Shown here: positions 1-61,270 of the stretch, piece after piece
Position numbering within the stretch: position 1 is the stretch's first letter
How the letters are laid out: each line of letters starts with the position of its first letter
Assembly: GCA_950059285.1 (NCBI GenBank)
Contig: CATLTV010000006.1
Coordinates: 1 to 61,270, forward strand
Origin: an uncultured Pseudomonadota bacterium
GTDB taxonomy: Bacteria > Myxococcota_A > Bradymonadia > Bradymonadales > Bradymonadaceae
Reading direction: 5' to 3'
DNA length: 61,270 nt
Notes under the pieces: model-generated
What the model was told of the DNA's origin: nothing
What the model saw: only the letters and a program-made list of their open reading frames with translations
The model's database searches: none
Made by a program: the position numbers and the translations under genes

Positions 1-138
1 AACAGGCCGCCCCTTTTGTGTTGGAACTTGCGTTGATACAGGATGTCTCATTGATCAAGTGGTTGTTCTTGTCCTAGAATTGTCCTGTGAAATTCTGGTG
101 CGTGCGTGTTGAATTTTATTTTGTGAATGAGGTGAACT

Positions 139-1326
139 GTGAAGGCTTTTCAGTCTGTATCTGTGTTGTGTGTGTTGATGGCGATTGGTGGTGTTGCAGA
201 GCAAGCGCACGCAAAATGTCCTGGCAAGATCGATCTGGAGCAGACCACGCTTCAGAGTGATGCGGTTGTGTTTGGTAAGGTCGCAGAGCTTGAGCCCGAG
301 GGCGAAACGACCTGGCGAGCTGAGCTGGAGGTTGAAAAAACCTACAAGGGCAAGATCAAGGAGGGGTCCACCATTGAGGTGTCATCACCACAGGGGGAGG
401 ATGAGGTTGATTGGCAGGCAGGCCAGCAAGTGATTGTATATCTTAATAAATCGACAGGTTCCTGGGCCACATCAAAGTGTGTGGGGAGCAAGCCTGTTGA
501 GGTTCAGCCGCTCGCAGCGGAGACCTCCAAGTTCTTTCCTGTCAAACCTGCCGATGCACCGCTTGAGTTGAAAGCGAGGAGGGCCTCAGCCATCTTCACA
601 GGAGAGGTCGTCGCAGCAGGTCGTGGATATGCAGGACGTTGGGATGGTGTGATGATCGAGGTCAAGGTCAAGGACGCCATCAAGGGGACAAAGCGCAACA
701 AGAAGATCAAGCTACGTCTCGACGAGGACTCCTGTTCAGGTGGCAAGAAGCGCAACCTCCTGTCTGATGATGATCTGCTGGCAGGAGATCTTGAAGCCCC
801 CTTTAAAGAAAAGGAGAGCTACCTCTTTTTTGCATACGATGAGGCTCCACATCAGGTGATGTTATGTCATGAGAACATGGCTCCGCTCGCCAGCGCCAGT
901 GATGACGTCTCCATGCTCAAGACGATGTGCAAGAAAGGGCGCTGTCAGAGCGGACATGATGCGGTGACATCGTTGCGAAAGAAGATCAAGGCGGGTGTGG
1001 AGAGCAACACGATCAACAGCTTGAAGACGTGCGCAAAGCAGTTCCCCCTGTACAGCAAGGATGGTGCGATTACAGACCTCTCCTTGCATGTGCGAATTCA
1101 GCCTGCGGGCAAGGTTGAGCTGTTGAATGTGGAGTCCAAAGGTACACTGCAAGATGGCAGTTTATATGGAAAACTTGGCCAGTGTATGCAGCAACAACTT
1201 GAGCAGTGGAGCATCTATGAGCAGGATGGTCGCCCCGATCTTGAGGCCAAGGTTGAGCTTCAGATGAAGGAGGCGAGCAGGGGTCCTAAGGTTGAGCGCT
1301 CAGATGTGTTGTTGTTTGGTCGGTAA
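139..1326 (+). CDS. Secreted TIMP/NTR-like protein with AgmX-like C-terminus
   Basis: A 395-residue protein that begins with GTG behind a GAGG ribosome site. Residues 1-25 form a signal peptide ending near AHA, so it is exported. Two segments (about 26-125 and 145-265) resemble each other and the netrin/TIMP-like fold seen in many secreted bacterial proteins: each starts with a phrase of the type 'DAVVFGKV' or 'ASAIFTGEV' and contains a 'YKGKIK' or 'IKGTKRNK' strand pair and a late Cys. The last ~100 residues (GKVELLNVESKG... then a conserved Cys and Trp) recall the AgmX/PglI C-terminal domain of myxobacteria. The function is unknown; it is probably a periplasmic or surface binding protein. 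The gene stands alone and is followed by a long palindrome. Confidence 0.8.
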   Translation: MKAFQSVSVLCVLMAIGGVAEQAHAKCPGKIDLEQTTLQSDAVVFGKVAELEPEGETTWRAELEVEKTYKGKIKEGSTIEVSSPQGEDEVDWQAGQQVIVYLNKSTGSWATSKCVGSKPVEVQPLAAETSKFFPVKPADAPLELKARRASAIFTGEVVAAGRGYAGRWDGVMIEVKVKDAIKGTKRNKKIKLRLDEDSCSGGKKRNLLSDDDLLAGDLEAPFKEKESYLFFAYDEAPHQVMLCHENMAPLASASDDVSMLKTMCKKGRCQSGHDAVTSLRKKIKAGVESNTINSLKTCAKQFPLYSKDGAITDLSLHVRIQPAGKVELLNVESKGTLQDGSLYGKLGQCMQQQLEQWSIYEQDGRPDLEAKVELQMKEASRGPKVERSDVLLFGR

Positions 1327-1371
1327 GTTGTTGTTATTATTGTTGTATTGGTATTGAGCGGGTGCCCTAAC

Positions 1372-1425
1372 GGCAAGTCAAAGGGGCGAGCGCTGGCTAG
1401 CCAGCGCTCGCCCCTTTGACTTGCC
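1372..1425. terminator. 54-bp perfect palindrome, probable terminator
   Basis: Two 27-base arms meet at CTAG with no spacer, 45 bases after the stop of the TIMP-like gene and just before the LRR gene. As RNA it would form a very stable GC-rich hairpin. There is no long T-run after it, so termination is inferred from position and from similar elements elsewhere in the window. Confidence 0.7.
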
Positions 1426-1443
1426 TGTCATGGAGGTTGATTT

Positions 1444-3123
1444 ATGAGTGGAGAGGAGCTGTTTGGAAACCTTCGCAGCGTGCTTGAGGGTAAGCCCAGT
1501 GGAGAGCGCTTTGATGTGCTCATCGACATGATTGAGGGAGCCATGGGTGAGGTCGATGAGGGCCTTATCTGTGCGCAGTGGATTCCTTATGCGGAGCGCA
1601 AGCTTGAGAGTTGGCCTGATATGACACGTCGTTGTCGAGAGGAGCGACTCAAGAGGCTTGAGCAAGAAGACGTGTTGTGGGCGTCGCTGGTGCGTAATCT
1701 TGATTATGGTGAGGGTACATTGTCACTCAAGAGGGCGAAGCTTGTGTGCGAGGCCACGCATCTTTCAGGTATCACATGTCTTGATTTGCGTGACACTACA
1801 GTGCGTTGGGATGTGTTGCACGAGTTGGCCGAGAGTTCTCCCTTTCATCTCAAGCATTTTGCGTTGAGGAAGTCGACCTCAAGTGGTTCAAAACCAAAGG
1901 ATTTAATACCATTGTTTACATCGCCGCTGCTCGCGAATTTGGAGTCGCTCGCGCTGACTTTTTGGCGAGGATTCAATGGTAAGGCGCTGGGTGCGATGCT
2001 GGAGAACTTGCCGCTTGCATCGCTCAAGCGGCTGGATCTTAACGGGACGCATATTGGTCAAAAGGGTTTGGCGAGGTTGTTGGCGTGTACGCAGCTTGAG
2101 AACCTTGAAGAGTTGGATCTTGGTGGGTTGTCCTTCTCCAAGCAGGTGTACAAGGTGTTTGCAGAGGTGACGCACTTCAAGCGCTTGCGACAGATAGGTT
2201 TGTTTGCCTGTGGGTTTGAGATTGGGATGCTTGATGACCTTGAGCAGATTGAGCACTTCAGGAACCTTGAGTTGATTGACTTGAGGGGAAATATCGTGGA
2301 GCAAGATGAGCTGAAAAAACTTTGCGATGTGAGTAGTTATCCTAACCTCAGGACGTTGTTTTTGGAGTGTGACACTATCCCCGAGGGAGGGTTGCGTACA
2401 CTGTTTGAGTCGGAGTGTTTTGAGAATCTGGAGACGTTACATTTAAGCGAGCCAAAGATCACCAAAGAGACGTTTCCCGAGCGCGTTCATATGCCTGAAT
2501 TGCGCACGCTTATCATGTATCGGGCAGGTGTGGAGATTGCAGGTTGGAAGGCGTTGACGGAGACCTCGTTCTGGCCCACGTTACACACGCTTCATATGCC
2601 TTATGTGATGGCCACGTCTGTGGCAAAGCAAAGCGATTCATGGGGTGGTGTCAGGTATCAGGTTGCACGAGCGCAAAACAAGGCGTTGTTATCATTGATG
2701 TATGCGGAGCCCTTGCCTGAAGAATTGGAGGAGTTGAACTTGAATGGCCATCCTGTCGACGAGGAGTTGATGGCGTTGTTAATGCAACAGAGCTGTGCTT
2801 CGTCGCTACGAAGCCTGTATTTTGATTCTTTTGCCGAGCAGGCGGTTTATATTGAGCACCGCGAGTGGGCGGATGATGGTGCGCTGATGGCATTGGCGAG
2901 GAGTGATTGCTTTACGCGATTGTACAGAATGAATGTGTGCGCGGATCAGGTGAGTGAGGATGTTTTGTATGAGGTTGCAGTGTCAGCGGGGCTGCCAGCG
3001 CTGCGCGAGATTTATGTGCATCCAGAAGAGAAGGAGCGCGCTTACAATTACTGGGCACCTAATCGAGAGCAAGTGCGTGTAAGGCTTCGTGCGCGTGTGC
3101 CGTCGCAGATTGCATTGTATTAA
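1444..3123 (+). CDS. Leucine-rich-repeat protein
   Basis: A 559-residue protein with a clear GGAGG site 8 bases before ATG. From about residue 110 onward it carries LRRs of the ribonuclease-inhibitor type (phrases such as LKRLDLNGTHIGQKGL, LEELDLGG and LELIDLRGNIV), with an N-terminal ~80-residue helical cap. No signal peptide or membrane segment is visible, so it is likely cytoplasmic and a protein-binding scaffold. The N-terminal cap resembles that of the second LRR protein at 16428-17510 (a shared segment around IPY...SWP), which makes the two paralogues. The repeats become irregular after residue ~420. No partner is evident from the neighbours. Confidence 0.85.
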   Translation: MSGEELFGNLRSVLEGKPSGERFDVLIDMIEGAMGEVDEGLICAQWIPYAERKLESWPDMTRRCREERLKRLEQEDVLWASLVRNLDYGEGTLSLKRAKLVCEATHLSGITCLDLRDTTVRWDVLHELAESSPFHLKHFALRKSTSSGSKPKDLIPLFTSPLLANLESLALTFWRGFNGKALGAMLENLPLASLKRLDLNGTHIGQKGLARLLACTQLENLEELDLGGLSFSKQVYKVFAEVTHFKRLRQIGLFACGFEIGMLDDLEQIEHFRNLELIDLRGNIVEQDELKKLCDVSSYPNLRTLFLECDTIPEGGLRTLFESECFENLETLHLSEPKITKETFPERVHMPELRTLIMYRAGVEIAGWKALTETSFWPTLHTLHMPYVMATSVAKQSDSWGGVRYQVARAQNKALLSLMYAEPLPEELEELNLNGHPVDEELMALLMQQSCASSLRSLYFDSFAEQAVYIEHREWADDGALMALARSDCFTRLYRMNVCADQVSEDVLYEVAVSAGLPALREIYVHPEEKERAYNYWAPNREQVRVRLRARVPSQIALY

Positions 3124-3135
3124 GAGTAAGTTTCA

Positions 3136-3169
3136 AAGCCAGGACCAGGGGTGGTCCTGGTCCTGGCTT
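3136..3169. terminator. Hairpin between convergent genes
   Basis: 14-base arms (AAGCCAGGACCAGG and its complement) around a 6-base loop, between the LRR gene and the convergent small gene at 3187. Probably a bidirectional terminator. Confidence 0.7.
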
Positions 3170-3186
3170 GCAATGGGTGTGAGTGT

Positions 3187-3453
3187 TTATTTTGTTGCGG
3201 CCCATTTGCGGATCTCGGTACGGAACCATTCGTCAGCAGCTTCCGTCCATTTGTAGTTGTCACGCGCATACTTCATGGTGGCTTTTTCGATGTCTGTATA
3301 GGTGTTGCCATCCTTGACTTCGGCCATGAGTTGTTCTGCATCGGCCTTGGAGATGCGGCCATCGCCAGCGCCTTCCACAGCCTTGTCGCAAAACTCAAGA
3401 ATGCCACGATCGTACTTCACGCCATCGATCATTTTGTAATAACTTTCGCTCAT
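3187..3453 (-). CDS. Small conserved protein, EF-hand-like segment
   Basis: An 88-residue acidic soluble protein with a textbook AAGGAGG site before its ATG. The sequence has the form KMIDGVKYDR..., an acidic turn GDGRISKADAEQL that resembles one EF-hand loop, then NTYTDIEKATMKY and a C-terminal WFRTEIRKWAA. I recognise this as a widespread small family in marine and delta-type proteobacteria without an assigned function. The single EF-hand-like loop suggests metal binding, but this is not proven. It is transcribed divergently from the orphan at 3569. Confidence 0.85.
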   Translation of the reverse strand: MSESYYKMIDGVKYDRGILEFCDKAVEGAGDGRISKADAEQLMAEVKDGNTYTDIEKATMKYARDNYKWTEAADEWFRTEIRKWAATK

Positions 3454-3568
3454 GATGTCCTCCTTTAGACATTTCGGTTACATTGGTATGTACTGTTGTG
3501 ACAGTCATTTTAGTGGCATTGGCTTGAAATGCAATGTTAAAAAAGAGTTCATTGGCGAGGGTTTGTGT

Positions 3569-4123
3569 ATGATTGGTGAGTTCAGAGCGAGTGTGGACGG
3601 TATCAAGAAGAGCCAGGATAAGATGGTGTGGATGTTCTGGAGCTATTTGCTGTTGGATCAAAATCATCAACCTGCGGCCACACACCAGCTTGAGCGCCTC
3701 TTTAGTCAGGAACGTTATCATGGCGCATCCATGATGGAGTGGCTCTCCTTTGTCTCGGAAGGTTTTGACAGTCTGGCGCAGCGTCTGGAGCTGCTTGACC
3801 AGCACCACGAGGCGCGTCGTATTGAGTCCCCCCGTGAGTGTGCAGCGAGCTTTTTGGCGGCGTGGCTCTGGCAGTGTATGCTCAATAAACATGAGCGTTA
3901 TCGCGATGCAGACTTGCATGTGAGCCTTGGGTTGGGTCATGGTCGAGCGCTGGTGATGGAGTGGGATTTTCGCGCGCGCCCAATGGGGCGGCATATCCAG
4001 ATCGTGCAGGGAAGCCTTGATGTCGGTCAGTTTAATACACACGCTGCCTTGAGTGGATTTCCAGGTCTTCCAGAGCATTGCGCCTGGCCACCAAGCTTGC
4101 GTGAAGTTGAGGAGGACTTGTGA
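3569..4123 (+). CDS. Hypothetical protein, no recognised family
   Basis: The open frame extends back to 3452, but that would overlap the start of the divergent gene. The ATG at 3569 (MIGEFRAS) gives 184 residues, follows a purine-rich GCGAGGG stretch and leaves a normal 115-base divergent promoter gap. The protein is rich in Trp, His and Gln, has no signal peptide or membrane helix, and I recognise no domain. The ATG at 3488 is an alternative start. Codon use matches its neighbours, so I think it is a real gene, but this is less sure than most. Confidence 0.6.
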   Translation: MIGEFRASVDGIKKSQDKMVWMFWSYLLLDQNHQPAATHQLERLFSQERYHGASMMEWLSFVSEGFDSLAQRLELLDQHHEARRIESPRECAASFLAAWLWQCMLNKHERYRDADLHVSLGLGHGRALVMEWDFRARPMGRHIQIVQGSLDVGQFNTHAALSGFPGLPEHCAWPPSLREVEEDL

Positions 4124-4357
4124 CGATAAACTTGCGACACACTCCTGTTCGTGATGAAGATGGAATGTGGTGATCTGTGATGGTCACCCTGTGAACTTCT
4201 GGAGTGCTTGAGCTGTGTGGTCTTTTTTCTGACTGTACATGAGGTCAAACCATGGTTGGGAGGACACATTATACATGTGTAAGAATGCGTTTAAACTCAG
4301 GACCAGGGAGGGTTTTTTAGACGTGTTCCAAGTTGTTTATTTTGGAGATGATGCATC

Positions 4358-6151
4358 ATGTTGCTTTCTGATATCCAGCCTGGCTATCGCATCGCGGACC
4401 GTTATGAAATTCAAACCCCTCTTGGTGATGGTGGTTTCTCTCGCGTATACAAGGGGGTCCAGCTTGGTATGAGCCGTGCCGTGGCCATCAAGGTCATGAC
4501 ACCTCGTCTTGAACACCTCCCTGCCGAGCAGCACGATGCCGTGCGCCAAAACTTTGCGCAACGCTTTGAGCAAGAAGCACAGGTCCTCTCCCAACTTCGT
4601 GAACCCTCCACGGTGACCGTACACGATTACGGGGTTGAGCAGGGCGTCCCCTACATGATCCTTGAGCTGGTGGAAGGCACCTCGCTTGAGCAAATCTCAA
4701 AGACCTTCCCCATGGAGCCCATTCGCGTGTGCAAAATCCTCAAGCAGGTCCTTCAGAGCCTGCGTGAAGCGCACTTTCATGGCATCTTGCACCGCGATAT
4801 CAAGCCCGCAAATATCATGGTTTTCTCGCATATGGGCGAGCATGATCGGGTGAAGGTCCTCGATTTTGGAATGGCCAAAATCTACCATGGAAACCAGTCG
4901 ACAAGCCCCTCCGTCGAGCTTGATATGCTCGTGGGTACGCCGCGTTACATGGCTCCCGAATTGATTCGAGAGCCCGAGCGAGCCTGCCCCGCAACAGATC
5001 TCTATAGTGTGGGTCTTGTCTGCTACGAAATGCTCGTGGGCAAACCTGCCTACCCAGGAAAAGACACCACATCACTTATCTCTGCACAACTTGACCCACA
5101 GTCGATCAAGCTCCCCGAGGATTGTGATGTGCCTCACTCCTTGCGTGAAATTGTCGACGGTATGTTGCAAAAATCGCTCGCGTTCCGATGGGCCACCACG
5201 GACGATGTGCTTGATGTGCTTAATGAAGAGGTCTTGCCTGCGTTGAGTAAATCTACACAAGCACCTTCACTGTCGCTCAATGCGCCCAAGCCCTCGTTGT
5301 CGCTCAACCCCACAAAACCTTCGTTATCACTCAATCCTAAAAAGCCCTCGTTATCTATTGATCCGCCAAAACCTTCGCTGTCACTCAAGATGACAAAACT
5401 TCCTCCCGCAGCGCCCAGCGGACCTGCCAATGAAGATGTCACTGTTCCACGAATGACCGCCATTCAGGAGAGTGAGGCCAGCGAGGTTGAAGACGAAATC
5501 CTGATATCTTCCAATGTGATGCTCACTGAGGCTGATGAGGAAGAGTTTGTGCAAAGCTCCCTCACCATTCCTATCCCCGATGACATTCGACAGAAGCTTG
5601 TCTCCTCAAGTCAGGATGAGGATCATCGTGAGCAACTTGATCAGGCTGTGCAGGAAGCACAACAACAAGCCTACAGAGAGCAACAGCACTCCTCCCTTTT
5701 GCCCGGGCCTCCAAAACACAGCGTGGCTCGCCCGTTGCAATCCATGACAACCTCGCAGCCCATTGATGTCTCAAGGTTTCCTGACCGCAAGAAGATCGAA
5801 TCTGCACATAATGTCGCCGCCCCTCTTGATCCGTTGCCGCTAAGTTGGGATGACAACGAGGTTACTCCGCCGCCACCTCAGGCCGATAAACAGCAGAAGG
5901 TGATCGTGTTGGATGCTCCCTCGGGGCGACATCCTGCCGCACACTCAAATCACCCCTTGACGGATAGCCAACCTGCTCACAACATGAGCGCTGATAATTC
6001 GCAGAGAGACACATCCAATACACACGCCATTGATACGCCTGTAAATGCCACGTTGCTTCAACAGCAGCGCAAGCAACGCATGCTTCTTGTGGCTCTGGTG
6101 GCTGCGATTGTGGTCGTCTCTGTGATCATTGCGGTGAGGCTCCTGTCATAA
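4358..6151 (+). CDS. Tail-anchored Ser/Thr protein kinase
   Basis: A 597-residue eukaryote-like (PknB-type) kinase. The glycine loop GDGGFSRV is at residues 23-30, the ATP lysine is K45 (AIK), the catalytic loop HRDIKPAN starts at 145 (base D147), the DFG motif is at 169-171, and GTPRYMAPE follows. All key residues are present, so it should be active. After the kinase domain (to ~290) come five ~9-residue repeats of the type KPSLSLN (303-345), a long acidic/Gln-rich linker, and a single C-terminal membrane segment (VALVAAIVVVSVIIAVRLL) with no domain beyond it. The kinase therefore faces the cytoplasm and has no external sensor. It starts a likely operon with two GHKL-type genes 40 and 58 bases apart. 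Confidence 0.95.
   Translation: MLLSDIQPGYRIADRYEIQTPLGDGGFSRVYKGVQLGMSRAVAIKVMTPRLEHLPAEQHDAVRQNFAQRFEQEAQVLSQLREPSTVTVHDYGVEQGVPYMILELVEGTSLEQISKTFPMEPIRVCKILKQVLQSLREAHFHGILHRDIKPANIMVFSHMGEHDRVKVLDFGMAKIYHGNQSTSPSVELDMLVGTPRYMAPELIREPERACPATDLYSVGLVCYEMLVGKPAYPGKDTTSLISAQLDPQSIKLPEDCDVPHSLREIVDGMLQKSLAFRWATTDDVLDVLNEEVLPALSKSTQAPSLSLNAPKPSLSLNPTKPSLSLNPKKPSLSIDPPKPSLSLKMTKLPPAAPSGPANEDVTVPRMTAIQESEASEVEDEILISSNVMLTEADEEEFVQSSLTIPIPDDIRQKLVSSSQDEDHREQLDQAVQEAQQQAYREQQHSSLLPGPPKHSVARPLQSMTTSQPIDVSRFPDRKKIESAHNVAAPLDPLPLSWDDNEVTPPPPQADKQQKVIVLDAPSGRHPAAHSNHPLTDSQPAHNMSADNSQRDTSNTHAIDTPVNATLLQQQRKQRMLLVALVAAIVVVSVIIAVRLLS
5264..5393 (+). repeat. Five tandem PKPSLSLN-type repeats in kinase linker
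   Basis: Five in-frame ~27-base units encode KPSLSLN-like peptides with Ser/Leu alternation (last copies SLSID and SLSLK). They lie just after the kinase domain. The regular Ser spacing could make this a phosphorylated or protein-binding tail; that is inference. Confidence 0.85.
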
Positions 6152-6191
6152 CCTCACCGCCTTGTCTCCACATCAAGAGCCACGGTGAGTT

Positions 6192-7910
6192 ATGTCCAAT
6201 GAAGAAGGTATAGTCGAAAACCTTGTCACGCAGTTTAGTTCCGCCTGGGACTGTTTGCGTGAGCTTGTCCAGAATTCCATTGATGCAGGTAGTCCTCAGG
6301 TCGATGTCTGGACCGAGTTTGAACGTGGTGACTCCCACCAGGGTGTGATCGCCATTCATATTGATGACTTCGGCGAGGGGATGGATGAGCATATCATTGA
6401 TAATCAGCTCACAACCCTGTTTGCCTCGGCCAAGGAAAACGACCTGACCAAGATCGGCAAGTTTGGCATTGGCTTTGTCTCGGTATTTGCGCTCAAGCCC
6501 AAAGGCGTGCTCCTTCATACGGGTCGCGCGGGTGAATTCTGGGAGGTCTTCTTTCACGAGGACCGTTCATTTAGTAAAACACGCCTGGATTATCCCGTGG
6601 AGGGGACTCAAATCACTCTCTTCCTGGAAGGGGATTATCGCAAATACAAGTCATGTGTGCGTGATGTGCGCAGCACGTTACAGCACTGGTGCGAGCACTC
6701 CGAGACCGAGATCTCATTTGAGGACCGCTCACCTGAAGAAGGCACCTTCCCGGAGCTTGAGTCGATCAATGCACCCTTTGTCGTTGAGGGTGACTGCTTT
6801 ACGCATGTCAAACACCAGGGCACGGAGATGGTCATCGCCTACACCAGCTCCCCTCATTACGGGTTTTATAACCGAGGTCTGGCGCTTGCGTACTCTCGTC
6901 ATGGTGAGGATTTGCTCTTTGAGCGCGCGCCGCGTTACAGACAAATTGGATTCAAGATCAAGTCGCGTTACCTGGAACACACGCTCTCACGTGAAACGGT
7001 CATGCGTGATGTGAACTATGAAAAGGCAATGGCGCTGCTTGATCAGGCTGCGAACAATGAGTTGCTTTTATCACTGCTATCCGAGATCGAGACGCTGGTC
7101 GCACAGGAGCAATGGGTGCACAGAGATGCACAGCGCTACATGCACCTGATGTCCATCTTGCAACATGAGCCGCCTTCAGTGCGTCTTAAATGCAGTCAAC
7201 ACAAGATCTTGAGGACATTAAGCGGAGAGCCACTCTCTCTTGAACATGCTTATCAGGTCTGGGAACGTGATGGTCGATTGCTATTTTCTCAGGAGATAAG
7301 CTCACTTACAGCACGACTTCACACCATGGGTGTCCCTGTGATTTACGGCGACGCTGCCGATTTTTCAGGCGCATTTGGCGCTCCGCTCAGGTTGTTTGAC
7401 CATTATGCGTCAACTGTGATTGCGCCAAAATTATCGAGTAAAATCAAAGGGATGTTGATTCAGGTTGGCTTTGGTATTGAAGATGCTCAGAGCCAGATGC
7501 GCAGGAGCCTTGCTGCTCCCGACGAGGCATTCCTCCCCGTCATCCTTCATGAGCAGGTTTCGTCAGAGCACGCGCAGTTGCTCGCTTCTGCAAGTGAGTT
7601 GCTCAGCCGCATTGAGGCTGGCTATGATCACCTGACGTTGTGCGAGATGGACGCCTATGTCGAGGAGTCTCCCTTGTTTGTGATCGCGCGTGAACTGTCT
7701 CCATTCATGGCTCGTCCGCCCGCAAATCTCAAACACAAGAAGGGAATGCAAGTCGCTGTGAACAGGGAACACCCATTCTTCAGAGAGCTTGAGGTCCTGA
7801 TGCCAAGACAGCCCCAGATGGCAGCTTATATGCTGGCCAAGAATTTGTTGTTACGCACGGATCGCTTGCTTGAACGCGACCTGGCGCTGATGGCACAGCT
7901 ACGCGGCTAA
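6192..7910 (+). CDS. HSP90-like GHKL ATPase
   Basis: A 572-residue protein with an intact GHKL nucleotide site: N-box ELVQNSIDAG (E24, Mg-binding N28, D31), G1 box DDFGEGM (from D58) and G2 box GKFGIGF (G89-G94). The middle part holds YNRGLAL and, near R267, LSRET, which corresponds to the catalytic SRE loop in the HSP90 middle domain. It is slightly shorter than HtpG (about 620) and diverges strongly in its last 250 residues, so it is an HSP90-like protein and not a housekeeping HtpG. It is cytoplasmic. It sits between the Ser/Thr kinase and the 1305-residue pseudo-GHKL gene, and probably works with both. Confidence 0.9.
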   Translation: MSNEEGIVENLVTQFSSAWDCLRELVQNSIDAGSPQVDVWTEFERGDSHQGVIAIHIDDFGEGMDEHIIDNQLTTLFASAKENDLTKIGKFGIGFVSVFALKPKGVLLHTGRAGEFWEVFFHEDRSFSKTRLDYPVEGTQITLFLEGDYRKYKSCVRDVRSTLQHWCEHSETEISFEDRSPEEGTFPELESINAPFVVEGDCFTHVKHQGTEMVIAYTSSPHYGFYNRGLALAYSRHGEDLLFERAPRYRQIGFKIKSRYLEHTLSRETVMRDVNYEKAMALLDQAANNELLLSLLSEIETLVAQEQWVHRDAQRYMHLMSILQHEPPSVRLKCSQHKILRTLSGEPLSLEHAYQVWERDGRLLFSQEISSLTARLHTMGVPVIYGDAADFSGAFGAPLRLFDHYASTVIAPKLSSKIKGMLIQVGFGIEDAQSQMRRSLAAPDEAFLPVILHEQVSSEHAQLLASASELLSRIEAGYDHLTLCEMDAYVEESPLFVIARELSPFMARPPANLKHKKGMQVAVNREHPFFRELEVLMPRQPQMAAYMLAKNLLLRTDRLLERDLALMAQLRG

Positions 7911-7968
7911 TTTGGGTTTGGAATGTGTTCTTAATTGCTCTCAACTGGTTTAATTTAAAGAGTTTTAT

Positions 7969-10900
7969 ATGTCGATTGAAGATGTCATTGCGAGGAGTCG
8001 TCAACCTGGTTCTTTTGTGGAGCGCAAGCGCTTTGCTGTGGAGAGGGCCAACGCTGTCCGAAAGATGCGTCAATTCGCGCTGGCCGATCCTCACTACTAT
8101 GTGTTGGAGCTAATTCAGGCATCCGTGGCAAACGGCGCGCTCTCCATTAACTTCATGGTCGATCGTACCTCATGTACATTCTCGTACGTGGGCGGGGGAT
8201 TCAATGAGGATGAGCTGATCAAACTCTTTGACTTCCTGTTTGCCGCTCAGTCTGACATGGCCTACAGCGCGTTGCGCCAGCTCGCGCTTGGTGTCAACGC
8301 GTTGATGTTGATGTCTCCCGAACAAATTATCATTGAGTCAGGAGACGGTACGATTGAAGGGACCACACGCGTGGTCATCATGCCAGGCAAGGATCTGGTG
8401 GATGTGGGTACGCCTGAAAAGGCGCTACAAGGCACATTTATACGTGCATCAGGGCTTAATCGTTCACTTATCGCCGCCAAAAGTAACTTGCAACCTACAG
8501 AATACGGACCTCCCGAAACACAGGCGATTGAAGATCGTTGCTTGACACTTCCGATCCCCATTATTGTGAATGATCACTCCGTATTTGGTTATTCAAGTGT
8601 GCGTACGCCCACGATTTTTGGTTACTCCAAGGTGATCTCCATTGATGAAGGTGACCTCTATGGCAGCATTGGTCTGGTGGAGACTGGTGCGAACAATCCT
8701 GGTTTCAAGTTGCTCACATATGGCACGTGGGTTCAGACCGTGGACCGTGCGTTGCTATCAGGTTCACAGTTTGGCGGCGTGATCTCTTGTGACCGCTTGA
8801 ACAAGACTGCTGACCACGCTGCGATTGTGCGCGATATGCGCTATGAGGAGCTGTGGGCAAGGTTGCAGCCATATGCTCGCCAGCTTGTATATGGCAAGGT
8901 TGTAGCAGGTAAATACGAGGTGAAAACCTTTGAAGGGCGACCTGTCAGCACCAAGGAACTAAACGATATTCTTGCACAATGTGACTATGCAGTGCTCATG
9001 CAAGCTGACCTGAGCCCACGCTCTCCAGAGGCGTTACGTGCTGTGCGCATCGCCAAAGGTCTGGGCGACGATGTGCCTGTGCTCAGAGTGCAGGAAGATG
9101 ATGTCTTGAGGGTGCGTTACATGTCGCGACGTGCGCGTGTATTGATGCCAGGTTTGACGGATGGACGTGATGAGGAGTTTCTTACAAAGCCATTGATAGA
9201 TCCTCCACCCACGCCCTGGTTGATGGAGCCGATCAAGGGGGCCGTGATCACGGCAGCAGAGTTGTTGCTCGGAATCTGGAAGAAGTTTTATGCAGGAGAG
9301 GAGCTTGATCGCACGTCTGCACAGGTGATGAGCGATAAGCTCAACGCACGTTGGGTCAACTTGAACACAGATAAAGAGGGCAAGGTCGATGTGAGTCCAC
9401 TGGTGAGCGCTGTGGATGGTGTGGAGGATGGACAGCGCCACATGCTCAACGAACATGCGGCTGTGCTGGGTGCGCTCAACGCATCAGTGTATGCGCCAGT
9501 GTATGCATTTGCACAGGAAGATGAATGCCTTGTGCGGCTCGTCTCGATGGGAAGGTTGTTGTGGGCAGGACGAGTGAAGTCACCGTTCCCTGGCTTTGTT
9601 GTGGTGATGGAGATGGATGGTTTGATGCCTCGACATCTCTCACCTGTGCGTTTTGAACACAACTCTGAGCTGGATAAATATGAGCAACCAGAGGGAGAGA
9701 GTTTTGCGCGTTGGATCGCCGAAATTGCTGTGGAATCGCTCGTCACGCAGATGGAGGAAGCCACAGAGCGATTACTTGATAACCTACAAGCAGAAGACAT
9801 CAAACCAGACTCCAGCGCGGCACAGGTCTGTCTTGGTCTGCTCGCCCGCGAGTCTCATTTGCGCTTCAAGATGCAGGAAGGCACCCCTCACTTTGAGCTG
9901 CTGATGATGCGTCCGCATGTGTTGAAGTTGACCTCGTTACCGCTCTTCAAAAACCTTGATGGCGAGACGCTGGCATTGCGAGAGATCCTCGCGTGGATGC
10001 CTTCTCAAGGTGGGCTTGTCTATGGTGTGGTTGATGGGGACTTTGCCGATCTGCAAGGTGTTAACAGGTCGCGTGTACTCGATTTAACACCCGCACAGGA
10101 GTCGATCCTGATTGCATTGATTGGTGAGTCTGCTTATGTGCGTGTGGATGGTCGCGATACGCTGGCTATTTTGACCTCCCCCATGATCATTCAGGTGCGA
10201 GACCTGTTGATGGGAGATGTGGTTCAGGATGAGCAGATGCGTCAGTATGAGCAACACGATCTTCTCATATCTCAAAATGTGGAGCTGACGCCAGCGCAGG
10301 AAAAGACGTTGATTTCATCCTTGTTGCAGTTGATGAAATCACCTTCATCCAGTGACTTTAATGAGGACGATATGAGGCGACAGGCGTTGAGACATCTTCA
10401 ACGCTTTGTCTGTCGTCGATTCTTTGCGCGCGGCGAACTGCATGGATTGGAGAGCGAGCCGCTGTTTGTTGACCTTTATGGTCAGCCAATCAATATGATT
10501 GAATTTGCAAAGCTTTTACGTGGTTCTCCAGACGGTAAACCTGTGGTGTACATGGGGGATGGCCGCGCGATTGATGTGCTTGATCCTGTGCACACGAGCT
10601 TTGCCACGACGCGCTCTGACATGGATAAATCCACGCGTTGTGAGTTGGCGATGAACCCCTATCTGGCATGTTGTCTTGCGCCTTACGTGACGTTGATGCC
10701 CGCGTTTGGCTTTGAGCTTGAGTTGGAGATGTCCGAGGATGATCTCTCTTCACTGCGTTTTCTGTCCGAACATTATCTCATTAGCCACGAGATTGGTGAG
10801 AATGAGTTGATGGTAACAGGGCGTATTGGAATTGCGTTGAAGCCAAGCACCATGCCTGCATTGATCTGGAGAGACAGCGCAAGTGGGCGTTGTGTGTCGG

Positions 10901-11886
10901 CAGCGGCGGCCACGCTGGACTTTAACATTGTGGGCGTGCTTGAGGGTAAAGAGCTTGATCTTGAGGGTGTGGAGCGGTTGTTGTTCAAGCACTCCAGCGA
11001 GATGATAGAGCAACTTCTTGAGCAGTTGCCATCGTATGAGTACGGGACGGACCGATGGCGTCGCGCTGTGGATGTGTTGTTGACCTGGGCAGGAGGGTTC
11101 CTCTCCTTGCAGCATGAGCCAGGTCTTGGCGTGCACTATCTTGTGATGCATCCGTTGGCGCGTCGTATTTTACACCTTCCGTTGTTTGATACCGTGGCCC
11201 ACCAGCCGCTCCATGCCACGGCGCTGGTGCGTTCATTCTGTGCGCTTGCAAATGGTCAGGAGAATGTGGGTCAGGTGATGGATATGCTCGCTGCAAACCT
11301 TGATGCTGTCCTGCGAGGATGGCTTGAGCGCACGCTTGTGTTGGACCACGTCAGGAGGTCAAGGACAGGGCGCATGAGCAGCGTAACTGTTGAAGATCAT
11401 GGAGAGCGAACGATGTTGTTGCAGTCAGAGTGGCTGCATAATCTCAAGTATACCATACGCCATTATTTGCATGACCTGCGACCTGACATTGGGCATGTCA
11501 CGCATATTGAAGTGCTGTCGCTTGCCGTGCTCGAGGATATGGGTCATATGCAACACTATGCAGCTGAATTCCGTCGATGGAGACTAAAGGATCGTCAGAA
11601 AACGCCGTTTCTTTTATTGAAGAGCAGAACCTCCGAGCTGCTCATTGTCGATGATACGCACTGGCTCTTTGAGAGGATTGCAGCAGCATACCAGGAAGGG
11701 AAGAGGACGCAGGTGAGTGAGTTCATCGCGTGGGCACTGCTTGCCATCTATGCGCATCTGAATGCATTGTTGGAGCCTGTCACCAATCTCCACGAACAGC
11801 AGTTCCAGATCGCGGTGATGAGAGCGCTCTTGCATCACAAGCTTGAGCTGAAGTCATGGGCTGCTCAGAATGGCGAGGCGCAATAA
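7969..11886 (+). CDS. Giant protein with degenerate GHKL-like N-terminus
   Basis: A 1305-residue soluble protein. Residues ~20-200 align by eye with the N-terminal domain of the preceding HSP90-like ATPase: ELIQASVANG (47-56) matches ELVQNSIDAG but Asn and Asp are both Ala; the G1 region is YVGGGF (73-78) without the Asp pair; the G2 region reads RQLALGVNA without its glycines. I therefore infer an HSP90-like fold that no longer binds ATP. The remaining ~1100 residues have no recognised domain, no membrane helices and no obvious repeats. The ATG at 7969 follows a weak ribosome site (AAAGAG). It is the last gene of the kinase unit. Confidence 0.85.
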   Translation: MSIEDVIARSRQPGSFVERKRFAVERANAVRKMRQFALADPHYYVLELIQASVANGALSINFMVDRTSCTFSYVGGGFNEDELIKLFDFLFAAQSDMAYSALRQLALGVNALMLMSPEQIIIESGDGTIEGTTRVVIMPGKDLVDVGTPEKALQGTFIRASGLNRSLIAAKSNLQPTEYGPPETQAIEDRCLTLPIPIIVNDHSVFGYSSVRTPTIFGYSKVISIDEGDLYGSIGLVETGANNPGFKLLTYGTWVQTVDRALLSGSQFGGVISCDRLNKTADHAAIVRDMRYEELWARLQPYARQLVYGKVVAGKYEVKTFEGRPVSTKELNDILAQCDYAVLMQADLSPRSPEALRAVRIAKGLGDDVPVLRVQEDDVLRVRYMSRRARVLMPGLTDGRDEEFLTKPLIDPPPTPWLMEPIKGAVITAAELLLGIWKKFYAGEELDRTSAQVMSDKLNARWVNLNTDKEGKVDVSPLVSAVDGVEDGQRHMLNEHAAVLGALNASVYAPVYAFAQEDECLVRLVSMGRLLWAGRVKSPFPGFVVVMEMDGLMPRHLSPVRFEHNSELDKYEQPEGESFARWIAEIAVESLVTQMEEATERLLDNLQAEDIKPDSSAAQVCLGLLARESHLRFKMQEGTPHFELLMMRPHVLKLTSLPLFKNLDGETLALREILAWMPSQGGLVYGVVDGDFADLQGVNRSRVLDLTPAQESILIALIGESAYVRVDGRDTLAILTSPMIIQVRDLLMGDVVQDEQMRQYEQHDLLISQNVELTPAQEKTLISSLLQLMKSPSSSDFNEDDMRRQALRHLQRFVCRRFFARGELHGLESEPLFVDLYGQPINMIEFAKLLRGSPDGKPVVYMGDGRAIDVLDPVHTSFATTRSDMDKSTRCELAMNPYLACCLAPYVTLMPAFGFELELEMSEDDLSSLRFLSEHYLISHEIGENELMVTGRIGIALKPSTMPALIWRDSASGRCVSAAAATLDFNIVGVLEGKELDLEGVERLLFKHSSEMIEQLLEQLPSYEYGTDRWRRAVDVLLTWAGGFLSLQHEPGLGVHYLVMHPLARRILHLPLFDTVAHQPLHATALVRSFCALANGQENVGQVMDMLAANLDAVLRGWLERTLVLDHVRRSRTGRMSSVTVEDHGERTMLLQSEWLHNLKYTIRHYLHDLRPDIGHVTHIEVLSLAVLEDMGHMQHYAAEFRRWRLKDRQKTPFLLLKSRTSELLIVDDTHWLFERIAAAYQEGKRTQVSEFIAWALLAIYAHLNALLEPVTNLHEQQFQIAVMRALLHHKLELKSWAAQNGEAQ

Positions 11887-12031
11887 AAAAGTGCGTTTGA
11901 AACCTGATTTATCTGTCACACATTGTTTATCCTGGAAGCGAACTTGTGTAAAATTGTGACTCACGGATGCATAAAGTCATCTTTTATGAGTGAGGAGTGG
12001 GTCTGAAAACGCATTGACTATGTGTATATGA

Positions 12032-12092
12032 CTCGTGTTGCTGGGGTGTGCGCGTATGCTTTTTTAGCATGTGACACAAACCCATACACGAG
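12032..12092 (+). promoter_or_regulatory. Imperfect 61-base leader hairpin before GGDEF gene
   Basis: CTCGTGT at the left pairs with ACACGAG at the right, with further pairing inside (TGGGGTGTG with CACAAACCCA) and an apical ATGCT/AGCAT stem with a T-rich loop. It ends 26 bases before the GGDEF gene. It does not match the c-di-GMP riboswitch consensus as I know it. It may be a leader RNA structure or an operator. Confidence 0.4.
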
Positions 12093-12117
12093 CATTACGG
12101 GTACTCAATGGGATTGA

Positions 12118-13407
12118 ATGGAGCGCATTGTGAAGTCCACAGGGATGTCATCACGACGTGGCGTGGTGCTTGTTTTAAATGAGTCGGGACGGTTGTCAGA
12201 GATTCGAGCGCAGTTAAGCAACCTTGAGCACAAGGTTGAGGTGACGATTGGGTCCGAGCAACTCCAGTGTTACCTTGAGTCAGAGGATCAACAGGGCGTG
12301 TTCTTGCTTGATGCCGAGCTCTTTGGTGGCGAGGATCGTGAGGCCGTGCTTACACGCCTGATCGCGTTGCTTGACGGTAAGAAGTGTGCGGTGCTCTCCG
12401 AGAATAGTTCCTTCAAAAACAGGGCGGCAAGTGTCGCGCTTGGCGCGCGTGCTTTCTTGCAAATCCCGCTTGATCCGTCCGTGCTCTCAGAGCGTCTGGA
12501 TGTGATGACGCTTGGCGATGATGAGCAGGCTCCAGCGCGAATTTTTATCCTCCAGTATGGTGAGGGCGCAGATTCAGGGCATTTGAAGCTCTGTCTTGAA
12601 GAAGCAGGGATGAACGCCTCGTTATTTACCAGCGCGGACACCATGTTTGATGCGCTTGATGAACACCGCCCCGAGCTGTTTCTCTTTGATCAAAGCGGCG
12701 TGTCGCTGGAGATTCTGGATATCGTCAAAGCAATACGTCAGGATGCAAACTTGTTGGGTGTGCCCATTTTGCTGTCGACCGAAAATACGGGTATGAATGG
12801 GTTTCTGTCTGCTGTTCAGGCGGGGTGTGACAACATCATCGAGAAACCTGCGCAGGCAGCGCATCTGTTGACTGCTGTCAGACCAAGGGTCGCGCGTTTT
12901 CGTCGTCTCAGGGCATCGATGGCCACAGATGGACTCACTGGATTGTATAACCACACCTACTTCAAGGAGAGGTTACAGGGGCAGGTTTCACAACGCATGC
13001 GCACGATGTCTCCTATCTCGCTAGCGATGATTGATATCGACTCGTTCAAGCAAATCAACGACACCCACGGCCACCCCGCTGGAGACAGCGTCTTGAGGCA
13101 CCTCGCACAGCTCCTCAAGGGGCGATTAAGGCGCTCTGATATCCTCGGTCGTTATGGTGGTGATGAGTTTGCTGTCCTGATGCCAGACACTGAAATTCAC
13201 GACGCCGCCAGAGTGCTTGAGCAGGTGCGCAGACGGTTTCATGAGATCGAACATCAGGGCTCCAGAAACACGTTTCGTGCGTCTTTTAGCTGTGGCATCG
13301 CAGCGTTTCCCACCTATTCCTCGGAGGCTACCTTGACTTCAGCCGCAGATCAGGCGCTGTATGAGGCCAAAGGTCAGGGGAAAAATAGGATTTATGCAAA
13401 GGCTTGA
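12118..13407 (+). CDS. Diguanylate cyclase with two degenerate receiver domains
   Basis: A 429-residue protein. Residues ~14-130 and ~140-262 have receiver-domain patterning (FLLDAELFG, LFLFDQSG, and Lys-Pro late in the second), but the N-terminal acidic pair that holds Mg is missing in both (LVLNESG, IFILQYG). Residues ~270-429 form a GGDEF domain with the signature GGDEF at 347-351 and the inhibitory RxxD motif (RRSD, 338-341) five residues upstream, so it should make c-di-GMP with product feedback. This is a PleD-like layout in which the receivers are probably structural. It has no membrane segment. An alternative ATG lies at 12148. It stands alone. Confidence 0.9.
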   Translation: MERIVKSTGMSSRRGVVLVLNESGRLSEIRAQLSNLEHKVEVTIGSEQLQCYLESEDQQGVFLLDAELFGGEDREAVLTRLIALLDGKKCAVLSENSSFKNRAASVALGARAFLQIPLDPSVLSERLDVMTLGDDEQAPARIFILQYGEGADSGHLKLCLEEAGMNASLFTSADTMFDALDEHRPELFLFDQSGVSLEILDIVKAIRQDANLLGVPILLSTENTGMNGFLSAVQAGCDNIIEKPAQAAHLLTAVRPRVARFRRLRASMATDGLTGLYNHTYFKERLQGQVSQRMRTMSPISLAMIDIDSFKQINDTHGHPAGDSVLRHLAQLLKGRLRRSDILGRYGGDEFAVLMPDTEIHDAARVLEQVRRRFHEIEHQGSRNTFRASFSCGIAAFPTYSSEATLTSAADQALYEAKGQGKNRIYAKA

Positions 13408-13731
13408 AATGACTTTGTTATGAATGTGTTACGTGCTTTTTGAGAGTGCCTCATGGGGGGAGCAACAAATTTAGGCTTGTTAACTGGACGGATCGTGACA
13501 ATCCTCTTCTGTGTCACGAGATTTGGGGAGTTGTAATGGATGATGAAGCGCGCTCCCTCTTGTGTCACGACTAACCCGTGAGCACATGTCAGAGGTTCTC
13601 TGGCGCAAGACCACAACATCTGTGGTGATGGCGCGCCGTTCAGTCGTCGGCCTGTGACGTCACCTGCACACAAGCAGGTTTAACAATCATGTGTTCAACA
13701 GGACAATTACACACAAGGAGAAGTTACGCTT
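13408..13731. other. Intergenic region with short direct repeats
   Basis: 324 bases without a convincing gene. TGTGTCACGA occurs twice (13511-13520 and 13561-13570), and a GTGACGTCAC palindrome lies near 13655. These could be sites for a regulator of the PHA-system gene; the evidence is only the repetition. Confidence 0.35.
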
Positions 13732-14049
13732 ATGAAGCATAGCATTAAACATGATATTTCTGATGATCTTGCCAAGAAGGCAACCAAGAAGGCGTTTGAA
13801 TCTTACATCGAGCGTTTCTCGGAGTTTAACCCCACTGCAAACTGGACCTCTGACAGCCGTGCTGACATCGGTTTTGCTGTGAAGGGTAAAAAGTTGGATG
13901 GCTCTGTCGAGCTTGCTCCAGGCACCATCAACCTTGAAATGAACGTGCCCTTTTTGTTCAAGCCTTTTGAGAAAAAGGCGGTTGGCGTCATCGAAGGCGA
14001 GATTCAAAAATGGATCACCCGCGCCAAAAATGGTGAGCTTGGTGAGTAA
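13732..14049 (+). CDS. Polyhydroxyalkanoate system family protein
   Basis: A 105-residue protein with a good AAGGAGA site. It matches, by eye, the small family annotated as putative polyhydroxyalkanoic acid system protein (PHA_gran_rgn, PF09650): MKHSIKHD at the start, AKKATKKAFESY, then ADIGFAVKGKKLDG and a C-terminal VPFLFKPFEKKAV...IQKWI. Members are linked to storage granules, but the molecular role is not settled. It is soluble. No pha biosynthesis gene is in the window, so the link to granules rests on the family only. Confidence 0.85.
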   Translation: MKHSIKHDISDDLAKKATKKAFESYIERFSEFNPTANWTSDSRADIGFAVKGKKLDGSVELAPGTINLEMNVPFLFKPFEKKAVGVIEGEIQKWITRAKNGELGE

Positions 14050-14056
14050 GTTCTCC

Positions 14057-14114
14057 GCATAGAAAACAAGAGAAGCCAGAGGGTTAACCCTCTGGCTTCT
14101 CTTGTTTTCTATGC
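14057..14114. terminator. 58-bp perfect palindrome between convergent genes
   Basis: Two 29-base arms meet at TTAA without a spacer, beginning 8 bases after the PHA-system stop and ending 10 bases before the prolyl oligopeptidase stop. A bidirectional terminator is the simplest reading. Confidence 0.8.
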
Positions 14115-14123
14115 CACTTCAGA

Positions 14124-16310
14124 TCACTTTGTAGCAGGCACGCTCATGCCAAGCTGCTTCATCAGGAACGCGTAGGTGTCCACGTCGCTCTCGACCCACT
14201 TCTTGACCATGTCACCTCCACCATGACCTGCGTTCTCCTCAATCCTCAACAACAACGGCTCTCCATCGGGATCGGCGTGCTGCAATGCGGCCACCATCTT
14301 TCTTGCGTGCAGTGGATCAACGCGATCATCGCTGTCCGCCGAGAGAAATAGCGCCGCAGGATAGTCCACACCAGGTGTGATGTGATGATAGGGCGAGTAG
14401 GCAAACAGTGTCTTGAATTGCTCGGCGTCATCTGCGCTTCCGTATTCTGGAATCCAGGTCTTTCCGCTGCCATGCAAGTGGTAACGCACCATGTCAAGCA
14501 ACGGCACAGCACACACCACAGCGCCGTACAGTTCAGGTTCCTGTGTCATCGCTGCGCCCACCAACAACCCACCATTTGAGCCACCACGAATCGCAAGCTT
14601 CTTGGGTGAGGTGTACTTGTTCTCAATGAGGTATTTTGCGGCTGCGTGGAAGTCATCAAAGACATTCTGTTTCTTATCCAACATCCCTGCTTTGTGCCAG
14701 GATTCGCCATACTCACCGCCGCCACGAAGGTTGGCCACAGCATAACCACCACCCATCTCGAGCCATGGATAAATGCTGGAGCGGAATCCTGGACTCAAAC
14801 TTACGTTAAACCCGCCGTATCCATAGAGGATGAAGGGTGTGTTTCCATCAAGTTTAACGTCCTTTTTGGTCACCACAAACATCGTGACTTCAGTGCCATC
14901 CTTGGATGGATAACGCACCTGCTCGACCTTGTAGGGAGAGGGATCAACGGGCACATCAATTTTGGCCCAGAGCTTGGTTTCTCCCGTGTTGATGTTGGTC
15001 TGATAGACCTGATTTGGCACCGTAAATGAGGTGAATGTGAAGTATGCCTCAGGCTTGTCAGGCTCGCCAATGACGCGACTTGTCGCACCAATTGTGGGGA
15101 GGCTGATCTCTCCTTCACGCACACCATCAAGGTTGTGAGTGTAGAGCTTGTTGTATGCGTTCTCCATGTAATTGAGGACGAGTTTTCCGCCCACAATGCT
15201 CATACCATCAAGCACTGCGCTCTCGTGCTCAGGCACAATCTCTTTGGCTGTTTCAAGGCTTGGATTCTTGATGCTTGTCTTGAGGACACGCATGTTGGGC
15301 GCGTTCCAGTTTGTGGTGATAAACAGGTCGTCACCAAAGTCGCTCAGTGAGAATGTCGCATCAATGCCTTCAGCAAGTGTGGTCCACTTGGCATCAGCAT
15401 CACTTGCGTCGCGATAATACACATCATTCTGACTCCAGCCCTTGAACTTGTAGTAAAAGAGTTTTTCACCATTGTGTGATAGCTCCACGCCCACAAACAT
15501 TTTGGGGTCATTGGTACGCTCTACAATACGTTGATCTTGCTTGGGATCTTCTCCCAGCTTGTGGAACTTGATCTCGGCATAACCAGGGCGATCCTGAGTA
15601 GGGATGGTTTTGTCTGTAGGAACCCAGGTGTAGTAGAATCCCGAGTTATCCTTGGTCCATGAAGGCCACGCGTATTTGGCACCTTCAATGACATCAACCT
15701 TGCTTGTGGTGCCTGCGTCCACATCCATGACGTAGAGCACGGCTTCATCGGCGTTGTTCTCGTTGAGCGTGTAGGCCATCAACTTGCCATCGCGAGAGGG
15801 ATAGATGTCACCAAGCGATACGCTCCCATCTTCGCTCAAGGTATTGGGATCAATGAGGATCTTCTCTTCACCATCGATGCCGTCTTTCCAGTAGAGCACA
15901 TATTTCTCCTGGCCTGCCTTGCGGCGATAGAGGAAGAACCTGTCGCCATGTCGACGAGGTGTGCTCACGGCATCAATATAATAGAGCTCCATGAAACGCT
16001 TTGTGAGCCAGCTTCGTCCATCAAGCTTTTGAAGGTAGTCATCCGTGAAGGATTGTTGTGTGTTCATCCACGTTTGCACCTCGGGGGAGTCCGCGTCTTC
16101 AAGCCAACGGTAGGGATCAGCAACTTGCTGGCCGTGCAGGGTGTCGACGGTATCTTCACGACGAGAATCAGGATAATTCATGGTTGTGCTCTGGGTTGAG
16201 GTGGTTTCACTGGGTGTGTTTTCTGGCGCGCTCTTGCACGAGGTCGTACAAAGCAAAGCAGCGCTGACGAGAGTAATCGTTGTCCTCCATGGGAGGTGAG
16301 CAAGGAACAT
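14124..16310 (-). CDS. Prolyl oligopeptidase (S9A), exported
   Basis: The open frame extends to 16424, but the ATG at 16310 (MFLAHLPW) puts a signal peptide at the N-terminus, giving 728 residues. A Cys follows the hydrophobic core (LCTTSCKS), so it may be a lipoprotein, although the lipobox is not typical. The catalytic triad is visible: Ser578 in GGSNGGLL, Asp in DSDDRVDP (659-666) and His696 in NAGHGGG. The N-terminal half carries the propeller of S9A enzymes (DPYRWLED near the start). It cleaves after proline in short peptides, probably in the periplasm or outside. The LRR gene at 16428 reads in the same direction upstream. Confidence 0.93.
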   Translation of the reverse strand: MFLAHLPWRTTITLVSAALLCTTSCKSAPENTPSETTSTQSTTMNYPDSRREDTVDTLHGQQVADPYRWLEDADSPEVQTWMNTQQSFTDDYLQKLDGRSWLTKRFMELYYIDAVSTPRRHGDRFFLYRRKAGQEKYVLYWKDGIDGEEKILIDPNTLSEDGSVSLGDIYPSRDGKLMAYTLNENNADEAVLYVMDVDAGTTSKVDVIEGAKYAWPSWTKDNSGFYYTWVPTDKTIPTQDRPGYAEIKFHKLGEDPKQDQRIVERTNDPKMFVGVELSHNGEKLFYYKFKGWSQNDVYYRDASDADAKWTTLAEGIDATFSLSDFGDDLFITTNWNAPNMRVLKTSIKNPSLETAKEIVPEHESAVLDGMSIVGGKLVLNYMENAYNKLYTHNLDGVREGEISLPTIGATSRVIGEPDKPEAYFTFTSFTVPNQVYQTNINTGETKLWAKIDVPVDPSPYKVEQVRYPSKDGTEVTMFVVTKKDVKLDGNTPFILYGYGGFNVSLSPGFRSSIYPWLEMGGGYAVANLRGGGEYGESWHKAGMLDKKQNVFDDFHAAAKYLIENKYTSPKKLAIRGGSNGGLLVGAAMTQEPELYGAVVCAVPLLDMVRYHLHGSGKTWIPEYGSADDAEQFKTLFAYSPYHHITPGVDYPAALFLSADSDDRVDPLHARKMVAALQHADPDGEPLLLRIEENAGHGGGDMVKKWVESDVDTYAFLMKQLGMSVPATK

Positions 16311-16427
16311 AATCAACCTTATATGATATGGGTTTCCGTGTGTTCTGAAGCAGCGCACATACTGTTGTAGTGTGAGGACACCTGTCAATGGCGTAGCGCT
16401 TTTAGCTCCAGGTTCCATGGACACATT

Positions 16428-17510
16428 TCAGGAGTGATGAGGAGGGAGCAACACGAGGTCTATACCCATGTGGTGGGTTGTTTTGATGTTGTAATCGTCT
16501 GCAATTTCAGTGATTTGCTCTGATTTTTTGGTCTTCGTGATTCCGAGGCATCGCAGCGATGGCGGTGGGCCTTGCTCAAGCAGTTGAAGGACCGCAGGGT
16601 GCTCTCGTCCCTCGGCCTGAAGGTCGAGGCGCTGAAGCGACGTGAGCTTGGAGTCCCTGTTAAACGCATAGGCTCGGCTTACCAGAGGGTTGTACGCCAC
16701 ACGTAAGGTCTGGAGCTTGCTCAACGAGGATGTCTGTGTGAGCAAGTCTGCAATGGGAGCCGTGAGCCTGCACGCCGAGAGATCGAGGGCCTGTAGGTTT
16801 TTGGTGCTCCTCTTGTGGAACAGCCTCACAACACCACGAGAGCCGAGCGGGTTATGATCAAGCGCAAGCGTCGTAATTTGTGAAAAGCGTGGGCCTGAGA
16901 GGAGCGCCTCGACGTAACGTTCCGTGATGTTATTGTGCGACAGAATCAGTGTGTGGAGGGCATGCAGGTGGGGGCTTTGCGTCAACGCAGCGAGCCCTTC
17001 AGGGGAGGTCTGAATGCCTGACAGTGAGAGCACTTCAAGGTGTTTGAGTGGTTCTGTGTCTGCGATTAAACGTAGACCTTCCACACCAATTGATGTGTGG
17101 CTCAAGTTCAAAGCCCGCAATCTCGTGGGGTCTTTGCTGTGTTCCAGAAAGTTTTTCAATCCTCGCCAGCCAAACACATTATGCGATAGATCCACGGCCT
17201 GGACATGTTCCAAAATCGGAGCATGTGCGAGTGTGTGCAAATCCTCATTTCTCAACCCCATGTGTGAGGCATCAAGGACCTTGACGAGAGGTGCAAATGG
17301 CAGACGAGCGCCGCGGACGAGCCCTTCCTTCCAGCGCAGCGGTGTGGTGCGAATACGATAGGGCCAGCTCCCGATATGGGAGAGAATGTAGGGGATAACC
17401 ACATCGTTCAAATCTTCTGAACCGCTCCAGTCAGAGAGTTGTTGACAAAGGTCTTCCCACACATCTACAGATGGTTTGTTTTGCACTATGCTGCGAATTT
17501 CACCGAACAT
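16428..17510 (-). CDS. Leucine-rich-repeat protein, paralogue
   Basis: A 360-residue cytoplasmic protein with a GAGG site. After an ~80-residue N-terminal cap it has regular LRRs of the ribonuclease-inhibitor type (VQAVDLSHNVFGWRGLKNFL, LRALNLSHTSIGVEGLRLI and similar, about 90-300). The cap shares a pattern with the cap of the LRR protein at 1444-3123 (IPYxxxxxxSWPxxxR). It is shorter and more regular than that paralogue. It lies upstream of prolyl oligopeptidase on the same strand, with 117 bases between, and is divergent from the aldolase. Function unknown; probably a binding scaffold. Confidence 0.87.
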   Translation of the reverse strand: MFGEIRSIVQNKPSVDVWEDLCQQLSDWSGSEDLNDVVIPYILSHIGSWPYRIRTTPLRWKEGLVRGARLPFAPLVKVLDASHMGLRNEDLHTLAHAPILEHVQAVDLSHNVFGWRGLKNFLEHSKDPTRLRALNLSHTSIGVEGLRLIADTEPLKHLEVLSLSGIQTSPEGLAALTQSPHLHALHTLILSHNNITERYVEALLSGPRFSQITTLALDHNPLGSRGVVRLFHKRSTKNLQALDLSACRLTAPIADLLTQTSSLSKLQTLRVAYNPLVSRAYAFNRDSKLTSLQRLDLQAEGREHPAVLQLLEQGPPPSLRCLGITKTKKSEQITEIADDYNIKTTHHMGIDLVLLPPHHS

Positions 17511-17626
17511 GAAGCCTCACGTGGTTGTGAAAGAGATCTGAAGTACCTCACAAGGCGTACGCGCTTTGAGTGGAAGTGAGGTGGTCGTGTATGCACTTTG
17601 AAGTGATTGTATTGTCAGGAGTTTTT

Positions 17627-18301
17627 ATGTGTTATCGACAGTTGAGCGCGGAGATAATCAAGGCAGGTAGGACCTTGTATGATGAAGGATTGATCGTGGC
17701 AGGTGCAGGAAACTTGTCAAGCCTTCTGGATGATGGCTCCGTCTTGTGTACGCCAGCGGGGGTATCCAAGGGTCATTTGACACCAGAGATCATGCTTCGC
17801 GTCAACCTTGATGGCGAAGTTCTGGATAAAAATGATCATGCACGACCTTCAAGTGAGCTGCACTTACACCTGGCATTGTATCAAGCATCAAGCAGTGTGG
17901 GCGCGGTGGTTCATGCACACCCGCCTACAGCCACAGCACTCTCACATGTGCCCGGGCTTAACCTCTGTGTCACGGCAGAGGGTGCGGCAATCCTTGGGCC
18001 TGTGGCTCAGATCGCGTACAGGACTCCAGGGACGGTGGCGTTGGGTGAATTATGTGCCGAGGCAGCGGCCAAAGGGGCGACCACATTTTTACTGGCCAAT
18101 CATGGAGCTGCCTGTGTGGGAAAGAACCTTCAGGAGGCGATGTGGCGCATGAGCTCTCTGGAACATGTGGCGAGGATCTGGATGACGATGCATCAGCTCG
18201 GGTCGATGAGTTATCTTGATGATACAGAGGTGAAGCGGTTGCGTCAGATGATGGGGAGTCATTCGGCCGATATCGGTGCTGTCGCACTTCAGGTCGACTG
18301 A
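17627..18301 (+). CDS. Class II aldolase/adducin family protein
   Basis: I chose the ATG at 17627 (MCYRQLS) because CAGGAG lies 7 bases before it and family alignment starts there; the frame is open from 17570. The 224-residue product has the family signatures: GAGNLSSLL near the start, the acidic residue in SSELHLHLALY, the zinc histidines in VHAHPP, and a later NHGA. It probably splits or rearranges a sugar phosphate as fuculose-phosphate or ribulose-phosphate enzymes do; the exact substrate cannot be read. It is a single gene with no sugar pathway nearby. Confidence 0.9.
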   Translation: MCYRQLSAEIIKAGRTLYDEGLIVAGAGNLSSLLDDGSVLCTPAGVSKGHLTPEIMLRVNLDGEVLDKNDHARPSSELHLHLALYQASSSVGAVVHAHPPTATALSHVPGLNLCVTAEGAAILGPVAQIAYRTPGTVALGELCAEAAAKGATTFLLANHGAACVGKNLQEAMWRMSSLEHVARIWMTMHQLGSMSYLDDTEVKRLRQMMGSHSADIGAVALQVD

Positions 18302-18328
18302 TTGAGCTTTGATTGAGCTTTGATTAAA
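18300..18328 (+). repeat. Short 11-base tandem repeat
   Basis: GATTGAGCTTT is repeated twice and then partly a third time, directly at the aldolase stop codon. The last unit can form a small GCTTT/AAAGC hairpin. Confidence 0.6.
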
Positions 18329-18446
18329 GCGATAGTCGGTACCCTATGAGCGCTTGTTTGTCTGGTGGGGTGGTGTTATAAGGTTTTGAATTTAAATAAG
18401 TAAATAAATTGTACCGATTGGTATTTAATGTTTGATTGAGAGGGTT

Positions 18447-19265
18447 TTATACTGATTGGTCTTTAATCTTCGAGAGATCACACTCAAGGAGCTCATGTGT
18501 GATCTCAAAGCCAAGAGAGGCGTAGCTTCGCAGGGCAGGGATGTTGGATTGGGCGACGTTCAGACCAATGTGCGTGATGCCATGTGTGAGGAGATGTTGA
18601 CAGCAGGTGGAGACGACCTGTCGCGCGAGTCCCTTGTTGCGATGGTCGGGGTGAACGACAACATTGCCAAGCGCGGCGACTTGCTGCGTGAGGGAGTAGA
18701 CATGCACCCCACAGGTAGCGATGATTGGGTGTGGCGCGGCGGTATCACGCAGGATGGTGATGACGTTAAGAGCGAGCGTGTCGGGGTTAAAGTAGGTTTG
18801 TGGATAGTGGGTGTGGAGGAATTGAAGGAGCTCATCGTGATCATCAGGCGTGGCAATCTTTGGATGTGATGAGGGTTCAAGCTGCGAGTAAGATGACAGC
18901 ATCATGCGAAACAGAGGGGTGGCATGCGTGTCGTGGATGGTGAAGAAACGTTCAATCCAGGAGGTTGCATTGGCCGAAATGATGGCATGTAGCGTGTCTG
19001 GGAGCGATGGGAGCGCGTGAGCGGTGAGGTGTTGCAGGATAGGTTGGGAGTCTTGATGCGTGTCCTGCATGATGAGTAAAGTGCCCGTGTCACCATCATC
19101 AAAGAGGAGCAACACGCTCCCTGAGGAGGTGTTGCCCTCGACGCCCCACCAGGAACACCGTTGGAAGAAGGGGGCGTCGAGGTCACCAATGGAGTAAAGT
19201 TGGAGCGCTTTATTTTGGTGGAGGACAGTGGTGAGCTGTTCCTTGTGAGGGGTGATGATCTTCAT
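18447..19265 (-). CDS. GNAT-family N-acetyltransferase
   Basis: A 272-residue protein whose C-terminal half is a GNAT domain: VVHPDHRNKGLARQVV is the acetyl-CoA loop and NIPALRSYASLGFEI the usual late strand/helix. The N-terminal ~130 residues are a divergent second domain, as in other two-domain acetyltransferases. Its ATG overlaps the stop of the upstream CBS-fused ligase gene by four bases (ATGA), so the two are translationally coupled. A role in modifying the product of that enzyme is plausible inference. Substrate unknown. Confidence 0.88.
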   Translation of the reverse strand: MKIITPHKEQLTTVLHQNKALQLYSIGDLDAPFFQRCSWWGVEGNTSSGSVLLLFDDGDTGTLLIMQDTHQDSQPILQHLTAHALPSLPDTLHAIISANATSWIERFFTIHDTHATPLFRMMLSSYSQLEPSSHPKIATPDDHDELLQFLHTHYPQTYFNPDTLALNVITILRDTAAPHPIIATCGVHVYSLTQQVAALGNVVVHPDHRNKGLARQVVSTCCQHLLTHGITHIGLNVAQSNIPALRSYASLGFEITHELLECDLSKIKDQSV

Positions 19266-21184
19266 GAGAGCTTGTCCTCTAGGAGATCCTTGGCAAGTTC
19301 CATGATATCACGTTCTGTGAGGAGTCCCACGAGCTTGCCCTGTTCCACGACAGGGAGGCAGGGGAGCTTGTGGTCTTGCATGATCTGAAGCGCCTCTGTG
19401 GTGGTGGTGGATGGTGGGATGGAGACGACATCGGTGAGCATGACCTCGGAGACGATGATCTCCTCAAGCTCTTGTTTGGATTGTGTGTTGGCAAAGATTT
19501 TGAGGATCAGATCGTGTGTGATGAGGCCCACGAGGTTGTGTTCATGATCTTCAACAGGCAACCAGTGGACGTGATGCCAGGTCATGAGACTTGCGGCAAA
19601 CTCGATGGGTTCATCTTTTTCAAGTGTGATGAGGTCACGAGACATGTACTGGCCGACACGAAGGTGGTTATCCTTCCAGTTTTCCTTCTTGATGTTGATC
19701 TCCTCGGGCCAGGTGTGCACGGGGATATTCTGGTGTTGGTTTTGCAAAATGGAGGATGTGATGTGGCTCAAGACCTCGCCGCGATTGCCCTTGCTCTTGA
19801 CCTGCTGGAATGTGTTGAGGATCCAGTCTGCGCCTGTCTTGAGTTTCTGGACGCGTTGTTCAATGACGTTCATGTAGCGCTCGATATCATCGTGGTCGAT
19901 CTTGCTCTCCTGGAGTCCCTCACGAGCAAGTGGGATGAGGCGTTCAAGGAGGAGGTTTTGCGCCGTGCGCGTTTTGCCATCGACCCAGGTCATGGGGGCA
20001 TCAAGACCATTCTGGGCGGCATGGATGAAGTTTGCACGCGCAACATCAAAGTCCATTTTGGTGGTGATGTCGCCATATTCTTCAAGAACACCACTCATGA
20101 GCCCGAACCAGAACGCGGCGTTTGCGACCTCATCAAGAGGAGTGGGGCCAGAGGGAAGGACACGGTTTTCGATGCGCAGGTGTGCAAGTTTTCCTTCACT
20201 ATCGACGCCATAACAGGGGCGATTCCATCGGTAGACCGTGGAGTTGTGCATGCGTAATGCGCCGAGGTTTGGGCACAGGCCGCGTTCGATGGTGTCGATA
20301 GGATCTTCGGCGTCGAGTTCCACGGCAAAGAGGACCTTGAAGCGCGCGATATCTTCCCGAAATATCTCAAGAATACTCTCCTGAACCCAGCGCGATCCGA
20401 AGCTCACGCGAGGTTGAATTTCGCGGAGGTATCGACCTGACTGGCGTGTGTCAACGGACTGTTGGAAGAGCGCGATTCGCGTCTCTTTCCAGAGGCGTTT
20501 ACCAAAGAGTAGTGGGGAGTTTGTGGCTGCGGCAAGGACAGGTCCACAGACGGCCTGTGCGATGTTGTAGAGCTTGGCAAATTCTTCGGGCGAGACCTGG
20601 AAGTGGACTTGAAAGCTGGTGTTGGCAGATTCGAGCATCACGTCATCGTGGCGCAGCAGCATCTCGTCGGTGCCACGGATGTTGATCTCGTAGTCCTCGC
20701 CGCGCAGCTCCGAGAGGGTGTCATTCAGGAGTCGATAGCGAGGGTTTGGGGTCTGGTTATGGAGGCCCAGGTCGGATTTTTCGATCGTGGGGAGGATGCC
20801 CGTCATCATGAGGTGTGCGTGGTGTTTTTGAGCGGCGTGCTGGCCCTTTTTCCAGAGGGAGCAGAGTTGCTCTTCGACGGTGGAGAGTGCGTGTCCACCG
20901 AAGATGACAGGATCGACGCTGAACTCGAGGTTATAGAGCCCGAGTTCGTGTTCATAGAGGGGTTCATTGAGGGTGTGAAGGATCTCTGTGGCGAGGGGCG
21001 CAGGGCGCAGGGAGGAGTCGAGGATAAAGAGTTCCTGTTCTGCGCCAATGCGTCGGACGCCGCGCTCAACGCGGTCGGTCTGGAGGAGTTTTTCGAGTGC
21101 ACGCACATCTTGTAGGAGGCGACGCATGAATGCCTGACGTTCTTTGCCTGCGCCTTTTTTACCTTGTTTGACCTCAACACCCAT
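19262..21184 (-). CDS. Glutamate-cysteine-ligase-like enzyme fused to CBS pair
   Basis: 640 residues with a strong AAGGAG site. Residues ~40-440 look like the GCS2 family of carboxylate-amine ligases (RIGAEQELFI, then EFSVDP, LMMTGILPT, NTSFQVHFQV, RIENRVLPSGPT). Residues ~505-635 hold two CBS motifs (VGQYMSRDLITLEKDEPI..., SEVMLTDVVSIPPSTTTTEAL...), which normally bind adenine nucleotides and sense energy state. The enzyme probably joins glutamate or a related acid to an amine in an ATP-dependent step, gated by nucleotide binding to the CBS pair. No glutathione synthetase is next to it. It is coupled to a GNAT gene. Confidence 0.88.
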   Translation of the reverse strand: MGVEVKQGKKGAGKERQAFMRRLLQDVRALEKLLQTDRVERGVRRIGAEQELFILDSSLRPAPLATEILHTLNEPLYEHELGLYNLEFSVDPVIFGGHALSTVEEQLCSLWKKGQHAAQKHHAHLMMTGILPTIEKSDLGLHNQTPNPRYRLLNDTLSELRGEDYEINIRGTDEMLLRHDDVMLESANTSFQVHFQVSPEEFAKLYNIAQAVCGPVLAAATNSPLLFGKRLWKETRIALFQQSVDTRQSGRYLREIQPRVSFGSRWVQESILEIFREDIARFKVLFAVELDAEDPIDTIERGLCPNLGALRMHNSTVYRWNRPCYGVDSEGKLAHLRIENRVLPSGPTPLDEVANAAFWFGLMSGVLEEYGDITTKMDFDVARANFIHAAQNGLDAPMTWVDGKTRTAQNLLLERLIPLAREGLQESKIDHDDIERYMNVIEQRVQKLKTGADWILNTFQQVKSKGNRGEVLSHITSSILQNQHQNIPVHTWPEEINIKKENWKDNHLRVGQYMSRDLITLEKDEPIEFAASLMTWHHVHWLPVEDHEHNLVGLITHDLILKIFANTQSKQELEEIIVSEVMLTDVVSIPPSTTTTEALQIMQDHKLPCLPVVEQGKLVGLLTERDIMELAKDLLEDKLS

Positions 21185-21832
21185 GGCGTTCTCCTTTGGG
21201 ATCGATAATGCGGCATGACAGGTGGTGTCATGAGCGCGTGATATGGACTTATGAGCGGGTGATCTCTACAGGTATGATACCGAGTTCAGGTAGGAAAAGG
21301 CAAGTGATGTAAAGACATGTTACGTTGTTCCTGGGGATTCATCCTGTATTATGATGCACTGTGTCATTTTGAGGGCAAAGGGAGGAAAAGAGCAAAGGGA
21401 AAGTGGAGCGAAGGAGGCAAACTTGCACATTTGTGACATTTTCGAAGAATGTGTGTCTGGTTTTTTTGCACATTTGTGCAAAATTGCCTTGTGGGCACAC
21501 AAGATCCAGGGTTCACCAAGAAAAACCTTAGAGAAGGCTGGCATCTTGACTGCAATCCTCGTAATATGTGACCCGTGAGTCCCCTTTAAACTTTGAAACT
21601 GGGGGCTGAAATGATCATTATGGATACCGCACTGATGGTTTAACCAGAGGATTTGGCGAGCAGGTTTGTGTCCTTATTATTATGACCGCGACTCGTTTGG
21701 ATGGCTGGCATCAGTCGGTGGTAGAAGAACACTCAATCATGGTCACAGAGATGGCCAGAGTTAAACATAGAGCATGTCCCTGGGGCTTTAATCCAGGTCT
21801 TGAGAGGGTCACATGTTCATGAGGAGTAATGT
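21185..21832. promoter_or_regulatory. Long divergent regulatory region with repeated TTGCACATTTGTG
   Basis: 648 bases between two divergent genes, with no gene I can support. TTGCACATTTGTG occurs at 21423-21435 and again inside a perfect palindrome at 21464-21483 (TTTTGCACA, two bases, TGTGCAAAA). Such paired sites 44 bases apart look like operators. A purine-rich stretch lies at 21367-21418. Confidence 0.5.
21464..21483. promoter_or_regulatory. Operator-like palindrome
   Basis: 9-base arms around a 2-base centre; the half is repeated 41 bases upstream. Too short and AT-rich for a terminator, and far from any gene end, so binding by a dimeric regulator is likely. Confidence 0.45.
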
Positions 21833-24091
21833 ATGAAGATGAATTCGCACAACAAGGCAGGGTCCAGGCGTTTGGTTGCCTTGCTTTGCCTGACAGGGCT
21901 TTTGGTGTCACTGTCGGCGTGTGGCCCCGATGAGGTCAACAACGACACGACAGATCAGGGCACTCAGGACATGACCTCGGATGCAACACCCGATATGGTG
22001 GTTCCCGAAGACATGGCTGATATGGCTGACATGTCAGATGATATGGAAGCAGACCTCGGCGAGGATATGCCCGACGAGGTTGATATGCCAGACATGGACA
22101 CCGAGCCAGATATGGTCGATATGGCTGACATGTCGGATATGGTCGACATGACGGACATGACCGATATGGTCGATGAAGGTCCAGACTGTACCGTTGACTC
22201 TGATTACGATGGCATCAATGACTGTGAAGAGGCATTGATTGGCACCGATCCCAACAAGCCAGATACAGATGGCGACACGCTGACTGACTATGAAGAATTC
22301 ATGGCGGGTACAGATCCCCTCGCTTCAGATAGTGATGGCGATGGCTTGAGTGATGATGAGGAGCTTCGCTACGGCTTTGATCCCAACAACCCATCCACGC
22401 TCGACAACATGGTGCTTGATGGCGACCTCTTTATCGCCTCTGCATGTGATACTGCCGAGAGTGAGCCCATCGTGTACTTTGAAGACACCGATGGTGACTG
22501 GCGCCTTGCGCTCCCTCCTGTCTTTAATAACTACGCACGCTTGACCATTCCTTCTGCGACCCCTCCTGTGGCCGCAGCGGTCTACGATGACCCCGTCAAC
22601 GAGGTCGCCGCGTTTGTGCTCAGTACACCCAAGGGCGGACTTGATCCTGTGCAGGAGCTGGTCTCCTACAAGGCTGTGATCGAGCAAGTGTCCAACATTA
22701 CACAGGATTTCACCTCAGGTGAGTTCCGCACCCACGATAACTTCGCGGCTGCTCCTGGTCAGTACAGGATCTCAGCGACAGGAAAGACCGTGCGTAAGTT
22801 GCGCGACGATCTCTTGTTTGCGATGGCACCCTTCACCACAAGCGATGTCACAGGTGGCCTTCCTTCATCGGCAGGTAACCCACACAACACCTTCGTGCTT
22901 GATGTGTCCGTGATTGAGCGTGAGGATCGTATCATGACCCTCGTCGCGCTCGCTCCTACAGACCTGTATGAGACACGTGACTCCGTGCAGTTCCGTATGA
23001 GTGACCTCACCAACACGACCAGCATCGCACGTTCAAACTCGGGCGATCGCCTCAAGTGCCACCCCTTCCCGATCACCACAGAGATCCCCACTGCGGACTT
23101 CTACTGGGTGCTCGATCAGTCTGGCTCCATGTCCAGCTACAACAACGTGATTATCAACTTCTCCAGTAACTTCGTCTCTGAAGTGGCCAACACGGGTCTT
23201 GATTATCGCCTTGGTGTCACCAACATGAGCCCCCTGATTGAAGGTAAGCTTCGTCCCACCATCGGCTGGCATACAAGCCCTCAGGTCTTCGCCAACGAGA
23301 TCGACTACTACGTCATCGACTGTACCTCCAACGAACCTGATTGCTCAGGTTTCGAGGAGTTCGGTCTCTATGCCGCAGAGTCGGGTATCACCTACATGCG
23401 TAGAACCACCACACCTCGTGCCGAGAAGATCCGTGATGATGCTCAGCTTGTCACCATCTTCATGACCGATGAGCAAGCTAACTCCTTTGAGACCAGCTTC
23501 TCCACAGGTGGTATTCAGGGCCGTCCCAATGGCGTCGGTGCCACGACTGAAGCTGCATTGCAGGCTGAATACAACACCTTCTTTGCTGCTCAAACCATTG
23601 CATACGCCATCTACAGTGACACCAACAGCTGTGGTCTCACTATCGCTGATGCCTATGCCGAGGTTGCGCTCCAGACAGGTGGTGCATCCGCATCACTCTG
23701 TGCTGCTGACCTGACTCAGACCATCACTACTATCATCAGTGATACTGCGGGTCGTGCATCCAGCTTCCGTTTGCCTGATACTCCTGTCTCCTCCACACTC
23801 CGTGTGTACCAGGGCAGTGATGATGGCCAGACAGGTATCTGGGTTCCTCGTAGCCGTACTGATGGCTTCGATTACTTCCCTCAGCGTAACGCGATTGCAT
23901 TCTTCGGTACATACCGTCCTCGCGCAGCGTCAAAAACCGCATGTATGATGGATTCTCAATGTCCTGATACGGTCACTGAACAATGTCGTGGCGGTACATG
24001 TGAGCTCCGTAACCCACTTCAGGTTGCTGTTCACTACCAGACATTCATCAACAAGCCCAAGAACTCCTCTGCTGATGATATGAACCCATAA
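21833..24091 (+). CDS. Surface lipoprotein with TSP3 repeats and VWA domain
   Basis: 752 residues. A signal peptide with lipobox LSAC makes it a lipoprotein. Residues ~43-118 are an Asp-Met-rich linker (DMADMSD-type units). Residues ~122-187 contain thrombospondin type-3-like calcium loops (DSDYDGINDCEE, DTDGDTLTDYEE, DSDGDGLSDDEE). From about 420 a von Willebrand A-like domain begins with the metal site DQSGSMSS (D428). The last ~130 residues hold Cys pairs. It is likely a calcium-dependent adhesion or binding protein on the cell surface. It is monocistronic and ended by a strong hairpin. Confidence 0.9.
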   Translation: MKMNSHNKAGSRRLVALLCLTGLLVSLSACGPDEVNNDTTDQGTQDMTSDATPDMVVPEDMADMADMSDDMEADLGEDMPDEVDMPDMDTEPDMVDMADMSDMVDMTDMTDMVDEGPDCTVDSDYDGINDCEEALIGTDPNKPDTDGDTLTDYEEFMAGTDPLASDSDGDGLSDDEELRYGFDPNNPSTLDNMVLDGDLFIASACDTAESEPIVYFEDTDGDWRLALPPVFNNYARLTIPSATPPVAAAVYDDPVNEVAAFVLSTPKGGLDPVQELVSYKAVIEQVSNITQDFTSGEFRTHDNFAAAPGQYRISATGKTVRKLRDDLLFAMAPFTTSDVTGGLPSSAGNPHNTFVLDVSVIEREDRIMTLVALAPTDLYETRDSVQFRMSDLTNTTSIARSNSGDRLKCHPFPITTEIPTADFYWVLDQSGSMSSYNNVIINFSSNFVSEVANTGLDYRLGVTNMSPLIEGKLRPTIGWHTSPQVFANEIDYYVIDCTSNEPDCSGFEEFGLYAAESGITYMRRTTTPRAEKIRDDAQLVTIFMTDEQANSFETSFSTGGIQGRPNGVGATTEAALQAEYNTFFAAQTIAYAIYSDTNSCGLTIADAYAEVALQTGGASASLCAADLTQTITTIISDTAGRASSFRLPDTPVSSTLRVYQGSDDGQTGIWVPRSRTDGFDYFPQRNAIAFFGTYRPRAASKTACMMDSQCPDTVTEQCRGGTCELRNPLQVAVHYQTFINKPKNSSADDMNP
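21960..22180 (+). repeat. Asp-Met-rich low-complexity coding repeat
   Basis: GAYATG-type units encode repeated DM, DMAD and DMSD peptides after the lipobox. Similar stretches occur in three other exported proteins in this window. Confidence 0.85.
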
Positions 24092-24112
24092 CTCAGGCAC
24101 TACGAGTCAACA

Positions 24113-24159
24113 AAAAGAAGCGGCGGCTTCTCCTTCAAGGAGAAGCCGCCGCTTCTTTT
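24113..24159. terminator. 23-base-arm hairpin between convergent genes
   Basis: Two perfect 23-base arms around a single C, flanked by A-run and T-run on either side, so it has intrinsic terminator form in both directions. It lies between the VWA lipoprotein and the ferritin-like gene. Confidence 0.9.
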
Positions 24160-24175
24160 ATGATTTTATGATGTG

Positions 24176-25432
24176 CTATATCTGCGCATGTGCATCGTTT
24201 AATCCCGAGTCTAGCAACGAAAACATCAGATCTGCGCACGGAATCACGAGGGTGTGATAGGCGCGACGTCTGAGCAGATCCTCAAGAGGTTCACGAATGC
24301 AACCGTGCCCAAGTAGTATGCGCTCCTCGCGTGTCAGCCCCTGGGCCCACGGAGAACATGGCTCCTCGTAGGACTCTTCAAAGCACGCTTTCGCCACAGG
24401 GATCAGGTGTGGTCGTGTGTAGAGCATCCATTGCACAAACTCCCATCCTAGCTGTGCGTGAGAGCCTTCTTCCATGGAGATCTGCTCAAAGATCTCGCGC
24501 ACATGATCGTCAATAGCCTTGGGTGCCATCCATTGTGCAACGCTTGCTGCGAGCGTCTCTCCTATACATGCTTCGTAGATGGCTGCCTTGAGGATGGCTT
24601 CTTCATCCTGAACGTGGGCCAGCCCACCATCCACGGAGACCTTATCTGGGCCAAGCTTTTTACCTGCATAACTACTTGCGATGGTGAAGCAATCTCTGGC
24701 GTGACGAATCTCATCATGCATCGCATTGGTTGCAGATTGCACCAGGTGAAGTGGTGCGCCAAGGCTCATTAACTCCATGATAAATTTGGCAAATGATGCC
24801 ACGGAAGCATGTTCATGTGTGCCTGCTTCAGCCCATTTGAACGCGATCTCTCGCAGGTGCTTTTCGTTCAGAAGATCAAGACCTGTGGGCATGAACGCCT
24901 CATCACACCAGCCATCACTCTCCTTGACGCGCGCCAAACGTGCCATGCCATCAACAGTAAACGGTCTGCCTTCAACACAGAACGTGAATGCCACAGTGAT
25001 GCGATAACAGCACTCTTCATCGCTATCCACCACGGGACCGCAGACGTTACCATCGCCATCGGCATAGGGGTAAGACGGGGGACACGCGTCATCTGATCCA
25101 AGTGCTGCGGTGATATGTGCTTCCACATCTGCTGCGTCCATGTTCATGGCGTGCTTGCAGTTGACCTGAGATTGCGGTGCACACACGATGATGGTCTGTT
25201 GGTCAGATGAACTCATATTATACTCCCACCCTTCATGAGGATATTCCGTATAGGACTCGCCATCTTCCAGGCAGGACGATGTGTAGGTGGTCTTGTTGAG
25301 TGTCCAGGGTTTATTGTTACCTTGCTCTGTCACTGACTCATTGATGCAACCCATCATGACGGGTGAAAGGGCAGCGCCTGCAAGTGCTCCCTTGTAGAGC
25401 GAGCGAAGTAATGTATTTCTCAAGTCTTGCAT
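24176..25432 (-). CDS. Ferritin-like diiron lipoprotein
   Basis: I use the ATG at 25432 (MQDLRN), which has GGAGG 7 bases upstream; the frame is open to a GTG at 25447 that overlaps that site. The 418-residue product has a signal peptide ending in MMGC, so it is a probable lipoprotein. The N-terminal ~170 residues are Cys-rich. The C-terminal ~230 form a four-helix ferritin-like domain with likely iron ligands in EAGTHEHAS, DEIRHA, GETLAA and EEGSHA. This architecture is common in myxobacteria. It may store iron or oxidise a substrate outside the cytoplasm. It is a single gene. Confidence 0.88.
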   Translation of the reverse strand: MQDLRNTLLRSLYKGALAGAALSPVMMGCINESVTEQGNNKPWTLNKTTYTSSCLEDGESYTEYPHEGWEYNMSSSDQQTIIVCAPQSQVNCKHAMNMDAADVEAHITAALGSDDACPPSYPYADGDGNVCGPVVDSDEECCYRITVAFTFCVEGRPFTVDGMARLARVKESDGWCDEAFMPTGLDLLNEKHLREIAFKWAEAGTHEHASVASFAKFIMELMSLGAPLHLVQSATNAMHDEIRHARDCFTIASSYAGKKLGPDKVSVDGGLAHVQDEEAILKAAIYEACIGETLAASVAQWMAPKAIDDHVREIFEQISMEEGSHAQLGWEFVQWMLYTRPHLIPVAKACFEESYEEPCSPWAQGLTREERILLGHGCIREPLEDLLRRRAYHTLVIPCADLMFSLLDSGLNDAHAQI

Positions 25433-25792
25433 ATGTTTAGCCTCCACATTGTAGGTCAGGGCGTAGGTGCTCTGGCTGTGGTGTGAATGAAGAGTTTAGC
25501 ATTTCAAACAATAAGAACTTTTAGACTAGCTCAGAATGTTATGAACATCAAACATCTGCTGTGTCTGATAATGTGTGATGTGAAAACAGTTGGGTTCGAA
25601 CCTTTGTCCGTGGTAAGTCTATAGAGAGTATGCTCGGTTATGCTGCGCTGTGGGTCCATGATGAGGGCGAATCGTGTGAGATGATTCAGAGGATGTGCGT
25701 GATGTGACGCGCAACTCTTGTTTTGTTTTCATGTGTCAGGTGAGGCAGAACTGTCCGCGCTGTTGTGAACTGATCTTTTGGGAAGGCTTTTG
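25433..25792. other. Divergent intergenic region
   Basis: 360 bases between the ferritin-like gene and the hydrolase, presumably holding both promoters. I see no clear promoter pair, RNA or repeat. A GGTTCGAACC near 25590 is not part of a tRNA. Confidence 0.4.
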
Positions 25793-26677
25793 ATGAAGCT
25801 CCAGGTTGTGCGAGCCAATGGTATCAACTTTACTTGCTATGTGCATGGACATGGCCCGAAGCTGCTGTTGATGTTGCACGGGTTTCCTGATGATGCGGCG
25901 ACGATGCTGCGCCTGATGGATTCCTTGCCCACCGAGCAGTTCACCATGGTTGCGCCACATATGCGTGGTCTTGGTCCTTCCTCAAAAGCACCTGACAGGC
26001 GTTATCTGTATGCCTTGTTGGGTGAAGATGTCCTTGGTCTGATTGATGCCTTTGGCGCTGAAACGGCCCATCTTTATGGTCATGACTTTGGGGCGCTCGC
26101 CTGTTATGCGGCTGCTCAGCTTGGGCCTGACAGGATCGAACACCTGATCACGGCCAGTGTGCCTCCTCCGCGTACATTTTTGCACAACCTCCCCAAACAA
26201 CCACGACAGTTTGCAAGAAGTTGGCACATCTTTATGATGCAAATCCCCTGGTTGGGTAAGGCGCTGCTTGGTGCTCAGGATGATGCGCTCGTCTCGCTGT
26301 TGTGGCGCTTGTGGAGCCCAGGTTGGCGTTGGCAGCGAGATCGATTGGCAAAGGTCAAGAACTCGCTTAATCGAAAGGGAGCGCGTGGTACTGTGGTGCG
26401 CTATTACAGGGCGCTATTGCTGGACGCGCTTCTTGACCCACGTGCATGGCAACAGAGCTTCAAGCTCTCCATGGAGCTGATTCGTGTCCCCTCCACGGTC
26501 ATTTATGGTGATCGAGATGGATGCGTGGGCAAGGGGATGTTCAAAAAACTCCACCGTTCATTTGCGCTGATGACTCCCGTCAGGCCCGTCCTCCTCAAGG
26601 GGTGTGGTCACTTCCCACATCTGGAATGCTTGGAGCAGGTCAAGGATGTGATCCTGGAAGGGCCTCCCGAGGCATAG
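25793..26677 (+). CDS. Alpha/beta hydrolase, epoxide-hydrolase-like
   Basis: The ATG at 25793 (MKLQVVRANG) has GGGAAGG 8 bases upstream, giving 294 residues; a TTG at 25778 is a less likely start. The fold motifs are HGFPDD (oxyanion hole), GHDFGA with Asp in the nucleophile place as in epoxide hydrolases and haloalkane dehalogenases, GDRDGC for the acid, and GCGHFPHLE with the catalytic histidine. The central part is a basic cap domain rich in Trp and Arg. It is soluble and cytoplasmic; the substrate is not predictable. Confidence 0.9.
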   Translation: MKLQVVRANGINFTCYVHGHGPKLLLMLHGFPDDAATMLRLMDSLPTEQFTMVAPHMRGLGPSSKAPDRRYLYALLGEDVLGLIDAFGAETAHLYGHDFGALACYAAAQLGPDRIEHLITASVPPPRTFLHNLPKQPRQFARSWHIFMMQIPWLGKALLGAQDDALVSLLWRLWSPGWRWQRDRLAKVKNSLNRKGARGTVVRYYRALLLDALLDPRAWQQSFKLSMELIRVPSTVIYGDRDGCVGKGMFKKLHRSFALMTPVRPVLLKGCGHFPHLECLEQVKDVILEGPPEA

Positions 26678-26696
26678 ATGTCTGCCTGAAACAAGC

Positions 26697-26771
26697 TGAA
26701 CGACAGAGCGCGGGAGGGGGCGGCCAAAAATCTTCGATCTTTGGCCGCCCCCTCCCGCGCTCTGTCGTTCA
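26697..26771. terminator. 75-bp near-perfect palindrome
   Basis: About 32-base arms, GC-rich in the middle, with a short AT-rich centre (AATCTTCGATC, itself partly self-complementary). It begins 20 bases after the hydrolase stop and ends 4 bases before the stop of the convergent metallohydrolase gene. Confidence 0.85.
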
Positions 26772-26794
26772 GAATCAGTGGCTACACTGATTCT
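26771..26794 (+). terminator. Second hairpin with T-run
   Basis: 10-base arms (AGAATCAGTG and complement), loop of four, followed by TTT on the plus strand. It directly follows the 75-bp palindrome and includes the stop codon of the minus-strand gene at 26775. Confidence 0.7.
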
Positions 26795-29700
26795 TTTCAA
26801 TCATATGCCACAGCATTTCACGTGTCAGTTGTGTGGGGGCTTCGTCCCCATGAGTGTGGCCATGTACGGTGCCATCCGCGTGTGTGTGCACGGAGGGTGA
26901 GGCTGGAGGTGGTGCCAACGGTGGAAGTGTCTTTGCGAGCTCTTTCAGCGGTGGGTTGTTGTAACCATCACCATCGACATCCACATAGATTGGGTTGGAG
27001 AACGCCAGTGGTTTGATGCCGTTTTGAGGTACTACAGGTTTCATTCCGCGCGCGCCCTGTTTGCGGTTGCGCAACATGACGATGATGTAGCTGTCACGAT
27101 CCATGGTGAGTTCAAATTCTACATCCTTGACCCATCTGCGGTGTGTGCTCTGACCTGTGGCGACTACCTCGAGATCAGTCTGGGCATCAAGGTTGATGTC
27201 CACGGTCATATCGGGATCAAGTGGTGTGTTGTCTTCCTCACCTGCGGGTACGATGACATCTTCTCGGTTGTAGTAGATATCCAGCGAGTCGACGTTCATC
27301 CATTCGGGGATCTCGACTTTGACCTTACCAAATAGCTTGCCATCAGAGGTTGCGTCCAGGGTCTCGCCAAGTTGTGCAATTTCTCCCTGTGAGTTTTCTA
27401 AATGAATCCAAAATGTTGGGCCATTTGTTCCGATGGCTTTGCCTTCGTTGATGGCGCGAGCAAATGTGTCGCGGTCAAACGTGTCGGGGGCGTCATGAGC
27501 AGGGTCTACAAAGACGAGTGTGCGTGGCACTCCGCCAATATTTGCCCATCTGCGGTGTGTGTCGGTGACGGCGGTCATCGTGGGGCTGAATCCGCGCCCA
27601 ACCATGGTCATCCACCAGTGTGCAATGATCCAGAAGTGATTCAGACCATGATCGTTCATGAGCTCCATGGCCGTGAAGTTCTCGGCCCACAGGCGAGTGT
27701 TGCCTGTGGATTCGTCAGGAGCAAGTACGGGGAGTCGCTTGCTCTCGGCATCTGCGGTAGAGATACCACGCAATGTATCTACCTTGAGCGAGCCAATCGT
27801 TCCTGTTCCTGCGGGGTGGTTGACCTGAATCACCTGCTCACCAGGGAAGCCATTGATCCAGTCAAAGATTTCGGAAGGCAGGAGGCTATCACCAGGACCA
27901 TTACCCCAGTCCAGAGATCCACCACGAGGATGGTTGGGGTCTTGTTGCAATGGGAACGCGTTCAGGTGCCCTGTGTCGGAGGTTGTGACTTCGCTCCCTT
28001 TGAGGCTGATGATCTCGTGGTTGGCACCCAGCGCATCGATGGTGGGCTGGTAGTCCGAGATGAAGTCATGGTCCGTGCTGACCATGACGTCCACACCTTC
28101 ACTCATGTAATCAAGGACGCGGTGTCTTTGTGAGATGGCGCTATCTGGAGAGGTCAGGCTGTGGATGTGGAAGTCACCAGTGACAATACCTTCGGAGCGC
28201 ACAACATGAGCGATTTCAGCGTCAAGGCTGATGGTGTCGCCGCTGGTCAGTGAGATCGCGTGACCATTTGTCAGGTGTGCATCTTCAGGCCAGATGGACC
28301 ACTCCATGCCACGCGTGACAGTGACGCGGTAGTCGCCTTCAGGCAGCAGGACTTCTGCGTTGCCATTGACATCTGTGGGAACGATGGCTGCGATGGTGTT
28401 GGGCAGTGAGTCCGTGGTGACGTCCTGGAGTTGAGATGTTGGCATTGATGGGCAGGAGCCCTCACACCAGACGGTGACACGGCCTGGCGTGGGATTGCCA
28501 AGTGGGTCTTGCACGGTCACTGTGACTGTGGCTGCTGGGATGAGTTTTAAGTCGACTGTTGCGCTTGAATCTTTTGTGATTTCAGTGTTTTGTGGTGTGA
28601 GCGTGGGTTCTCCAGCTCGCCGAGCTTCAAGTGTGTATTCACCCACGGGTAGGACCATGGAGTAGTTGCCCTGAGCATCTGTTTTGACCTGGTTGATCGC
28701 TCGGCCCTGCGGGCTGATTGCGCTGACACGTGCGCCAGGAACAGGAGCGTTGTTGGTGTCCGTAAGTTGTCCCGATACGGTGCCTGTATCGAGGCCCATC
28801 TGGGGGTAGATCTCATCGAGCATGGTGCCAAGCGAGCTGTCTCCGATGAAGAACTGGTGTGTCACATGATCAGATTCACCAGGTTCAAGATGGAAGAGTC
28901 CGCGCAGTCGTTCGAATTGTCGGCGAGTGCCGAGTGCGACTTTGATAATGGAGTCCTGCTTGAGGAGTGTGGCTGCGGTTCCTGCGGCAAAGAGCGTGAC
29001 GCCTGCTGCGGGAAGGTCGGTGCCTTTGATCTCGGGATCGACTTCGGGCACATAGGCATACGATGTCTCATCACCGCTCCAGATCATGTAGGGGAACTTG
29101 ACGCCATCCAGCGTGTCTGCCGAGAGTCGTTCGTTGCCATAGCCCTTGTTGGTGCCAAGTGGGTTGAAGTAGCTGCCCACGCCGCCACCCATGATCAGGT
29201 GGCCCACAGCCATGTGTAAGGTCTCCTGGCTTTCGTTACGAAGGGCCGTGACCGTGCGTAGTGACTTGTCGCCAGGACGCAGGATGTAATAGATGGTCAT
29301 GGTTGCGGGATCGACGCTATTGAGGTCGATAGGGAGCTGTACTGTGGCGGGGAGGTATTCCCTGACCATGCTCTCAAAGTTAATAAAATCAAGGAGATCA
29401 AGCTTACCTGTGATCGCCAAAATAGCGGCCTCATCAGGACCACCTGCTTGAAGGATCTCGGTGGTTTCAGGATAGAATGTCTGGGACAGGTTCCCAAGCA
29501 CACAGATCTCACCGAGGTTATCCTCGTTGGGCTCTGCATTGGGTGATGTTTTCATCGCCGCATCAAGCAGGTTGCCACCATAAGGGCAGGGGTTCATGAC
29601 GCGTTTGATGCCTTCAATGATGTAGCGCCCGTGGGAGTTCTCCATGACGAAATCGCCTGGTCGTCCGTGGGCGAGTGCACCTTTGAGCAGGGAGCTATCA

Positions 29701-30077
29701 TCTGTGGCCTGGAATACGGTTGTTGTGCCTGATGCGTCAGGCAACGGTGCCGTGTAGGGAGCGAGGTCAACCTCGACAGGCTCGCCAAATCTTGGGACGT
29801 AAGGTGTCGTATGCGAGTCTGACTGATCGGGAGACATGTCATCAGGCGTTTGCGTCAGGTCAGGTTGCTGATCCACCGCATCGGGCATATCTTGCATGTC
29901 TGTTTGTGGGAGCATGTCAACAGATGCGTCCTGTGTGGCGGCGTCTGGCAGTCTGTATTCAGGGTCGTTGCAGGCAGCGCTTAGAAGCAGCAAGCCAGCA
30001 GACATGAGTGTGATCGTACGTGGTGTTGTAAATCTATTCATTGGATTGATTCTATTGGATTTATTTGGTGAGTTCAT
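26775..30077 (-). CDS. CehA/McbA-type metallohydrolase lipoprotein
   Basis: 1100 residues. A signal peptide with lipobox SAAC is present (start ATG 30077; ATG 30041 is an alternative), then a short Asp-Met/Gln linker. Around residues 420-600 there are carboxypeptidase-regulatory-like beta repeats (GTVSGQLTDTNNAPVPGARV and TDAQGNYSMVLPVGEYTLEA). The catalytic part is a PHP-type domain with GDFHIHS (about 635-641) and STDHDF (about 665-670), as in CehA/McbA hydrolases. The tail has a His-rich segment (HTHADGTVHGHTHGDE) likely to bind metal. It is probably an outer-membrane-anchored phosphodiesterase or amidase-like enzyme; the substrate is unknown. Confidence 0.85.
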   Translation of the reverse strand: MNSPNKSNRINPMNRFTTPRTITLMSAGLLLLSAACNDPEYRLPDAATQDASVDMLPQTDMQDMPDAVDQQPDLTQTPDDMSPDQSDSHTTPYVPRFGEPVEVDLAPYTAPLPDASGTTTVFQATDDSSLLKGALAHGRPGDFVMENSHGRYIIEGIKRVMNPCPYGGNLLDAAMKTSPNAEPNEDNLGEICVLGNLSQTFYPETTEILQAGGPDEAAILAITGKLDLLDFINFESMVREYLPATVQLPIDLNSVDPATMTIYYILRPGDKSLRTVTALRNESQETLHMAVGHLIMGGGVGSYFNPLGTNKGYGNERLSADTLDGVKFPYMIWSGDETSYAYVPEVDPEIKGTDLPAAGVTLFAAGTAATLLKQDSIIKVALGTRRQFERLRGLFHLEPGESDHVTHQFFIGDSSLGTMLDEIYPQMGLDTGTVSGQLTDTNNAPVPGARVSAISPQGRAINQVKTDAQGNYSMVLPVGEYTLEARRAGEPTLTPQNTEITKDSSATVDLKLIPAATVTVTVQDPLGNPTPGRVTVWCEGSCPSMPTSQLQDVTTDSLPNTIAAIVPTDVNGNAEVLLPEGDYRVTVTRGMEWSIWPEDAHLTNGHAISLTSGDTISLDAEIAHVVRSEGIVTGDFHIHSLTSPDSAISQRHRVLDYMSEGVDVMVSTDHDFISDYQPTIDALGANHEIISLKGSEVTTSDTGHLNAFPLQQDPNHPRGGSLDWGNGPGDSLLPSEIFDWINGFPGEQVIQVNHPAGTGTIGSLKVDTLRGISTADAESKRLPVLAPDESTGNTRLWAENFTAMELMNDHGLNHFWIIAHWWMTMVGRGFSPTMTAVTDTHRRWANIGGVPRTLVFVDPAHDAPDTFDRDTFARAINEGKAIGTNGPTFWIHLENSQGEIAQLGETLDATSDGKLFGKVKVEIPEWMNVDSLDIYYNREDVIVPAGEEDNTPLDPDMTVDINLDAQTDLEVVATGQSTHRRWVKDVEFELTMDRDSYIIVMLRNRKQGARGMKPVVPQNGIKPLAFSNPIYVDVDGDGYNNPPLKELAKTLPPLAPPPASPSVHTHADGTVHGHTHGDEAPTQLTREMLWHMIEKNQCSH

Positions 30078-30183
30078 GGGTTTGTCACCCAGATGTCATG
30101 GTGCTGACACATTATGCTCATAAATGCTGCTGGATACCAGATAAATCCTGGTGTGTTATACAAAGATACGTCGTGAGTGTGTG

Positions 30184-31881
30184 ATGGAGAAAGGTCAGAT
30201 GGAGTCACAGGGTGAGGAGACAAAGCTGAGCGAGCTGTGGGTGTGGTGTTGCGATGTACAGGGTTCTGATGCTAAACCTGGAACGGGCCAAGTGATTGAT
30301 ATTGCGTGGTCTTTTGGCTCATGTGCGCAAGGCTTTGGTGAGCATGTATCCACACTTGTGGGGTTGGAGAAAGGGCGAAAGTTTGGTCGTCGAGCGCGGC
30401 AGTTGACGGGGATTGACCCGAAGATGTTGCGTGGAGCGCCTTCTCTGTCAGAGGTACAGGGGACGCTTGAGGAGGCGTTTGCACGTCAACCTGATGGGGC
30501 GTGGAGTCTGGCACATTATGCGCAATACGAGGCAAGGTTTATACGCGACTTTTATGCCAGTGATGCGCAGCCACTGGGTGATTTCTTATGTACGCACCAG
30601 ATCGCTCGCAGGGTGTTACCTGGATTGCCAAGGAAGGGTCTTCGCGCGCTGGCCGGGTATTTTGGTGCGCATCTTCAGGAGCACAAGAGGTCTGAGGTTC
30701 ATGTGCAAGCTACAGAGCTTATTTGGTGTGAGCTTGTGGAGCTGCTTGAGCAAGAGCACGATGTCACCACGCTGGGTGAGCTGTTGAGTTTCTGTAAGAA
30801 GCCCGCACCCAAGAATGTGCCACGTGAGTTTGCGTTTTCGCGGGAGCGTCGACTGGCGATGCCAAGGACGCCTGGCGTGTATCGTATGTTGGGCCGTCAG
30901 GGGGAGGTGCTTTATGTGGGTAAGGCGACGAGCTTGAAGAGCAGGATCAACAGTTACTTTACTGGGAAGCTCGGTGAGGGGGAGCGCAAGCTTGAGATGG
31001 CCACACAGGTCTGGGATGTTTCGGTGACTGAGGTGAGCACGCCACTTGAGGCTGCGTTGTTGGAGGCGCAGGAGATCAAGATGCATGATCCGCCTTACAA
31101 CATCCTGTTAAAGAAAGGAAACAGGCAGCTTTTGTATGTGCACCAGGATTACCCATGGTTGGCAAAAGAGGGGATGTCACAGGAGCAAGGGTTTACGCTT
31201 GGGCCAACGAGTAACAGGGAGTTGTTTGAGGCCACGTCATGGCTTGTGCAGAGCATGTTGGATGGGCAGCCACGCGTGGAGGTGTTGTATGAGCTTGATC
31301 GGGAAGACCTCTTTATGGAGGCGCTCTCAAGCTGGATGGAGCGCGTTGATCTTGTCGTCGATGGAGAGGTAGATGTGGCGCGTTGGTGGTCTTATGGCGA
31401 AGCTTTGATCCGAGAGGCAAATCGTCGGAGAGAGGAGCGCAGGGCCGCCAAACAAGCGGCGATGCTTGAGGTCGACGACGAGGATGATGAAGACGAGGAG
31501 ACACCTGCGAAGCAGAGTAAGGCGTCAAAACGCAAGACCTGGAGTTGGAGTAAGGAGGGGATCGAGCGTGCTTTTGATGGACTGGTTCGCCGCAGCGTAC
31601 GTCATGTGTTTCGAGGAGAGTTGATCGCCAAACTACAGGGTGCACATGTGAAGTGGACCCCTGCACGAGGCCCTTTGGCAGGGACACCTCATCAGGTTCA
31701 GGTGCCAAATTACATCGATGAAGGTGGTACGTTAAGCCTGAGTGACTTTGATGTGATGCGCGTGTTGCTCTCGGAGTTAAAACGTATTGTGACTACATGT
31801 GAGGGGGAGGTGCTGGTGACGTTACGTGATACGTCATCCTGGGGAGTGGAAGAGCTTACAGCACAGCTCGAACTTGTGTAA
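30184..31881 (+). CDS. Exonuclease-like/GIY-YIG nuclease fusion
   Basis: About 565 residues from ATG 30184 (other starts at 30151 and 30199; the ribosome site does not decide). The N-terminal ~180 residues follow the DnaQ exonuclease fold, but motif I reads CDVQGS where DxE is usual, and the final Asp of the HxxxxD motif appears replaced (HKRSEVHVQAT). Residues ~228-320 are a UvrC/Cho-like GIY-YIG domain with PGVYRML (230), LYVGKA (243), Arg in LKSRI, and Glu in EALLLEAQEI; this part looks active. An acidic/basic linker follows, then a C-terminal domain I do not recognise. DnaQ-UvrC fusions occur in other bacteria. A role in DNA repair is likely. Confidence 0.88.
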   Translation: MEKGQMESQGEETKLSELWVWCCDVQGSDAKPGTGQVIDIAWSFGSCAQGFGEHVSTLVGLEKGRKFGRRARQLTGIDPKMLRGAPSLSEVQGTLEEAFARQPDGAWSLAHYAQYEARFIRDFYASDAQPLGDFLCTHQIARRVLPGLPRKGLRALAGYFGAHLQEHKRSEVHVQATELIWCELVELLEQEHDVTTLGELLSFCKKPAPKNVPREFAFSRERRLAMPRTPGVYRMLGRQGEVLYVGKATSLKSRINSYFTGKLGEGERKLEMATQVWDVSVTEVSTPLEAALLEAQEIKMHDPPYNILLKKGNRQLLYVHQDYPWLAKEGMSQEQGFTLGPTSNRELFEATSWLVQSMLDGQPRVEVLYELDREDLFMEALSSWMERVDLVVDGEVDVARWWSYGEALIREANRRREERRAAKQAAMLEVDDEDDEDEETPAKQSKASKRKTWSWSKEGIERAFDGLVRRSVRHVFRGELIAKLQGAHVKWTPARGPLAGTPHQVQVPNYIDEGGTLSLSDFDVMRVLLSELKRIVTTCEGEVLVTLRDTSSWGVEELTAQLELV

Positions 31882-32002
31882 TGACAGCACACTTTATGCA
31901 CACTGTGTAAGAAAACTCTGGACATGGGATGGTGGTTAGTATAGGGGTGAACTAATTAAGCGAACATGAGCCATCGGCAAATGTAAGAGAAGGAGTTGTG
32001 TG

Positions 32003-33421
32003 ATGAAGAAGTTGTTTCTTGTGAGTGTGTTAGGGGTGTTGTGTGCGTGTACCGAGTCGGAGCCTACATCGGAGCAACTGCCGCCCGATGAGCAGCAAGG
32101 TGACTTTGTAGAGGCGCAGGGAGGGAAGGCCGACGCCAATGGTGTGGAGGAAGCAAGTTACGAGGGCATTTGCGTGTTGAACTACGTCAACAGGGCAGAT
32201 GAGAGCGCGATCCTTGATGCGGTGCACGACTGGCCAGGCGAGGCGATCATCAAGGCACGTCGTGGCGCAGACGGTGCGTTTGGGACTGCGGATGATGTGA
32301 CATTTGAGACACTGGAGCAACTTGATGACGTCGATTGGGTGGGGCGAATTACCTTTGGTCAACTCAAGCGAAGCGCGCAGGAGAGCGGTTTTTGTGTGGG
32401 CATTGCCGAGGAGTATTTGATTCCAGGTGAGGAGGACGCGTTTTTCACCATTGCGGATCGTGCGGTGGAAGAGGTGGAAAAGAAGGCCGCCGAGAATGGG
32501 ATTGCCCATCGTGATGCGCATGCCAAGGCGCATGGCTGTGTGCAGGCGTCGCTGAAGGTTGAGGAAGGGTTAGCACCTGAGTACAGGGTGGGCGTCTTTG
32601 CACAGGAGCGTACATATCCTGCGTGGGTGCGTCTGAGTAATGGTGCGTTTGCGATTCAGTCGGATCTGGTCAAGGATGTGCGTGGATTTGCGGTCAAGGT
32701 GATGGACGTTCCTGGCAAGAAAGTATTGGAGCACAAACAAGATGCAAGGACGCAGGACTTTTTGTTCATCAACTCGCCCACAATGTTTGTGCGCACACCT
32801 GAAGACTACATTGAGTTTGCGAGCAAGACATTTGATGGAAACCCCGTGTCGTTCTTCTTGAGCCTTGACCCGCGAGAGTGGAAGATCAGGGAGTTGACCA
32901 ATTTGTTGGGTGCAGTGACACAGGAGCCGATGAACCCGTTGCGTTCGCGTTACTGGAGCACGACACCTTATGCGTGGGGTGAGGGTGCAGCGGTGAAGTA
33001 TAGTGTGATCCCATGTGATGGTGAGACTCTGGACGGGCGTCTTGGTGATGAGGGTGAGTCTTATCTTAGAGATGCAATGCAGGTGCATTTATCACAGACG
33101 GATGCATGTTTTGAGTTTTTGGTTCAGCGTCAGGTTGATCCTGAGCATATGCCAGTGGAGGATGCGACGCTGGAGTGGTCCGAGGAGCTTTCTCCATTTG
33201 TGAAGGTGGCGACCTTGACCGTACCGATGCAAGATTTTGCGACGCCCGAGCAGGATGCCTTGTGTGAGAATCTTGCGTTTAATCCGTGGCATACGTTGAG
33301 TGAGCACAAGCCATTGGGCAACATCAACCGTGCTCGTCGTGTGGTGTATGATATGGTGAGCACGTACAGGAGGACCTTTAATGAGGCGAAAATGGACGAG
33401 CCTGATGGGTTTGAGTTGTAA
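32003..33421 (+). CDS. Catalase-like lipoprotein with HHH-type domain
   Basis: The ATG at 32003 has AAGGAG at 7 bases; a GTG directly before it is a second choice. The 472-residue product has a signal peptide with lipobox LCAC. Residues ~50-130 (VLNYVNRADESAILDA... GRITFGQL) resemble the helix-hairpin-helix domain found after the lipobox in myxobacterial lipoproteins. The remainder is a catalase-family fold: His173 in RDAHAKAHG, and Tyr449 in the NINRARRVVYD segment as likely heme ligand. This is the short 'catalase family protein' type, closer to SrpA-like or allene-oxide-synthase-like enzymes than to true catalase. It is probably a heme peroxidase in the periplasm. Confidence 0.87.
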   Translation: MKKLFLVSVLGVLCACTESEPTSEQLPPDEQQGDFVEAQGGKADANGVEEASYEGICVLNYVNRADESAILDAVHDWPGEAIIKARRGADGAFGTADDVTFETLEQLDDVDWVGRITFGQLKRSAQESGFCVGIAEEYLIPGEEDAFFTIADRAVEEVEKKAAENGIAHRDAHAKAHGCVQASLKVEEGLAPEYRVGVFAQERTYPAWVRLSNGAFAIQSDLVKDVRGFAVKVMDVPGKKVLEHKQDARTQDFLFINSPTMFVRTPEDYIEFASKTFDGNPVSFFLSLDPREWKIRELTNLLGAVTQEPMNPLRSRYWSTTPYAWGEGAAVKYSVIPCDGETLDGRLGDEGESYLRDAMQVHLSQTDACFEFLVQRQVDPEHMPVEDATLEWSEELSPFVKVATLTVPMQDFATPEQDALCENLAFNPWHTLSEHKPLGNINRARRVVYDMVSTYRRTFNEAKMDEPDGFEL

Positions 33422-33427
33422 TATATT

Positions 33428-33503
33428 CGAATAAGCATTCGATAAAAGGGAGGGGCGCCGTGTTTAAATACGGCGCCCCTCCCTTTTATCGAATATTTAT
33501 TCG
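33428..33503. terminator. 76-bp extended palindrome
   Basis: The core 33437-33494 has 29-base arms with one G/T mismatch and no loop; an outer CGAATAA/TTATTCG pair shares the same centre. It begins 7 bases after the catalase-like stop. Confidence 0.85.
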
Positions 33504-33587
33504 GTCAGATCATGGCTAGTTTTCTGTGATATATGTTAGAGTGTCTGGGTGTTCATTGTTTTGATATCAACAAAGAGGCAGGGCGCT

Positions 33588-36011
33588 GTGGCGAGATGGT
33601 ATGAGCAGATCAACTGGACAGGTTTAACTGAGGATGCGCGTCGAGAAATTCAAACGATTCTTGAGCGTGATGGTAGTTATACGAATGAGGCACAAGAAGC
33701 AGGGGAGTATCAGAGTGGATGTCCCCCTGTAGTTGCGTTGTCTGAATTGGCAAGGCATCTTGCTGCGACTTCATTCAGGTGTGATGATCTGGAGCAAGGT
33801 GTGCTCCATGAACTTCAGGGAGAGGGGCTTGGTTACGCGTCATCAGAGGATGATGGTGACGTGTTCCTTGATGGTCTTTTTACACCTGAGAGCGTACAGG
33901 TTGTGCGTGATGGCATGGATGGCCTGATGCAGGGTTCAGGAGGCGTCTTGTGGGGTCATGAGGTCGCGGTCATGAGCAAAAATGGCGAGTTAGTGCGTCA
34001 GAAGTGTGTGCTCATGAGGGAGGAGACTTCAGGGGGTGGTGTGACGATTCAGGGCATGCTTCTTGGTGTCGGCGTGCAGGATCGTCAGGAGCATGTGCAG
34101 CGAGCGTTGTTGAGTAATCAGCCGTATGCGATGTGCGTGTGTGATGCTGCGGGCAATATGGTGGAGTGGAACGCACACTTTGAGGAGCTGTCTATTTCGT
34201 CAGGTGGAGCACGTCTGGAGGTTGGACAGTGTATTGTCAACAACCTTGGTGGTGAGTTGGAGTGGGCGATGCGAGAGGGCGTCAAGCTGTCCTCACAAGG
34301 GATGCAGTTTGAGCGTTTAAGCTTCATGGAGTCCGATGAGCGTTGGTTGGAGGTGCAGGCATTTCCGATCAAGGATGAGTTTGATCAGGTGTTTTCAATC
34401 CTGGTGATTCTGACGGATTTGACGCCAAGGATTGAGGAAGAGCGTGTGTTAACACGTTTGTCGCAGCGCCTTGAGCTTGAGCGAGAGGCGGTGGGGCAAT
34501 TACCGCTGGCGGTGGTGATCACCGATCGGCACTGGCAGATCAGGGAGTGGATCGCGAACACTGCGCAGGATCTGGGGATCAAGAGTGATAATATTCAGGA
34601 TATTCGCTCGTACTTTATCTCACATGATGACTCCGAGTGGAGCAAGCTTGAGGGCCGCGAGGGTTATTATCTCACGACCAAAGAGGAGTGGGATGGCGTA
34701 TGTGTAGCTGTGGGAGGTACGGAGATCCCTGTGCATGTGCGCGTCAAGTCGGTGGTGTTGCCTGGTATAGGAGAGCAGCGAGCCAGCCAGGAGTCCGAGT
34801 TTGGTTGGGTCATTGTCATTGAGGATATTCGCAAGCAGCGTGAGCTTGAGGAGGAGTTAAGACAGGCGCAAAAAGTGGAAGCGCTTGGCATGCTGACAGG
34901 GGGAATGACCCACGATCTCAATAACTTACTTACAGTTATTCTGGGTCACCTTGAGCTCGCCGAAATGGAGCTTCCATCGGGACATACCGTGCGCATGGAT
35001 CTTGATGGGATTCGAGCTGCCGTGGAGCGTGCCAGCGCGCTCACGGTCAAGTTGCTCGCCTTTGCGCGCGCTCAGATCACAGAGCTTCAGGTGCTTGATG
35101 TGCTTGAGGTGGTGATGCAAATCAAACCATTGTTGTTGAGGACGCTCAGCGAGGATATGCGATTGTTGTTGCGTCTTGATCCTCGCTCGCACTTGATTCG
35201 TGTGGACGTGGTTCAACTTGAGCAACTCTTGATCAACCTTGTGGTCAATGCGCGTGACGCGCTCACGGGGGCTCGCGGTGAGATTGTGATCACCACGGAG
35301 AGCCGTCGTATCAGGATGGAGCGTAAGGCCATTGGTGGTGAGCGCATTCCTCCTGGTGAGTATGTGGTGTTGAGCGTCATTGATAACGGCGAGGGGATCT
35401 TGCCCGAGAACCTGGAGCGTATCTTTGATCCGTTCTTCACGACCAAGGCTGAGGGGCATGGTACGGGCCTTGGTCTATCTACCTGCATTCGTATTGTGAA
35501 ACAAAACAACGGCTACATGCGTTGTGAGAGTAAGGTCGGTGTGGGCACTGTCTTTGAGGTGTGGTTGCCTCTGGTTGAGTCCGTCCATTATGTGGATATG
35601 TCGATGATCTCCTCGCATGAGATCATGCAGGCAACCAGTGGTACAACGGTACTGCTTGTCGAGGATGATCGTGCACTGCGCACGACCTTGAAGCGCTCAC
35701 TGGAGTCCTACGGTTACAGCGTGTATGACGCCCGTCATGGTAAGGCTGCGCTCGATATTCTCAAGCGTATGGCCAAGTTACCTGACCTGATTGTCACCGA
35801 TGTAGCCATGCCTGATATGGGTGGTGTGGCGCTCTTCCATGAGCTTGACCGTATGGGGCTATCCATTCCCGTGTTGTTCATGTCAGGCTATTCTGATGAG
35901 CTGTGCGCTGTGCAGCAGATTCAAAATGGTCAGCAGTTTGTGTCAAAACCGTTTACGCCTAAACACCTGTTGCTTCATGTGCAAAACTGCCTGTATCCTG
36001 ATGGACTTTAA
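33588..36011 (+). CDS. Hybrid PAS histidine kinase with receiver domain
   Basis: I use the GTG at 33588 (VARWYEQ) with AGG-rich upstream sequence; the frame is open to a GTG at 33549. About 807 residues. The order is two or three PAS-like domains (to ~410), a HisKA helix with the phospho-histidine H442 in GGMTHDLNN, a HATPase with DNGEGI and GTGLGL boxes, and a C-terminal receiver with acidic LVEDD, phospho-Asp738 in TDVAMPD, and Lys in SKPF. All catalytic residues are present. It has no membrane helix, so it senses a cytoplasmic cue. It stands between two hairpin-separated units; its partner is unknown. Confidence 0.92.
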
Positions 36012-36040
36012 GTTTCATTGAACATGTAAGAGTGAGAAAT

Positions 36041-36457
36041 ATGAGTCAGTCAACAGCAGAACTTCAGGTCATTCGTGTGGTGGGCGCAGCGATCAGGAAC
36101 GCGCAAGGAGAATACCTTGTGGCGCAGCGCGGTGAACACATGAGCACACCAGGTAAGTGGGAGTTTCCTGGTGGCAAGCTTGAGCGTAATGAGAGCCCCG
36201 AAGAGGCGCTTGCTCGTGAGATCAAGGAAGAGCTGAACCTGACCATTCAGGTCAATCGCTGGATTGGTGTTGGTATGGCAAAGGTTTCTCCGCGCAAACA
36301 GGTTCGCCTGGATGTATACGAAGCCACCATCCTCTCTGGAGAACTCAAACTCCATGAACATCAACAGGTAAAGTGGCTTGAGCCCTCCGCATTTCAGGCG
36401 TTGGACTGGGCTCAGGCAGACTTGCCTATTGTCGAGCGCATGATGCAGACCAAATAA
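36041..36457 (+). CDS. Nudix hydrolase, MutT-like
   Basis: The ATG at 36041 gives 138 residues and is preferred to the GTG at 36032. It starts 29 bases after the kinase stop, so they may be co-transcribed. The Nudix box is clear: GGKLERNESPEEALAREIKEEL. The size, FPGGK and the beta strands match MutT-type 8-oxo-dGTP diphosphatases or (d)CTP pyrophosphatases, which clean the nucleotide pool. The exact nucleotide cannot be read from the sequence. Confidence 0.92.
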   Translation: MSQSTAELQVIRVVGAAIRNAQGEYLVAQRGEHMSTPGKWEFPGGKLERNESPEEALAREIKEELNLTIQVNRWIGVGMAKVSPRKQVRLDVYEATILSGELKLHEHQQVKWLEPSAFQALDWAQADLPIVERMMQTK

Positions 36458-36483
36458 GATTGACTATAAGATCAATGGTGTGT

Positions 36484-36539
36484 TGGCCCCCTTGGTGTCA
36501 TCGCAAGGTTTATACTTTGCGATGGCATCAAGGGGGCCA
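36484..36539. terminator. Inverted repeat after Nudix gene
   Basis: Arms beginning TGGCCCCCTTG pair over about 23 bases with a few mismatches and an AT-rich loop. It begins 27 bases after the Nudix stop and is probably its terminator. Confidence 0.7.
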
Positions 36540-36600
36540 TTTCATTTCCCCCTGACCCCCTTCGAGCATGGGTGTGCACCCCTGCACCCCTGATTTTTAT

Positions 36601-36649
36601 AAAACTATGTCACACATGTCGTGGTGGATGACACAGGTGGCATAGTTTT
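36601..36649. terminator. Imperfect inverted repeat
   Basis: AAAACTATG pairs with CATAGTTTT; the inside pairs only partly. The middle of three hairpins; its role is unclear. Confidence 0.45.
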
Positions 36650-36673
36650 ACTCCAGCACAATGGTTAGAACTC

Positions 36674-36741
36674 TATCCATGCCACCCAGGAGGGCGGCTG
36701 ATTTGCTTGCAAATCAGCCGCCCTCCTGGGTGGCATGGATA
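36674..36741. terminator. 68-bp near-perfect palindrome
   Basis: About 33-base arms around a TT centre. It lies 217 bases after the Nudix stop and 64 bases before the lipoprotein gene, so it cannot simply be that gene's terminator. Confidence 0.75.
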
Positions 36742-36805
36742 TTGTACAAGTAAATCCACAGACAAATTGTCATGAACATAATGCATGGTGTGAATGGAGT
36801 AGCTT

Positions 36806-38482
36806 GTGAAGAGTATGCTTGAAAAAATGATTGGTCTTGGCGTTGTGGTGGCTGTGGCCGCAGGTTGTGGTGACTCTGCCTATGAAGGCGAGCCTATAGC
36901 CTCGCAGGATGATGTGGACCTGGAGCCAACAAGTCCTGGCGGTGCAGGCGGTGGTGCTGATGATGAGGGTGTGGAAGAGGAGGAGTTTATTGTCAGAGAG
37001 CTTGCCACAACCTCATCACATGTCTTTGTGCCCAACAGCTCGGAGGGGAGCTATACCGTGGCACGCATTGATGGACGGGACCTGAGCGTGAAGCCAATGC
37101 GTGTGGGTGCACAGCCTGAAGAGATTCGTGCAGCAGATGTGGAAGGTCAGGGCGCCGTCGCATATGTGTTATGTGAAGGCGACCACACCATTTCAATCAT
37201 CCGATCCGACCAGCCCTCGCTCGATGGAAAGGGTACAGGTCGAGTCTCATTGATGCGTGTCCCCCAGGAAGTTAACGCGTTACAAATCTCGCCAGATGGC
37301 AAGTATGCGCTGGCGTATATCGATCCTTCCAAGGGAATTTTAAACGCGGATTCCAGCGTCGCATCATTGCAGACCATGGCGTTGATTCGACTGGGTGATA
37401 CAGAGCAAGAGGATCAGGTCTTTGAGCTTTCGGTCACACGCCAAATTCGTTCGGTCAAGATCGATGCGTCGAGCAGGCGCGCGTTTATTGTGGGTAAGGA
37501 AGGGGTGAACGTCATTGAGCTTGAGAGCATCGTGGAGGATAGCTTCGTGGCGCCACTTCGTCTTGGCCTGAGTGATGATGTGTATCCCCCCGAGGATCTT
37601 GAGGTCGATGTCTCCAATGATGGGAGTTACTTTGCGATTCGTTCCTCCAAAATTATGGGCGTGGCGATGATCAAGCTCTCCGATGCAGATGCTTCACTTG
37701 AGAGCGTTGAGGTCGTGGAACTTGGCGAAATGCCGAGAGATATTGATCTTCTCCAACCTGGTGACGGAATGCGAGATGTGTTGATTGTGACACTTGCCGA
37801 TCAGTCTCAGGCGGTTTGGCTTGATACAAGCGTGCTGATTGATGGTGTGGAGGATGCTCAAGACCCCGTGCTTGAGCGCGTGGATTTGAGTGAGAACAGC
37901 CTGTTTACACAGGTTGCTCCTGGAGGAGACTACATTCTGAGTTACACCTCTGCGCTCGTGAGCTCTGACCTGGATGTGTTTGATGTGCAGCAATCTCAGA
38001 TGAACACATACACCTTGCTCAACACCATTCGAGGACTGGCCATCTCCAATGATGGCAAGGTCGCCGTGGCTGTGCACTATCCTGGTGAAGCGCTCTCGGA
38101 GGGAGGCTCCACGGTTCAGGATGAGTTTCGCATGAACTACGGGCTTACACTTGTGCAACTTGAGTCAGGCTATCGCCGACCGCTGCTCCTTGAGGGTGAG
38201 CCTGCCGATATTATCACCGTTGAAAATAGTGAGGGCGAGCAGCTTGTGTATGTGATGCAGCAGTCTGCAAATACAAGACATCAGGGGGTGGTCCGATTGA
38301 GTTTGAAGAGCTTCAGGACAGACTTTATCTCAACGGCGAAGAGCCCCTCACAAATGGGCACTGTGGCAGGGAAATTGTTTGTCAGCCAGTACGCAGCAGA
38401 GGGAAGGATCACATTTGTCGACCTTGTGAATAATGCACAGAAGACGATTAGTGGATATGAGCTTAATGCCCGAATTGATTAA
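36806..38482 (+). CDS. Beta-propeller lipoprotein 1
   Basis: 558 residues from GTG with GGAG upstream. A signal peptide ends at the lipobox AAGC. After an acidic/Gly linker come WD40/YVTN-like propeller strands (NSSEGSYTVARID, LQISPDGKYALAY, EVDVSNDGSYFAI, LAISNDGKVAVAV). The C-terminus shares FRTDF...GTVAGKLFVSQ...GRITFVDL and ends ISGYELN with the next two genes, so the three are paralogues. Spacing to the next start is 50 bases. It probably sits on the periplasmic side of a membrane and binds another protein. Function unknown. Confidence 0.88.
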   Translation: MKSMLEKMIGLGVVVAVAAGCGDSAYEGEPIASQDDVDLEPTSPGGAGGGADDEGVEEEEFIVRELATTSSHVFVPNSSEGSYTVARIDGRDLSVKPMRVGAQPEEIRAADVEGQGAVAYVLCEGDHTISIIRSDQPSLDGKGTGRVSLMRVPQEVNALQISPDGKYALAYIDPSKGILNADSSVASLQTMALIRLGDTEQEDQVFELSVTRQIRSVKIDASSRRAFIVGKEGVNVIELESIVEDSFVAPLRLGLSDDVYPPEDLEVDVSNDGSYFAIRSSKIMGVAMIKLSDADASLESVEVVELGEMPRDIDLLQPGDGMRDVLIVTLADQSQAVWLDTSVLIDGVEDAQDPVLERVDLSENSLFTQVAPGGDYILSYTSALVSSDLDVFDVQQSQMNTYTLLNTIRGLAISNDGKVAVAVHYPGEALSEGGSTVQDEFRMNYGLTLVQLESGYRRPLLLEGEPADIITVENSEGEQLVYVMQQSANTRHQGVVRLSLKSFRTDFISTAKSPSQMGTVAGKLFVSQYAAEGRITFVDLVNNAQKTISGYELNARID

Positions 38483-38532
38483 GTTTAATGATGGTGTGTG
38501 AAGATATGAAGAACACGTTCAGGAGAGAACAA

Positions 38533-40503
38533 ATGAGAGGCATCCAGAAGAAAGCTTATGTGGGGCTAGGGCTGTGTATGGTCTTTGCGACAGCCTGTTC
38601 AGCAGGTGGCTACAGTGATGAAAACAACCAGCAGTATTATGACTATGGTTATGGTTCGCCAGGTAACAATTATGGTGGCTACTCCGATATGGGTGCTGGT
38701 TACAACTCGGACCAGGGGTCGCAAGAGCCATTTATCCCCGAGATTGAAGAGGACTTTGATTTCTCGCAGCCAGCAGTGATTGGAAGTCAGATCTTTGTGG
38801 CCAATGAGACATTGAATTCTGTGGCAGTCATTGACTCGGAGAACCTTGCGATCCGCACCATTCCTGTGGGCTTTGGTCCTACTATGGTGGTGGGGCCACA
38901 GGGCGCAGATACTGTGGATGACTCACGTGTCGCTGTGCTCAATGAAGGGAGCTATACGGTCAGTTTGATCGAGCCATCAAGCGATCAGAGCCTCTATGTG
39001 TCGGTGATGCGAGGGGCTAATTCACTGGTAGCAAACCGTTCGGCGACAAGCTTTGTGGCCTGGTATGATGACAGCCTGAACGATGGTGATGCGACACGAG
39101 GTGACCTCTCCAGCATTAGCTTGATCAGGGGTGATATGGTGTATCAAATCGCGGTGGGCTTTCATGTGCGCGATGTCTTCTGGAGCACTCAGGCCGATCA
39201 GGTTGTGATTGTGAGTGATGATGGTGTCAGTCTCATAGACATCACCAGCGTGGAAGATGACCAGCTCTCTGCGCCTGTTGCTGTGTTGCCACAGGAGCTT
39301 GTTCCGCTCAATCCCGAGGATCTTGAGATCCTCGTCGATCAATCAGGGCGCTATGCACTTGCACGTCTGGCAAGTTTTTCGGGGCTCGTGGTGACAGAGC
39401 TTGAGAGTGGCGTGCAGCATGTGTTTCATCTTCCTGAAATTCCAACAGATATCGACTTTGTCAATGGCGATGTGCCAAAGGCCATGGTGATGCTCCCTTA
39501 TAGCAAGGTGTCACTGGTGCTTGAGATGTCATCATCATCATTGAGCGCGCTTGCTGATATATTTGCTCCTGAAGAGGAGGTCGTGCAGGAGGATGTTGTG
39601 GACATGGGCATGGACATGGCGCAATCCGAGGACATGGTTGTTGTGGAGGATATGATGCTCGCACCAGACATGCTCGATCTTGATATGCTCATTCCAGACA
39701 TGCTTGAACTCGATATGGGGTCAGATGACATGGCGCAGCCCGAGGACATGGCAATGTTGGAAGACATGTCCATGGGGGCAGACATGGAACCTGTGGATAT
39801 GGCGCAATCCGAGGACATGGCTGATGTTGATTCTGGAAATGAGGTTAACTGGGCGGCGATTCATACACGTGAGGGTGTGAGTGTGATCTTCTTGCCAGAA
39901 GATGAGCGACTTGGTGCGGCTGTGATCAGTGAGAACGGCAAGAAGGCGTTGTTGTACACAACGATTGCTGCACAGAGCCGCATTGGTGTGTTGTATGACT
40001 TTGACATGAACCAGCAAGACGCCGTGTATTTTGAGAAAGGCGTTAAATCGGTGGTGGGAGACGAGGATGGCGAATCCTTTGTGGTGTTCCATCAGCGTGA
40101 TGAGAGCAATGTGAACGATCCTGTCGCGAGCAGCTGGGGGATTTCTGTTGTGGATGTCAGGAGTGCAACTCCTCGCCTGGTGATTACAGAGCATGAGCCA
40201 TGGGTTGCGACGTTGTGGAGCACAGAAGGTCTTCAATCAAGGGCGTATATTATTTTCAAGCGTCCTGTGGATGAGAGCTTTGCAGTGCCCTCACACCGAG
40301 ATGTGTTGTCAGTGAACTTGAAGACCTTCAGGGCGGATTCATTCAGAGTGCCAAGTTTGCCCGAGGGGATTGGGGCGATTGGCACAGTGGGCAAGGTGTA
40401 TGTGGATCAGAAGCATCCCCAGGGGCGGATGACCTTTGTGGATGTGGCCAGCGATAAGCGCCAGACGATCACGGGATACCAGCTCAATGCAGGCATTGAT
40501 TAG
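38533..40503 (+). CDS. Beta-propeller lipoprotein 2 with internal Asp-Met insert
   Basis: The ATG at 38533 (MRGIQKK) has AGGAGAG 6 bases upstream; an earlier ATG at 38488 is less likely. 656 residues. The lipobox is ATAC, followed by a Tyr/Gly/Asn-rich linker. The propeller resembles gene 1, but about residues 352-433 are replaced or interrupted by an Asp-Met repeat (DMAQSEDM, DMLDLDM, DMAQPEDM) not present in gene 1 or 3. The C-terminus ends with GRMTFVDV and ITGYQLN as in gene 1. Confidence 0.88.
   Translation: MRGIQKKAYVGLGLCMVFATACSAGGYSDENNQQYYDYGYGSPGNNYGGYSDMGAGYNSDQGSQEPFIPEIEEDFDFSQPAVIGSQIFVANETLNSVAVIDSENLAIRTIPVGFGPTMVVGPQGADTVDDSRVAVLNEGSYTVSLIEPSSDQSLYVSVMRGANSLVANRSATSFVAWYDDSLNDGDATRGDLSSISLIRGDMVYQIAVGFHVRDVFWSTQADQVVIVSDDGVSLIDITSVEDDQLSAPVAVLPQELVPLNPEDLEILVDQSGRYALARLASFSGLVVTELESGVQHVFHLPEIPTDIDFVNGDVPKAMVMLPYSKVSLVLEMSSSSLSALADIFAPEEEVVQEDVVDMGMDMAQSEDMVVVEDMMLAPDMLDLDMLIPDMLELDMGSDDMAQPEDMAMLEDMSMGADMEPVDMAQSEDMADVDSGNEVNWAAIHTREGVSVIFLPEDERLGAAVISENGKKALLYTTIAAQSRIGVLYDFDMNQQDAVYFEKGVKSVVGDEDGESFVVFHQRDESNVNDPVASSWGISVVDVRSATPRLVITEHEPWVATLWSTEGLQSRAYIIFKRPVDESFAVPSHRDVLSVNLKTFRADSFRVPSLPEGIGAIGTVGKVYVDQKHPQGRMTFVDVASDKRQTITGYQLNAGID
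39590..39830 (+). repeat. Asp-Met repeat inside a propeller gene
   Basis: Repeated GACATG/GATATG-rich units within the coding frame of propeller lipoprotein 2; flanked on both sides by propeller sequence. Confidence 0.85.
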
Positions 40504-40588
40504 GTTGGGTTGACCTGATCTTGTGTCGCCGTGGAACATAATAAAGAAATAGCGTCATTTTATGGCAATTTATAATGGTGGTTAAAGT

Positions 40589-42229
40589 ATGTTAAGTGTT
40601 CATAATAAAAGAGTAAAAGGTGTCATGTTTGCACTGTGTGTTAGTGGTTTTGCAGGCATGGTAAGTACAGGTTGTCAGGAGCCAGAATACAGGCAGCAGT
40701 GGGATGAATCGTATGACATCTCGGCACCATTTCGGGCCAAGGATGGTGCGATGGTATATATCCATCGTAGCTTTGGTCAGATCATTCGTGTTCAACCTGC
40801 CAAGATTAATGGCAAGGTTGAGATCCTGCATGATCGCATTCGCATCGATGGTGATTTGCAACAGGGTCTGCTCAATGGGGATGGTACGGCGTTGTTTGTC
40901 ATGGATGGAGACAAGAAGCTTCACCGTGTTGACCTGTCCAATCCCGATGAGATGAGTGTGGACAGTGTGGATTTGGCGAGCGCGTATGATCGCATGGTAC
41001 TTGATCCTGAGGAGGAGTTTTTGTTGATGAGCTTTAATGATAGCTCACAAAGCTCCGCCAAGATCATTGTGCGTAACCTGAACGAGGTTGCGATTGTGGA
41101 TCTGCGTGCAGCGGAGATGGACGCACGCTTTGTGACGTTGTCCAACAGAGCGCTTGATTTTGAGTTTGCGCCATCATTTGAGCTTGGAGGTGAGTCACGA
41201 CGTCTTGTGGCAGCGCTCTCCAACTCGGAGGTGACCATTGTGGATCTGCTTGCAGAGGATGACTTGAATGCATTGCGAGAGGTTCCTCTGACATTGAGTG
41301 AGGCCGAAGCGATCAAGAGGCCCGAGCAGGCTGTCTTTGATGTGACGCCTGATGAGTCCTTGCCTGATACGATTAATCTCTATGTGAAGACAACACAAGG
41401 GACTGATATTACTCAAATATCTGTTCAGCCAAGCGTGCGTCAGGACTCGGCATATACCTTTGATATCAGCGTAAACCAGCTTGCTGCGGGGGCATCTCCT
41501 GGAAAGATTGCAGTGCTGGAACTCCCTGGGCGAGGCACACGATTACTCGCGCTCAACCGCGCCACGCCAGAGTTTACACTGGTCGATGTGGCAAGTGGTG
41601 AGAGTGCCTCATTCACACTGCCGATGACGAAGGCTGCGACCGAGTTTCTGACCTATACCGCATCTCGTCAGGCAGGCGAGGATGCGACAGAGGAGATACG
41701 AATTCTGGCCTACAGCCAGGACTCTCCTGTGGTGAGCGTAATCAGGCCCGAGACGATCTCCATTGGTGGTGACCAGCCCACGCTGGGTCGCAGTGTAGAG
41801 GCGATCAGATTGGAGCGAAATCCATCAAGCATTGATTACGATGCCGAGGCGGCGGCCAACAGGGCAGTGGTCTTTCATGGTGGATATTCAGGAGGATTTA
41901 CGATCCTGGATCTTGAGGCCAACAGAGATCTTCCTATTGATGGTTACTCCTTGAATGATGTGCTCTTTGACGGTCTGTATGCCTATGGCACGCTGGCTTC
42001 AAGTAACCTTGTGGCATTTGAGCTTGATACAGGTCACCCTACAGCATTTGACCTTCCTTACCAGGCGCAGTCCCTGACACTTGATGTGTCCGAGGGGGTT
42101 TTGTTGCTTGATGCAGGAGAGCCTGAGGGAAGCTTTATAGCGCTGGATGCAGAGGAGCCAACACCCGAGAATGCACAGGTTCATCAGGCGATCTTTTTGG
42201 AAGGCGCGTTGAACTTCTTTGACAAGTAA
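40589..42229 (+). CDS. Beta-propeller lipoprotein 3
   Basis: 546 residues, start ATG with GGTGG upstream. A signal peptide is followed by a probable lipobox (VSTGC, not ideal). The propeller strands are weaker than in genes 1 and 2 but the IDGYSLN motif is kept about 95 residues before the C-terminus, where GYxLN ends the other two. So it is a more distant paralogue with an extra C-terminal segment. 85 bases from gene 2 and 68 from the barrel gene, without a hairpin between, suggesting one operon. Confidence 0.85.
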   Translation: MLSVHNKRVKGVMFALCVSGFAGMVSTGCQEPEYRQQWDESYDISAPFRAKDGAMVYIHRSFGQIIRVQPAKINGKVEILHDRIRIDGDLQQGLLNGDGTALFVMDGDKKLHRVDLSNPDEMSVDSVDLASAYDRMVLDPEEEFLLMSFNDSSQSSAKIIVRNLNEVAIVDLRAAEMDARFVTLSNRALDFEFAPSFELGGESRRLVAALSNSEVTIVDLLAEDDLNALREVPLTLSEAEAIKRPEQAVFDVTPDESLPDTINLYVKTTQGTDITQISVQPSVRQDSAYTFDISVNQLAAGASPGKIAVLELPGRGTRLLALNRATPEFTLVDVASGESASFTLPMTKAATEFLTYTASRQAGEDATEEIRILAYSQDSPVVSVIRPETISIGGDQPTLGRSVEAIRLERNPSSIDYDAEAAANRAVVFHGGYSGGFTILDLEANRDLPIDGYSLNDVLFDGLYAYGTLASSNLVAFELDTGHPTAFDLPYQAQSLTLDVSEGVLLLDAGEPEGSFIALDAEEPTPENAQVHQAIFLEGALNFFDK

Positions 42230-42297
42230 TGGCTGACACAAACGACAAGAGATAACACGAGGATATGCCCAGATTAGTGGGTGATGTAAGGATTAGT

Positions 42298-43017
42298 ATG
42301 TCTATGAAAATGAAAGTTTTTTGTGCAGCGTTGATGAGTGTTGTCAGCATGGCAACAATGGAAACAGGCGCATATGCCGACGAGATTTCGTTCAAGGCGG
42401 GCGGTGGTTCGCAGATGTTGAAGCAGCCCTCCTACGATGCGTTTGCTCGTGAAAACAAGTATGCACATGTCGCGGTTGAGGTGGGTTATGCGAGCCGTCA
42501 AAGGCTCTCCATCATTGAGCCCTTCTTGCTCGTTCAGACCTCGGGCGATCCTGGCACATATGCGCAGACATTTAATGGTGGTCTGGAGCAGGATCTTTAT
42601 GCGCAGCGAGTGATGTTGGGTGCAGACATTGGCGTGATGGTAGGTCGTTTTTTCAGGCCATCAGTCCGACTTGGTGGAGGGTATTTACACAGAAAGCTTG
42701 AGGTGTATGTACCCAGCTCAAGTCAGCATTATGTGGAGCACACCCATGACTTTGTGGGGTTTGGAGAGGCTGGAGGGAGTGTCATTATTCCACTCTTTTT
42801 TGGGACACCAGCCAACCCCGATAGTTTTGGCGCCCGTTTGAGGTTGGGGGCCAGCGCGCATATGGGCTACATGGCGCAGACCACATCGACATTTGATGAG
42901 CTTGAACCCCAGCTTGACGATGAGACGTGGCCAGTGGAGCAGGTTGACTATGGCGAGTTACCCGCAGGCGGTGGGCGTCTCTTTAACGTGGGGGTCTTTG
43001 TGCGGTTCAGGTTGTAG
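42298..43017 (+). CDS. Predicted outer-membrane beta-barrel protein
   Basis: The ATG at 42298 (MSMKMKVF) has AAGGA 6 bases upstream and gives a signal peptide ending near AYA; an ATG at 42265 is less likely. About 239 residues. The mature part shows alternating strands (HVAVEVGYAS, RVMLGADIGVMVG, RPSVRLGGGYLH, ARLRLGASAHMGYMA) and ends in NVGVFVRFRL, the usual aromatic/hydrophobic end of an outer-membrane barrel. It closes the propeller operon and is the likely partner of the three lipoproteins. Confidence 0.85.
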   Translation: MSMKMKVFCAALMSVVSMATMETGAYADEISFKAGGGSQMLKQPSYDAFARENKYAHVAVEVGYASRQRLSIIEPFLLVQTSGDPGTYAQTFNGGLEQDLYAQRVMLGADIGVMVGRFFRPSVRLGGGYLHRKLEVYVPSSSQHYVEHTHDFVGFGEAGGSVIIPLFFGTPANPDSFGARLRLGASAHMGYMAQTTSTFDELEPQLDDETWPVEQVDYGELPAGGGRLFNVGVFVRFRL

Positions 43018-43034
43018 GGTGTAACCGCAACGTA

Positions 43035-43086
43035 AAAAAGTGTGCAAAAATGAGCGCATTATCGCGCTCATTTTTGCACACTTTTT
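43035..43086. terminator. 23-base-arm hairpin between convergent genes
   Basis: Arms AAAAAGTGTGCAAAAATGAG plus CGC and the complement, separated by a short loop. It has a T-run on each side, so it works as an intrinsic terminator in both directions, between the barrel gene and the acyltransferase gene. Confidence 0.9.
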
Positions 43087-43104
43087 GTTTTTCTTCAGCT
43101 CGCT

Positions 43105-44127
43105 CTACATGAAACGGTCGGCACCAGTGACTTCGGTGGTCTCGCCTGCGCTTGGGAGGTAGCGTTCATCAAGAAGCTCTGCGATGCGTGACATGAGGAC
43201 GTCAGTTGCGCCCTGGAACTTATCGCCAAAGCGAGCTTCGGCTTGCTCTGTGAAGGGCGTGTAATCCTCATCGATTTGGAATTCAGCCAGCGCATCTTCA
43301 GGGGTCAATGGTTTACCGATGCGATAGCGCACGGTGCCTCCGCGTGAGATGGGGCTATCTGATGGGTAGACATCATCGCTACCGTTGCAGCCCACGGGCA
43401 CAATGGTCGCGTTCATGCGAAGCGCCATTTGCGCAAGTCCAAGGCGTCCTTTGGTGAGTCTGAGTGATCGTGTTCCTTCAGGAAAGACGATGATCTTGTG
43501 ACCAAAAGAGAACGCCTGTTCGTTGAGGCGAATGAATTCATCCATCATGAGGCTGAACAGATCGACCATGGCCTCCGAGTAGGATTCTTTGGATGGGTCG
43601 TAAGGACGACCGAGGATGGAGCGAGGTTGTTCAAGGATTTTTTGGACCTGCGCTCTGATGCCAGCCTCCTCGGCCTGTTTGATGAGCGCATCACGGTCGT
43701 GAATGTCCTTGTCGATTGCTGTGCGCAGGAGTCGATAAAGCTCATTGCTTGGAGGTTCACCAATGACCTCATTAACATCGGATGTAATGAGGTAACCACG
43801 CGATGGTGTGGGGATATTGTTGGTGGAGGTGATGAATTTGGTGGTCAACGCCGAGTTAAAGTATTTGCCCTTCACCCAGGTTGCCGTATACAGCGTGCGG
43901 TCTCGCCAAAGTTTATATTGCAAAGGCCAGTAGTTGTAACGATCGGTGTGATTGATCGCCAGAAAGATCTTGCCGCTCTCGGGGATATTCTCGGGGTTCT
44001 CGATGATGATTTTTGTTGATTTGAAGGGCCAGTGGTAATCAGGCGTGAGCAACAATGTTGCAGTGATGATCTGTCCCCATGGGGTGGGTTGAAGCTCGAT
44101 ATTGCGCAGAAGATCAAGGGTCAACAT
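43105..44127 (-). CDS. PlsC-type acyltransferase, HX4D variant
   Basis: A 340-residue member of the lysophospholipid acyltransferase superfamily. Motif III VFPEGTRS is present (about 213-220) and later VPVGCNG. The catalytic block reads NHTDRYN (His60), so the residue at the usual HX4D place is Asn65, while an Asp occurs two residues after the His. It may be an active variant with a shifted Asp or an inactive relative; I cannot decide. It probably uses acyl-CoA or acyl-ACP with a membrane lipid. No signal peptide. Upstream lies the secreted subtilase gene on the same strand. Confidence 0.85.
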   Translation of the reverse strand: MLTLDLLRNIELQPTPWGQIITATLLLTPDYHWPFKSTKIIIENPENIPESGKIFLAINHTDRYNYWPLQYKLWRDRTLYTATWVKGKYFNSALTTKFITSTNNIPTPSRGYLITSDVNEVIGEPPSNELYRLLRTAIDKDIHDRDALIKQAEEAGIRAQVQKILEQPRSILGRPYDPSKESYSEAMVDLFSLMMDEFIRLNEQAFSFGHKIIVFPEGTRSLRLTKGRLGLAQMALRMNATIVPVGCNGSDDVYPSDSPISRGGTVRYRIGKPLTPEDALAEFQIDEDYTPFTEQAEARFGDKFQGATDVLMSRIAELLDERYLPSAGETTEVTGADRFM

Positions 44128-44159
44128 GAGAGCACCGTGTCTAAAGAATGAGTGTAAAA

Positions 44160-44189
44160 AACACTTCCGCTGTGGACAGGGGAAGTGTT
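44160..44189 (-). terminator. Intrinsic terminator of the subtilase gene
   Basis: On the minus strand 9-base arms (AACACTTCC and complement) around a 12-base loop are followed by six T's. It lies 150 bases after the subtilase stop and 30 bases before the acyltransferase start. Confidence 0.75.
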
Positions 44190-44337
44190 CAGGACATCAT
44201 TGTGTCGTGGTTAAGCAAGGAAAAAAACGCGGTATGCGGTAGTGAACATGGATTTTGTCAAACGATTAAAATCGACGAGCATACCAACGTTCTTTCCTGC
44301 TTCTAGAACACAGAATCTCTGGATTATCAAGGGCGAA

Positions 44338-47178
44338 CTACTTCTGTCTTTTTCTGCGGATGCCGAGGAAACCAAGGAGAAGCAACAAGATGGAGGTGCC
44401 ATTGATGGGTGATGAAGATGTTGTGGAGCACCCTTCATCCTGAAGGTTTGCAGGAGGCGTATCTTCAGGATTGGGTCCGTCTGCGGGGGCGTCAGGTTCC
44501 ATGGTGGTGTCCATGTCAGCGGTAGTGTTGTCCATATCCTCATCTGTGTGATGACCCATGTCCTCATCCGTCATGCCCATATCTGATGAACCCATGTCGG
44601 AAGACTCACCACCCATATCCTCCGCGATAATAGGTTTTTCAGGGAGCGCAAAGGTGATGATTGTGCCATGTGTTGCACCGACGGAGTCGCGTACTTCCAC
44701 ACGACTTGTATAGTTTTGCGCGTCAGCCGTGATGAGTTCTTCTGCGATATTAGCCTGAAGTGTGTCTTGCCATGGCGTGTCGAAGGTTCCGTCGTGGTCG
44801 AAGTCAAATCGAGCCTGTACAGGGTCCTGATCTGGATCTGAACTTTCAGAGGCATCCAGAGTCACGAGTGGGAGGGGGCTCTCTGCGGACCATGAGAACA
44901 GTGCTTCAAGCTGTGCGGTGGGCTCGCGATTTTCTGTAGGTGCATCGGCCTGGTACAGCGCCTTGTAGATATTGAGTTTGCCTGCTCCCCATTCAATTTC
45001 CTTGGGCGGATTGCTCAGGTTAAACACACGGTTAGCGTTTGTTTTGATGAGGTTAAGTAGCTCATCAGGTGTTCTTGATGGGTCTTGTTCAAGCAGCAAT
45101 GCAAGTGAGGCAGCGACATGAGGACCCGCACCGCTGGTGCCTCCAAATGTGGTGTAGTAGTTGCGGGTGTAGCCCTGACTGATTTGCTCGGAGGTGAATC
45201 CAACAGGAGCAAAGGGATCGTCAGGCGCGGTGATGTCCACGGCAGGAGCGCCGTCTTGACGAGGGCCACGGCCCGAGTAGTTTCTTAGCTCACCAGGATC
45301 GGAAGACTCGTCCCATGGTTGGTGATGCAAGCCACCAAAGGCCGCAACACCGATGGCGGAGTCGGCGGTTGCAGGGAAGCAGAGCGTCCCATGGTTGCGC
45401 ACGGGTTCGGTCCAGCCGACACCTTCACCCCAGCTTGTGTAGTAATCCGAGATACGTGCGGTGATCGTGGATGGTGAGGATGCCCCGGTGACACTGATTT
45501 TCCAGGTGCCTTGCTGTAAGGATACGTTTCGATCCTGGTTATAGATAAACACATAGATGATTGAGTTTCCACGGGTTGTGGCCTGATATCCGATCTGGAT
45601 AGCGGATGAACCAACGAAGGCGTTGGCCTGATTGCCTGATGATGTGGAGTACGTGTAATCCTGTCCAAGAGGTGAGGTGAACGTAAAGGTGAGGTCCTGT
45701 GTGCCAGTCCACTGAATGCCTGAATAAAGGCCGCTGTAGGGGTAACGTTGGTTGCCATACTGGTAGCCATTACCCACTCTGAACGAGAGCGTTGCGGGCT
45801 GTTCGGGAGTGATGTCCTTTTCGATATGTTTCTTGGCGATGTTGAGGTTGCCAAGTGGGTTAACCTGGCTGATGCCCTGTGCATGTGCAGCGTCCATGGC
45901 AGCTTCAAGGTTGGTGGAGCCATCATGTGGGCGAGTGAATGGGTTGGTCCATTCATGAAGTATGATGTTGGCGTTGTGTTCGACTGCTGTTTCGATGCTT
46001 TTGAGCTGGCTGTTATCATCGACGAGCCAGTTACTTGTACCGCTATCATCAAAGGGGAGTCCGACGATTTCAGCGTCAGGAGCGAGGCCATGGCGTTCAT
46101 GGTAAGGAGGTTGTCCGCCGACAAGAATGCCTGCCACGCTTGTGCCGTGACTGACCTGTGCGAGCGTGGATGGGCGGGTGACCTGAATCAAGTCAACGCC
46201 ACGGGTCCAGGTTGTGTTGCCCTTGGTGATGCTTTTGAACTTGGATGTCTTGAGCTGAATGAGTTTTTCAAGTGGGTCGAGCTGGTTGTTTTTGTTGACA
46301 TCATCGACGACAAAGATGGGCTCACCGTAAGCAGGATCTTGTTCATTGAAGGAGGGGTAACCCGAATCGCGAACACCGTTTTGATTCAGGTCGAGGTAGA
46401 GCCAGTCCTTTGAGGTATCAAGTTCGCTGTCGTTGTTAAAGACCACACCGCTCTGGTTGTAGGTGATGGCATCGAGCACAACGAGTGCCTCATGTGCTTC
46501 AAGTTGCCCATCGTGGTTGTAGTCTACAAAGTTAGAGCCATTGGAGGCGTATGTGCGGTCCTGGTCCTGATCAATCCAGTCGAAGACTTCGCCATCCGGG
46601 CGGAAGAAGGCGGGGTGAAGGATATCAAAGCCATCGTCGATGTCTGCGATGGTGATACCTTTACCTGTGACGCCAAGGTCGGGGAGGATATTGGCTTGAT
46701 ATGCACCAATGATTTTGGAGGTGTTTTCAGTGGGCTGTGTGAGGTCGGGCAGATAGAGCGGTTCGGCGAGGATAAGGGTTTTGAGTGAGATCAGATTTTC
46801 GAGTGCGTGCCACGGGATTTGTGCTCTGTAGACATTGCCTGTAGCGATGGGCTCACCTGACTCACTTACCGAGAGGAGGAGGACGCCAAAATTGGCGAGT
46901 TCTTGCACATCGCGGTCGGTGAGTTTGGATGAGAATCGAAGTGAGATGAGCGCGACCTCTTCATTGAGGGCAGGGAAGTGTCCAAAGAGGTTCTGGTGTG
47001 CGTTATGGTGGAGCAGCGCGTCGCGGTAGATAAAGAGCAGGGGGCTTACTTTGGTATGTTTACCGTGGATATGTTCAAGGGGCGTGGCGGTATCGTCCTG
47101 AGCCAGCGCGGTGGTTGAGAGCGTGGTAAGTGAGGATAGAATGCATAGCGTAGATATGAGGTATTTGGCAGGGCGCAT
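44338..47178 (-). CDS. Secreted subtilase with MYXO-CTERM-like anchor
   Basis: The ATG at 47178 (MRPAKYL) has AAGGAA 6 bases upstream and begins a signal peptide ending ALA; 946 residues. The S8 triad is visible: Asp181 in IADIDDGFD, His344 in SHGTSVAG, Ser682 in GGTSGAG. An insert with Asp-rich calcium-like loops (DQDQDR, DYNHDGQ, DVNKNNQLD) separates Asp from His. After the protease come a PKD-like beta segment, an Asp-Met linker, and a tail with Cys917, a hydrophobic helix and RRKRQK, matching MYXO-CTERM/GlyGly-type sorting signals. It is likely anchored to, or released from, the cell surface and digests protein outside. Confidence 0.92.
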   Translation of the reverse strand: MRPAKYLISTLCILSSLTTLSTTALAQDDTATPLEHIHGKHTKVSPLLFIYRDALLHHNAHQNLFGHFPALNEEVALISLRFSSKLTDRDVQELANFGVLLLSVSESGEPIATGNVYRAQIPWHALENLISLKTLILAEPLYLPDLTQPTENTSKIIGAYQANILPDLGVTGKGITIADIDDGFDILHPAFFRPDGEVFDWIDQDQDRTYASNGSNFVDYNHDGQLEAHEALVVLDAITYNQSGVVFNNDSELDTSKDWLYLDLNQNGVRDSGYPSFNEQDPAYGEPIFVVDDVNKNNQLDPLEKLIQLKTSKFKSITKGNTTWTRGVDLIQVTRPSTLAQVSHGTSVAGILVGGQPPYHERHGLAPDAEIVGLPFDDSGTSNWLVDDNSQLKSIETAVEHNANIILHEWTNPFTRPHDGSTNLEAAMDAAHAQGISQVNPLGNLNIAKKHIEKDITPEQPATLSFRVGNGYQYGNQRYPYSGLYSGIQWTGTQDLTFTFTSPLGQDYTYSTSSGNQANAFVGSSAIQIGYQATTRGNSIIYVFIYNQDRNVSLQQGTWKISVTGASSPSTITARISDYYTSWGEGVGWTEPVRNHGTLCFPATADSAIGVAAFGGLHHQPWDESSDPGELRNYSGRGPRQDGAPAVDITAPDDPFAPVGFTSEQISQGYTRNYYTTFGGTSGAGPHVAASLALLLEQDPSRTPDELLNLIKTNANRVFNLSNPPKEIEWGAGKLNIYKALYQADAPTENREPTAQLEALFSWSAESPLPLVTLDASESSDPDQDPVQARFDFDHDGTFDTPWQDTLQANIAEELITADAQNYTSRVEVRDSVGATHGTIITFALPEKPIIAEDMGGESSDMGSSDMGMTDEDMGHHTDEDMDNTTADMDTTMEPDAPADGPNPEDTPPANLQDEGCSTTSSSPINGTSILLLLLGFLGIRRKRQK

Positions 47179-47324
47179 GGAAAGTTCCTTGGGTAAATGA
47201 TCAATGGTGTACATGATGGTGATGCGTCACAACATGTGATGAGGTGTGTTGTGTTTAAGCACATCAACGCAGATGGTGTATGGATGAGCAATAATCAAGC
47301 CATGAAGAATTAAGAGGTTTTGTT

Positions 47325-47939
47325 GTGGAAGATAAGAGAATGTATTCAGGGTCTTATGAGCGGAACAGAGATCCGATTGTGGAGGTGTTAAAAGGTTTAC
47401 AGGTGGAGCCTGGTGAGGTGTTGGAGGTGGGGAGCGGCTCAGGTCAGCACATCTGTTATTTTGCAAAAACTTTTGGTGATGAGTGGTCCTGGCAACCAAC
47501 CGAACAGGAGCAGAATGTGGAGAGCATTCAGGCCTGGCGAGAGGCAGAAGGTGTGTCAGCGCGCGTGAAGAAACCTGTGGCGATCAATTTGCTTGAGGAG
47601 AGATGGAGTGATGTGTTGGAGGGCTCGTATACGATGGTGATGAGCGTGAACGTGGTACATATTGTGGTGTGGCAAGGGGTGGTGAACTTGTTGAACGGCG
47701 TGGGCAAGATGTTGAAATCTGGTGGAGTGCTTTATTTGTATGGGCCGTACCGTTCACAGGATCGTGAGCTTGAGCCAAGTAATGCCAGGTTCGATGTGTT
47801 TCTCAAGGAGACCTATGAGGGGGGAGGATTAAGAGATGTGGAGCGTGTGGTTGAGGTTGCCAGAGGTGCAGGGCTTGAGTTTGAGCAAGAGATTGCGATG
47901 CCAGCAAATAATAGGTCTTTAATTTTCAGAAAGATTTGA
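47325..47939 (+). CDS. DUF938-family methyltransferase
   Basis: 204 residues, starting at GTG 47325 with AAGAGG 7 bases upstream. It has the DUF938 (PF06080) pattern: ERNRDPIVEVL at the start, VLEVGSGSGQHICYFA (SAM-binding glycine loop), WQPTEQ, then VNVVHIVVWQGV and YLYGPY. Its substrate is unknown. It is soluble and monocistronic, with a divergent subtilase gene upstream. Confidence 0.88.
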   Translation: MEDKRMYSGSYERNRDPIVEVLKGLQVEPGEVLEVGSGSGQHICYFAKTFGDEWSWQPTEQEQNVESIQAWREAEGVSARVKKPVAINLLEERWSDVLEGSYTMVMSVNVVHIVVWQGVVNLLNGVGKMLKSGGVLYLYGPYRSQDRELEPSNARFDVFLKETYEGGGLRDVERVVEVARGAGLEFEQEIAMPANNRSLIFRKI

Positions 47940-48070
47940 GGGGGTTGATGTCTGTCAATAGGTTGATTGATCGTCATGCGTAATGGATGCTTCTCAAAAA
48001 GTACTTGCCAGCATGTGGGGCAGACGTTAATGTTCTTCTCGTTCGAGGGCAAAAGCCTTTGACCAAAGTC

Positions 48071-48356
48071 TTTGAAAAGAAGAGTTGAGACGAGATACAA
48101 AAGTTTAGCTTGGTGTTCTGCACCGTGGTCGGCGTAGCGCCGCCCGAGCGTTGTACTTGTCACATACGGACACAAGGAAGACTGTTCCAGAATGCGCTGA
48201 TCCCCGTAGTACCCCTACTAGGGGGGGGTGAGCTGGAGCAACACCGCCATTCGCTGTTTCACCCCCCCCTAGTAGGGGTACTACGGGGGCGAATTCAGTG
48301 AGCCTTCCATGTCCCAGGTTATGTAGTAGACTTTCAGTCTCAACGCTTCTCTCAAA
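48071..48356. mobile_element. Possible small inverted-repeat element (MITE-like)
   Basis: About 22-base imperfect terminal inverted repeats enclose 286 bases with no gene and one large hairpin. No target duplication is clear. Other explanations: chance, or a two-part terminator. Low confidence. Confidence 0.25.
48202..48288. terminator. 31-base-arm hairpin with G8/C8 tracts
   Basis: Perfect arms CCCCGTAGTACCCCTACTAG plus a run of eight G's and TGA pair over 30 bases around a ~27-base loop. It lies between convergent genes and is unusually GC-rich. Confidence 0.65.
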
Positions 48357-48358
48357 TT

Positions 48359-48390
48359 AAAGAGCCCAGGTGTTTTCACCTGGGCTCTTT
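48359..48390. terminator. Intrinsic terminator hairpin
   Basis: 14-base arms AAAGAGCCCAGGTG and complement around TTTT, with T-runs on either strand side. It is 25 bases from the convergent propeller-like gene's stop. Confidence 0.85.
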
Positions 48391-48414
48391 TGTTTCTTGT
48401 CACATACACAAGGC

Positions 48415-49497
48415 TTAAAGAATCTCGGACTGGAACAGCACATTGCCGCGAGTGAAGAGCAGTCTTGCGTGTGGTGCCGTGTTCGAGAGGTAGACATGAC
48501 AGGATGGGGAGGGGAGTTTTGCAATGCAGAGTCTACGAGAGGTCACGCCAAGTCTGTAGGTGTGAAGAGCAGCGTCCTCGGCGATGTGAACGTAGATGAG
48601 CTCCTTGTCGGGCGCAAAGAGCAGCGTTGTGGCGGGTTTTTCAAGCTGGATGGGGGAGCCACCAGGGGGAAGCCCTGGTTTGAGTGGGACACGAATCAGG
48701 GAGTCCGATGTGGTTGCAAGCAGCAACTCATTGTGGTGGTGATTGAAAGCACCGCAGGAGATGGTTTCAGGTATAGTGCGCCCGGAGCGGCGGATATTCT
48801 TGGGTTGCTGTGGTGTGCCCTGATAGATTTTTCCTTTTCGTGTGGTGAGCACCAGCAGGTTATTTTGGATATCGGAGTGGATGAACACAATGGGCTCGGG
48901 GCGAGTGAGTTCGTGTGCCAGTGTGAGCTTATTTTGGTAGCGATCAAAGCAGAAGAGCTGGCCTTTTTCGGTCGCAAACCAGGTGTATGTGCTGTCATGG
49001 CAGATGGCCGAAACCTTGCGTTCTGACAGGTTAATGGCGTGGTGTTTTGCACGCTCATCACGCAGGTGAAGTGTGGTCCCATCGATCCATGCTGCGAGGA
49101 CATGATCCTTGGAGACAGTGAAGGGCGCAATGGTCCAGAACGACGCCTGATCAAGCGGTCTATGATTCATGATCAGGGGAGAGGACTCTTCAAGCAGGGC
49201 GTTTGGATCCTTTGTTGTTGGGGTGAGCAATTTATCGGCGGGTGACAGGTCGTCTGTGTCCGCCTCGCTCTTTTCAAAGGGGTTGATCTGTCGCAGGTGT
49301 TCAGCGTTGTGAGCTTTCAGGTTAATGGGGACGGTAGGTTTATTGTGGACATCATAACTTGGTTTGCGCGTTCCTTTTTTTTCCCAGCCAGGAGGTGGTT
49401 GTCCCTCCTGTTCATCGTTGGCCCTGTGGCTGACTCTGATGCGTTGTGCGTTGAGCATTTGAGTGGGGACTTTTCTTTTGGATGATGCTTGTGCCAT
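48415..49497 (-). CDS. Cytoplasmic propeller-like protein, unknown
   Basis: 360 residues with AAAGG before ATG. The first ~110 residues are basic, polar and probably disordered. The rest shows four or five repeats of beta-strand patterns (VSAICHDSTYTWFATEKGQLFCFD, LLVLTTRKGKIYQ, LLLATTSDSLIRV, LIYVHIAEDAALHTY) as in WD40-like propellers. There is no signal peptide. It is divergent from the large BRCT/HEAT operon and shares the propeller theme with its second gene, so it could belong to that system; this is inference. Confidence 0.78.
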   Translation of the reverse strand: MAQASSKRKVPTQMLNAQRIRVSHRANDEQEGQPPPGWEKKGTRKPSYDVHNKPTVPINLKAHNAEHLRQINPFEKSEADTDDLSPADKLLTPTTKDPNALLEESSPLIMNHRPLDQASFWTIAPFTVSKDHVLAAWIDGTTLHLRDERAKHHAINLSERKVSAICHDSTYTWFATEKGQLFCFDRYQNKLTLAHELTRPEPIVFIHSDIQNNLLVLTTRKGKIYQGTPQQPKNIRRSGRTIPETISCGAFNHHHNELLLATTSDSLIRVPLKPGLPPGGSPIQLEKPATTLLFAPDKELIYVHIAEDAALHTYRLGVTSRRLCIAKLPSPSCHVYLSNTAPHARLLFTRGNVLFQSEIL

Positions 49498-49883
49498 GAC
49501 AGGGACCTTTGGTGTGTAAAGCGAGCGTGCACGAAGGGATGCTCGAGGTCAGGTGATACGATGTCCGCATCTGCATATCGTCACGATATGGGGTGTGTTT
49601 AAGCGCTATTTTATTGAATAGTTGCGCGGGTGTTCAGAATATTATTCCATGTAAATCGTAGGGATAGGTGTTGTGGGTGGATAATTGATCGTTATTCGAT
49701 GATTGGCTCGTGTTGACAGCGTTTTGCTCGAGATTTAGGGTGTGTGCGTTGAAGTGAAGTTTAAGCAGGCCCTGCTTTTTTACGGCTGTAGAGGGGGAGG
49801 GAGCGTGCTCTGTTCATGCCATGATTACATTGCTTGTGTTTGGTTTTGTGTATGTGGTGTCAGTTATCAAGGAGGAGTAGATT
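49498..49883. promoter_or_regulatory. Divergent promoter region before the BRCT/HEAT operon
   Basis: 386 bases with no supportable gene. A TTGACA at 49713-49718 could be a -35 box for the rightward operon, but the -10 match is weak. An AAGGAGGAG ribosome site lies just before 49884. Confidence 0.4.
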
Positions 49884-52800
49884 ATGGAAGGAGTACGTCT
49901 AGAGGATGTGCGTCGTGCGTTAAAATCGCGAGATCCCGAGTTGTCTCGATTGGTGCGCGATCTTGCTGGAGTGGATCAGGTGCCATCCTCGGACACCGAG
50001 CCCGAGAAAGATGCACTGACCTACAATGCGTTCTTGAATGAGTTAAATAGCTGGCAGTTTTCCTACAAAAGCGATGAGGAGAAGAAGGCATACAGGACCG
50101 CTGGTTTTGAGGAGCTCATCAAGAACGAGCGTGTTCCTGAACGTCTCTGGCTTCATGAGGTGATCATGTACCTGTGGGAGAGCCCAGGTGCATATGAGCG
50201 TACACAGCTTCTGGAAATCATCGCGACATGTCCTCTGAAGTGGGGGCCATGGAAGGGGCTCAAGACCATCTTCAAACACTCCGAGAAAACGGGTGATGTC
50301 GAGCTGCTTGCAGCGATCGCGGCACGCATTGACTCCGAGCGTAGTGGGTACAGCTACAGTCGTGAGGTGTCGGGCGGCACAAAGACCTATATGGCACGTC
50401 GCGCATGGCGTTACTTGCGTCGTGTAGGCGAGCGTTTTCCTTCACGTTATGCCGATGTGGCCGTGGAGTTTATGCGCTTTTATCCAGAGGGTACAAACTG
50501 GCGCAACACATGGGTGATGAACCACATCATGTTCCACAACACCAGGCGTTACAACCAGTTGTCGTTTAGTTTCTGGCGTTTGCCCAATGACAAGCTCAAA
50601 GATCGCGCCTTTGTCGAGGCGTGGAAGCGTACACCAAGGCCCCTGTTTACCTTGCTTGAGCGTGCTCAATCAGAGCACGCCAGAAGCTTTGCTGTGGAGG
50701 CTCTCAAAACAGACTTCCGCACCACATTGCGCGAGGTTGAAGCAAGCTGGGTAGCACGCTTGATTGAGGTCAACTCAAGCACTGTCCATGAGTTTGTGGT
50801 CTGGATTCTTGATAATGTGCCCAAGTTTGAACAAGCCTCCTTCCGCGACATGGGCTTGCATGAAGGCGTCCTGAGGTTGTTGTACTCCCCTTCAAGCACG
50901 GCTCAAAGTTATGCGACAAAGTATGCGCGTACACATGCAAGGGACATCCCTGTGGATGAGCTCCTTGTGCTCGTCAATAGCTCTTCAAGTGAGGTGCGCA
51001 AACTTGCCGAGAGCTTGCTTCTTGATCATGACCCGAGAAAAGATGTCGGGCTTGACGCCTGGGGTGGGTTGCTTGGCTCAAGTTATGCTCATAACCTCGC
51101 TGTCCAGATGCTTACCAAACACTTCGGTGCAAATGAACTGACCTCGGACTGGTTCCGTGCACGCCTGTTGACCTCGGATTATCAGGTTCGACGCTACGCC
51201 ATGGAGCAGGTGCTCAAGGTCCATAGTACCAAGAGCCTGGGTTCAGCTTACTTCACCTCCTTGTTTGATGAGGAGCACCTCGAGAGTGATGTCGCAAGTT
51301 GGGCGCTCACTCAGATCCTTGAGGGCTTTGAGCTGACAAGTATTGATGAGGAGTTCTGGAGACGCTCTCTGATTCATCCCCAGTCATCTTATACTGTGCG
51401 ATCCTGGATCTCTTCCGAGAAGCTCAAGGCCAAATCCTTTGGTGTGGACTTCTGGAAGGCGCTCGCATATCAGCCAGATTTTGAAGAGGATAGCTGGATT
51501 CAATCCTTGAAAGAGAATGGTCCCAAGTGGGCATCACGACTCAGGTTTGATGAAGGAGTTGCTTCATTTGCTCGCGATTTGCTTGGTGATGTGCGCCAGT
51601 TCTCTCCTGATGAAGTTGGCTTTAACTGGTTGATGAAGCTCGTGGAACGCCTTGAGGCTCAGTACCACAACTTCGCCGAGGGCTATATGCTCAAGGCGAT
51701 GCTCCCGGCAGACTTTGCCCCCGAGTCGGAAGAGGAAGAAGCGACCACATCGTCAAGTGCTTCGGGTGCTGCGACCATTGATTTTCAGGAGGCCACGTTC
51801 CTCTTTACAGGCAAGCTCGCGACCATGACGCGTAAAGACGCTCAGGGTAAGGTCACGGGTGCCAATGGTAAGAATGCCAAGAGCGTGACCGCCAAACTTG
51901 ATTACCTTGTGGTTGGTGATGAGGGCTCTCCCCTGTTTGGGAACGGCAAGAAGGGCTCCAAGTTGTTGAAGGCCGAAAAGCTTCAGCAGGATGGTAGCGA
52001 GATGAAGATCATCAGTGAGACTGCGTTCTTGCAGATGCTCACTGGTGGGATTCGTGAGGTCGATGAAGGTAGCGTGGATGCTGGCTGCGAGGCGCTCTGG
52101 CAAATGGCTACAGGTGAGGGCAAGGCAAGTGATCCTCTGCGTAAGTTTGCGATCAAGTACATCTTGCATCACCACGAGTTGATCGCTCCTGCGTTGACCG
52201 AACGACAGGTCGACCCAGGTGCTGAAATTCCGCGTGAGTTCTTTAGTTGGGATCGCGTCCAGCCCGTATTTGCTGATGATCGTAAACCCTTGCGTGAGTT
52301 TGCGTTGACCATTGCGCGTTGGGAACTTGCACGATGGGCTCCTGATATGCAGGACATTCTCAACCTCTGCGAGCTTGAGTACAGGCATGTTGGCAAGTTC
52401 TTCAAGGAGGCTTTGCTCGCCAAGGAAGACGAGTCCACCAAGTATTACCGTCTTGGCTTTGAGCAACTTGACGTACAAGGTGTGTACAAGTTCTGTGAAT
52501 CTCTCAACGGACACACTCGCCAGATTGGTATGGCGTTGATCGCCAAGTACCCCGCGTTTGCTCTTCCTCAGGAACTGTTCAGGCTTACAGAGAGCCCTGA
52601 CCGCAAGCTCCGTGCGTTTGCGATTCGCACCATCTGGAAGTTGTATTCCAATCAGGGCGTTAGCCTGGGTTGGACCCCTGAACCTCGTAAGTCCATTGAT
52701 AAGAGTGGTGCCGAGGTGTTGGTGGAGCAACCTGATGCCAAGCCTGTCAGCAAGCCCGAGCAATGGCCTGCACCACAGGAAGAGCTCCACGAGTTCTTGC

Positions 52801-53141
52801 GTCGCATTCTTTACAGCATTCCTCCCACCAAGCCTTCTCGCGAAGAAACCGAAGGCCAGGGCTCTACGGAGCAAGGTCAGGATGGCGCTCAGCCCAAGAA
52901 GAGCGATTCATCAGTCAAGATCAGCGCGCGCAAAGCAAAGCGGTCCCTGATTCACGTGATGCGCGACCTCGCCATTGAAGAGCATGACTTTGCACAGGTG
53001 ATCGCACCTCTGTTGGCCGAGTTCATGGGGTCAAGAGGCAAGTCCGAGCGAGCTGCCTGTCTTGTGGCATTGACGCAGATTCGTGCAACGTGGCCAGATG
53101 TCTCCAAACTCCCTGATTATGTGCAGGTTTTGAGCGCTTAA
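49884..53141 (+). CDS. HEAT-like repeat protein with internal BRCT domain
   Basis: 1085 residues with a strong GGAGGAG site. Most of it is alpha-helical and repeat-like (for example ARSFAVEALKTDFRTTL, SSSEVRKLAESLLLDHD, YQVRRYAMEQVLKVH), as in HEAT/ARM scaffolds. Residues ~632-719 form a BRCT domain like the one at the end of NAD-dependent DNA ligases (ATFLFTGKLATMTRKDA, NAKSVTAKLDYLVVG, GSKLLKAEKL), followed by another helical array. BRCT suggests binding of DNA ends, poly-ADP-ribose or phosphopeptides. It has no enzyme motif. It is the first gene of a three-gene operon that runs off the window. Confidence 0.88.
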   Translation: MEGVRLEDVRRALKSRDPELSRLVRDLAGVDQVPSSDTEPEKDALTYNAFLNELNSWQFSYKSDEEKKAYRTAGFEELIKNERVPERLWLHEVIMYLWESPGAYERTQLLEIIATCPLKWGPWKGLKTIFKHSEKTGDVELLAAIAARIDSERSGYSYSREVSGGTKTYMARRAWRYLRRVGERFPSRYADVAVEFMRFYPEGTNWRNTWVMNHIMFHNTRRYNQLSFSFWRLPNDKLKDRAFVEAWKRTPRPLFTLLERAQSEHARSFAVEALKTDFRTTLREVEASWVARLIEVNSSTVHEFVVWILDNVPKFEQASFRDMGLHEGVLRLLYSPSSTAQSYATKYARTHARDIPVDELLVLVNSSSSEVRKLAESLLLDHDPRKDVGLDAWGGLLGSSYAHNLAVQMLTKHFGANELTSDWFRARLLTSDYQVRRYAMEQVLKVHSTKSLGSAYFTSLFDEEHLESDVASWALTQILEGFELTSIDEEFWRRSLIHPQSSYTVRSWISSEKLKAKSFGVDFWKALAYQPDFEEDSWIQSLKENGPKWASRLRFDEGVASFARDLLGDVRQFSPDEVGFNWLMKLVERLEAQYHNFAEGYMLKAMLPADFAPESEEEEATTSSSASGAATIDFQEATFLFTGKLATMTRKDAQGKVTGANGKNAKSVTAKLDYLVVGDEGSPLFGNGKKGSKLLKAEKLQQDGSEMKIISETAFLQMLTGGIREVDEGSVDAGCEALWQMATGEGKASDPLRKFAIKYILHHHELIAPALTERQVDPGAEIPREFFSWDRVQPVFADDRKPLREFALTIARWELARWAPDMQDILNLCELEYRHVGKFFKEALLAKEDESTKYYRLGFEQLDVQGVYKFCESLNGHTRQIGMALIAKYPAFALPQELFRLTESPDRKLRAFAIRTIWKLYSNQGVSLGWTPEPRKSIDKSGAEVLVEQPDAKPVSKPEQWPAPQEELHEFLRRILYSIPPTKPSREETEGQGSTEQGQDGAQPKKSDSSVKISARKAKRSLIHVMRDLAIEEHDFAQVIAPLLAEFMGSRGKSERAACLVALTQIRATWPDVSKLPDYVQVLSA

Positions 53142-53172
53142 AGGTTGTGAATTCATTACTTAAATAAGTTAT

Positions 53173-53202
53173 GAGGATGGCATCTTCTAAGGTGCCATCC
53201 TC
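53173..53202 (+). other. Hairpin between BRCT/HEAT and propeller/HEAT genes
   Basis: 10-base arms GAGGATGGCA and complement, loop of ten, without a T-run. It lies between two genes of the same operon, so it may be a processing or attenuation element. Confidence 0.5.
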
Positions 53203-53226
53203 CTCGAGAAGCAAGGAAATAAGTCG

Positions 53227-56200
53227 ATGTCGACCAAGAAACAATACTTGACATACAGAGGCTCCATAAAGTGCCTGATCAGCGATGGTGATACGCTGAT
53301 CTTTGGGACCACACACGAGGAGGGGCTTGATACAGGAGTGTATTTTGCTGAGCCTTCAAAGGGTGACCTGCATCATGTAGAGATGCCTGGCGCATATGCC
53401 ATGGTACATGATGGGAAGATGCTCTACGTCGCAGGTTCAGATCAGCACCTCTATCGCGGTGAGCTCAAGAAGAAAAAGCTCGCCATCATTGGGGATGCGT
53501 TTGATGATATGATCGTGGCGCTTGCTTGCGTCAGTAACTCCCAGCTTGCGGTCGCAAGTGGACAGACCGTGACTATCGTCTCGCGCGCCGATGCGAGCGT
53601 CCACCAGGTGCTCACTCTTGATGAGCCCGTCGCATCCATCACCACGGATAAGAGCGGTGAGTGGCTTGTGGTAGGTTCTGTGCGCGGCACGATGAGTGTC
53701 TTTGAGCGCGAAGATAAGCCCGAGTTCAAGCTCTCATCCAGCAAGAAAATTCATGAGGGCGCGATCTACTCTCTGTTGTTTGAAACAGATGAACTTCGCG
53801 TGCTCTCCACAGCCACAGATCAGAAGCTCCTGGTGACCCATGCGCGTGGTGAGTTGGAGCCCGAAGATCGTGGTGGCAAGGGGATGCATAACAAGCACAT
53901 CACCGCCATGATCCAGGGGATTGAAGGGCGCTTTTACACCACAAGCTATGACAGCAGTGTCAAGGCTTGGCCAGCAGGTCGCACAAACCGTCTGCCCACA
54001 ACACAAAAAGATGGTGTTGTGCGTTCCGAGCATCTCGCCTTGCTTCAGATCGGTGGAAAACCTCACCTCGCGACAGGATGTCTTGATAAGAGCATCCGCA
54101 TTTACGAGCTTGATGAAGAAGGTAAGGTCGGTGAGATCAAGGTAATGCTCCATGGCGCGATGGTCTGGGCAAATCATGTGCTTGGTTCAGGCGATCCTGT
54201 TGAGCGCCAGAACGTGCTGACCTCCTTGTATAACTTCCAGGATGCCGAGTCGCTTCATTTGATCGCTGATCGTATCAGCGCAGACAAGGATCACAAGCTC
54301 AAGGTGTATGCGACACAATTGCTTGGAAAAAGCTCTCATGAGCTTGCCAAGAAATTGCTCGAAGGACTCCTTACGTTCTCCGTGGATGATGTAAGTCACG
54401 CTGCATATATTGGTCTGCGTGATCAGTATGGCTATGAGTCGCTTTATCCGCTTGAGAAGGCGATTGACTCTGGTCACAAGGTCATTTGTGTGCCTGCAGT
54501 CACCGCTCTTGGTGGGCTTGCGCAAAAGAATGAAAAAGCTCTTGAGATGCTCATTCAAACCCTTGAGCGCGATCCTCAGGAGGCGCGTTACGAGGCGTTT
54601 AAACAGCTTGAGCGTTACTACGGTTCCAGGAAGCCAGACAGCGCATTGCTCGCGCTCAAGAGTTCACGTAATGACCTTGTGTGCTCTGCCATCATCCGCT
54701 TCTATCAGCTTGATTTACTGGGCGATGAGCGCGTCGAGGCTGCCGTGCGCAGGCAGCTTGAGTCCAACAACGAGAAGGCCCGTCGATATGCCTTCTGGGT
54801 GAACCTGACACGCTCACCAAAACTCGTGGATATTCTTCGTAGTCGTGATGCCGAAACAAACCGTCAGATCTTTGAGCTGGAGACCGCTGGACTCGCTGAA
54901 GACAAGCGCAAAAAAGGTCCTCCCAAGCAGAAAGCCAAGGAGGTCAAGGGGCTCAAGGAACAGGACTACGCGCCACTGTTTGAGGCGATGGCTTCGCGCC
55001 ACCTTGATACCTGTTTACGTGGTGCCATGGGGCTCGCGGTCCTTCAAGATACGCGCGCCTTTGGTACATTGTTGCAGCTCAGCCGCGAGAACAATGCAGA
55101 TGCGCGCGTACAGACCGCGCAGGCGCTTGAAAAGCTTGGCGATTTGAGGAGCTTGAAGCGTCTCAGAATGATGATTCGCGACGATCAGTCCTCTGTGCGC
55201 GATGCTGCATTTAGCGCGCTCACCAAGCTTGAGAAAGACGAGCCTTTGACCACTGCACGTGCAGGTCTCTCTGCTGCACATGAAGATGTGCGCCAGCGTG
55301 GTCTTGAGGTGCTCTCTCGCATGATGCGTAAGAAGACTCCTGTGGAGGGTGCGCTTGAATTGCTCGGGCGAACACTCAATGATCCTATCCCTAATGTGCG
55401 CTCCGAAGCGTTCAAGGTGTGTCTGAACAAGGACGTCTTTGAGAACTCCGAGGATGCGCTTCGATTTGCCAACGAATCTATCTTTGATGATGTCCGCGAG
55501 AAGATCCTCATTGAGGTTACCGCACAACATCAGGAAGACTGGGCATGGAACATGTTGCTTGAGTTCATGAATGACTCAAGCCAACGACTTCGCAAAGAAG
55601 CTTTCGAGACAGCGCTCTCCAAGGCCAAGAAAGAGCGTCGTATTCAATCGCTCTCCAGCGCGCTTGAATCGCGTTACACCGACGTCCGAATGTACGCCGT
55701 CAACGAGCTCTTGACTCGTCGTCTTGAAGATGTCGAAGATCTCCTCATCAAGGCGCTTGATGACGATGATCAGTCCGTGCGTAGTACCGCGATTCGTGCT
55801 CTGATCACTGCATCTGCGCGTCAACTCCTTGCTCAGGCGATGACCTCCAGCAAGCACGTTGATGTGCAGGTTCAGGCTGCGCGCGCATGTGCTCGCTATG
55901 GCGATGAGCGTGCCCTCAAGACATTGACGGATATCGTGAACGCCGAAGAGCCCAACGCCAAGGATAACAAGGGCCAGCATGACCTCTGGTTGCGTCACCT
56001 TGAGCAGGCCCTTGAAGGACTCGCTGAACTTGGCGACCCGGGCGCTCAGGATGCGATCATTCCTCACATCGAGAGCACGCATTCTTCTGTGCGTCAGGCT
56101 GCGGTCAGGGCGCTTGTGTGGACCTCGCGTCAGGATGCTCTTGGCACCCTGCGTGAAGTGATCAAGCACCAGGACAAGGCCGTGCAAAAAGAGGCCGCGC

Positions 56201-59200
56201 TTGGTCTTGCGTACTGGGGCGATTCTCTTGGCTCGTCCATCGTGTTCACCAACGCGACCTCCCAGAATGAGCAAATTCTTGCAAGTCTTGGGCTGTTTGC
56301 TGGTGCCGAGGAGCACCTTTACTCCTTCCTCGATAGCTCTGACAGAGCGTTACGCAAGCGCGTCTTTGTGATCCTGATGTTGCTTGAGTTGAGTGAAGGC
56401 GACCTCGTGCCAGACAAGTGTCTTGCGGCGATTAGCTCTGCCTTTGCTGATGTGCGTCTTCGCGCGGCACATGGTATTGAGCGCTTCTCTGATTCAGAGC
56501 GCTTTGCCGAGTTTGTGCTCGAGAACCTGAACACTCAGGTGGGGCAAAACATCAATCCTTACAGCCTCTCACGAGAGCTGATGGAAGATCTCTCACGTGC
56601 GCTCTCTCTTGGTTCCACGCCCGTGCGCATTCGTGCTGCGAGGTTGTGTGAAACCCTCTTTGGCTTCAATGAAGACAAGTTCATGCTGGAGTGGAAGACA
56701 TTCCATGAGCGTTTTGAGGATGAACTCAAGGAACTTAAAGAAAAACAAGAGGAATTCAGGAAGAATAATCAGGCTGAAACCGCTGACTCTGGTACGCTCT
56801 CGCGTGCTTGGTCCTACCTCAAGGAGCTTGCCAAAAAGGCGACGGGATCTGCATCTGACGAGTTTGAGGATGCCCTCAGAAGACTTGCATTTGGTGCCTA
56901 TGTTGGGCTCTCACGTGAAGGCAGCAGCGAAACCATCAAGTCAGGCGCTATTCGTGGTATGCACACCCTGTGCAAACATGATGACTCCTTTATCTTCGAA
57001 ACACAGCGTGTCCTGTTACTCGCCCTGGGTGACTCTCAACAAACTGTACGTGCGCTCGCCATGATCACGCTTCAGGAGCTTGAGATGGCCGTGAAACCTC
57101 TCGCGACCGAAGCCCTCGCCACAGGTTACTCCGATATGGGTTCTGCTGGTCTTGTCTTGCTCGCTGAGCAGGTTAGTGCTGCTGAAGGCGAGGCACTTCT
57201 TCAGGAGACCATGCTTACCAAGACCGATGGTCTTGAGTTTGAAGCGATGAAGCTTCTGCAAGCACGTCATGGCACCATCTCTGTCTGGTCTGGAGCGCTC
57301 TCATCAGTATCTCAAAACTTGCGCACCTCTGCCTTGAATGAGCTGCTCTCGCTCTGGGCGACTGAGCAAGATGCCAGGGATGCGCTTAGCACTGTGGCGC
57401 TCAAGTCCAAATACAAGGACGTGCGCATTTCTGCTGCGGATAACCTCGCGTATCGTACGGATCTTCCAGAGGACACCAAGGGGCTCATCTTCGATGTCCT
57501 CGCAGGTGAGAAACTTCAGGAAGGTTCTTATGAACAACGTAGCGCATCAAGCGCAATGATCGTGCTCGACCCCGAGAAAGCAGCTCCTCTGTTGCTTGAT
57601 CGCATCGACCAGGATGAGGCTGAAAACGCCGATGTGAGGGTTCTGATTGCTGCGGCTGGTCAAACGCGTCAGGTCTCCATTATTGACCGTCTCTATGGTT
57701 ACATTGAGGCAGATAAGCAACGTGACGCGGCATTTGATGCAGCGACCATGATCAGTGGTCATGACCAGTACATTCAAGACCCTGACGATAAACATCCCGA
57801 GTCTCGCGATGAGTGGATGAAGTCTCAGTTCACTCGCCATGATGAGATCCTCAGGCGCTTGCTTGAGCTTGCTTATCAGGTCGTGGACGCCCGTCGTGTG
57901 CTCAACTTGCTCAACCCTGCAAAGTGGTCCCTGACCGATGCTGTGGATGATATCTTCCCAACACTGCTCACGTTCTCCGATGAGTCCGTGCAAGAGAAGG
58001 TGACCGAGGTTGTGGGTTGGAGAGCGCGCAAGCGTGGTGGCAGCACCGACCTCCTCAAGAAGGCATTGACCACAGGAACACCTCGTGTGCAGTTCCTCGC
58101 AGCTGAAGGGCTCGCGCTCGCTGGTCAGAAAGATGGCATGAGTGTGCTCATGACTGCGGTGAACTTCATGGAGAGCTACGATGACCGCCGCCGTGCCGTC
58201 TTTGCTCTCGGTGAACTCGCAGATCCTACAGCACTTGAACTCCTGCTTGGACTCGTTCAGGACGAGGAGAGCGATCTTCGTCCTGCCGCTGCTCAAGCCC
58301 TTGGCCACCTGTCCAACAGCGAACGTGGTGACCAGATCTTCAAGATGCTCCTTGGCTTTGCCAAGTCGGATCACTCCGACCTCTCTCGCAGCGCACTCAC
58401 TGGCCTTCGCCACTTCAACACTCCTGATGCCTGGCGAGTCATTCGTAGCCATGCCGAGGATGAGTACAGTTGGTGGAGACGTGAGACTGTGGCTCAGTTG
58501 CTTGGTGAGTACAACGATCCTGCAAACATTGAGCTGCTCAGGCAAATGCTCTTCAATGATGACGACTACGATGTCATCCGCGCTGCTGCCGAGAGCCTCA
58601 AGAAGCTCTATGGCCCAGATAGCCTCGAGCCTGATTACATCTTTGTTCAAGCTGGACAGCTCTGGATTGAGCCCGCAGAAGGTGCTGTCGCGAGGTTGTG
58701 TGAGCGCGGCGAGGTCTCTCGTCTGCTCGAACTCCTCGCCAAAGTGAGCTTCAGCAGCGCAGAGCGTGATGTGGTTCAGCCTCTGGTGAACGCGCTGCTC
58801 TCTCGCGAACCTCTCCCCGTGGATGAGGTCGTGGACAAACTTGCTGATGATAATGTGCGTACCGCACTTATTGCCATCCAGATTGTGGGCCGTGCAGGTA
58901 AGGCTGTGGCCAAGAAACATGGCGCAAAGCTCAAGGCTGCAATGCAAACCACACATGACCTGTGGATTGAAAACTACAGCCTGATGCTCTCCAATCAGTC
59001 TCGCTATCAACAGGCATTCTATGATGTGAACAAGCGCTATGTCTTGTTGTGCTGGGCGTGTGGTCAGCTTGAGGTTGGGTTTGATGAGCTCGTCAAGGTC
59101 ATCGACCTCATTGATGTGCAAGCATCGGTCGACGTCAAGCAAGCTGCGTTGCTCTCCATGGCGATGCCATGGACAGGTAAGAAGGGTGTGGAATACATCG

Positions 59201-59649
59201 CCAAGCTTGTCACACATAAAAACGCTACGCTCCGCTCCATCGCGAGCGCTGCGCTCCAGGAGCTCGACAAGTCTCAGGCCAAGGCGCTGCTTGATCAAAG
59301 CCTTGAGGATGCTGTCATCTTCAGTCGCTTGATGATGAGCGTGAAGCCAGAGGCTGTGAACGCGCTCCTTCGTGAGCACGCTCAAAGCATCCACCTTCAA
59401 GGTGTAGTGATCGGTTACCTCGCTCAACAGGGCGATGAGACTGGTTTGCTGAAAATCCTTGATAGCCAGGAGCTTACAGATGAAATTCGCCACGGAGCTA
59501 TAGATGGTCTCGCTTCCATGGCTACACAGACTGCCATCGATGCACTGGCAAAACTTGGTAAAGATGAAGACGAAGACGAAGATCTGCGCAAGGCCGCATG
59601 GCGTGCTCGTCGACGCGCTATCCGCTCGCAACAAAGTGAGGTGTCCGCA
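53227..59649 (+). CDS. Giant WD40-propeller plus HEAT-array protein
   Basis: A 2141-residue soluble protein, stop at 59650-59652. Residues 1-~310 have WD40-like strands (TLIFGTTHEEGLDTGVYFA, GEWLVVGSVRGTMSVFE, RFYTTSYDSSVKAWPAG, HLATGCLDKSIRIYEL). From ~330 to the end there is a long HEAT-repeat array (DARVQTAQALEKLGDLRSLK, SSVRDAAFSALTKLEKDE, and many others), with lysine-rich inserts near 560 and a charged coiled-coil near 1165-1185. No catalytic motif is visible. It probably forms a large curved scaffold with a propeller at one end. AAGGAAA precedes the ATG. The next gene starts inside its stop (ATGA). Confidence 0.92.
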
Positions 59650-61270
59650 TGAGTCAAGAAGAGAACAACACTACAACTCCACAAGAAGAGCCCGAGGCGT
59701 CCACAAACACACGTGTGGAACTTGGCTACAAGGGCTCAAGTCAGATCGTTGATGAGTCCTCCTCTTCAACCACGCTCGCACTGTTTGGCAACACCAAACG
59801 CGCTGCGGTCAGCGTTCAGGGTAAGCTCAAAAAGCCGCTCGATTTTCGTCAGGCGATTGAGACGCTCTATCGTGTGGTCAAGAGCGACAACCGTCGCGCT
59901 CCCAAGGACCGCTCCGCTTATCTTGCGTACAAGCAAAAGAGCGCAGGTGCAGGACAAAACGCCTTCGATGCTCAACGTGAGTACTTTGAGTGGCTTGAGC
60001 AAAACGACCCCTCATCCTGGCTGGTGCTTGACCCCGTCATCACTGCCCATCCTGATCGCCTCATTTTTGAGGTCTTCAGCAAGGATGAAGGCTCCTATGC
60101 CGCGCTCTCCATTGATTGGGATGCCCTTGATCTCGACAAGGACCCAACCTATGGCACCACAAACATCGACTTCTCTGATGATCTTTATGACGCCATGAAG
60201 CGCATGAGGAGCTACCACACCACCTCGCTCTCTGTGGGCCAGGAGGCGGTCAGCGTCACCACCTCACCCGATCATCCCGAGGTCACCGAACGCAAGGTTA
60301 ACGTGCCAAACTCATGGCTGCGTGGCTTCCTTCAGGTTCAGGCCAGTGCGACGCTCCCATCGACAAAGGTTTCGATCGCACCGATTGATTTCTACAATAC
60401 CTTGAGGCACTTGCGTATGAACGCAGACCTCAAGAAAGGTGGCCGCGCCATTCGTGTGGAACTGATGCCAGGCGAGTATCCTCGCCTCGTGATTGAACCA
60501 CGCGATGAGGTGATTGAAACCGAACATGAGGTGTTCCGTGGTCGCGTCGCTCAGGTGATTCGCATCTGGGGCCGTCGCCGCTGGATGATGCTCACCTCCT
60601 TGCTCCCACTTGCCACAGATATCGAGCTTCATTTGCTTGGTACTGGCTTGCCTAACTTCTGCGTGCTTCGTTGTGGTCCCATGACATTCACGCTCGGTTT
60701 GACCGGGTTCACCACCGCAAACTGGTCTCAGGCCCTTGGTCTTGATACCTTGCTCCCTCGCACAGTCGAGTCTGATAAGAACCTCGACAAGGTGCTCAAG
60801 TTCCTCTCCAAATCCTGGTTTGCCTCTGCCGCTGACCTCGCAAGCTCTCTCAAGCTTAACCCCGCGCAGGTACGTCATGCCATCCAGGTTGGATGTCAAA
60901 ACGGTCAGATCATGTACGATATCGCACATGATGTGTACCGCTTCAGACCTCTGCTCGAGACAATTGACCTCGACGCGCTTGAGTTCCGCAATGCGCGCGA
61001 ACGACTCGCGCATGACCTCATCAATAACAAGGGTGGGAACGTCAAGATCCTGTCCAGAAACACCATCGCTGGGACTGGCGTGCAGTACGTCGGTGAAGTT
61101 CACGTCGAGGCTGACCGTCGCGCCTACCGCTGCGAAATCACCCTTGATGATGAAGGGCGCGTGCGACGCGTGGATGATACCTCGCCGTTTTATCGCAAAC
61201 ACCAGCTCAAGGAAGGTCCAAGCGCTCCTCTGATCGCTCTGCGACTCAAGATCGCTGAACTTCAAAAAGA
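59649..61270 (+). CDS. Winged-helix/SWIM-like protein, zinc ligands lost (partial)
   Basis: The gene starts at ATG 59649, overlapping the previous stop by four bases, and is still open at the window end (540+ residues). Residues ~375-435 have winged-helix character (KFLSKSWFASAADLASSLKL, then AIQVGCQNGQIMYDIAHDVYRF). The end, DDTSPFYRKHQLKEGPSAPL, follows the bacterial SWIM zinc-finger pattern CTC..F...L..GPC.H, but the four ligands are Asp510, Ser512, Ser525 and Pro527. So I infer a SWIM-like fold without zinc. The N-terminus is Thr/Glu-rich and disordered. Partner of the two scaffold proteins before it. Confidence 0.85.
   Translation, partial: MSQEENNTTTPQEEPEASTNTRVELGYKGSSQIVDESSSSTTLALFGNTKRAAVSVQGKLKKPLDFRQAIETLYRVVKSDNRRAPKDRSAYLAYKQKSAGAGQNAFDAQREYFEWLEQNDPSSWLVLDPVITAHPDRLIFEVFSKDEGSYAALSIDWDALDLDKDPTYGTTNIDFSDDLYDAMKRMRSYHTTSLSVGQEAVSVTTSPDHPEVTERKVNVPNSWLRGFLQVQASATLPSTKVSIAPIDFYNTLRHLRMNADLKKGGRAIRVELMPGEYPRLVIEPRDEVIETEHEVFRGRVAQVIRIWGRRRWMMLTSLLPLATDIELHLLGTGLPNFCVLRCGPMTFTLGLTGFTTANWSQALGLDTLLPRTVESDKNLDKVLKFLSKSWFASAADLASSLKLNPAQVRHAIQVGCQNGQIMYDIAHDVYRFRPLLETIDLDALEFRNARERLAHDLINNKGGNVKILSRNTIAGTGVQYVGEVHVEADRRAYRCEITLDDEGRVRRVDDTSPFYRKHQLKEGPSAPLIALRLKIAELQK

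Follow-up and report, generated by a model that had tools for sequence, protein, structure and literature searches.

A probable type XIII retron operon with a displaced RNA gene and a predicted PCNA-fold protein in an uncultured Bradymonadaceae bacterium

Three very large genes lie side by side at the right-hand end of the contig analysed here, and the last of them runs off that end. What kind of system do they encode, and which gene comes next? The window, 61,270 nt long, is the entire contig (C6) of an assembly of 441 contigs, so the DNA to its right is unreadable and the answer has to be sought in related genomes and in the sequence upstream.

The operon and its fourth gene

The three genes are long open reading frames on one strand (Table 1), with 85 bases between gene 1 and gene 2 and an ATGA overlap between gene 2 and gene 3. 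They form one operon of large scaffold proteins, as an earlier sequence-only reading had proposed. A TTGAC element is present 5' of gene 1 in six of seven genomes compared by eye. The BRCT, WD40 propeller and HEAT domains named in that reading are also borne out. The HEAT array of gene 2 matches Pfam HEAT_2 at 2.4e-71; the BRCT domain of gene 1 is weak in Pfam (E 0.0018, under the cut-off), clear against LigA models (2.6e-9), and matches RFC1 and LigA structures. In the AF2 model of gene 1 (pLDDT 81), a helical repeat, a BRCT-like insert sits within the helical solenoid. Foldseek comparison of this model returned HEAT solenoids alone and no hidden enzyme, and no catalytic effector domain was recognised in the proteins of genes 1 to 3.

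Table 1. Features of the retron region, in window coordinates
Feature	Position	Strand	Evidence
a1 arm of retron ncRNA, 5' inverted repeat	48078..48106	+	Pairing with a2
msr part, candidate branch G 48108 in UAGC, two small hairpins	48107..48171	+	Covariance model R1
msd part, about 156 nt	48172..48327	+	Hairpin scan, fold z, covariation, scarce G-U
a2 arm of retron ncRNA, 3' inverted repeat	48328..48350	+	Pairing with a1
Rho-independent terminator of ncRNA gene	48359..48390	+	14-bp stem, U-rich tail
Antisense gene between ncRNA gene and operon, 360 aa, unrelated	48415..49497	-	ORF; no confident family
Candidate -35 box TTGACA of operon	49713..49718	+	Putative, by eye; no support from promoter scan
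Gene 1, HEAT solenoid and BRCT, 1085 aa, retron type XIII HEAT-ARM protein	49884..53141	+	PADLOC HEAT-ARM_XIII 1089 bits
BRCT domain of gene 1, residues 634-721, RFC1/LigA type	51783..52046	+	Pfam, LigA models, structures, model
Gene 2, WD40 propeller and long HEAT array, 2141 aa	53227..59652	+	PADLOC HEAT-ARM_XIII 1758 bits; Pfam HEAT_2
Gene 3, SWIM_XIII protein, 540 of about 618 aa, no stop before contig end	59649..61268	+	PADLOC SWIM_XIII 578 bits
Predicted PCNA-like sliding-clamp domain of gene 3	59808..60704	+	Aligned to residues 48-346 of L035 relative
SWIM-like region, zinc ligands lost	61109..61260	+	Translation; relatives compared

The PADLOC models for type XIII retrons include RT_XIII, HEAT-ARM_XIII, SWIM_XIII and WGR_XIII. 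Genes 1 and 2 match HEAT-ARM_XIII and gene 3 matches SWIM_XIII, each near full length; gene 1 additionally matches WGR_XIII in part (135 bits). When gene order was compared in relatives, the genes were found kept together and followed directly 3' of gene 3 by a reverse transcriptase (RT) in all 12 with a readable contig (L035, L037, L039, L040, L041, L042, L044, L045 and L047-L050). The RT of a relative scores 532 bits with RT_XIII, and its best solved structure is the Ec86 retron RT (E 6.6e-36). The expectation that the operon continues rightward into an enzyme gene therefore holds in relatives, but the enzyme is a retron RT and not a MoxR/AAA+ ATPase. In the source assembly no RT was found among the 441 contigs and the contig ends first, so the fourth gene is placed from relatives. 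On family models and the four-gene order kept in relatives, the operon is very likely a type XIII retron, HEAT/BRCT - WD40/HEAT - clamp/SWIM, with RT past the contig end.

SWIM genes often adjoin MoxR and VWA genes, and gene 3 is a SWIM_XIII homologue; on this general knowledge the operon would be a MoxR/VWA-SWIM conflict system and the hairpin upstream, described below, unrelated to it. Such a system is barely plausible here. An RT and no ATPase follows gene 3 in every readable relative, the genes further 3' vary by genome (a kinase, a TSP_3 repeat protein, genes of no family) and include no MoxR or VWA gene, and within the phylum sample the hairpin RNA is confined to genomes with SWIM_XIII. 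The predicted VWA/MoxR partner is thus absent downstream in relatives.

An RNA gene apart from the operon

About 1.5 kb upstream of gene 1, outside the coordinates given in the sequence-only reading and missed by it, lies a retron msr-msd RNA gene of about 270 nt (48078-48350). It has a1/a2 ends, the branch site UAGC, an msd whose long hairpin covaries, and a terminator of its own. The a1 arm, AGAAG-AGTTGAGAC, pairs with the a2 arm, GTCTCAAC-G-CTTCT, and this pairing is species-specific (-24.4 kcal/mol, against -19.3 for the best a2 of another genome). The two msr hairpins are GGTG..GCACC and CGGCGtagCGCCG, the second being conserved as far as Alphaproteobacteria. The msd combines a base stem, AAGGAAG..CTTCC, with a 31-bp hairpin (48201-48289) carrying the conserved loop CAACnnCGCCATTCG, and has a fold z of -10.3 as RNA and -10.0 as DNA. 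Covariance model R1 matches 48098-48344 at 218.8 bits; no Rfam family matches. Of 13 loci scanned, 12 have a terminator-like hairpin 3' of the ncRNA, and in nine of these none of 100 shuffles is as good. No gene corresponding to the antisense one, which separates the ncRNA gene from the operon, adjoins the ncRNA in any other genome compared.

Across 17 homologues 96.3% of cells are paired, and double-change cells number 254, compared with 65 in shuffles (0 of 500 shuffles reach the observed value). G-U pairs make up 12 of the 37 departures in the msr stems and 3 of the 203 in the msd stem; the near lack of G-U in the msd stems indicates selection as DNA. One ncRNA per genome is the rule, with three tandem copies in G035 and two in G031. 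The long, almost perfect palindrome, found in differing places across genomes, could suggest a mobile or structural DNA element (a palindromic repeat or an attC-like site) that is near the operon by chance. This is extremely improbable, however, as the element usually occurs once per genome, has conserved msr hairpins beyond the palindrome, shares homology with the RNA that other type XIII loci, Methylobacterium among them, carry in cis in the SWIM-RT gap, and is exclusive to SWIM_XIII genomes in the sample: all 12 of the 189 phylum genomes with a homologue are among the 24 with a type XIII SWIM gene (P 8.9e-13). Separately, G024 (genome 65% complete) has a retron-like RNA, at 38.6 bits, whose 3.2-kb locus lacks any XIII gene. 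The genome-wide R1 search misses most cis RNAs, which score low and were recovered by direct gap searches alone, so R1-negative genomes are no evidence of absence. The R1 search did not find the ncRNA in G007, G043 or G050, members of the trans clade with fragmented assemblies; a DNA query does recover the G043 copy, which lies at the end of a contig.

The position of the RNA divides these loci. In G208, G111, G010, G029:C108, G069 and Methylobacterium it occupies a cis site between SWIM and RT, an arrangement observed here and not known as a formal criterion of type XIII. In the clade of the present operon the SWIM gene abuts or overlaps the RT gene, closing the gap, and the RNA gene is upstream (as in the window), downstream or distant. 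The RTs of loci without the gap form a single clade (support 100/98), whose sister group holds the cis-RNA genome G208. RNA and operon are 100.9 kb apart on one contig in G049; contig geometry puts them at least 81.8 kb apart in G029 and at least 47.1 kb apart in G051, the last two distances assuming correct binning; no operon gene lies beside these distant RNA genes. The window's RNA is displaced from the SWIM-RT gap, not truly unlinked. A claim that the RNA is unlinked in every genome was dropped: in G009 the contig with the RNA also carries gene 1, about 0.8 kb further downstream, and contig ends intervene in G011, G021, G031, G043 and G112.

Could the displaced RNAs instead be degenerate copies or decoys of a real type XIII operon whose working RNA is elsewhere, for example inside the operon? 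The multiple copies in G035 and G031, and a site outside the usual type XIII position in the window, would fit this. It is very unlikely all the same, given the strong covariation, the retained a1/a2 pairing and the RNAs' own terminators; moreover, hairpin scan and R1 search give no second candidate in the clade's operons, and there is no room between SWIM and RT. The 276-nt SWIM-RT gap of G031 contains direct repeats alone, with no RNA-model match. An RNA in the operon's 5' leader was considered and rejected, there being no conserved element, and the leaders of L041-L043 look too short (~30-40 nt after the TTGAC element). The evidence thus argues strongly that the type XIII operon became separated from its template RNA, which has its own gene.

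Retron searches expect an RT with an adjacent RNA. With the RNA detached from the RT, adjacency-based searches miss this clade, which would be recorded as RNA-less. The covariance family offers a template for type XIII msDNA that can be tested, and natural trans-acting msr-msd genes, several copies per genome, would be directly useful to retron engineering.

A predicted clamp protein and a possible mechanism

Gene 3 is predicted to consist of a PCNA-fold clamp, a winged helix, a SWIM-like part and a WGR-like part, as read from the predicted model of a 61% identical relative (L035). In that model the clamp domain takes the two-domain fold of a PCNA monomer, superposing on 2ix2_B with Z 16.0 over 212 of 245 residues (rmsd 2.7 A). 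The WGR-like tail, off the contig in the window, is weak in relatives (Pfam E 0.08-0.11). The SWIM assignment of the sequence-only reading stands at the family level, but the zinc ligands CxC...CxH are lost in the window's copy and replaced by DTS...GPSAP, as in G007 and G053. G208 has CTS...GPTAP, and the ligands are intact in the remaining relatives examined. A tie between ligand loss and RNA displacement was rejected, because most of the clade keeps the ligands and G208, of the cis type, has lost them. No relatives of gene 3 were found in the phage records searched.

The retron is probably an anti-phage device. The RT from the operon would bind the msr and prime at the branch G, and copying of the msd would yield a DNA hairpin, about 150 nt long, still joined to RNA (msDNA). 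The large proteins may form a holding complex on HEAT/WD40 scaffolds; binding to duplex msDNA or to DNA ends would fall to the RFC1-like BRCT and to the PCNA-like clamp together with its winged helix and WGR-like tail. A phage that changes the msDNA or creates DNA ends would cause the complex to be released or rearranged, and it might then block cell or phage DNA replication, giving abortive infection; this effector step is the least certain and is offered tentatively. The earlier suggestion of a multi-protein, DNA-linked conflict system is thus retained in its DNA link and probably in its conflict role, but the system is a retron and not of MoxR/VWA type.

Alternatively, the retron may have a housekeeping or social role, such as DNA repair or development. 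Modules of a repair type (the PCNA-like clamp, the RFC1-like BRCT and the WGR-like tail) are present and no toxic enzyme is seen, yet such a role is unlikely: accessory defence better explains the patchy presence of SWIM_XIII (24 of 189 genomes) and the occurrence of two type XIII systems in some genomes, and PMC12548924 describes the retrons studied to date as bacterial immune systems. The data lean modestly towards a wider proposal, that a whole clade of type XIII retrons uses trans-acting RNA. Between one and three msr-msd genes, standing alone at any chromosomal site, would supply a single RT operon, and the PCNA-like clamp protein (clamp, winged helix, SWIM and WGR) and the RFC1-like BRCT/HEAT protein would make up the sensing/effector complex. 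If true, the retron would be borrowing the logic of the replication clamp. A PCNA-fold protein beside a retron RT gives a specific, testable idea of how the uncharacterised type XIII may sense DNA.

Comparison with known systems

The type XIII class comes from the classification of Mestre et al. 2020, as cited in PMC12548924 and PMC9252829, and one type XIII retron is listed, for Variovorax, in PMC11953036. In the literature searched, mostly outside subscription papers, no paper was found that joins retrons and PCNA or reports naturally unlinked retron RNAs. The present system, with its RT taken from relatives, shares with type XIII retrons the gene set and order, the RT family and the RNA family. 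It differs in that the RNA gene is autonomous and displaced, SWIM and RT touch or overlap in its clade, and the zinc ligands are lost in the source genome. As gene content and RNA family are unchanged, the displaced RNA marks a variant of type XIII.

Set side by side by description, Mx162, one of the classic myxobacterial retrons, and the present RNA are alike in their short msr and in an msd that forms one long hairpin of comparable length, about 150-160 nt. However, the msr-msd of Mx162 is immediately 5' of its RT gene, whereas the window's RNA lies 5' of the whole operon. With Ec86 (Eco1) the likeness is in the RT of the relative, homologous across the catalytic domain. Ec86 has a nucleoside deoxyribosyltransferase-like effector, in contrast to the present operon, where no effector is recognised. 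Residues 48-346 of gene 3 model as a PCNA monomer, but identity to PCNA is about 11%, the predicted clamp is fused to winged-helix, SWIM-like and WGR-like parts, and ring formation is putative. The type XIII retron is already known; what is new is the detached RNA and the predicted clamp protein.

Operon, reverse transcriptase and type

The three open reading frames proposed from the sequence alone are confirmed, including the 85-base gap and the ATGA overlap. The window is the entire contig C6 of a 6.6-Mb genome in 441 contigs, and sequence to its right is not in the contig. Locus L035, from an uncultured Myxococcales MAG, has the end of gene 3 at 4500 and, from 4508, the gene of a 429-aa reverse transcriptase (RT) with YADD. 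This RT also comes next after gene 3 in loci L037, L039, L040, L041, L042, L044, L045, L047, L048, L049 and L050. The solved structures nearest to it are retron RTs, Ec86 at the top (E 6.6e-36), and its top PADLOC match is RT_XIII (532 bits). Since the PADLOC set includes RT_XIII, the best match of the relatives' next gene, XIII is read as retron type XIII. The sequence-only reading, which expected the operon to continue to the right with an enzyme, thus holds in the relatives, with the RT in place of the ATPase it named; genes beyond the RT vary between genomes and include no MoxR or VWA gene. Neither a Pfam model nor a protein search finds an RT in the window's own assembly, and we assume that it falls in unassembled sequence because the contig ends about 80 codons short of gene 3's expected end.

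Features of the window RNA gene and operon; bit scores are PADLOC matches
Feature	Positions	Strand	Description
a1	48078-48106		window RNA
msr	48107-48171		window RNA, inferred boundaries
msd	48172-48327		window RNA, inferred boundaries
a2	48328-48350		window RNA
terminator	48359-48390		window RNA gene
gene 1	49884-53141	+	1085 aa; HEAT-ARM_XIII, 1089 bits, nearly full length
gene 2	53227-59652	+	2141 aa; HEAT-ARM_XIII, 1758 bits, nearly full length
gene 3	59649-61268	+	540 aa, open at contig end; SWIM_XIII, 578 bits, nearly full length

Gene 3 was modelled from a 61% identical relative (pLDDT 82, pTM 0.79). Residues 48-346 of the model form a PCNA fold (Z 16.0, 212/245 residues, rmsd 2.7 A, 11% identity), and the best 50 rows of the structure search are all PCNA. 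A winged helix, a SWIM-like region and a WGR-like tail follow, the tail a weak match to Pfam WGR (E 0.08-0.11, two relatives) and absent from the window's gene 3 because the contig ends. The SWIM zinc ligands of the window protein (61109-61260) are replaced. They are also lost in genomes G007, G053 and G208, with similar replacements (CxC to TS, CxH to SxP/TxP); the loss apparently happened more than once. Gene 1 encodes a HEAT solenoid whose BRCT domain is nearest to those of LigA and RFC1; in family f7 (L047, L048, L049) the BRCT is in gene 2, not gene 1, and in L049 the WD40 part is a separate gene ahead of the HEAT gene. The window also holds a 958-aa Subtilase (44338-47214, minus strand) with a weak PKD match, a repetitive D/M/G/S-rich linker, then a C-terminal hydrophobic stretch and basic tail.

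The retron RNA

Any retron requires an msr-msd RNA. In relatives of the operon the end of the SWIM gene abuts or overlaps the start of the RT gene, the sole exception being G031, where a 276 nt gap (L037 6890-7170) consists of direct repeats and holds no RNA. Comparison of the gene 1 leader between operon and relatives found no conserved element. A scan for long hairpins gave one at 48201-48289, outside the segment 49884-61270 of the sequence-only reading, with a 31-bp stem, a 27-nt loop and a fold z of -10.3. The loop is found again close to the G053 operon, and a pattern derived from it matches 7 of 58 relatives, once each (twice in G031), all seven with a homologue of gene 2.

From a first alignment of 8 copies (250 columns) came a structure of 70 pairs, 30 of them with changes on both sides. 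R1, the covariance model of the RNA, finds 17 copies in the fetched loci; in their alignment 96.3% of cells are paired, both partners have changed in 49/70 pairs, and double-change cells number 254 against 65 in shuffles (0/500), counts biased towards the structure because this alignment was fitted to R1, whereas the 8-copy one was not. The a1/a2 inverted repeats at the ends vary in letters among genomes, but the two arms of each genome still pair, weakly so in G049. In most copies a1 is followed by UAGC, whose G is the candidate branch point; G029 and G051 have UGAAC instead. The msr is two small hairpins. Because G-U makes up only 3/203 departures from the commonest pair in the long stem, against 12/37 in the msr stems, the long-stem pairs look selected as DNA, as expected for a reverse-transcribed part. 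The RNA upstream of the operon is a retron RNA.

Displacement of the RNA gene

R1 matches the SWIM-RT gap in G208 (114 bits), G111 (49) and a Methylobacterium bullatum plasmid (44), and at lower scores in G010 (33), G029:C108 (33) and G069 (29); on these matches, that gap is the normal place of the family. Across 189 genomes of the phylum R1 detects the RNA in 12, every one among the 24 with SWIM_XIII (P 8.9e-13, an upper view of the strength because genomes are related).

The RT tree groups the 14 RTs that lack an RNA-bearing gap in a single clade (100/98), and their sister group includes G208, with the RNA still in the gap. The window's copy is 1.5 kb upstream of gene 1, separated from it by an antisense gene; elsewhere in the clade the RNA is found about 0.8 kb upstream of gene 1 (G009), about 0.9 kb downstream of the RT (G053) or 100.9 kb from the operon on the same contig (G049). 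Contig geometry places it at least 81.8 kb away in G029, at least 47.1 kb in G051 and at least 11 kb in G197 (operon extent approximate); the contigs of G011, G021, G031, G043 and G112 end too early to give a distance. The two copies in G031 are on different contigs. Assemblies may break at long perfect hairpins, which may conceal such RNA genes. Of 13 loci scanned, 12 have a terminator-like hairpin with the displaced RNA gene, in 9 cases unequalled in 100 shuffles, and save in G000 and G009 no operon gene adjoins. G029 and G035 each have another type XIII system, in which the gap is normal; in G029 it contains an R1 match. We conclude that the RNA gene turned autonomous, most simply once, in the clade ancestor, and then moved.

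Three further loci were observed. G035 (L144, G035:C234, 5806-6678) carries three tandem msr-msd genes with shared msr and differing msd stems, the nearest contig end 9 kb away; several RNAs apparently serve one RT. A G043 contig begins within a retron RNA gene (L165, G043:C109:1-145). The RNA in L170 (G024:C3:57326-57552) stands alone and has the complete retron anatomy, namely long a1/a2, a GGGCGGCGGATCGCCGTCC hairpin and a GC-rich msd stem; its fetched 3.2-kb locus has no RT or SWIM gene, in a genome 65% complete.

Proposed working and known systems

Beyond the observed parts list, order, RNA anatomy and displacement, we infer every step of the following working. The RT would reverse-transcribe the msd, giving a DNA hairpin of about 150 nt attached to the msr RNA. 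Recognition of the msd-derived duplex or of DNA ends could then fall to the clamp, the BRCT and the WGR-like parts on a HEAT/WD40 scaffold, and phage disturbance might release a lethal or replication-blocking state. This effector step stays a proposal, and a rather doubtful one, because no toxin-capable enzyme was recognised in the operon proteins.

As far as the accessible literature shows, which does not include the type XIII source paper, neither the detached RNA nor its covariance family nor the clamp-fold protein has been described. The finding is real, and the operon's best name is type XIII retron, a known kind.
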